The notes under the pieces were generated by a model. It ran no database searches, was not told where the DNA came from, and saw nothing but the letters and a program-made list of their open reading frames with translations. Positions 1 to 64,000 of a DNA stretch of 64,000 nucleotides are shown piece after piece. Made by a program: the position numbers and the translations under genes. How positions within the stretch are numbered: the first letter of the stretch is position 1; every line of letters starts with the position of its first letter. Source of the DNA: Antedon mediterranea (Eukaryota > Echinodermata > Crinoidea > Comatulida > Antedonidae); NCBI RefSeq assembly GCF_964355755.1, contig NC_092671.1, positions 16,029,501-16,093,500 on the forward strand, written 5' to 3'.

Positions 1-1539
1 ACACAGATATATTATATATTAATATTGCATTTAAAAATTTACCATACATTTACATATATTCTATATACATGAATAGTTAAGCTTTAAACGAATTTCAAAA
101 AATGGTTATATATTGTATACTGTGTAAGCATTTCGGACAGGCCAAACATGTATTTCTCTATATCATACAAATATATTGAGTTGTAAAATAAATAATTCTT
201 TTATAAAAAAAAAAAAAAAACAGGTTTGTGCAAAATGAATTGTTGCTTTAGACAAATGAGATTAGGAGTAAGTTACAATCTTACTTTATGTTTATATTTT
301 GGGTGTTCTCAAATGTAAAAATTGTTCCAAAAGTCCCACAAAACATGCAAGGTCTAAATTTACTGGCTGCAGCCAATTATATGCATACCAAATTTCATGG
401 GAGTGCACTTACTGTACCCACCTCTTCCGTGATACCGAAATTTGTTAAAAAATTACTATAATTGGTCCTATTTGAACAATTTCAAGTTAAATGAAACAAA
501 AGTTATTGTTTCTACCTGCAGGATTTTGATCTATTTTGTTATGACACGCCAAATGTGCTAAAAATGTTTTCTTTATACAAATATTAAGCCAAATCGCCAT
601 TTATAACCTGGACTACAATAGCTAATATGCATTACATTCAGCTACATATGGCATTTATCGATTCTAGCAGAAGCGCTGACACTATCAAACTAGTTTAACA
701 AAAAAGTGTCTACCAAATATGGTAATGATATGCTTAAATATGGTACTGATATGACATCATGTCGATATATAAGCACATCACATTTGACAAATGTTCTGTA
801 TACTTTTATATTATGTTGTGTGAAACAAAACTTGACAATAAAAGTACTAGTGATGGACATTTAGCTTTAAATGGCATTATCGACATAAATGCATTCTCAA
901 AAGTAGATGACATCATATTAGGAAGGATTTTAATTGCAAATACTGTACTACTACTAATTTTCCAAAGCTATTCAATTTTACAATTAGATGCTGTAAAATT
1001 CAAAATTCAAATTCAAATCAAAGATATGCTAAAAAGTATTTGCGGCCACTGCATGGAATCAGTCCATCAATTTTATACTACCAATGACAAGACAGTCTTC
1101 TTATGTGAATATGCAAAAAGTTATTTTCATTGTAATAAAAAAATTAATTCAGCAACGACAATAGTATATTAAGCAAACTGTTGATGCGGCATAAACTGAG
1201 TGATGAATAGTAGGCCGACACTGTATAAATAATTCATACACCGTGTACGCCTAGGAATGAATATGTTATACAGTACTATCCAGAATTGAGTAACGTTTTT
1301 TTTTTGGGTAAAATAAATGATGGATTTTTATATAATACACACACTATAATATTCCCCAATAACCTTAAATACAAGTTGTACATTCTTTAAAATCATAGCT
1401 ACTTTAAGCAGTAGCCAAATAACTATGATGAAATACACCTCATTTTAATGTATAGAGCACCATATAAAATGTTTACATCTCTTAATCTTTCCCCAAAATA
1501 TAAGAACTATGTACAGTACCATCTGGTAACATATTATTT
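1..1539 (-). other. USP8 3' UTR and downstream DNA
   Basis: AT-rich sequence after the USP8 stop codon at 1540-1542. No gene is recognised here. The open frame at 759-1172 runs through a MITE copy (about 678-795) and the repeat that follows it, and has no recognisable domain. I could not place the polyadenylation site with confidence. Confidence 0.45.
678..795 (+). mobile_element. MITE family A, truncated copy
   Basis: Begins GACACTATCAAACTAGTTT and shares the family's repeated TATGGTA(A/G)TGATATG motif and GACATCAT. The right terminal repeat is missing. It is followed at 790-852 by a segment (CAAATGTTCTGTATACTTTT) that also follows the 4.3-4.6 kb copy at 4647-4712. Confidence 0.7.
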
Positions 1540-16075
<14,536 letters not shown>

Positions 16076-16102
16076 CTTGGATACTTACTTTAATACAACA
16101 TC

Positions 16103-17969
16103 TATAAATATAATCATTATAACAAATTAACATTAATATTTCATAATAAAAAACGACACAGAGGAACAAAACATTTTAGAATCAAATTTGTTACCTTTAT
16201 TTTATTCTCATTCTCAACCCTATACTTAAAGCCAACCTTTGAAAAAATTAAATAGAATCTGGAAAAAAATCAACAGAAATAACATATGTAGCGTTTTCAG
16301 AACACCATGTTAAATAAACTTCTTAATGGAGGGACTTACAGTATGAGAAACAAAATTACTGTAAAATGATTAGCCTACGTTACTGAATTATTAAAAATAA
16401 TAAGACAAATTTTGTTGATCGCCTAAATTCAAACGGGGAAAAAAGAAAGTGACAAGTCACACACAAGTGCCTATGCTTATACACTGTCTTTTACTTATCA
16501 TCTTTTTTCCATTGGATTTCAAGCAATTTTTCAATTTTTTTCATAAAGTTTACAGTAAAAAGTTAAGGAATTACAAATTTTTAAGTAACTTGTCCTCCAA
16601 AACTATGCTGGCCGTGCTATGTTATTTCTGTTGATTACGCTTCCCTGCACACAGAGCATCGATCGAAGATGTCTTCCATTTCGTGAAACAGGCGTATTTA
16701 TTGAAAAGACTTTGTTTGGATCTCTAAGCAAACCCCATCGATGTCGTGTCTTTTTTTTTTAGACAGATTATTTAGAGGAATATATATATATATACATATC
16801 AGATGTAGTCACAAGGAAAGGGAACAATCTCTGTTCAAACCACTGGGGAAATATCAAAGGCCTCCGTTAAAAAGTGGTCAGGTCGAAACCTTACCAATTG
16901 TACTGGGGGCTATGGCCCTGTATATACAGTATAGGAAATAAGTCAGTCAGAAAATAAAAATGAATATTATGATGGCATACATAATGCGTGGATGTGGTGT
17001 GATATTCATTAACGCAAAACAATCTAGCCTTATTAGAGGGTCATGCTAATCTTCGCCCGGTGGTCCTGGTATCACCCGTTTCTGATATAAAATACATGCT
17101 AAAATAATATTTAATTAATTTAATTGTACGTTTTGTACATTTAGGCCTATAATAGCCTAGCTAGGCTAGGCCTACCTATATATTAATTATATCTTCTTCC
17201 AATTTATTTAGTGCAAACTTCAGACTAGGCGTATAGGACTAGGCCTAGGGTAGGCCTACTATACTATATATTATTATCAAAAAGCAAAGAACAGAAAGAC
17301 CCCATATACTAGGCCTAGCTAGCGGTGGACTAATACTATAGTACTACTCTCTAGGCTCTATATAGTAAACCTACTGTACTACTTTAGTGGGCTTCAAATT
17401 CTAGGCCTGAGGTTGGCCCTACTTCTCCCGTTTAGTTTGGTTTTGGTGGTGGTGGTGGTGGTTTTGGTGGTGGGAGGAGTTTGATTTTGAGTCTCATCAA
17501 AATCATAACAAACGTATAAATTTAACACAATTAAATAAAACTAAATGCTTACCTTTTTCACCTACATCAAAAATAAAAATTCTTTTCAATTCAAAATGAC
17601 ATCTACCAAGATTTTATACAAATATAAAACATCTAGCCTGGGCCTAGGCTAGATAGAGTAGGCCTAGAGGGCTTAGTTTAGTTAGGCTAGTATAGTATCG
17701 GTCGAAGCCATTTTTATTTTTAAGATTTTTTGTTTTCACATGATTTGACCCCTCTGGACCAATCACTACGCCAAATCTCGCTTAGACAATAATATAGTTC
17801 TGATTCATCACACATACATTGGTATAATTGAGCATATTTCATTCCAATCGTGCATAAATTTGTATCAAGTTAATAAAACTAAGTATACGAGTTTTTAGTA
17901 AAATATCTATATCGTTATAGTAATGAAAAAAAAAAAAATTAGATTAGTGATATTAAAATTATCATCTGT
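16103..17969. other. Intergenic region between divergent USP8 and GABPB
   Basis: Contains the presumed USP8 5' UTR and first-exon region. There is an AG acceptor just upstream of the USP8 start exon near 16103, and a donor-like AAAGGTAAGC on the minus strand near 17550. It also holds many TAGGCCTA-like palindromes (17140-17420 and 17640-17690), a GGT-rich stretch at 17440-17475 and a CCAAT box at about 17759. No other gene is recognised. Confidence 0.6.
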
Positions 17970-17972
17970 GTG

Positions 17973-18021
17973 TTATCCGGTGATGACATCTATTTCCGGA
18001 AGACATTTTTTCTAACTTCCG
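17973..18021. promoter_or_regulatory. Cluster of ETS/GABP-type sites at the GABPB promoter
   Basis: Three ETS cores lie within 50 bp: TATCCGG at about 17974-17980, palindromic TTCCGGAAG at 17994-18002, and ACTTCCG at 18015-18021. A TGATGACA element is at 17981. ETS cores of the CCGGAA type are the binding sites of GABP alpha, and paired sites favour the alpha2-beta2 tetramer. The cluster lies about 110-160 bp before the splice donor of the putative non-coding exon, so it is a plausible autoregulatory and possibly bidirectional promoter. Confidence 0.6.
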
Positions 18022-18029
18022 TCGTGAGC

Positions 18030-18131
18030 TATCTTACGAACATACGCATTTCTTCTAATTTATTGATACATTTGGGCTCGTAAAGCAAACAGCGTTTGCA
18101 TGTTTCAGTAGCAGTTAATATATTTTATCTG
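18030..18131 (+). other. Putative non-coding first exon of GABPB
   Basis: Ends at a consensus donor (TATCTG, then GTAAGT at 18132). The next exon starts after an AG at 20502 and reaches the GABPB ATG 13 bases later. The transcription start is not determinable from sequence; the left edge given is approximate. Confidence 0.5.
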
Positions 18132-20502
18132 GTAAGTTATCTTATTTATTTTTTCGTATTTATGTTTTGAAAATTAGATTACGCCATGTAAACGTTTTGC
18201 TTCCGGAGCAGCAGCAGGGCAGCCTTCGTGTTTTTGTATTGCCTGTTGACTCTCTGTGTGTGTGTGTGTGTGTGTGCAGCATCAGCACAGGATTTATAGT
18301 ATCCTTTATTGCATGCAACAGGGATTTTATTGAAAATGTAACATTGACTGAATTATATAAGTACTAGCTAGTTTTACTTCACCTTGCATATGTTTTGTTT
18401 AAAATGTTTTAATTATTAATAATTAGAGAGAGAGAGAACAGAATTCCTCATTGTTTGGCATGCTTTAAATTAAAGTTTAATAAAAAAAGATGATGCAGGA
18501 TGCGCAGAGGGAAGTGGGATGTGGGGGGGTGGTGGTGGTGTGTAGGAGGAGGAGGGATCTAGAGGGAAAGACTTGGATGCAGTAGTATACAAATAATGAA
18601 TGTGTTTATGAGTGCGATAGTACAAATAATTTCATTCAGTGAAAGATTAATTTTCTATTTTTCCATTCAGGCCTGCCAAAATTAGCGATAATTGGTCCAT
18701 GAAGCTGTACTATAATAATTTTACTCAAAAATAATAAATTAATTTATAAAATGAGTTTGAATAAAATACCTGAGATATCCAATTAAATGAAGATAGTAAA
18801 AAAAAATTGGACAAACTGTTTTCACTGAAAAGTGTAAACAATACTGAATACCATTGACTGAACTGAAAATAGGAGATTTTTTAGCCCTTCCCTTGATATA
18901 TTATTGTTTTATTTATGTTTCAATGTTTACTTTATATTTTATATGGGTAAATAAAAGAAAGAAAAGAAAGAAAATGATTAATATTCATATAAATATTATA
19001 AATGCTGAGTAAGAAGTATTGAGTGTTTGTTTTTCATTGAGTGTTTGGTTACAGTGACACCAAGTGTTAAAACCTGTCAAATTAATTCACGCAGAATTTC
19101 CTGTCGTTTTAACCAAATCAGTTCACACGGCTTTTAACAATTTTATACAATTCACCACTTTTCCTGTAGAATAATGCAATTTTTTTTTAAACTTTTAGAA
19201 ACAATAATTTTTTTTTTTTCCAATTTTATTAATAATAAATTGTTCTTTTGTTTTTGTTTTTTTAATGCAATTGCAACTATTTATTTTATTTGGAAAAAGC
19301 AAGTGTCTGCAAAGAGTAAAACCTGTTTTTTTCTAGGCTCCTGGATACCTACTGTATAATACAATGGATAAGATAATTTTGGCCAATTCAAATCTTTTTT
19401 TTATATATTTTGTAAATTAATTATCATTCTAAATTTAACACTTTGACTAAATATTTTAGCTTTACAATGGTACCAAGAACGATTTTTAAATCGCAATATG
19501 TAAATCGTAATAGTAAAATGAAAGTAACCCACTTTTTGAATTTTTCGTAGTTTCGCGCAAGAAAGTCGAGATATTCGCGATTTTGTGCACGACATCACAA
19601 TATGAAAATATCGCCCGGTGAGATCAACAAACAACGAAAAAGTTACTTACACGGCACCGATAGGCCTATAAAAACAAGTTATCACTATCGATAAATGTAT
19701 TACATTTTATAAATCATAAATCTTACATCAATGTTTCGCCAAAATCCACATAGTAAAGACACCAGGCCTAGTTAACCAGGCCTAAAGTTGGTCCGGAACC
19801 GTTTTACGACTAGGGCTAGGCTAGCCTAGTACTACTAGCCTAGCTAGGCCTAGGAGATAGTAAACTAATGATAATAACCATACCATTTCAAAACAAGTTT
19901 GTTGCGTGAAACTCGGTCACTTTCAGTAAAACACCAAAACAATTAGGGTATACATACAATAATAAAATTCAAGACTTCATATTGAAAATGACTCCATTAT
20001 TTTTTATTCAGATAACAAACAAACATGTCAATCCACAAAAACTTTTGTAATCCTTCGGCGGCATAGCTAGCGCGCGACCAATACACAATGCGCCAAGCCA
20101 TCGCTCTACGCGCTACTGTGATGCGTGGTGTTTGTTATTTCGACAGGTACCATTTTGACAGTCGTTCGTAACCAGATTAGTTACTTTCAACTTGTAAAAT
20201 ATTGACGGTCCAGACCGAATATAGTGTTCATATTTATAGTATATACCAATAATTAACCTATCTACCGGATTTCGTAAAAAAACGCGAAAAACGAAGATCT
20301 TCGTTTTTGGCAGTCAAGCGTTGTGTTTCCAAAAACGAAGATCTTCGTGTTTGGCAGTCAAAGTGTTAAGCATCTGAGTAGAATGTGATTCTACTTCAAT
20401 TTACATTGTTTGACTTTGTACAGCAAAACTAAATTTACATCTTTATTTTGTAAAAATACTATTTGAAATGATTTATATTTTGTTCTTTTTCAATCATTGT
20501 AG
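18132..20502 (+). other. GABPB 5' UTR intron
   Basis: A 2.4 kb intron containing a GT dinucleotide run (18257-18278), a G/GGT-rich stretch (18505-18560) and the piggyBac-like element at 19435-20369. The small open frames in it have no recognisable content. Confidence 0.6.
19435..20369. mobile_element. Non-autonomous piggyBac-like element with TTAA target duplication
   Basis: The left boundary is TTAA (19435-19438) followed by CACTTTGACT. The right boundary is AGTCAAAGTG followed by TTAA (20366-20369). Exact TTAA duplication plus a short terminal inverted repeat is the piggyBac signature. A 30-bp-class direct repeat (AAAACGAAGATCTTCGT, then TTTGGCAGTCAA) occurs twice near the right end. There is no transposase frame, so it is non-autonomous. 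Confidence 0.8.
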
Positions 20503-20515
20503 GCTATAAAACAGA

Positions 20516-23500
20516 ATGTCCTTGGTTGATCTAGGCAAACGGTTGTTGGAAGCATCTAAACATGGCAGAGAAGAGGATGTCCGATTATTAATGACCAATG
20601 GTGCACCATTTACTACAGATTGGGTAAGTCACAGGTTCTATTATTATCTATATTTTTTTTAATACTAAAATAACTATCAAGATAAATAGTAATATAGTAT
20701 TTGTATACCTGCAATAACTTTCCTCCAGTCCAACTATGTATAATTACCTTTTCTTCACTTACCATGCAAATATTAACATATTACTGTCTATAGGATAATT
20801 AGTAATTATACAGTATTTGTATACCTACCGTATCATTCCTCTAACTATTGTATAAATTTACTTTTTCTTCACAAACCATGCAAATAATGTATTAATTACT
20901 GTCCCATTTCACAGCATAAATTTATTTAACTGTTATTTTCAGCTTGGGACATCTCCTTTGCATCTAGCAGCACAACATGGTCACTTATCAACAGCTGAAG
21001 TGTTGCTAAGAGCAGGGGTCAGCAGAGATGCCAGAACTAAAGTGGACAGGACACCCTTACACATGGCAGCTCAAGAAGGCCATAAGGATATTGTCAACTT
21101 ACTTGTAAAATTAGGCGCTGATTTAGATGCTAAAGATATGGTAAGTTTATATTGCAGTGTTTTCTTTCCAAGACTGGTTAGTAAAATGTTATTATTAAAT
21201 AAAATATATAAATTGTATTTATTTTATAGTTCTATATTATATTGATTTGTTTAATAGTTTGATGGTTTTTGTGTGTATATATTATATATTGTTACTTTTT
21301 TTGGGGAAATACAGTGCTTTCAGCTTATTGCTGGTTTTTGTATTTTTATATTACCAAATGAACAAATAAATATTGAGGTTGTCCAAAATTGTTTTAAATC
21401 TCATTGTACCCAAGATACCAATATTAGTCTTTTTTACCCAAGATGCCATGATATGACTTTGAACTTTTCTACCATTTATGATTTGGATATCTACCAAGAT
21501 GTCAGTTAAAGTTTATTGACAAATGTGCTGCCTAAATTATTTATTGCCCTCTTGCTCTCATACTACCCACATTGCATTGGAGGTTTGCCCATAAAATTTG
21601 GAACATAGTGTTATGGAGCATAATCCAGTTAGCTATCCAGTACATTGGCTTTCTTCAATAAAAGGCAACACGAAATTGTGGATAAAATACAATAAACAAT
21701 CTACAAAAAGTAATCCTATTAAATATAGATTTACTATTTGCTATTTTAATTTTAAATAGAATATTACTGTATCAAGTTATTCAATCAAATTTTGTTGAGT
21801 CTTCATGTACTATATACTGTTTTTTTTTTTATTGATATTTTATATAACTGTTGGTATAGCATTAAACTGTATAGACCTGTAACCTGTATTATGTCCTCTG
21901 GGAAATAAAAACTTGCAATGTGGCTTATTAGAAAGTAAATTGTAACGCAGCCAAGATTTGTAGACTTTTCCTAAGTAGATATAATGAATGATGAGTTTGC
22001 CTATCTGTCTAGAATGACATGTGGCCCACATTGTTATTGGTTAGACTTGAAGACTGCATTGCTAAATTGTATCTGAATCATTATCTTTGATTTAGTTATT
22101 TTCACATTACTATAAATTGAAAGTAGAAAAAGTGAACTATTAATATTTGGCTTTCTTCTGTATGATTTTGTTATAAAATATTTTGATTAAAAAAAAGGAA
22201 TTGAATAAAACTAGCTTTTTTTAAAACTTCCCAGCTTGTAAGACTTGTAGGAATAAATTGGTATTAGTATAAAAATTGTATAAGGAAATATTAAAAAACA
22301 ATAAACATTTTCAGTTTAGTAGTACTAACTAAAGTAGGTTAGGCCTATTGCTGCAATTAAAAATAAGAGAAATCTTGCATTGTTAAACCTAACTTTATTG
22401 TCCCGAATTGATTTCTAAATTGGGAAAAAATTACATATTCATCCTGGCAATTTAATAGCTGTGTGTGGAACATAAAATGATAATAAAAAGCTCTATCTAC
22501 ACTCTCAAACTAGTTTGGCAAAAAAAATGTAATGAGCTTAAATATGGTAGTGATGCCCTAATATGGTAGTGATATGACATCATCGTTTCCATATATGGGC
22601 GCATCACTTACATTTTTTGTCACATAAAGTTGGATAGTGTGCATGGAAAATAAAATAATACTGTTAATTGTAAGATCAATGATTCTTTAACATGATGAAT
22701 ATATTTATTTTAAATTAAATGGTATTATTTAGTATGGTATTAGATTAAATAGAAAAAAAATATATTCTAAAATTGTAACAACTAAGGTAAAAAGATTCTA
22801 GCAATTATAAAAAAAACCTGTAAATTTCAAATAATCTATAGTCAATATGAGTCATGATCGATCAGCACAAAGCAACAACCATATGATCATTTTAGTTTTA
22901 TAACCTTCGCTGACTTACCCCTACCAAACCAAATGCATTTCCTCTGCCGTCAGTCATTAGCGTCAGGTGCAACCTCTTGCAAAATCTACTGTCTTTTCAA
23001 ACAGCCAATCTATCGAGCAACTTTTAAAATGTTTGCGACTGTTATTTGTCCCGACAACGAGCATTTGACTCCTCTTTTCCTGCTCTGACAGTTTACTCTC
23101 AGCTTTTTCGAAATTAAAATGCAATTTTCTGCTTTATTTATTTTAACAGGTCTTGAATTGACAGGAAGTGGTGTTTAGCCATTTCTTATAAAGTGCTTTA
23201 AGTTTAAGCATGGACCTAATTTATAGGTCCATGGTTTAAGTAACAGATAATTGATGAACAACAGACAAGATGTATTTTTAAGTGGGGCGATAATATTGAT
23301 TTATAAAATTGTTGTACTGTATAGTAATACCCTCTATGCTACGTTTTGCCTCCCAATAATTTACAGTATTCTTAATGCATTTTTTTGGACAATTTCTTAT
23401 AACTTTTTATTTATCGATTAATTCTTATTTTGTACAGATTTAGTTCACATAATGTTATAATATGCCATGTATATATCATTTTGATACTTTGCAATAATAA

Positions 23501-26500
23501 TCCACTGGGAACATGTACATTTCCTCAAGTCACAGAAACACAAGTTACAATTTGCAAATTCCCTGCTACTGTAAGTTGTCCATACTAGGTTAAAGTGTAT
23601 GGAGTATCCACAAAAAAAAATAAAAAATAAAAATTCCCTATTATAAAACACTACTTTAGAAATGAAAGAATAAATATATTTTTATTATTATATAATCAAT
23701 AAATATAATTTGATTTTTATCTCTTGAAATATTAAAATAAGTATATTTATGAGGTCTGTTTAAACCCCTTTGCAATACCAACATTGAACTGTAGAATTAC
23801 AGTACAACAACTGAAGTCAATGGAATTGATAATAATTTTATTTTATTTGATTCATTAATGTTGACATGTGCCATTATCTTTGATTTAGTTTTGATCTGGC
23901 ATTTTCTAGGTCACCATAGTCCAGTAGTACCACGTGATTCCTGTCAGCTGTGTCCATCATGCAACTTGATAGCCAGTCCGTTATGCATGACTTCACTTCA
24001 CACACACATGGTGTTTACGTGCTCTATCTATTCACCACGTGTTATTCATTTTCTTAGAGACACGTACTTGTTCGTGTAAATACGACATCTGGATTCTTTA
24101 CAAGAAGCATGCCAAACATGTGGATCTTTTCTATCGAATTAAAGAACTTGGTGTCATTTGTAATGTTTGATTTCAGTATTATGTTGAGCAGGATATCTTA
24201 CCAAAGAATCCATCCTATTCGCAGACATTTGGCCACCACTGACCTTTCCATTAGAATGTATTTAAAGCAACTTACTCCATTATAATTAATTATTAGTGAC
24301 AATGACATCAGTGAATTTCTACAATATCTATAGGATATATGTATACAAAATACTGTATCATTATTCAAGATTCAATTCAAATTTGATTGGTCCATGCAGG
24401 GAGATGTAAAATTATAACTGTTTTACATCTCCCTGGTCCAAAATGGAAATTCACTTTGCTTGGCATAATTGGCATAAGATATGCAACAAATTTAAAAAAT
24501 GCTATACAATTGCCAAAATGTGTTTTATAAACACATACAGTATATATTGGCATTACAGGAATAGTTTAAAAGTTTGTTTATATACAGTAATTTCAGAGCA
24601 CCTGAAATGATCCAAAAATGTGTATTATTTCATTGGTACCGTACTATACTGTAGAATGGCTAATTACAATGTACAGTAGTGGTCCTCTGCTTTATGTTCA
24701 CTTCAATCTATGAGTTAGGCTATTTTGAAGATAAATAATTTGCTTGTCATCAGTTTTTTAATAATCTCATCATCGATCAGTTACTATTTCTGGATGGATA
24801 TTCTATCATAAAACACTTGAATGAAAACTTGATAGTTATATATCTTATGTCGTTCGATTGATATTATGTAAATGTGTGATTGTCATCTAACAGGTGGCTT
24901 CACCAGTTTGATAGGAAACTTCATTTAAATTGTAGAAAAAAAAGTCCAAAGTCATGATAGATCCCGGAGATGTTGTACTGTTGTGATTTTTTTCCCTTAA
25001 TTTTACAGTACATTTTTGGGGAATTCAATATCAATCATAGTAATAATAAGAATTTTACTTTTTTTAGTGTTATGTTTTTACAGTAGTGTATATAAAAACT
25101 AAAAATTCTTCAGTTCATTTCAAAAGAGCTCTTTTCAAAAGCATTATCTTTTATATTACGTCTATAGTTTTTAAATTTTATTGTAAATAAATTTGTAAAT
25201 TCAGGGTCAATACTATATCTGAGGTCATGCCTATATTTAATATGCTGGTTGTCTTGCCTTGTGTTGGGTTTAACCATATCCATATTTTATATTCCAATAA
25301 TAATAATATAATTTTTGTAGGAAATAAACAATGATAAGAATTAAGCAGCAATATGATAGCAAGGCTGTAGATATATTTGTGGCTAATTTAAATATCTAAA
25401 ATTCTACAAATTGGAGCATTTCCTTTAGAGATTTGGCGAGATTACAAGAATAAAAAGTATTTAAACTACCCTGGATACAGTCATTGCTATGCTTATGATG
25501 ATAATGATTGATGATCACTATTGTTCTTCACTCCCCAACAAAGAAACAGTTTATAATACCACTAACCCAGCCTCAACATTAGACCCTCATCAACTGTTTA
25601 CACAGTATACACATGATTATAATTATAACCAAAAATATACAAAACATTAATTTTGTGACTCAACCCAGTACGATTTGTCATTCTAATTCTCAAGAATTGT
25701 ATAAGCTTAAAAAAATTGATAAAGTTTTAATTGAATTAAATGTAAGGTCTTTACGTTTGAGTCTGTTAGCACTCCAGCGTGGTATCATTACTACAAAACA
25801 GTGTACGCAGTAAGCGATGTTGTGTTTCTATTTTGAGTCGATGATACTTTACTTCGCATTTGTCCGTCCTGTGAGGAAACATCACGGCCATGTGTGACAA
25901 TTGCATTGTCATGTGTAATTGAAGATCCTCGACCCTGTCTCATATGCCATCAATTACATACTACCTCTATGGAAAAGTACACAGGACTGTCATTCATGCG
26001 CTGCTTTAACTCAGGATTCTCCATAGAAGGAAGTTGGATGCGATAGTCCTTGGGGGCCTATTTGTACCATTACAGTTAGATATTAGAAGCCAATTACAAT
26101 TATAGTTTAGCAACTCGGCATGTGTCCTGGGACATTAAATCCAGGTTTTTTTTTTTATTTCTATAATTTGTCTATGTTTTTACCTATTGATGTTATTAAC
26201 CCTAAAATTGTATTTTTATGTTCGATTAATTTTTCATCCAACATACAGTCTGGATTAATCCTATAAGAGACCGTATTCTTATTCTACAGTATAGCATACT
26301 GTACTATAATGGAATCATCTCAGGTTATATAAAGAATCTATAATAAAATTATTTACAGTAGACACATTTTTTTTTTAATATTGAGAATGAGTAAACATTA
26401 CATTTTTAGATCAAAAAAGAAATAGAAAAATTTTTTTTTGTTGTTAATGTAGAAGTTTACCAAATTTAAGCGTGTTGTAAATCGCACTTCTCAAGGGCAG

Positions 26501-29500
26501 TTTAGGAGTGCGTTAGGTGAGTGATCACACTCGCTCGCCTTAAAAGACAAGGCCTGAAAATCTAGAAGTTTTCTTTAAAACTATGTATATTTACATTAAT
26601 GTGTATGAGCTGTCCCATTTTTCAGATTTAAATTTAGCAACATTAAATGATCCTTTGAATTACTAATATTATCGTATTATTTTTTCCAGCTAAAAATGAC
26701 ACCCCTTCATTGGGCAGTAGAAAGAGGTTTTAAAGATGTCGTCAAATTATTGGTTGAAAATGGTGCAGATTTGACATTACTTAATAAAGTGAGTCTTGAA
26801 TGTTGTATGTTATCAATAATGTTAGCCATTGAAATAAGTTAACCAATATCTAGAGCTTTGTCTACACTATCAAAGAAGTTTGACAAACAAAGTGTGATGT
26901 GCAAAAATATGGTAGTAATATGACCAAATATAGTAGTGATATGACCAAATATGGTAGTGATATGACATCATGTCCATGGGCACATCACATTTTTTTTAGC
27001 ACATAAAGTTTGATAGTGTAGATAGGTTGACAGAGCTTTAAGCACTATAGTAAAAATTTATAGTATAATGGTTATTCAATTCAATTCAATTCAACTTAAC
27101 ATTTATTTCTTCCTTCAAGAAAATGAGGTAAACATAATAAATTCCAGTAAACCAGAAAGGTCCAAATTAATAACAGGGATGTTTCAAACCAAGGACATTG
27201 GGCTTTACCGCTCACCCTTACTGCTTCATAATCTTGACCTCAGTGTCACTTGGAGTAACCTTTTGTATATTAGGCTCTAATAAGGTACAAATAACACAGG
27301 AAATGAAACTTATCTCTGTGACAAACATAATATCCAATTCCATGCCAATATTTTATCCCCAGTAAGTATTAACCTTTTTTTTAGATGACCACAGAATATG
27401 AAAACTGAAAACATAATTAATATATATTATAAAATAATATTAGTAATAATGTTACTTATTCGAATGAAAGTTCATAGGTGCTGGTAAAAATATAACTACT
27501 TGTGTTTTGCTTTATTTTTAGTTTGATAAAACAGCAATGGATATAGCAGTGGATAATGGCAATAGTGAACTATTAGATATCCTGTCACAAGCAGGCGTAA
27601 GTATTAATTCCAAATAAATACATTGATTATCTCATATTATATAACACCTATATAAATTCCTGTCATTTGACTGGACGAATGTGGGTCACATGGCGTGCAA
27701 TAGTACGCACTATTCAACGATCGTTAAATAGTACTTTTTGAAACATTTTTGTTTGTTATTTAGATGTTATATAAAACAAATAATGAATGTTTTGTATTCG
27801 TGTAATGGTACAAATAATGGCACTTGGTGAATGATGAAAGGTTATATCAACTCGGCTTTGCCTCATTGATATAACCTTTCATCATTCACCTCGTGCCATT
27901 ATTTGTACCATTGCACTCATAAACATTCATTATTTGTATATTATGTATATCTATAAAATGAATGATTAGGATTATACCCTCTAGTATGACATGGCAGCAA
28001 TGTCTAATATTATCGGCCTAGTGAGAAAATATCCACTGCTTGTTTTAATAATAAAGGTACATGGTTCACTGTCCCAACCATCTTACACACTCCGTAAAAA
28101 TATTATTATGATTGTGTTTTTCTCATCTTTCAGGCAACTCAAAATGGGAATTGTAGTCCAATGTCGGACAGCCCTAGTAACCAGTTATTTCTTTCCAGTA
28201 GTTCATCATCGCCTCCACCAATCACAGTAGCACCTATTTTCAGCAATTGTAAATGTAAGAAGTTTTGAATATAGTTGTATTCACAAACTATCAAACTAAT
28301 TTGGAAAAAAGTGTGATGTTGGTAGTGATATCCATATATGACAACACAACATTTTGTTGTCACATAAAGTTTGATAGTATAAACAGAGCTTTAAAATTCC
28401 ATGTGAAAAATGTAAACTAGCTTTATTTTAATTGTGAATGAAGATGAGCGTTTAAATTAACTCTTGCCTATTTATAAAAGACAGTTATGAATGTTGTCAA
28501 TATCTATGTAATAACATAAATATTCAGTTAAAACTATTTGTAAAGAGGAAACTACTAATTTCTTTGTATAACAAACTATATAGATATATTTAATGATAAC
28601 AATTATGTTTTTTTATGTACTTAGCAAGCTATTCTAAAAGTTCCACAAGTTCAACATCAGTATTAGCGACATTAGCTGCCCTGGCTGAGGCTTCTGCACC
28701 CTTAGATAAACCAGGTAATTCATATCATTAATTAATCAATTATTCACATTTTAATATGTAAATTTGTATTTTATTCTATTATGTTGCCCAAGCATCAATT
28801 AGAAAGAGGGATTTAGAAATGAGAAATTTCTGTTAATGGCAATAATATTTAGTTTTATTGAATTATTTTTATTATTGAAAAACTTCTACTGGGCCCACAA
28901 TATAAAATAGAGTTACTATTCATAATGCATGCAATTTTTTAAATAAATTATTGTTTTTAGCCGAATACAAAATGAAGTTTGAATAGGCTGTTTTACATTT
29001 TAATTGTATGAAAGATAAATAAGACAATTTTGGGTCAGTCAATTATCAATAATTATTAAGTTACCGAACCAAAAATTTAAATGAAGGCGTCACCTCTGTA
29101 ACTCCTAGTAAGACAGCATTAACCAGTATTTACTGTGAGATTACCTACTGAATTGTTATTGTTTATTTCAGTTAGTCCTAGCGATGCGTTAGCCTGGCTG
29201 GAAGCAAATGCTGTAGATGGTAGCCATGGATTTTCAATCACAGAGGCAGGGAGGCTGGCTTTAAACCTGGCTAAGGCTAATGACCACACTCAGCAAAATA
29301 ACCTTCTAAATTCTTCAATGCAGCATGTTCAAGTATGTTTCTCCATTAACTTACTTTACAAAAACGGGTTCCGTTAATAACTCACTGTAAATACAGTACA
29401 GATAATGTTATATTCATTTTTTCTAGTCATCTATTATCATTATATTTTAATATATAATGTGTATTGATAAATATAATGTATTGAAACACATTTATTGTAC

Positions 29501-30281
29501 ACAAAAATGTGGTAAAAAATGTTGTTGAATTTCTAATATATCACATATTACTTTTTAGTTGCTTGGAAACAACCCACAAAAGGTGATAACGATTGTGACA
29601 GACCCAACCAGCGAGTTAACAGCTGCAGATTTGTCATCCATCAAAGCTGCGGCAACAGGGGTCGGTACTAGCCCTGTACTACTTGCCCTACCAGCGGAAA
29701 CACCTTCAGCAAGTATTAAGCTTATAACACAAGATGTACAGGTAAATTAATTACGATTAGTATATTTATTTATGAATAATAAATCAGTTGTTGCTACCCA
29801 CAAACAAAAATTGATATCGAAATAAAAATGACATGTTGTTAATGACTTATAATTGATTGAATAATTAAGTATACAAATTAACTCGGGTAAAACTGGACAC
29901 ATTTGAGCTTTATCAGAATTGTTTGCTTTTCAGAATCCCATTTTGAATAGTTTGAAAGAATTTGAGATATAACCAGTTTTCTTGAAGCTGTTAAGCAGCC
30001 CTGTCTACACTATCAAACTAATTTTTTTTTAAAGTTTGATGTGCCCAAATATAGTAGTGATATGACATCATTGTGTCTATTATATGGGCACATGCACATA
30101 AAGTTTGATAGTGTAGACAAAGCCGTAGAGGCTTGATTTGATTGTATTTTCTTATTTTGTCCATGTTTAGACAAAGGCTGACCGAGCTATGATAGAAGCG
30201 GTACAAAAACAAGCGGAACAACTCAAACAACAGATTCAACACAATCAAATTGTTATTGAAAAAGCTAATGAAGCAACTTGA
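20516..30281 (+). CDS. GABPB1: GA-binding protein subunit beta, complete, 9 coding exons
   Basis: Ankyrin-repeat partner of the ETS factor GABP alpha. It provides the transactivation and dimerisation regions for activating housekeeping and mitochondrial genes in the nucleus. Coding exons: 20516-20623, 20943-21140, 26690-26788, 27522-27596, 28134-28254, 28625-28714, 29172-29332, 29559-29741, 30171-30281. All phases close, giving 381 aa (human GABPB1 about 395). The start [20 protein letters not shown] is nearly identical to human. Four to five ankyrin repeats span residues about 5-160 ([36 protein letters not shown]). The conserved [15 protein letters not shown] and VITIVTD segments of the activation region follow. 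The last exon is a short Gln-rich helix, shorter than the human zipper. An extra segment ([16 protein letters not shown]...) has no counterpart in human that I recall. Vertebrates have two paralogues, so the exact symbol (GABPB1 or B2) is uncertain. Confidence 0.95.
22488..22645 (+). mobile_element. MITE family A copy
   Basis: Starts AAGCTCTATCTACACTCTCA and ends ACATAAAGTTGGATAGTGT. Contains two TATGGTAGTGAT motifs and GACATCATCG. Confidence 0.8.
24397..24435. repeat. Short perfect hairpin
   Basis: CAGGGAGATGTAAAA at 24397 is mirrored by TTTTACATCTCCCTG ending near 24435, around a 9-nt loop. Confidence 0.8.
26852..27041 (+). mobile_element. MITE family A copy, longer variant
   Basis: AGAGCTTTGTCTACACTATC at the left and AGTTTGATAGTGTAGATAGG at the right. 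Three consecutive ATATGACCAAATATGGTAGTG-like units show internal expansion. It lies just 63 bp after the 26690-26788 GABPB exon. Confidence 0.85.
27068..27300 (-). mobile_element. LINE 3'-end fragment, minus orientation
   Basis: Starts with ATTCAATTCAATTCAATTCAA, the reverse complement of the TTGAA tail seen at 4500-4517, followed by non-repetitive sequence. An open frame on the plus strand here carries no recognisable protein. Assignment to a LINE rests on the tail only. Confidence 0.45.
27637..27940. repeat. Foldback element: TIR unit followed by a long inverted repeat
   Basis: Part 1, about 27637-27773, is bounded by TTATATAACACCT and AGATGTTATATAA and contains TCCTGTCATTTGACTGGACG, which recurs at 5957-5995 in USP8. 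Part 2 is an inverted repeat of about 160 bp from about 27776 to 27938, with arms of about 70 bp meeting at about 27858 (GGTTATATCA mirrored by TGATATAACC). A related fragment is at 18595-18650. Confidence 0.8.
28282..28392 (+). mobile_element. MITE family A, short copy
   Basis: AACTATCAAACTAATTTGG at the left and AAGTTTGATAGTATAAACAG at the right. It lies 28 bp downstream of the 28134-28254 GABPB exon. Confidence 0.8.
29994..30125 (+). mobile_element. MITE family A copy before the last GABPB exon
   Basis: CTGTCTACACTATCAAACTA at the left and AGTTTGATAGTGTAGACAAA at the right. It ends about 45 bp before the last GABPB exon begins at 30171. Confidence 0.85.
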
Positions 30282-30452
30282 CCTTGATGGTGAACTTTTA
30301 CAAACGTTAAGGTTGTATTCTAAAAGAAACATTTCATTGACCGTTTTGAGATTGACAATCCAGTTTTATACAAGAGTGTGCCAAAGTTTTGTACAAATTT
30401 ACTTTCAAGATGTTCACAATTGGTCACCTGGATTTCTGATGGCATAGTGTTA

Positions 30453-30612
30453 AGCTCTGTCCACACTATCCAGCTAGTTTGACAAAAAAAAGTGTGATGT
30501 GCCCACATATGGTGGTGATATGCCTAAATATAATAGTGATTAACATCATCATGTCCATATATGTGCACATCACATTTTTGGTCACATAAAGTTTGATAAT
30601 GTAGACAGAGCT
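30453..30612 (+). mobile_element. MITE family A, complete copy with TTA target duplication
   Basis: Element from AGCTCTGTCCACACTATC to TAATGTAGACAGAGCT, flanked by TTA at 30450-30452 and TTA at 30613-30615. A 3-bp TWA duplication suggests PIF/Harbinger-type mobilisation. Confidence 0.88.
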
Positions 30613-30974
30613 TTACTGTGTAGCTGGACCTCATTATGGTATGTTTGTAGCAATACCACAGAGCTCTTGCCGATTCACCAGCCTTTAAAACATTTTAAAC
30701 AACTTGTGAGGATCGTTGTCTAGTTATTATACAGTTAGGGGGAAAATGGCTGTGGTCATGTTACAAAGTCAGTAAAGAGTTGTCAAAACAATATATAGAC
30801 TTACTATCTGATAACTTAACCACATAAAACTCCTAGAAAGTAGGAAGCCTTTTGCCATTTTCGCCCTGACTGTATAAATAACATGCAAAAAGCAGTAAGT
30901 TTCTAGGGGTGAAATTTTCAGGTAAAATGTGATACAAGTGATTCTACAATTTTGTTTGCTAGAATCTAATCTAA

Positions 30975-31095
30975 AGCTCTGTCTACACTATCAAACTAGT
31001 TTGAGGAAAAAAAGTATGATGTGCCCAAATGTGGTAGTGATATCATCATCATGTCCATATATGGGAACATAAAGTTTGAGAGTGTAGACGGGGCT
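30975..31095 (+). mobile_element. MITE family A, complete copy with TAA target duplication
   Basis: Element from AGCTCTGTCTACACTATCAA to TGAGAGTGTAGACGGGGCT, flanked by TAA at 30972-30974 and TAA at 31096-31098. Confidence 0.88.
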
Positions 31096-31326
31096 TAAAA
31101 AACATTGATAATGTAAAACAGAATTTTCTTGACACATGATTGAGTGGGAAGATCTGTGCTTTACATACAGTATGGTTTTTAAAAGTAATTTCCAGCTGTG
31201 GTTTTTAAAAGTAACTTCCAGCTGTGGTTTTTAAACGTAACTTCCAACATGGTGTTAATGCCTTGATCATGATTGCTGGTTTAATGTATTAATATTTTCT
31301 CAAAAAATTTCCTCTGGTTTCAATGG

Positions 31327-31431
31327 ATATTAAATAAATAAAGGTTAACTTTTAGTTAAACCATTTGACAAGTAAGTAAGTACTTGTCAACTGGTTTAAC
31401 TAAAAGTTAATCTTTATTTATTTATTAATAT
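31327..31431. repeat. Long hairpin downstream of GABPB
   Basis: ATATTAAATAAATAAAG and GTTAACTTTTAGTTAAACC are mirrored by GGTTTAACTAAAAGTTAA and CTTTATTTATTTATTAATAT, around a short AAGTAAGTAAGTACTT centre near 31375. Arms are about 48 bp with few mismatches. Confidence 0.88.
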
Positions 31432-33105
31432 TTTTATGATGATTTTTGCAGTTTAGTTTGGAGTAAATCAAATGTACACATGTGATCAAATACAGTCAGA
31501 ACAAGCACCGAGTCAAAATTAAATTAGAATTTAGCAAGGGGGAACTGGATTCCTAAACTATTCACACCCAACATATTTCATAACCTTAACCTACCGTCCA
31601 GCCTAAAAAGTCAATTGCACAGTCTATAAGCTTGTCTTGTTAGAGAGAGGTGACAGGTTCCAATCATGTATTACTGTAAATCTGTACAAATTATTTCTTT
31701 AAATTATTTTGGTGACAGATAAAATGGCTTTTATAGTTTTTGGATGTAATATATTTAAAAATGCTGGTTGGTTATTCACATTTGATGTGTGGTTCTTGGT
31801 TGGTCAGTTAGTTGGGAAGTAAATATACATTAAAACTAAACTTTGTAATTATGAATTACAAATTCTTGTATTACATACAACCATGTGATTAGGTGGGGTA
31901 TTACTTTTATAAATACTAAAGCATTTTCAGTATACATTCAACAAACATTTTTTGTTTTAAGGATTTAAAATGGTAATGTCTAACATTTGAACATTACCTT
32001 TATTTTAGCAAATATGGTAATTGTTGTCATTCGGTGGATGCTTGCTTTTGTTGATATTTTGTATAAATTTACATTTCTAAATATCAGTATTTAAAAGATA
32101 TCAAAACCTTTGACAATGTTAGTTTTTATTTTAAAAACATTTTGAATAACTTCCAGATATTTCCTAATTACAAAAAGTTAGAAAAAACTGTTTATTTAAT
32201 TTATCTACTGAAATCCGAATGTTGAATACATTATCAGTATTTATGATATTAATCGCCAATATTCCGATTTCAGTTGATTATGATTGTACTGTATTAGCAG
32301 TATTCTAATAATATGGTGCCATAAATATTAAATATATTAAAATAAATTACATTTTACAATATTATATCAGCTTCTAATATCTTAATTTAATATTTGTTTT
32401 TTTTTTATGATTTTCTACTGTAAGTTATTAAAAAATATAAAAATGTATACAAAGCTTCATAAACAAACACGAAAATGTCCCTCGAGCTGTAATATTCAAT
32501 GAAATAAAATTGTAATTGTACTTTTTGAGTTATGAACTTTTGATAATTAATTTCAAAATTTGGCAGATCTAATTTCATGTTGTTAATTTTTTGTTGAAAT
32601 CAATTATGTTGCCACTCGCTCAAATAAACTGCATTTTATGTACATAGTTCTGTTAGGGCAGATTATCTGTTGACTTATATGAAGTTATGTAAATAATATT
32701 TATTCCGATATTGCATTTCCTAATTTAAAAAATGGAAATAATGTATGTATGTATTAGATCATGTGAATTAAACATGTTGGATATGGATTCATATAAATGT
32801 GTTGATTATTTTATGGTTTCTTAAAAATACATTCATACTCATACAAACGACAATCCTATAGACCAATATTGGATACTTTTACTAAAAAAATTGTTTGCTT
32901 CAAATGTCCAGATAATAATAATTTTAAATATTGTTAAACCACAAAACATCACTTATCACAGTTATCTTTAGTTTCGGAATCAGTATTTCGACAGTTTTTC
33001 ACATTAAAAATGTATAAAATAAAATAAAACACATAATCAACGTTGGTGGCCCACTTCTAAAAAACACATTGGTGGAATGTTGGATGTTTATGTTGTAAAA
33101 ATAAG

Positions 33106-43240
<10,135 letters not shown>

Positions 43241-43542
43241 TCAATCCACCAAAAACAGATTTATGAAACAGATGAATATTATATTTTAAAAAGTGTTTAG
43301 AGATAACAGGGTCTCCAATACTGGACAGCAACAATAGTCGTATATTGTTTGAAGGTTTGCATGGCAAAATCAATATTTCTTTTCAGAACTAAATATATGT
43401 GGTGTACCGCAAACTTTATATCAACAATGTTTATTATGGTTCATTTAAAAATTTTAAACAGTTTTTTTTGTCATAAAGATCGTTTTGCTGCCTACTTTTT
43501 ACTCGGGGGGAATAAACAGGTTTAGCCTACCCTACATTATTT

Positions 43543-43785
43543 TGTGGCCGTGTTTCCACAGCTATAACAATTATCGGTTAACTTTAGCTGTGGAAACTCT
43601 GTGAAGAACGATAAAACAATCGATGGTTGCCACACATGTGCAGAAAATGTCACTGTGTTTACCAGCAGAAAATATATCTGATGTCATTGTTATCAACAGA
43701 GAATAGTCAAATGAGGTCAAATTGAGCTAGAAATTGTGCAAGGAAAATCTGTATTCTTGTGCTCAATAGAAACAGGCCATATGAT
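43543..43785. mobile_element. MITE downstream of MCCC2
   Basis: The left end GGCCGTGTTTCCACAGC has a mirrored internal GCTGTGGAAAC at about 43592. The right end reads CAATAGAAACAGGCC, the inverted form of GGCCTGTTTC. About 240 bp. Related internal sequence (GAAGAACRATAA, GTCACTGTGTTTACYRG) occurs at 45580-45640. Confidence 0.6.
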
Positions 43786-46700
43786 CATTGGTTGAAATTT
43801 GTAGACTAAAATTATGGTTATCAACAAGAATCATCGACCTGCCATGTATAAAATATAGTATTAAAATTGTTGCTATCTAAAGGTAGTTATGAATTTGAAA
43901 ACAAACTTAGTTTCTGTGAAATGTAGAATGACAACCAACACTATTTATTTTCTTAGACCAGAAGCATTCTGCAGAATAAAAATATGTATGTGTACTATCA
44001 AGTGTCTAGATATGCTGTGTATAATGTATTTATTTACCAACTATCTATAACCTGTGTAGATTTTTAAAAAAACCAAAAAAACAGAACTCTATTAAAATAC
44101 ATATGCAACAATATAAATATGTTAACAATAACATACTGGTATAATAGTACAGTATAAACAGGTTTCCATATTCTTGAACTGTAATCTCACTGCTTCCGCG
44201 AGTGAGGTCCAACCAAGGTGCACGCCATTTTCTCTCAAGATGTCTACTACTACTATTATATATACAGTAGTGTACATTAGTGGGTTCCCATAAAACACAA
44301 CAAACCCTCATCTGCACACATTATGGTCATGCTGTCTTTCCCGTACTGGATTTAGCCAAATGCAAGCATGCATTAGACATAGATGTGCAAAGCCAAGCAA
44401 TACATACAGGGCCCCTTGTCTGAAATTTCCCTCTTAATAATTATCCTCGGTTTGTTGTACAAGGTTTGAGATGCATGAAAACTATCAAATATTGCATTAT
44501 GGTAAATTGAATGGGAAAGAATCGGCTTATTGCTGTCTGTAGGAAATCAACTGAATTACTCATCACATATTTCATAACTGCTTACTTTGACTCTGTATGT
44601 TTTTAATTATTTCAACAATGTTTCAATAAAAAGATAATGAATATAAACTACAAGCAATCTAGTTTAACAACATCTATGTTATAGTAACTTTTGGTTTTAA
44701 TCATTTAATATCGGTTAAAAAAATAATAAATTGAAGCTGGGTTAAATGATATATTTTTAAAAAGATCGATTTTTAAATATTTACAATTCTGTATGACTTG
44801 AGGGGACGTTATTTTTTACCCATAGATTGTTTAATATGAAAATAAGAGACGAGTTTAATATCTGAATATGAGTAGGGGATTTTCTAAACAAGTAGTGATC
44901 AACAGTGAAATACAATATAATTCATTATCAAATTATTAGAAGATTTCGTTCAAATTAGTGAAAGTGAAATACATATTAAATGCAAGTCATTATATTATAT
45001 TGTTTGTTCATCAAAGGGAAATTAAACTGAAAATGTACTAATAGATTTGAAGACGTCATGTATTTGCGTAATTAGATGATGAGTATTGGTGTCCAAGGTC
45101 GGTATCCTTTGAACTGATACAGATAATGAGCTAATAATTAGCAATACATCATGTTTAGACACATTATGAGCAGTGTTATTAAACCAACATACAAAACCAA
45201 TCTATTTGACGTTTTCATTAAATCAATTCTGAATTCAGCCATAAAAGAACCTTCTAAAAATAACATCATCAGTATTCAAAGTACAGGTATAAATTTACAT
45301 AAAAAAATAATTATTGTTTTCAAACATATGTTCAATTACAACATGGATTAGTGAAACACAGTTGTTTACAGTTATAGGAGATAGAGGTACTATATTGACT
45401 TGCCATAAGCCAAAGCCAGTCTTTTTTTTTTCGTTATTAGTATTACTGTGATTTTTACCCATAACTGGAGTATACGTACAGGCACGGATTTAGGCAGGGC
45501 TAAAGAGGCTTTAACCACCCGCTAAAATTTAACAGCCATCTATGCATTAATGCAAATCAAAACAAGTCACTGTCAACTCTGCATGAAGAACAATCAAGGG
45601 TACGCAAAAAATGTTGTCACTGTGTTTACTGGTCAGAAAAAGCTTGATCGTTTTGCCGATTGATGCGCGATATATAAGAGTGTCATTTCCAGGCCAACTA
45701 GACTAGTGGGAGGTGCAAGATTACTTAAAGTCGCTCGCCCCTAATTCAAAATCCTGAATCCGCTCCAACGTATAACACTACAGGTGTGGCAAAGTTTACC
45801 GATATTAAACCGAATGGCTGTCTAGAACCAAAATTGATACTGTATATAGTATAGTAATATAACATCACAACAAACAACAACAGTTATCTCAAAAACTTTT
45901 ATTTCGACCTCAAATGGTGAAATGTCAAAAAATGTCCGTGGATATTAAACGGTACCGGTATTCTGCCATTTGAAAGATAAAAAATATAGTAAAAAAAATC
46001 ACGTCAAAAAATTGTGTCCCCAAAAAACACACCTTTACAAATGGGTGTCAATCATACCTGGACCTTTGACCTTTCTGCACTCCACAGACTATCTATATAA
46101 ATATAGACATTAACTTTTTTCATCCCCAATAGAATACATCTTTCTATCTAACGCTTATGTACTGTATTCATAAACAATACAACATTGAATCTAAAGACGC
46201 ATCTCATATTTCCCAGGAAAATTAGTAATTCATTCAAATTTGTTTCTTGCGAACATTATTTTCTGCGAATTAAGCACAAAGAAAACAATGCCATATAATT
46301 ACAACATATGTATGACTTAACATAATTTCAAATGTTGAGACAAAATAAAAGTACATTTTTAATATCAGACTGTATGACATATTTTATATTAATTCTAAGC
46401 TACAGTAAATAGTGTAGATGTAAACAGGAGTGAACACGACAAACACAGCATGCATCTGCAGGGCCCAGCCCATTTCTTGTTATTGTAAGAGTTATTCTTA
46501 AATATATACTCCAAACTCCACTCATGTAAACCGGAAAACCTATCTAAAACTTTACGGTACTTTCCAAAGTTCCCAAATTCTTACCTACTTTTTAAAATGC
46601 ACTTTGAATAGGGGACTTTTCCCCAAGCAAACAGAGTTTAAAATCAAGTTTAAACCCTATAACCTTCCATCCAATATACACAATTTACAACTAAAAAAAA

Positions 46701-48002
46701 CTTCACTTTAACTGTATTAATACCTGAATTGTTCTAAATGTTACCACATATTGTAACAAACAATAAATTAATATCTAAAACTTAAACTTACAGTAATCAG
46801 TAAATTTAGTTAAATACTTAATCCTTACCAATCCAAATAATTAATATTACAAAAAATGACTGTTTTATATCAAACAGTAAATTCACATTATTCATCTAAT
46901 ATTAAAATTCTTTAAAAATTTCTCAATACAGCTAAAATTTATTATTAATTATTGCAGTAAAGATGAGCATTAATGTGGTAAATTTAATGTCTGTAAATAA
47001 TCATTGTTTTAACAATAAAATAATGTTAATTTTTAGCATTAATGTACTGCACATTTTATGTTAAAATGCAAGTTGATTGCCATGTTCTTAAAAGTAGTTT
47101 CCTGCACTTTAAAATATTATTTCTTAACCAGTTAATAGTGAAATTATGTAACTTCACTCTATCTATCATAGTAGATATCATACAATGGTTTCATATTTCG
47201 ATTAAATATAGTTGAACATAATAAAAAAACATGTATAAATTGATGAAAATAAGTCATTCTTATTTATCCTTAAATACAAACAAACCAAAATAAATTACAA
47301 AAACCATGCTTTTTTTTTTGCTTTATGTTATATCTACACTATTTCTCCTAATTATGCGTAAATAGCTGAATAAATCTACTATTTGTGCTTTAAAGAATTA
47401 AAAGGACATCAAATTAAAAGAAATCTTGTGTTTTTTTAACACAGGATTTAAATTGGATTTGGTTTCCTTGGTCAGACCATGTAGCTAATTCTATGGCTCT
47501 ACGGTTAGACAAAAGTTTCATAAACATTGAAATGAGTTGGATTTTATTTCTATTCCTCAATGCAGCAACATATGTACCAGTATCTATTCACATGTACAAA
47601 GTACAGTTATTAAACAATAGGTTAAATGATAAACATGATATTTCTATATACTGTATAGGTCCATGCTGTAACATACACAAACAACATTGGCGTTGTATAT
47701 ATGTGTCTCTTTCCAACCCAATCAAAATAAAATTTTGCATAAAAATTACTCCTAATTTGGAGGGTGGGTTTATACGTGTATCAAACAAAGGTCAAGACAT
47801 ATTTACTATGGGTAATTGGTAACAGTAATTGCACTCTAAGAGCTTAAGTTTTGATTGAGATCAGAGGTCCAAAGAAATCCATCAACACACAGCTATACAG
47901 GACGCCACAAAATAAATATCTGTGAACTGTCTTATCATCATTTAAATTGACTGGTAATCAACTGTTGAATGAAGAAGACTACTACAAAAAATAGATTTAA
48001 AT

Positions 48003-48150
48003 ATCAAACTAGTTTGACAAAAATAGTGTGATGTACCCAAATATGGTAGTGATATTCACAAATATGGTAGTGATATGATACCAACATGTCCATATATGGG
48101 CACATAACATTTTCTTGTCACATAAAGTGACATAGTGTAGACAGAACTTT
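48003..48150 (+). mobile_element. MITE family A copy
   Basis: ATCAAACTAGTTTGACAAAA at the left, two ATGGTAGTGATAT units inside and AGTGTAGACAGAACTTTA at the right. Confidence 0.82.
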
Positions 48151-50253
48151 ATGAATTAACTTTTACAACAATAAGATAATTGTATAGTGAGGATCCCTAT
48201 ACTTTAAATGGTGTAGATGTGTACCAAAAATAAAAATACAATTGACTTTAAATTTAGAAACAGGGAGTACAAATATGACATAAGATATGCAAAAACCTAG
48301 CAACCATGCGTGTTGCCATGAATGCTAAAAGGAGCCATAATCATAGACATAACGTCAGATAGAAGGCGGAAAAGGATAGAAATTAAAGAGACAACATGGA
48401 TGGAGCAATGTAGAGAGAGCCGAGAATAAATAAAAGGCATCCGCCAACTATACGATTGATCAGTGTTTATTTATATGTCGGGGTCCATAGCATATAATAA
48501 GGAACACCAAATTATAAGTTATAGTAAGAGCAGGAAGAGGGAGTCGTGGGGGGAACATACAATCAAGATTGGACTAGGCCAGCCTAAACAAATCTAATAT
48601 AACAAACCATCACAGAAAATCAATTACTGTAAATAGCTTTAAATATACTGGTACTAAAACAACCAACGTTTAATGACACTGAATTTATTTGACTAAAAAC
48701 CTACAGGTTAGCATGGACAGTAGGTCTTAATGCAATGTTCTTTGGGCAAGATATTTTGGGCTAAAACTAAGAGTACTAAAAGTAGTAATGTCAATTACTT
48801 TGACTTCATTAAAGATGATACTAATCAAGCGAATTGGAAAAGCACACATAAGATATATAATATAATAATGTACACATATTTACAGAAAAAACACACATCA
48901 ATTAAGTTATTAAATAAATACTACACAGGGGGAAATATATTATATATATTGTGGAAATATGAAAGGTAAAATCTATATCTAATTGTTTTAATAGTAAAGA
49001 TATTTACTAAATAATTTGTCATACATGCAACATCATGCAACTATCTAAATTGGCAATTCATTGAATTAACTAACTTTGATTGTAAAATACTTTTGTTCTC
49101 TACAATTCTAAAAAAAAAGTGCATTGTGGATATTTTGTGTATAGAATAAATTATAATTAGGTTTAGTGACTATTCACTATATATACTTATATAACTCTAC
49201 TCGGTAGTGACTTATTAATCCAAGACTTAAAAAGTGGGTGTATTTATTTTAGGCAATACCTTGCAGAGCAGTATGCAGCCATGCAACTTTTAAACCAATC
49301 TTTTAAATAATTAACATTTACTTGTTGATTTAATGTCAAGCTTAAAATTTTCAAATTTTGACACATTTTCTGACACAAATTCGGACGAAATGTCCTGACT
49401 GACTGGGTTGAAACGTTCCTGCACTGAAACTTTCCTAACTCATTACCATACTTCCCAAAGATTCTTACGTTGTTGCGGCCTAGATTGGTGATTCTAGGCC
49501 TGATGAACAAGTAATTTGAAACAAGTTTGAGATTCGTGGAAAAGCGTGAGATTTTAGGTGCGGTGTGCGAGAGCGTGGTATTTGGTAAAAAACACAAGAT
49601 GCGCGGACTTGACGAGTGTGCACACCAGATTGGTTTTGTATGAAACTAATCTGGAAGATATCCGAGTAGAGAGAATATCTCCAACAAAAACAATAGGAAT
49701 GATTCAAACCGCTAAAAACAAAAAATGTAGCAAAATATGTTAATGCGTAGGAATAAAAATGATAAGTTATTGTTTTCATAAAGATATGTGTAATAGACGA
49801 ATCTGCAAATCAATATTTTAAAAAATTCATTAATTACAGTACTTACAGTATTTTAACTGCAAGTTCATTGATATGGAGTACTGTATAATTGTACAGCACA
49901 TTCAGACTGCAAGTCTAAAAAAAACTAGCAAATTATGATATTGTTTTTCTTTTAACAAACTGCAATTCAACCTAAACTAAGAAGTTTCAGTAAACTATAT
50001 TTTGTACTTTTAAACATCACACACTTCTCATTTTGGTATCTCCATCTTCTTGTCATGTTTATACAATATGGTATAATTCATGTTTTATACATTTTTATGT
50101 CTTAAGAAGATAGTATATCCAACTTCCAACCGGGAACTATCATTTACTTGTAACAGACCTGGTTTCTGTCATAAATCTGAGAATACTATATAGTATATAT
50201 ATTTATACAGATGACTAAGGTTTTATAATAAAAAATGAATTAAATAAATAATT

Positions 50254-53079
50254 TCATGATCCACATGGAAGAGAAGATAAATGACCTAAAGACCATGAAG
50301 CATCAAAAGAATCCGTATCCATATCTATAGAGTTTTCACTGCCGGAGAAACTAGAAGTTGTGCTTATTTGTTGTAGAATATTATCTTGTGTCAAGCTATT
50401 AGTCATGACATCATCTGTGACATTGCTGCCACAGTTTAGAGTACTGGTGAACATAGTGTTGGCAGCATTGCTATTTGTCAAAACAGTGTCTTCCCTATCA
50501 AGATCCCATGATGGCTCCATCATACTATTATCATCAGCACTTACTGAGGTAGTTACGCTTAGGTCTCCAGCTTGCTCATCAGTACCCAGAAAATCCTCCT
50601 CACTTATGCTTATTTCTTGTAAGTGTGATGGCAATGGAGTCAGACTTTCTTTGGCACTCCACATTGCTTGATATTTTGGCAGTAGAGCGTCAAATCCTAA
50701 CTCTGGCAGCGGTACCGACTGACTTCTCTGACTTTGTCTAATGGTCAATGATATTGTTGCATCAGCATTTAGCAACTGTGGACCGACATTTGTTAACGAG
50801 AATTGGGTTGGGGGTCCTGAAAGCCTACGTTGTCTTCTCCAAGCAGCTTGATCAATACTTCTGTTGTTTAACAAACTAGATGCATGTGCAACACACGGGG
50901 ACACTTCAACTTTTAATGGATTTGGTGAAGGGGGAGGCATACTCTCAGATTCTGACTGATACAGTTGTATATTACTGGCATTTGTAAGCATACATGACAC
51001 TGGAGTGGCACTTCTACTGTTTCCAGGTGAAGTTAGTACCCCAGCACCAATTGTTGTCTTTGACACATAGGGTTGGTTCATCTTTTTCCTCGAGGATGCG
51101 GATACCCTACGATTTCTAACAGGACGGATGTTACTCTGTCCACCTCTCAAGGCATTCAATTCCTGCCTAGCTGTTTTAGGTACCTGTCTGGGTGAGTCTT
51201 GACACATCACCAGTTGAGAATTTTTTTCAGAAAGATCAAGTTTTACACCCATGGTTGGCTTAGGTTTAGGCATTGGCTTGGGACTTATAGGTAAGCCATT
51301 TTGAAACCCTGTGTTTGCAATTGGAGTAAAGCTGAAGACATTACCAGATTCCGAAGGTCCAGGTGATGATATAGTCTGAATAACATAATGTTGCCCATGA
51401 GTTGGTGTGTGTGGTTGGGATATGTAACCAGGACTTGATGGTACACTAGTACTACCAGACTGTGCAACAACTGGCAGTGTGTTATTGTGAATGTTGTAGA
51501 TGGTGCCGATATTGTTAGTAGGAACCTGAGATGTATTAATCAAAGTCAATGAGTTTGCATTGGCTGAAGAGGCCCGTGGAATGGTTGAGTTTAATACTTG
51601 AATAGATGGTGAAGAGCATGTATTTTGCCAGTCATGGATATTGCCATCACTCCGCAACACTAACATATCCTGGAGAATGGAGCCAGTACTGGAATCAGGT
51701 TTATTAGTGGTCTTCACACATAGTCTAGTTGACTGGTCTTCCTTTTGTAGTCCAATAAGCTTGAGTAAACTAGCTGAGCTTGAATTATCACTTACATTTA
51801 ATGCTTGTGTTTCTGGTTTAAGTGACTTGTTGTCGCTCGATATATGTAGCTCATTGACTGAAATAGACCTACTCTGAAGTTTGACCTGATTCTCATTCAC
51901 AGAACCACCAGCTACTGAAATAGATACTGGTATAGGACCAGAGGTAATTTTCTTTGGAACGCGGGACATCATTGGTGTAGATGTCATCGGTGTAGACTCA
52001 GGTGTGGATATGTTAGATGTCAACTTTGAAGTGGTGTTATTTAGCACAACATTGTGCATATTACTTGACTGCACAGGAAGTGACAAAACTCTTAGGCTCC
52101 TTTTACCAATACTTATGGTGGAAGCGTTTGGCATAGTAGAACATGAACCTCCTACAATACCAGTCTGACAATTTGATTTTGTTGTCACTACACGCTGTGG
52201 ACTATTTGTAGAAATACTGTTTGTAGCAACGATGGTTGGTGCCTTTTTGATAGAATCAATGGCTGGTGTCCCACTACTTTTAGGATCTTGCAAGATAGCT
52301 GCACTTGTGCTTGGTGTAATTAATAAGTATGTTTGATCATTCACTTGAAGTACAGGTGTCACAGGTGTTACAGGTGTTGTACACTGCCTGGGTTGAGTTC
52401 CTGTCATCTGAGATCCAGCCATCGGGCTGCTCATTAAACAGATCACCTGTCCTCCTCTCTGTTGAGACTCAGAGATTGGTGTCTTTGGCATCAGTGGCTT
52501 AAGTTTTCTTGTGTTTGGACTTTCTTTATGACTGATATTATTCTGGTTATTAGCTGTGCTACTACAGAACTTCTTTGGAGATGACAATAAGTTATCATGA
52601 TCAGTAGCAACATCACTGCCGCTAAAGCTTGAATCCGATCCTCTTGAATGTCCGCTGTCGCTATCTATTTTCAATTGATAATCACTGTATACCATTTCCA
52701 CCGATTCAACAGTTTTGGAGGAATCTACTTGCTTTGGTACTGTTGTTGAAGTACAACTTGACTGCTTATTGGCCTCAGATTGTTGTTTCTGTTTGTGCAT
52801 TTGACGACGTTGTATTGTCCTCTGAAGATGTAAGTTAGTTTCCTTGTGAGTCAAAGCACCAGTTCTAACTCGGTGAAGCAGCTGTTTTGATGGATGCTCA
52901 ACAAGAAGATTAAAAGCTGCTGCAGATTTTCCCTGTACGTTATTGGTACTGACAAGATGTTTGGCTAAATCGACGACTGAAGTAATTGCACATCCAATTC
53001 GTTTAGATGCCCATTCACAAACTACAATGTTGGCAGAATCATTTATTTGTTGATCAGCACCAAGAATAGAACCATGTAC
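50254..53079 (-). CDS. RFX7: RFX7 terminal exon
   Basis: 2,826 nt (941 codons plus stop) entered in phase 0 after an AG at 53081-53080. It starts [20 protein letters not shown]. The leucine-rich [14 protein letters not shown] and basic [15 protein letters not shown] stretches correspond to human RFX7 LQRKIQKKQQEQK. The rest is low-complexity Ser/Thr/Gln/Asn/Pro, likely disordered, with acidic serine-rich patches near the end ([15 protein letters not shown]) that could be activating. Confidence 0.93.
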   Translation of the reverse strand, partial: VHGSILGADQQINDSANIVVCEWASKRIGCAITSVVDLAKHLVSTNNVQGKSAAAFNLLVEHPSKQLLHRVRTGALTHKETNLHLQRTIQRRQMHKQKQQSEANKQSSCTSTTVPKQVDSSKTVESVEMVYSDYQLKIDSDSGHSRGSDSSFSGSDVATDHDNLLSSPKKFCSSTANNQNNISHKESPNTRKLKPLMPKTPISESQQRGGQVICLMSSPMAGSQMTGTQPRQCTTPVTPVTPVLQVNDQTYLLITPSTSAAILQDPKSSGTPAIDSIKKAPTIVATNSISTNSPQRVVTTKSNCQTGIVGGSCSTMPNASTISIGKRSLRVLSLPVQSSNMHNVVLNNTTSKLTSNISTPESTPMTSTPMMSRVPKKITSGPIPVSISVAGGSVNENQVKLQSRSISVNELHISSDNKSLKPETQALNVSDNSSSASLLKLIGLQKEDQSTRLCVKTTNKPDSSTGSILQDMLVLRSDGNIHDWQNTCSSPSIQVLNSTIPRASSANANSLTLINTSQVPTNNIGTIYNIHNNTLPVVAQSGSTSVPSSPGYISQPHTPTHGQHYVIQTISSPGPSESGNVFSFTPIANTGFQNGLPISPKPMPKPKPTMGVKLDLSEKNSQLVMCQDSPRQVPKTARQELNALRGGQSNIRPVRNRRVSASSRKKMNQPYVSKTTIGAGVLTSPGNSRSATPVSCMLTNASNIQLYQSESESMPPPSPNPLKVEVSPCVAHASSLLNNRSIDQAAWRRQRRLSGPPTQFSLTNVGPQLLNADATISLTIRQSQRSQSVPLPELGFDALLPKYQAMWSAKESLTPLPSHLQEISISEEDFLGTDEQAGDLSVTTSVSADDNSMMEPSWDLDREDTVLTNSNAANTMFTSTLNCGSNVTDDVMTNSLTQDNILQQISTTSSFSGSENSIDMDTDSFDASWSLGHLSSLPCGS

Positions 53080-56000
53080 CTGATGAAAACAAAGTACAAT
53101 ATATTTAATTATCTTTTAACATTCATACCAAATTATAGTTATTTCTTGATGTTTAGGTTGAATAATAATAAGTGTATGTTTGTGCGTGTTGTGAGGTGGT
53201 TTCCCGAATGATCGTAAAATCAAAACGGTACTTGGTATGACCAACTAGCGTTCTTGTCACCAACTAGTCATCCATTCATAGATAATAAGTGTGTGTTGTG
53301 ATATAGATTACTAGAATGACAAACAAACAAGAACAATACAAATACTACATATATATTTTTTAAATTTCCTTACCGACTTCTTTGTACGTATTAAATCAAG
53401 GTTTGGCAAAGACGGTGGACGGACCTCTGTTTTTTTATTGATGCCACTGTAGCAATACGTAGAGATTAGTTAAAGATTAATAACAATAAGATTAAATAAG
53501 ATTATATTAGAATAACTGCTTATAATAAATATTACTATTTGATCAAGGCAATCAAACAACAGGAGACTGAGCTCGCCTTGCCAAGATAGGAACTCATAAC
53601 AGTCCTTTGATATTATGTCTGGCTGCAACAAATACCAACTGTTAGGGGTGTGGATCTGATCGTGTAGCCGCCACAGATAAACCTTTTGCCTTGATTTAAG
53701 TAACTGATTAAGTACTTCAATTTAGATAGTATCTAATTAAATGACAGATCATCCACTGGGAATTACACAAATGACAGATAATTATTGAATAAAAATAAAG
53801 GATATTTTGAATTTCCTCTGGTTCCAAGACGTCGTACCTTGATGTTGGGAAAAACCTGTTTAACATGTTTTCCAAAGTCTGCAGCACTTAGAATTTGATA
53901 GTTGGACATTTCACAGAAGTTCCTGAAAGAAGACAACAAAAGTTGATAGATATAAGTATAAATGAATATACTGTATCCACACAATACTGACATAGCCTAA
54001 CCAAAATCTGTTATATAAATCCAACCATGACCCTACTCTATATCATCGTTAATTAGATAGTATTATTAATAGTCATATTTTTTTCTCAATTAGTTTTCCC
54101 TTTTATATAAAATTATTTTAATGTTGAGATAGAGATAAAATATAGAAGACTAGAATTATAAAAATTTGACTTATGTAATGTACAGTACTACTACCAGCTA
54201 ATATATTGATATTACCACTAATGAAAATTGATTACCCAAGTAATAGTATTTTTACAATAAAACATTATTAAACGCAATACATACATAAATAATGTAATCT
54301 AAAGAAAAGGAAGGAAGTCTACCTACTGTACATGCAAATTTATGTATGAGCTGTTTTCATTTTGTTTGTAATAAACCAACTATGTTGGTGAATAAAATTA
54401 TATTATTATACTGTAGGTAATAATTATTAGTGGAATATAGAATTAATAAAGTTCAATGTGCAATACAGTCAACTCTCCCAATACCAGACACTAACCTAAT
54501 ATGTCTGGTTTTCCGCAAATCTGGTATTTGGAATGTGTTTGTACATAATGGTAAAAAAGAATTTGACACCTTTTGGACCTCAAGAAAAGTCTGTTTTGGG
54601 AGAGTTTCAGGTTTCTAGAGAGTACGATATTGAGAGATTCGAGTGTATAGCGCAAATGCTTGGCGCCTATAAGCGCTGACCAATTAACAGAAAAAAAAAT
54701 AGAATAAAGAATAAAATACTGTTTAATGTTCATAAACAGATTTATATTGCTTACGTAATTGGTCTGGAGATTTTATATTCTATTTTATTCATGCTAAAAT
54801 TATGTCTATAATATATTTTCAGAATGTTCACTTGAAGTCCCATTCCCTACGTATTTTAGATCTAATTTAAAGACCCCTTCACTGCAATTTTGGACGTTTT
54901 TTTGGAAAATAATACATATATATCACTTTAAAAACATTAAACCATGTAATTCCTTGTCTTAAATGTACATTTTATGGTAAATTATGATAAAAAGTGAGAA
55001 ACAATGCACTACCCAAGTAGCTCGTGGCGATCGACCTCTCGTGGACGGTCTTAGACCTAGCCTAGCTAGGCTTAGTTTTGTAGGCCTAGCTGGTAAACAT
55101 CGGTAACGTACGAACATCATACGCTAGCTATATACCTAGCCTGACGTTGTATAGTTGCTGCATTAATTGTCTTTCTATTTTTGCCAGACTCCGTTGATAC
55201 AAATTGGGGAAAACCCGGTATTTTCGCTGAAAAGTTAGGAGTCTTCCATTTGTTTTGGCCTCACGATCGATCGAAAAGTGGGCGAATTACAGGTGAAAAA
55301 CAAACATATCAATCCGCGCGCAATGCATTTTGGGATTTATAGCGGGCCGCTATAATTATTAGAATCGACTTATTTTTCACATTTTTAACCGTTTAAAGAC
55401 GAAAAAAGTTATCGCAATAGGACTATATAGTATTATTTTTACATTAAATATAGTTTGTGATCTTAAATTAGATCTAAAAAACGTAGGGAAGGGGGCTTTA
55501 AGGTCACAAACTACATTTAATGTAAAAATAAATACTATATGGTCCTATTGAGATAACTTTTTTCGTCTTTGAATGGTTAAAAAATGTGAAAAATAAGGTG
55601 ATTCTAATCATTTTACTGGCCAGTTATAAATCCCATGCATTGCGCGCGGAATGATATTTCGATCGAACGTAAGGCGAAAACAAATAGAAGACTCCTAACT
55701 TTTCAGCGAAAATACTAGGTTTCCCCCAATTTGTATCAACAGAGTCTGGCAAAAACAGAAATATAATTAATGCAGCAACTATATGGTAGGCCTATAGCTA
55801 GCGTACATTATTTGTATGTTACCCATCTCTACCAGCTACAGTAGGCCTACAAAATTAAGCCTAGCTAAGCTACAGTAGGCCTAAAGACGGCCAACGAGAG
55901 GACATTCACTGCGAGCTACTTAGGTAGTGCATTGTTTCTCTCTTTTTATTATAATTTACCATAAAACGTACATTTAAGACAAGGAAAGACCTGGTTTAAT

Positions 56001-59000
56001 GTTTTTAAAGTAATATAATATATATGCATTTTTTTGCAAAAACGTCACAAATTTTAGGGAATGGATCTTGAACAAATGAAATAAACTATGGAAATAGGAT
56101 AATGAATCTACAGTACAGTATTGTATACCGTTTGAACTTTAAAGTAATCTGTTAATTTATAAAAACAAAAGAAATTTAAACAAATATAGGAAAAAAAGTC
56201 CTAAAGAAACTGAAAGTAGTCTAGAACTAGTCAGCAGGAACATATCAAATATAAAGGATGTTGAAATTGAATTGTCAAATTATTAGATCAGACACTTGAA
56301 GTATGTGGCTTATGTTCTTAATTTGAAAAGTATTCTGCATGATTGTAGTAAACTGAACATTTAACGCAATCAATTAACTTTAATCAGCACAAATACACTT
56401 CAGCACAAATACACTGTATCCAATACAGTGTTCTCTCGAAGCAGGTTTTGTCAGCAAGATTTGCCGGTTTAAATTTGCTCCAACCGGTATTAAAAATGTT
56501 GTAAGAAAATCATACATTCCATAAACGCATCTATTTGTATTAGTCACAGATTAGGCCTAGCCATTAAAAAAAACCAACCGAAGGCTACAGTATATTTTGT
56601 CAATTGGATAGGGAAAGTACATTATTTGACTTCTTTGTATTTAGTACAGTAGTATCATTATCAATAATTCGGTATTTCGCTTAATTTGCCAGACTTGATT
56701 TGATGGTGGGAGAACACTGCAGTAATATACTAGCTAAGGCCTAGATTTCCGCAGTACAGATAAGTGTGATTGTAATTTTTTTTTGGTTTAGCGTGTAAAT
56801 TAAAATTTTTTGTGTCTGTATTCTAAAAAAAAAAAATATAATCTGGAAAAATTAAAATGGTATTCAACGATACAATCGGGAACTTCTTTTTTGTTTTACG
56901 TGGGTTCATTCCACTTTTATTTCCATACAGTACATTTCTCTTAACATACAGTATGTTATGAACTTGGGCATTTGGTCTTAACATCTACTGTAGCATTCAA
57001 ATATTTATTATGATTATCACATGGCAAAAATTCATACACAGCCACATGGCAATAACCAATAATCATTATTAAATTATAATCACGGAAAAAGATGTGACAA
57101 TTACAAAAGCGATCCATAATAAAAAAGTGTGTTAATCTGATGAGCTCTGATTATGTAACTGTGAACACTATCACCTATTGTTCTTTGTACAAATATATCA
57201 AACGGTACGCCTATTATGTCAATAGATTTGTCCGCTTATACAAAACAGTAATACATATTACAGTATGATTGTGTTGTTGTTCTACTTGTATTATTAAATC
57301 ATTTATTTCTTGATATCTTGACTATACAATTATGAATGACAGATACACTATCAGTTACATTAAAATAAACAATATATACATAATTTACATTTATTGGCAA
57401 ACCTCTGAATTTTTCAAGGTATGATTACTTTACAATACAAGGCATGATATTAACATACAGCAATTTGTGTTGTGATAATCTTAATTAATGTGACCTTCAC
57501 ATTCATACCCCATGAATTAATTGCAGTGTCAATTAGTCTAATTAATTAACAAGGTTTATTAAAGGCTTCACTTTTGCACTTTCCCAATATATTATGACCT
57601 GTCAAATTATGTATTAAAAATTGCATATCGTAGTGGTAATGCAGTATGTTGTGAACACATGTAGAGTTCTTTATTGCATGTGATTTGGTATGGAAGATGC
57701 GAAAACCTATTAAAATTCTCGAATTATAGGCCTACTACTGTCAAATGTTCAGTACATGCCTAGGATATATGTCTGGTACCTAAATGTAAATATCATGCTT
57801 AATATCTGTTGTCACAAGGTAGACAAGGCAAGCCGAGGCAGACAATTAATAAAATCCAGGCGAAAGAAAAAGATTAAAAACAATATACAGTACTTGTAAA
57901 ATGACGAGTAGATTTTGAAACAAAATGAAAGATCCTTATTTTCCTTCTTTTTTTTGGAAGAGGCGGAGGGATAGGGAGGAGAAGAGGGGGTTTTCATGCC
58001 ACAACAACCATTATCTGGATCTCAGCTTCAAATATAGTTTTATTGAATTTGACTACATTGATTATTTTTTTATTCAAGATACAGTAATAAAAATATATCC
58101 ATTTCCTTATTAAAATTATATATCAAAATGCCGTTAAATTGCCATGGAGACCTGTAATTCAAGGTCAACAAAGCTATTTATAGATTTCCAATTTGTGGTG
58201 GATCAGTTGGCAATAAAATTTTATAATACAATTTAGTAATTTTAAAAAATATATTGCTGTACCATATATCAACTGAAAATTTGAAGACTTTGATTGTATC
58301 TTTAGATCAATCTAGTAGTATACAGTAGTAAATGAAGATAGTTTGCATTGGTATCAAGTTCGACGAAGAAGTTTACACAGCAAACGTGTAATTAAAAACA
58401 TTTTGGAAATAAAAAGATATCATCCATCTTTGTCGTCATGGATGTTACTCAGTCCTTCGTTTAAAAGTAAAAAGTTTAGCTTTTCTGTTCGCAGCGTATC
58501 AAAATTATTTTAAATTCCGTCGTAAAGTCTCCACGTAACAAAAAGGAATGATGGTTCCCACATGATGGCATGATTTTGGACTAGTCCATTATGGTCCAGG
58601 AGTGTTCTTTTTGTATCTAAGCCCTCCCTTTGGAGAGCACGGGCTATTGTCGGTTTATCCAGGTAAGCTAGGCACAAAATAGACTGCAACATTTTCAGGA
58701 TAGCAATTACTGGCAAAGTTTTCGATTGAATGCAGACAGGGGAATCCCCTTTCTTGGTGCCTCTGAGATTTAAGGAGGATGATTAGTTGCTCTCCTTGAA
58801 GGTGTTAAGGAGCTTGCTAAGAACTGGTTATAGAAATGATAGCGATGATCAATTTGTAATAGGCACACATCAAAGTTTAGTTCCTTTTTATATGTGAAAT
58901 TAGTGTAATGTTTCGCCAATGTTAAAAAAACAGCAAAAAAATTATTGTGAATGATTATGATTTCAAGGACACAATGCTATTTTAGTAGTGTACAAACATA

Positions 59001-60821
59001 TTGTACTTGGCAGAGGATATTTGCCAAGATAGCCAAGGATGTTGGTAAAGCTCAGGAAATATTAACTGGAAGTTGAACTACAGTATAAAAAAAGCAACAT
59101 TTACTGTAAATAACATAATTATCAGTTTTAAACCACAGATATATTGTTTATAACAAGGTGATGATGACGACAATGATGATGAAGACAATGATGATGAAGA
59201 CAATGATGATAATGATGACAACAATATGACAATGATGATGACGACAATGATGAAGATGACAATGATGATGGCGATGACGACAATGATGATGATGACGACA
59301 ATGATAATGAAGATATCATTAGCACGATTCAGAAATACCAAAAATCGAAATTAACACAACACTAATAACCACTAAAACTCATATCATGGATGCACTCTGT
59401 TTGACTACGACAAGTTTGTAAAATTAAATATTGTTTCAAATTTAATTAGGTTAATAAAATCTTTTTTTAAAAAAACAAGATAAGCAGAAAGTATCATTTT
59501 TTTCTTGAATATTTAGGTAAAAAAATATAAATGTATTTGTCACATGAACATTCTATTTAGTTTTTCAGTCAAATTATCTCGCATACAATTTGGTTTCAAG
59601 CCAAGACTTAGCAAAACACTACGAGGGTGACTCATCATGTATTATTTACGTCATCTTGCTCCTGTTTGATTATAATAATTTTAAAGTAGTTAAAAATAAA
59701 ACTAGTATCAAGAAGGATTTTACTGGGTACCTAAATATATTTTAAGGCCCTATTATTAAATATCTATCTAATACTGAACATTTTTAAACCTCACAATACT
59801 GTTGTAGTCTGTGGCCGCATACTGTTGAATGGGGCCACAAGTTTAGAACTAACAGGACTAGTGGATAACTACAGTAGTTAAAAATTTCTTTAAACCACTT
59901 TCTCGCAAAAAAACCCATATAAGAAATTAGAAATTTTCATGTTCTACAAAAATAAAAACCATTAACAAACAATAGTCCTGTTATTGTCGATAGTTACCTA
60001 TAATCATCATAAATGTCTTGTTTTGATAGTGAAGTTTCAACACTTTCCTCAAGGTGGGTGCGTATCCAGTTTAAACCACGCCAATGTGTAGGGCGTGACG
60101 ACAACACTTGACTTGAACTGCAAGAATAAAAGAATGATATTATAAAATAAATGTGCAGGAAAAATACATTTTTACTGGTCATCCACTCCTTTTACTGGTC
60201 CCAGAATATGGGCCTAGATATAATAGGAAGGCCTTTCATTTATAAAATACTGTTTGTACATGAACATTAACTTGAAAAAAAAAAACAAACCTAAAAAATG
60301 AGGTACAGAAAATCGATCTTGTTTACCTTAGTATAGGTGTGAAATATTTTGTAAGGAAATCATGTCAACGTGAATTGAGTAAAATTATTGATATTTTGTC
60401 GGTTTTACTGAAATTTTAACTGTCCAAGCAGACTTGTTATTTGACTACTTAACTGGTCCGCTACATATTTAACTGGCGATTGGTATGCGGACCAGTGTTA
60501 TTACGCTGCTAATGCTTGGTTCGCACTAGAGACGCAACACAAGGACGTAACGCAATGTAAGTGAGTTAACCAATCACAAGCGGTGGATTATTCAAACTGT
60601 TGCTTGTCATTGGCCAACATGCTTGCATTGCATCTAGTGGGAACCTTATTTAAGTCATAAAACAAAGTTTGTATTCCTTTTACAAATTGCTGGATGCCAA
60701 TACAGTAAACTGATTCTACTTACGATTTGTCTTTATTTGGTTTTGTGCATAGAGAAGATCCTGTAGGTAGTTTGAGGTAGAGTAGTAACTTCTCTAAGTC
60801 ATTGAACTTGCGAGTACTTGC
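50254..60821 (-). CDS. RFX7: RFX7-type winged-helix transcription factor, 5' end not found
   Basis: Sequence-specific nuclear factor binding X-box-type sites. Exons visible 5' to 3': 60821-60724, 60117-59998, 53922-53806, 53458-53374, 53079-50254 (stop TGA at 50256-50254). Together they encode 1,081 residues. The first visible exon ([18 protein letters not shown]) matches human RFX7 EKFTDLEKLYLYLKLPSG. The RFX DNA-binding domain is split over three exons: [20 protein letters not shown], then [18 protein letters not shown] and [10 protein letters not shown], then [10 protein letters not shown] following helical segment ([21 protein letters not shown]) also matches human RFX7. The last exon is a long Ser/Thr/Pro-rich region with short conserved islands ([18 protein letters not shown]). 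The intron between 53806 and 53458 is AT-AC type. The upstream exon(s) with the start codon lie beyond 60.8 kb or outside the window. RFX5 is the closest alternative, but the long C-terminus favours RFX7. Confidence 0.92.
53459..53805 (-). other. U12-type AT-AC intron in the RFX domain of RFX7
   Basis: On the minus strand the upstream exon ends GGAAATTCAAA and the intron starts ATATCCTTTA, the U12 5' splice-site consensus. It ends TCTTTAACTAATCTCTAC. TCTTTAAC is one change from the U12 branch consensus TCCTTAAC and lies about 10 nt from the terminal AC. Joining after AA and before GTATTGCTACAGTGGC restores [11 protein letters not shown] in frame. No GT-AG alternative found here restores that invariant motif. 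Confidence 0.88.
54838..56072. repeat. Giant inverted repeat (foldback) of about 1.2 kb
   Basis: Segments on the left reappear inverted on the right in mirror order: AACATTAAACCATGTAATTC (54936) against GGTTTAATGTTTTTAAAG (about 56000), AACAATGCACTACC against GGTAGTGCATTGTT, and TTTCGCTGAAAAGTTAGGAG (about 55222) against CTCCTAACTTTTCAGCGAAA (about 55690). Also GCGCGCAATGCATTTTGGGA against CCCATGCATTGCGCGCGG, and TAGTTTGTGATCTTA against AAGGTCACAAACTA near the centre at about 55480. Arms are about 580 bp and diverged by substitutions and small indels. Confidence 0.93.
56422..56722. mobile_element. Small TIR element with CAGTGTTCTC termini
   Basis: ACAGTGTTCTCTCG at the left end is the inverse of GGGAGAACACTG at the right end. 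About 300 bp. The ends resemble Tc1/mariner-pogo-type termini, but a clean TA duplication is not visible on both sides. Confidence 0.55.
58510..58720 (-). pseudogene. Possible transposase helix-turn-helix fragment
   Basis: A minus-strand frame of 68 codons includes [20 protein letters not shown], a pattern of the helix-turn-helix seen in Tc1-like and related transposases. There is no catalytic domain and no splice signal linking it to RFX7. The family assignment is a guess from the motif. Confidence 0.3.
59157..59320. repeat. GAT/GAC-rich microsatellite
   Basis: Imperfect array of GATGATGACGACAATGATGA-type units (period about 12-18 over a 3-bp base). Open frames on the minus strand (Ser-rich or Ile/Val-rich) are artefacts of it. 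Confidence 0.93.
60512..60652. mobile_element. MITE family B copy in an RFX7 intron
   Basis: GCTTGGTTCGCACTAGAG at the left and CATCTAGTGGGAACC at the right. The internal ACACAAGGACGTAACGCAAT, CTTGCATTGC and the CACAAGC / GCTTGT inversion match other family B members. It lies between the 60821-60724 and 60117-59998 RFX7 exons. Confidence 0.8.
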
Positions 60822-62040
60822 CTATGTAAAGAAACAAACATAATGCTTAATTGTATTACAATTAATTTACAAATAAAATATTGATCCTTCCTTAACCATG
60901 AATTGAATAGCCTGCTGCTAACTGTGAAGAGGACTGGTTAAATAATGCATCCATATAAAAATATTTAGTTGTTTATTACAAATTATACCAACATGGTTAA
61001 AGGAAAGACAGAATCATTAATAAAAGTGTCAAGTGAAAATAAACTATTAAATTATTTCAATATATTTAAAAATAAAATAAGATTGTAATTTCGGTGAAGA
61101 GGAGGAAATACATATAATGAAATAAAAGGAGATGGGACCAAAAAAGGAGGAGGAAATTAGCATTGGGTCCACATGTGTACTCCAGGTACAGGTACGAATA
61201 GCAGTACTATACTATAGAGTAAATTAACCATAGAATAAAATGTGTGTATAAAATTTAACATGTAGTCTATACTATTATGAAAATCAAATCACCACAATAT
61301 GCACATATTGTACATAACGTACAATATAATATACAGTATTTATATTATAATTATAATATAATATCGATTATATATGAATATGATCATAATCACCAGCTTA
61401 ACACATAAGACCAATTTAACAGTAAGCTTGTACAGTTAAAAACAATGATTAACAGAGATACACTCTATTGTATTGATTAAGCTGGGTCAAAGTTTGCATT
61501 TGTAGCGGGTTCATTGTTTAAAGTTAATCACTATTAATAAAGATGAAATAAAAATAACATACAATATAATATGTAATGTTGGTCCTAATTAAAATAAATT
61601 GATTTTCTACAACAAAGCATATTATTTAATTACAAATATGCATAATAAAAACAGTCCGGATCTGAATTATTTCTTGAAAATTTGGAGAGAACATTTTCAT
61701 ATTCACTTAAATATTTTGCTGGATGCAGTTTAAAATAATATTGTGATCATTTTAATATCGTAGTTTTAATAGTTTCAAATATTATTTGTTTTGTATTTTA
61801 TTTACTGCGCCTATGAACAATTTGATTGGATCTATATGGTGCATTATAATGCTTTTATTATTAATGTACATTACTATTTATTTTATGTATTTTCTATATT
61901 GCATTAATATGCAAATGTTCATGAATACATGGAAATAGTGTTTCCAATGAGAATGAATTTATTTATTTTTAATCAATGCATAAATACAACATGAAAAAAC
62001 CCCATTATAACATGTTAAAGGAACACATTGTGTTGTAGGT
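60822..62040. other. Probable RFX7 upstream or intronic DNA
   Basis: Very AT-rich. I searched the minus strand for the RFX7 N-terminal helical exon (human segment LQHKIKNSICKTVQSKVD) and did not find it, so the next exon is either further upstream or too diverged to see. Confidence 0.5.
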
Positions 62041-62623
62041 TTTATGATAGAATATTATGATAGTACTTGTTGTTGCCAACAACAAACCATGCGTTTCCAA
62101 CTCTTATCCATGTCATTTATTGTCAAATGTCTTTATGGCATATATACTGTGGATATTTTAAACCATATTTCAATCAACCCTCGTCACGGTGATCATCTCA
62201 TATTTGTACACCCTTTCGACCGGACAAATTCTTTAAAATACTCAATTTTCCACATATTTCCTCGTGCTGAACTACCGGTAGAAATAAGGGATTCATTAAT
62301 TTTAAATACAGGTATTAAGAATTTTATAAATAAGCTTAAAATATATTTTAAGTAAGATTTTGCTATGTATTGACGATTTTTAATAATATTGTAATATATT
62401 TTAATTTATTTTGATATAGTTATATATATGCATTTTCAATGTTTTTACACATTTTATTCTAAATGTTTTTTATACAATCAGTGCAATAGGAGACCTACTA
62501 GATAGTGATTAAGTTTGCTTTTTAGGAATCCTGTCTCTGCCTGGTTTTGTGTGATGTTTTCTTGTTCATGTCCATGTTTTTTTATATTGTATTTTTATGA
62601 GACAAAATAAATGAAATGAAATG
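62041..62623 (+). mobile_element. Non-LTR retrotransposon (CR1/Rex-like LINE) 3' fragment
   Basis: The frame at 62044-62355 ends with DHLIFVHPFDRTNSLKYSIF, FPRAELPVEIRDS and FINKLKIYFK. This is the C-terminal signature after the reverse transcriptase domain of CR1-like LINEs, normally FPR...WNxLPxxIRxS...F...LK. Here the WN is lost. A 3' UTR follows, ending AATAAATGAAATGAAATG at about 62622. The upstream part of the element is missing, so it is 5'-truncated and dead. Confidence 0.7.
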
Positions 62624-63619
62624 CCACGAATGTAGAAAAACAAAGTAAGTGTTAAATGTGTAATCATACAGAAAAACAAAAAGACCCTATAGCTACTGGT
62701 AGTACAGTACAGTAGTTTGGCCCAAATTATTTTGCCCAAGGCCTAGGATGTAAATTGAAAACAAAACCCTGAGTGCCTGATTGGCCGTGTCATCTTACCA
62801 TCTATTGATTCTATTGTAGACTTTAAAGGTTCAAATAAAGTGCAAATCATAACAAAAGGTCCAAAACATTCAATTGTTGTTAGAGTATTTATTATGAGAA
62901 TTTTATGAGAATTCAATTCTGCAAAAAGCCTATTGTGAAATATTGATGTTTTTCACATTGAATAAATTAGCCATTTGCTAGGAAATACTGAACTCAGTTT
63001 TACCTTCAAAATATATTGTTATATAATAATAATAATAATCATAATGTTAATCTGAGTGTGTAGAATAAAGTATTTTGAAATCCTTATGTATGTAAACAAG
63101 TTTGTACTAAATTTACCCATATCATGTTTATTAATCATAAATAGTACAGGAAAGATATGCTCAGAATCAGTAAAAGGTTGAAAAAATTGCAACAGAATTT
63201 TTTTCACCACAATGCATTTCTATAAGGTCCCTATATGAACATACTAAAAGTCTAGAAATATCCAGGTAGTGGAAATAGGTTTTTTTAAACAAAATGGCCG
63301 CCAATGGCGAAAAATGTCTAAAAATGAACAAAAAACATATATTTTATATCTAATTACCACTTGATAGCAGTTTTTATAATGCTTTTTATATTTCTTTAGT
63401 GTCAAACATTTAAACTGCAATATACATATTAATTTAAATGCTATTTAGCAACAAAAACACACATTTAAGTATCAAGATATCACCACGGTTATAATAATAG
63501 ACAACGTAGTCCTATGCATTATAATGCAGGACTACGGTGTCTAATAAAACAGTTTATTTACATTTGTACTGTCACAACAATAGAATTATACAATCTTAGA
63601 ATCTATTAATCCATTCATT
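62624..63619. other. Intergenic or intronic AT-rich DNA
   Basis: No gene was seen. A 40-bp hairpin (GACAACGTAGTCCTATGCAT mirrored by ATGCAGGACTACGGTGTC) lies at 63501-63541. Confidence 0.6.
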
Positions 63620-63905
63620 TTCATTGTCCAGTTATCATCCTCTGTCTATAGGTAGGAATTAAGCATGTGCTGATGCCGTGGTATTCGTCACAAACAGTGG
63701 TACTGGTGGTAAATTTGTCATCAATGGACACATCACGCCATTTGTAACTTTCCATCCCCCAGTCTGTGGGTTGAAGAGTACTTTCTATCCACTGCTGTAC
63801 CATGGTAATATACACGCAGGGAATGACATTTTGCAGCATTTGTTGTAGGGGGAATAGACTTTATTTCAAGTGCTGTTTTGCTTTTTGCTACTTTCTCCCA
63901 GAACG
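63620..63905 (-). pseudogene. Frameshifted fragment of a repeated invertebrate gene family (PPT...HSLRVYxQ type)
   Basis: On the minus strand one frame reads TFWEKVAKSKTALEIKSIPP, then TNAAKCHSLRVYY. After a frame change the neighbour frame continues MVQQWIESTLQPTDWGMESY, then a DKFTTSTTV segment. The ordered pattern PPT-x-A-x-HSLRVYxQ-x-QW-x-P-x-DWGW resembles a high-copy uncharacterised family I associate with marine invertebrate genomes. The break lies near 63785-63800. The downstream Cys-rich part expected of the family is absent. Family membership is from memory. Confidence 0.5.
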
Positions 63906-64000
63906 TATTCCTCCTCCATACAGTATAGCTACCAATGCCAATTCCTCTGATGCGATGGGTTCTTTTTTTTTTTGGAGACGTTTGGTTTTACAGAGTTTGT

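Follow-up and report, generated by a model that had tools for sequence, protein, structure and literature searches.

The window (the whole 64,000-nucleotide stretch of DNA analysed here) very probably contains, within the DNA-binding domain of an RFX5/7-type gene, a phase-2 AT-AC intron of the U12 type, the substrate of the minor spliceosome (Table 1). We reach this assignment because the splice signals, the protein restored through the junction and the presence of U11, U12, U4atac and U6atac genes in the genome all point to it. The same evidence bears out the core of a preliminary description made from the letters alone, which had read the region as a U12-dependent AT-AC intron in an RFX DNA-binding domain and had given the coordinates (53805-53459, minus strand), the AT and AC termini and the 347-nt length correctly.

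Table 1. Positions of the intron, its splice signals, the host exons and related features; a slash marks a splice junction.
Feature	Position	Strand	Details
AT-AC intron	53805-53459	minus	347 nt, phase 2, AA/G of Lys in SKYCYSG
U12-type 5' splice site ATATCCTTT	53797..53805	minus	9/9 to consensus
U12-type branch-site-like ATCTTTAAC	53469..53477	minus	7/9 to TTCCTTRAC, composite scan
3' splice site CTCTAC/G	53459..53460	minus	fits YAC end
Exon A, first part of DNA-binding domain	59998..60117	minus	acceptor GCAG/T, donor AG/GTAACT
Exon B, ends in split Lys codon	53806..53922	minus	acceptor TTTCAG/G; aligned to human RFX5, RFX1
Exon C, DNA-binding domain end and PSLPNL	53374..53458	minus	donor TCG/GTAAGG
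Exon D, long C-terminal exon to TGA stop	50254..53079	minus	941 aa
MITE-like dispersed element	53542..53695 (intron positions 111-264)	minus	154 bp, 10-bp perfect inverted ends ATCAAGGCAA/TTGCCTTGAT
Other RFX-domain loci	C6; C5; C7b (26.31 Mb); C7a (54-56 kb); ARID2-like gene on C2		

Read on the minus strand, the intron runs from 53805 ATATCCTTTATT ... TTAATCTTTAACTAATCTCTAC 53459 and lies in the context GGA AAT TCA AA/ATATCCTTTATT ... TTAATCTTTAACTAATCTCTAC/G TAT TGC TAC AGT GGC. The consensus used for the 5' splice site was ATATCCTT (PMC2831892), followed by T as the ninth base. Position +5 of the intron is C (ATATC). At the other end, the branch-like ATCTTTAAC, which is found at 53477-53469 as had been described, retains the TTAAC core exactly, has 2 mismatches in 9 nucleotides and is situated 10 nt from the terminal AC. 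We take the second A of this core, 53470, to be the likely branch A.

Joining 53806 to 53458 gives GNSKYCYSGI in frame, so that splicing restores SKYCYSG as had been noted. The motif had also been called invariant, which holds for human RFX5, where it is common to both proteins, but not for the other RFX-domain loci of this genome, four of the five having SKYHYYG and the ARID2-like gene neither form. The strong constraint claimed for the boundaries is likewise correct in part: protein homology fixes them, but only to within a 5-nt slide, since five neighbouring placements encode an identical protein, and among these AT-AC alone has known intron termini. Compared to human RFX5 (8zjr; E 1.1e-28) the spliced protein shows no gap at the junction and one gap further upstream, and it aligns ungapped through the junction with RFX1 (1dp7; E 2.4e-11). 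Its score against the RFX domain profile PF02257 was 100.3 bits (cut-off 27). The translation that retains the intron still reached 88.9 bits, and the Pfam score therefore separates the two poorly; with the intron retained, the domain match reaches only profile position 70, against 78 for the spliced form, and the frame runs from NSK through 13 residues to a stop (ORF 53763-53996).

To place the junction among its alternatives, we made a profile of four paralogues found in this genome (C5, C6, C7a and C7b) and used it to score the 1865 junctions that keep the frame and contain no stop, taking donors from 53862-53683 and exon starts as far as 53414. Six had GT-AG ends, 19 had AT-AC ends including 53805-53459, and none had GC-AG ends. 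The 53805-53459 junction obtained 67.1 bits and was joint third, tied with its slid placements (TA-CG, AT-GT, TC-TA and CC-AT), and it was the only one in the top 25 with AT-AC, GT-AG or GC-AG ends; its score was reached by none of the 6 GT-AG and 18 other AT-AC junctions. Two junctions without known intron ends scored slightly higher (67.9 bits, CT-TT; 67.4 bits, CT-GT), probably because the profile, being derived from SKYHYYG paralogues, expects SKYHYYG. These scores also bear on the reading that what is spliced out is a U2-type intron with GT-AG ends at other positions, the AT-AC ends being coincidental. Such an intron could draw on the six GT-AG junctions, and exon B does hold a GT donor in good context (AAG/GTACGA); the AG at 53447, flagged earlier as a false acceptor, is present and serves the two best-scoring of the six. 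However, three of these junctions place intron-coded residues at YCYS and its surroundings (58.8, 58.7 and 58.3 bits against 67.1), the best of them, with the AG at 53447, ranking only 215; the other three delete a 10-residue stretch (33.2 bits and below), and the alignments with RFX5 and RFX1 cross the AT-AC junction ungapped, making a displaced GT-AG intron very unlikely. That the AT-AC intron is instead removed by the major (U2) spliceosome, like the U2-type AT-AC introns known in sodium channel genes, is extremely improbable, since those introns have G at +5 (both points from PMC2831892) where this one has C, and since this intron has ATATCCTTT in its entirety as well as a branch-like site containing the TTAAC core. 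An annotation that admits only GT-AG introns would break the RFX5/7-type gene inside its DNA-binding domain.

The splice signals were also compared with chance expectation. ATATCCTTT occurs once on both strands of the 64-kb window, close to the mean of 1.5 in shuffled sequences, and the 9-mer alone is therefore unremarkable. Similarly, a scan for the branch motif allowing 2 mismatches returned 346 matches against 398 expected and is useless by itself. A composite scan of both strands for ATATCCTTT, followed by a branch-like site and then YAC within 3 kb, gave 3 combinations, all from one 5' site, the shortest being the 53805-53459 intron. When the surrounding sequence was modelled by its dinucleotides, the probability was about 6e-5 for the 9-mer within the 5-nt slide and 3.5e-4 for an AC end with a branch-like site at the right spacing, and the joint probability of the 9-mer at the protein-fixed junction, the AC end and the spaced branch-like site was about 2e-8. 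It is the place of the signals at a protein-fixed junction, and not the frequency of the words, that sets this intron apart from chance.

Minor-spliceosome snRNA genes were sought with covariance models, at the Rfam cut-offs, in all 18 contigs (354 Mb) of the genome. Matches above the cut-off were obtained for U12 (one, 125.7 bits), U6atac (two, 136.6 and 33.7 bits), U11 (two, 88.6 and 82.9 bits) and U4atac (one, 97.6 bits). The assembly was also searched for COX1, as a route to the mitochondrial code, and yielded no match. The U6atac of this genome contains GAAAGGAG, its U12 contains GUAAGGAAAA and its U11 starts with AAAAAGGGCUUUU, which we take to be the stretches that pair with the intron sites. 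The calculated pairing was equalled or bettered by 8.7% (U11), 10.3% (U6atac) and 23.7% (U12) of local windows of the same length; pairing energies were therefore left out of the evidence, the pairing being present but non-discriminating in an AT-rich background. We infer that the 53805-53459 intron is removed by the minor spliceosome. The U11/U12 di-snRNP would recognise ATATCCTTT and ATCTTTAAC, U11 would give way to U6atac at the 5' splice site, and release of the intron as a lariat would join exon B to exon C; recognition by U11/U12, exchange for U6atac and lariat release are established steps of minor splicing. If the intron were kept, translation would stop after NSK and 13 further residues, and the protein would lack the final portion of the DNA-binding domain and all that follows it. 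The minor-spliceosome control attributed earlier to this gene can be retained as a predicted requirement only, not as regulation. U6atac abundance has been proposed as a switch for human minor-intron genes (PMC3728624); should the dependence be regulatory here too, an RFX factor would be tied to control of the U6atac type.

The host gene was modelled by reading, as exons A-D, and its 5' end lies outside the model. Joined, the four exons are open for 1048 codons to the TGA, and both introns flanking the AT-AC intron are GT-AG (GTAACT...TTTCAG and GTAAGG...CATCAG). The PSLPNL that exon C encodes after the DNA-binding domain is a PxLPxL-type motif. ANKRA2 reportedly recognises motifs of this type and also RFX7, to judge by titles in the references of PMC11344851. 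In a tree of DNA-binding domains with eight rows, among them the window protein, human RFX5, RFX1 and the ARID2-like protein, and with no named RFX7, RFX4 or RFX6 row, the window protein grouped with human RFX5 at 100/100, the sole starred fork of five; the ARID2-like branch was very long. The window domain and that of human RFX5 are 57% identical in 74 columns; for RFX1, C5, C6, C7a and C7b the identity was 36-41%, and for the ARID2-like protein 31%. As far as HMMER's filters allow, exon D (941 aa) matched nothing in Pfam at E values up to 1, the B, C and D (BCD) domains included; a piece of C7b matched BCD_RFX at 122.6 bits as a positive case for detection. RFX5 and RFX7 possess the DNA-binding domain only, according to PMC2533330 and PMC2873420, and a Pfam-free exon D is therefore in keeping with the RFX5/7 type. 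Judged by its sequence, the gene is of the RFX5/7 type, that is, RFX5, RFX7 or a single forebear of both. The earlier name RFX7 consequently holds for the group, given the grouping with human RFX5, but not for RFX7 specifically, since the tree has no RFX7 row.

A separate observation concerns PF03288 (Pox_D5; cut-off 21.4), which was matched at 23.6-25.7 bits by the RFX pieces of exons A and B (53806-60117, minus strand) in three protein versions, and at 21.1 bits, just below the cut-off, by the ARID2-like gene. We take these matches as a distant winged-helix resemblance.

A genome search with PF02257, which may miss weak matches, yielded nine; sorted by reading, they represent five loci besides the window gene. 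C6 is RFX1-3-like, with 89% identity to human RFX1. C7a and C7b we take to be RFX4/6-like by their motifs, the BCD_RFX match also being used; the tree leaves their placement unsettled. Both C7a and C7b have a phase-2 intron at the identical nucleotide of the same Lys codon, and in both it is a U2-like GT-AG intron. In C7b it reads TCCAA/GTAAGAAACA...TTTAATTTAG/GTATCATTATTAT (178 nt, 6/9 mismatches to RTATCCTTT) and in C7a TCAAA/GTGAGTCCAT...AATTATTTAG/GTATCATTACTAT (117 nt, 7/9 mismatches), and the best branch-like 9-mer in the last 45 nt of these two introns has 4 mismatches. An intron at the shared Lys site is thus present in two of the five other loci, and C5, C6 and the ARID2-like gene have none; in C6, SKYHYYG is continuous in one frame, which leaves no intron at the Lys, the sole point for which C6 enters this comparison of introns. 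A further intron, in phase 0 after FGK, is common to C7a, C7b and C5.

Several other features of these loci were recorded. By eye, C6 has an apparent GC-AG intron that precedes the shared Lys site by four codons, GGTACAAG/GCAAGTTAA ... CCCAACAG/AGGC; it reads AAG/GCAAGT ... AACAG/A, in phase 2 within the Arg of GTRG. In the C7a gene, a 69-bp unit that contains the coding-exon end HLEPACAATFGK and its GTAATA donor is present in about 13 tandem copies (3.2 + 10) at about 53.94-54.85 kb of C7, so that one 5' splice site recurs many times ahead of the following exon. In the C7b gene, downstream of the DNA-binding domain, coding pieces are separated by a long simple repeat of the GATGATGGT type, seen by eye at about 26.3128-26.3137 Mb of C7.

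A single ancestral site is likely because two RFX4/6-like genes have U2-like introns at the same nucleotide and in the same phase. From this comparison of sequences we favour, with some confidence, one ancestral intron site that would have been kept as U12-type in RFX5/7, changed to U2-type in the RFX4/6-like branch and lost elsewhere. The site is probably older than the RFX5/7-type gene, and we infer that the change of type went from U12 to U2. In PMC2831892, loss is described as commoner than conversion, U12 to U2 as the likelier direction of conversion, and AT-AC introns as probably becoming GT-AG before converting; PMC10639083 treats near-exclusive minor-to-major conversion as an assumption with limited data behind it. 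As for age, the three RFX groups have been suggested to predate the split of choanoflagellates and animals in PMC2873420, where the choanoflagellate RFX5-7-like member was too weak for its tree.

The alternative, separate gains that placed a U12 intron in RFX5/7 and U2-like introns in C7a and C7b at one and the same nucleotide, is less likely. It agrees with the absence of the intron from C5, C6 and the ARID2-like gene, three of the five further loci, and the A/G context resembles a common insertion context. By our own estimate, chance coincidence of the sites would amount to a few per cent under uniform placement. Also weighing against shared ancestry are the one U2-to-U12 conversion recorded for Drosophila and the lower frequency of conversion among AT-AC than among GT-AG introns (PMC2831892). 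What speaks against parallel gain is the identity of both nucleotide and phase, together with the second shared intron, that after FGK, whose presence in C7a, C7b and C5 indicates that old introns survive in the RFX family. A more far-reaching version of shared ancestry seems unlikely: the minor intron would predate the split of the RFX groups and be U12-type throughout RFX5/7 and U2-type in the RFX4/6-like branch, and limiting U6atac would then govern the expression of one of these branches but not of the other.

The intron also contains a dispersed element that looks like a MITE. Parts of intron positions 118-306 have at least 39 other scored matches across the genome, with 79-95% identity, and the element includes neither splice site, nor does it reach the branch-like site. 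We considered it as the possible creator of the intron and rejected it, since its ends (intron positions 111 and 264) lie away from both splice sites. Elsewhere in the window, the ORF at 39520-39978 of the plus strand carries a carboxyl transferase domain (PF01039, 2.1e-9) and probably belongs, as an exon, to a carboxylase gene, and an open frame of 455 aa at 7252-8619 of the minus strand carries a WW domain (PF00397, 4.6e-12).

U12-type AT-AC introns are catalogued in U12DB and IAOD, and those of matrilin and sodium channel genes are examples. Our search, which covered the texts of papers, found no report of a U12-type or AT-AC intron in RFX5 or RFX7; PMC8394865 was set aside as such a report, 'rfx' and 'AT-AC intron' occurring there in two unrelated references. 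Intron phase bias and terminal dinucleotides are treated in PMC7367187. The intron described here is like the known U12-type AT-AC introns in its termini, its 5' splice site, its branch-like site and the spacing of that site, and its non-0 phase, and it differs from them in its host gene, which is of the RFX5/7 type; it is thus a further case of a known type. The gene, in turn, resembles RFX5 and RFX7 transcription factors in SKYCYSG, in the PxLPxL-type motif after the domain and in its long, Pfam-free last exon. What is new here is the sharing of a U12 site with U2-like introns in two paralogues, and a well-delimited site shared in this way between ancient paralogues would be useful for dating the conversion of intron type. 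Conversion of U12 to U2 introns at one position was proposed by Burge et al. (via PMC2831892; also PMC10639083), and the present introns likewise share codon position and phase; those cases lie between orthologues, whereas here ancient paralogues in one genome are compared and the direction of change is a presumed one.
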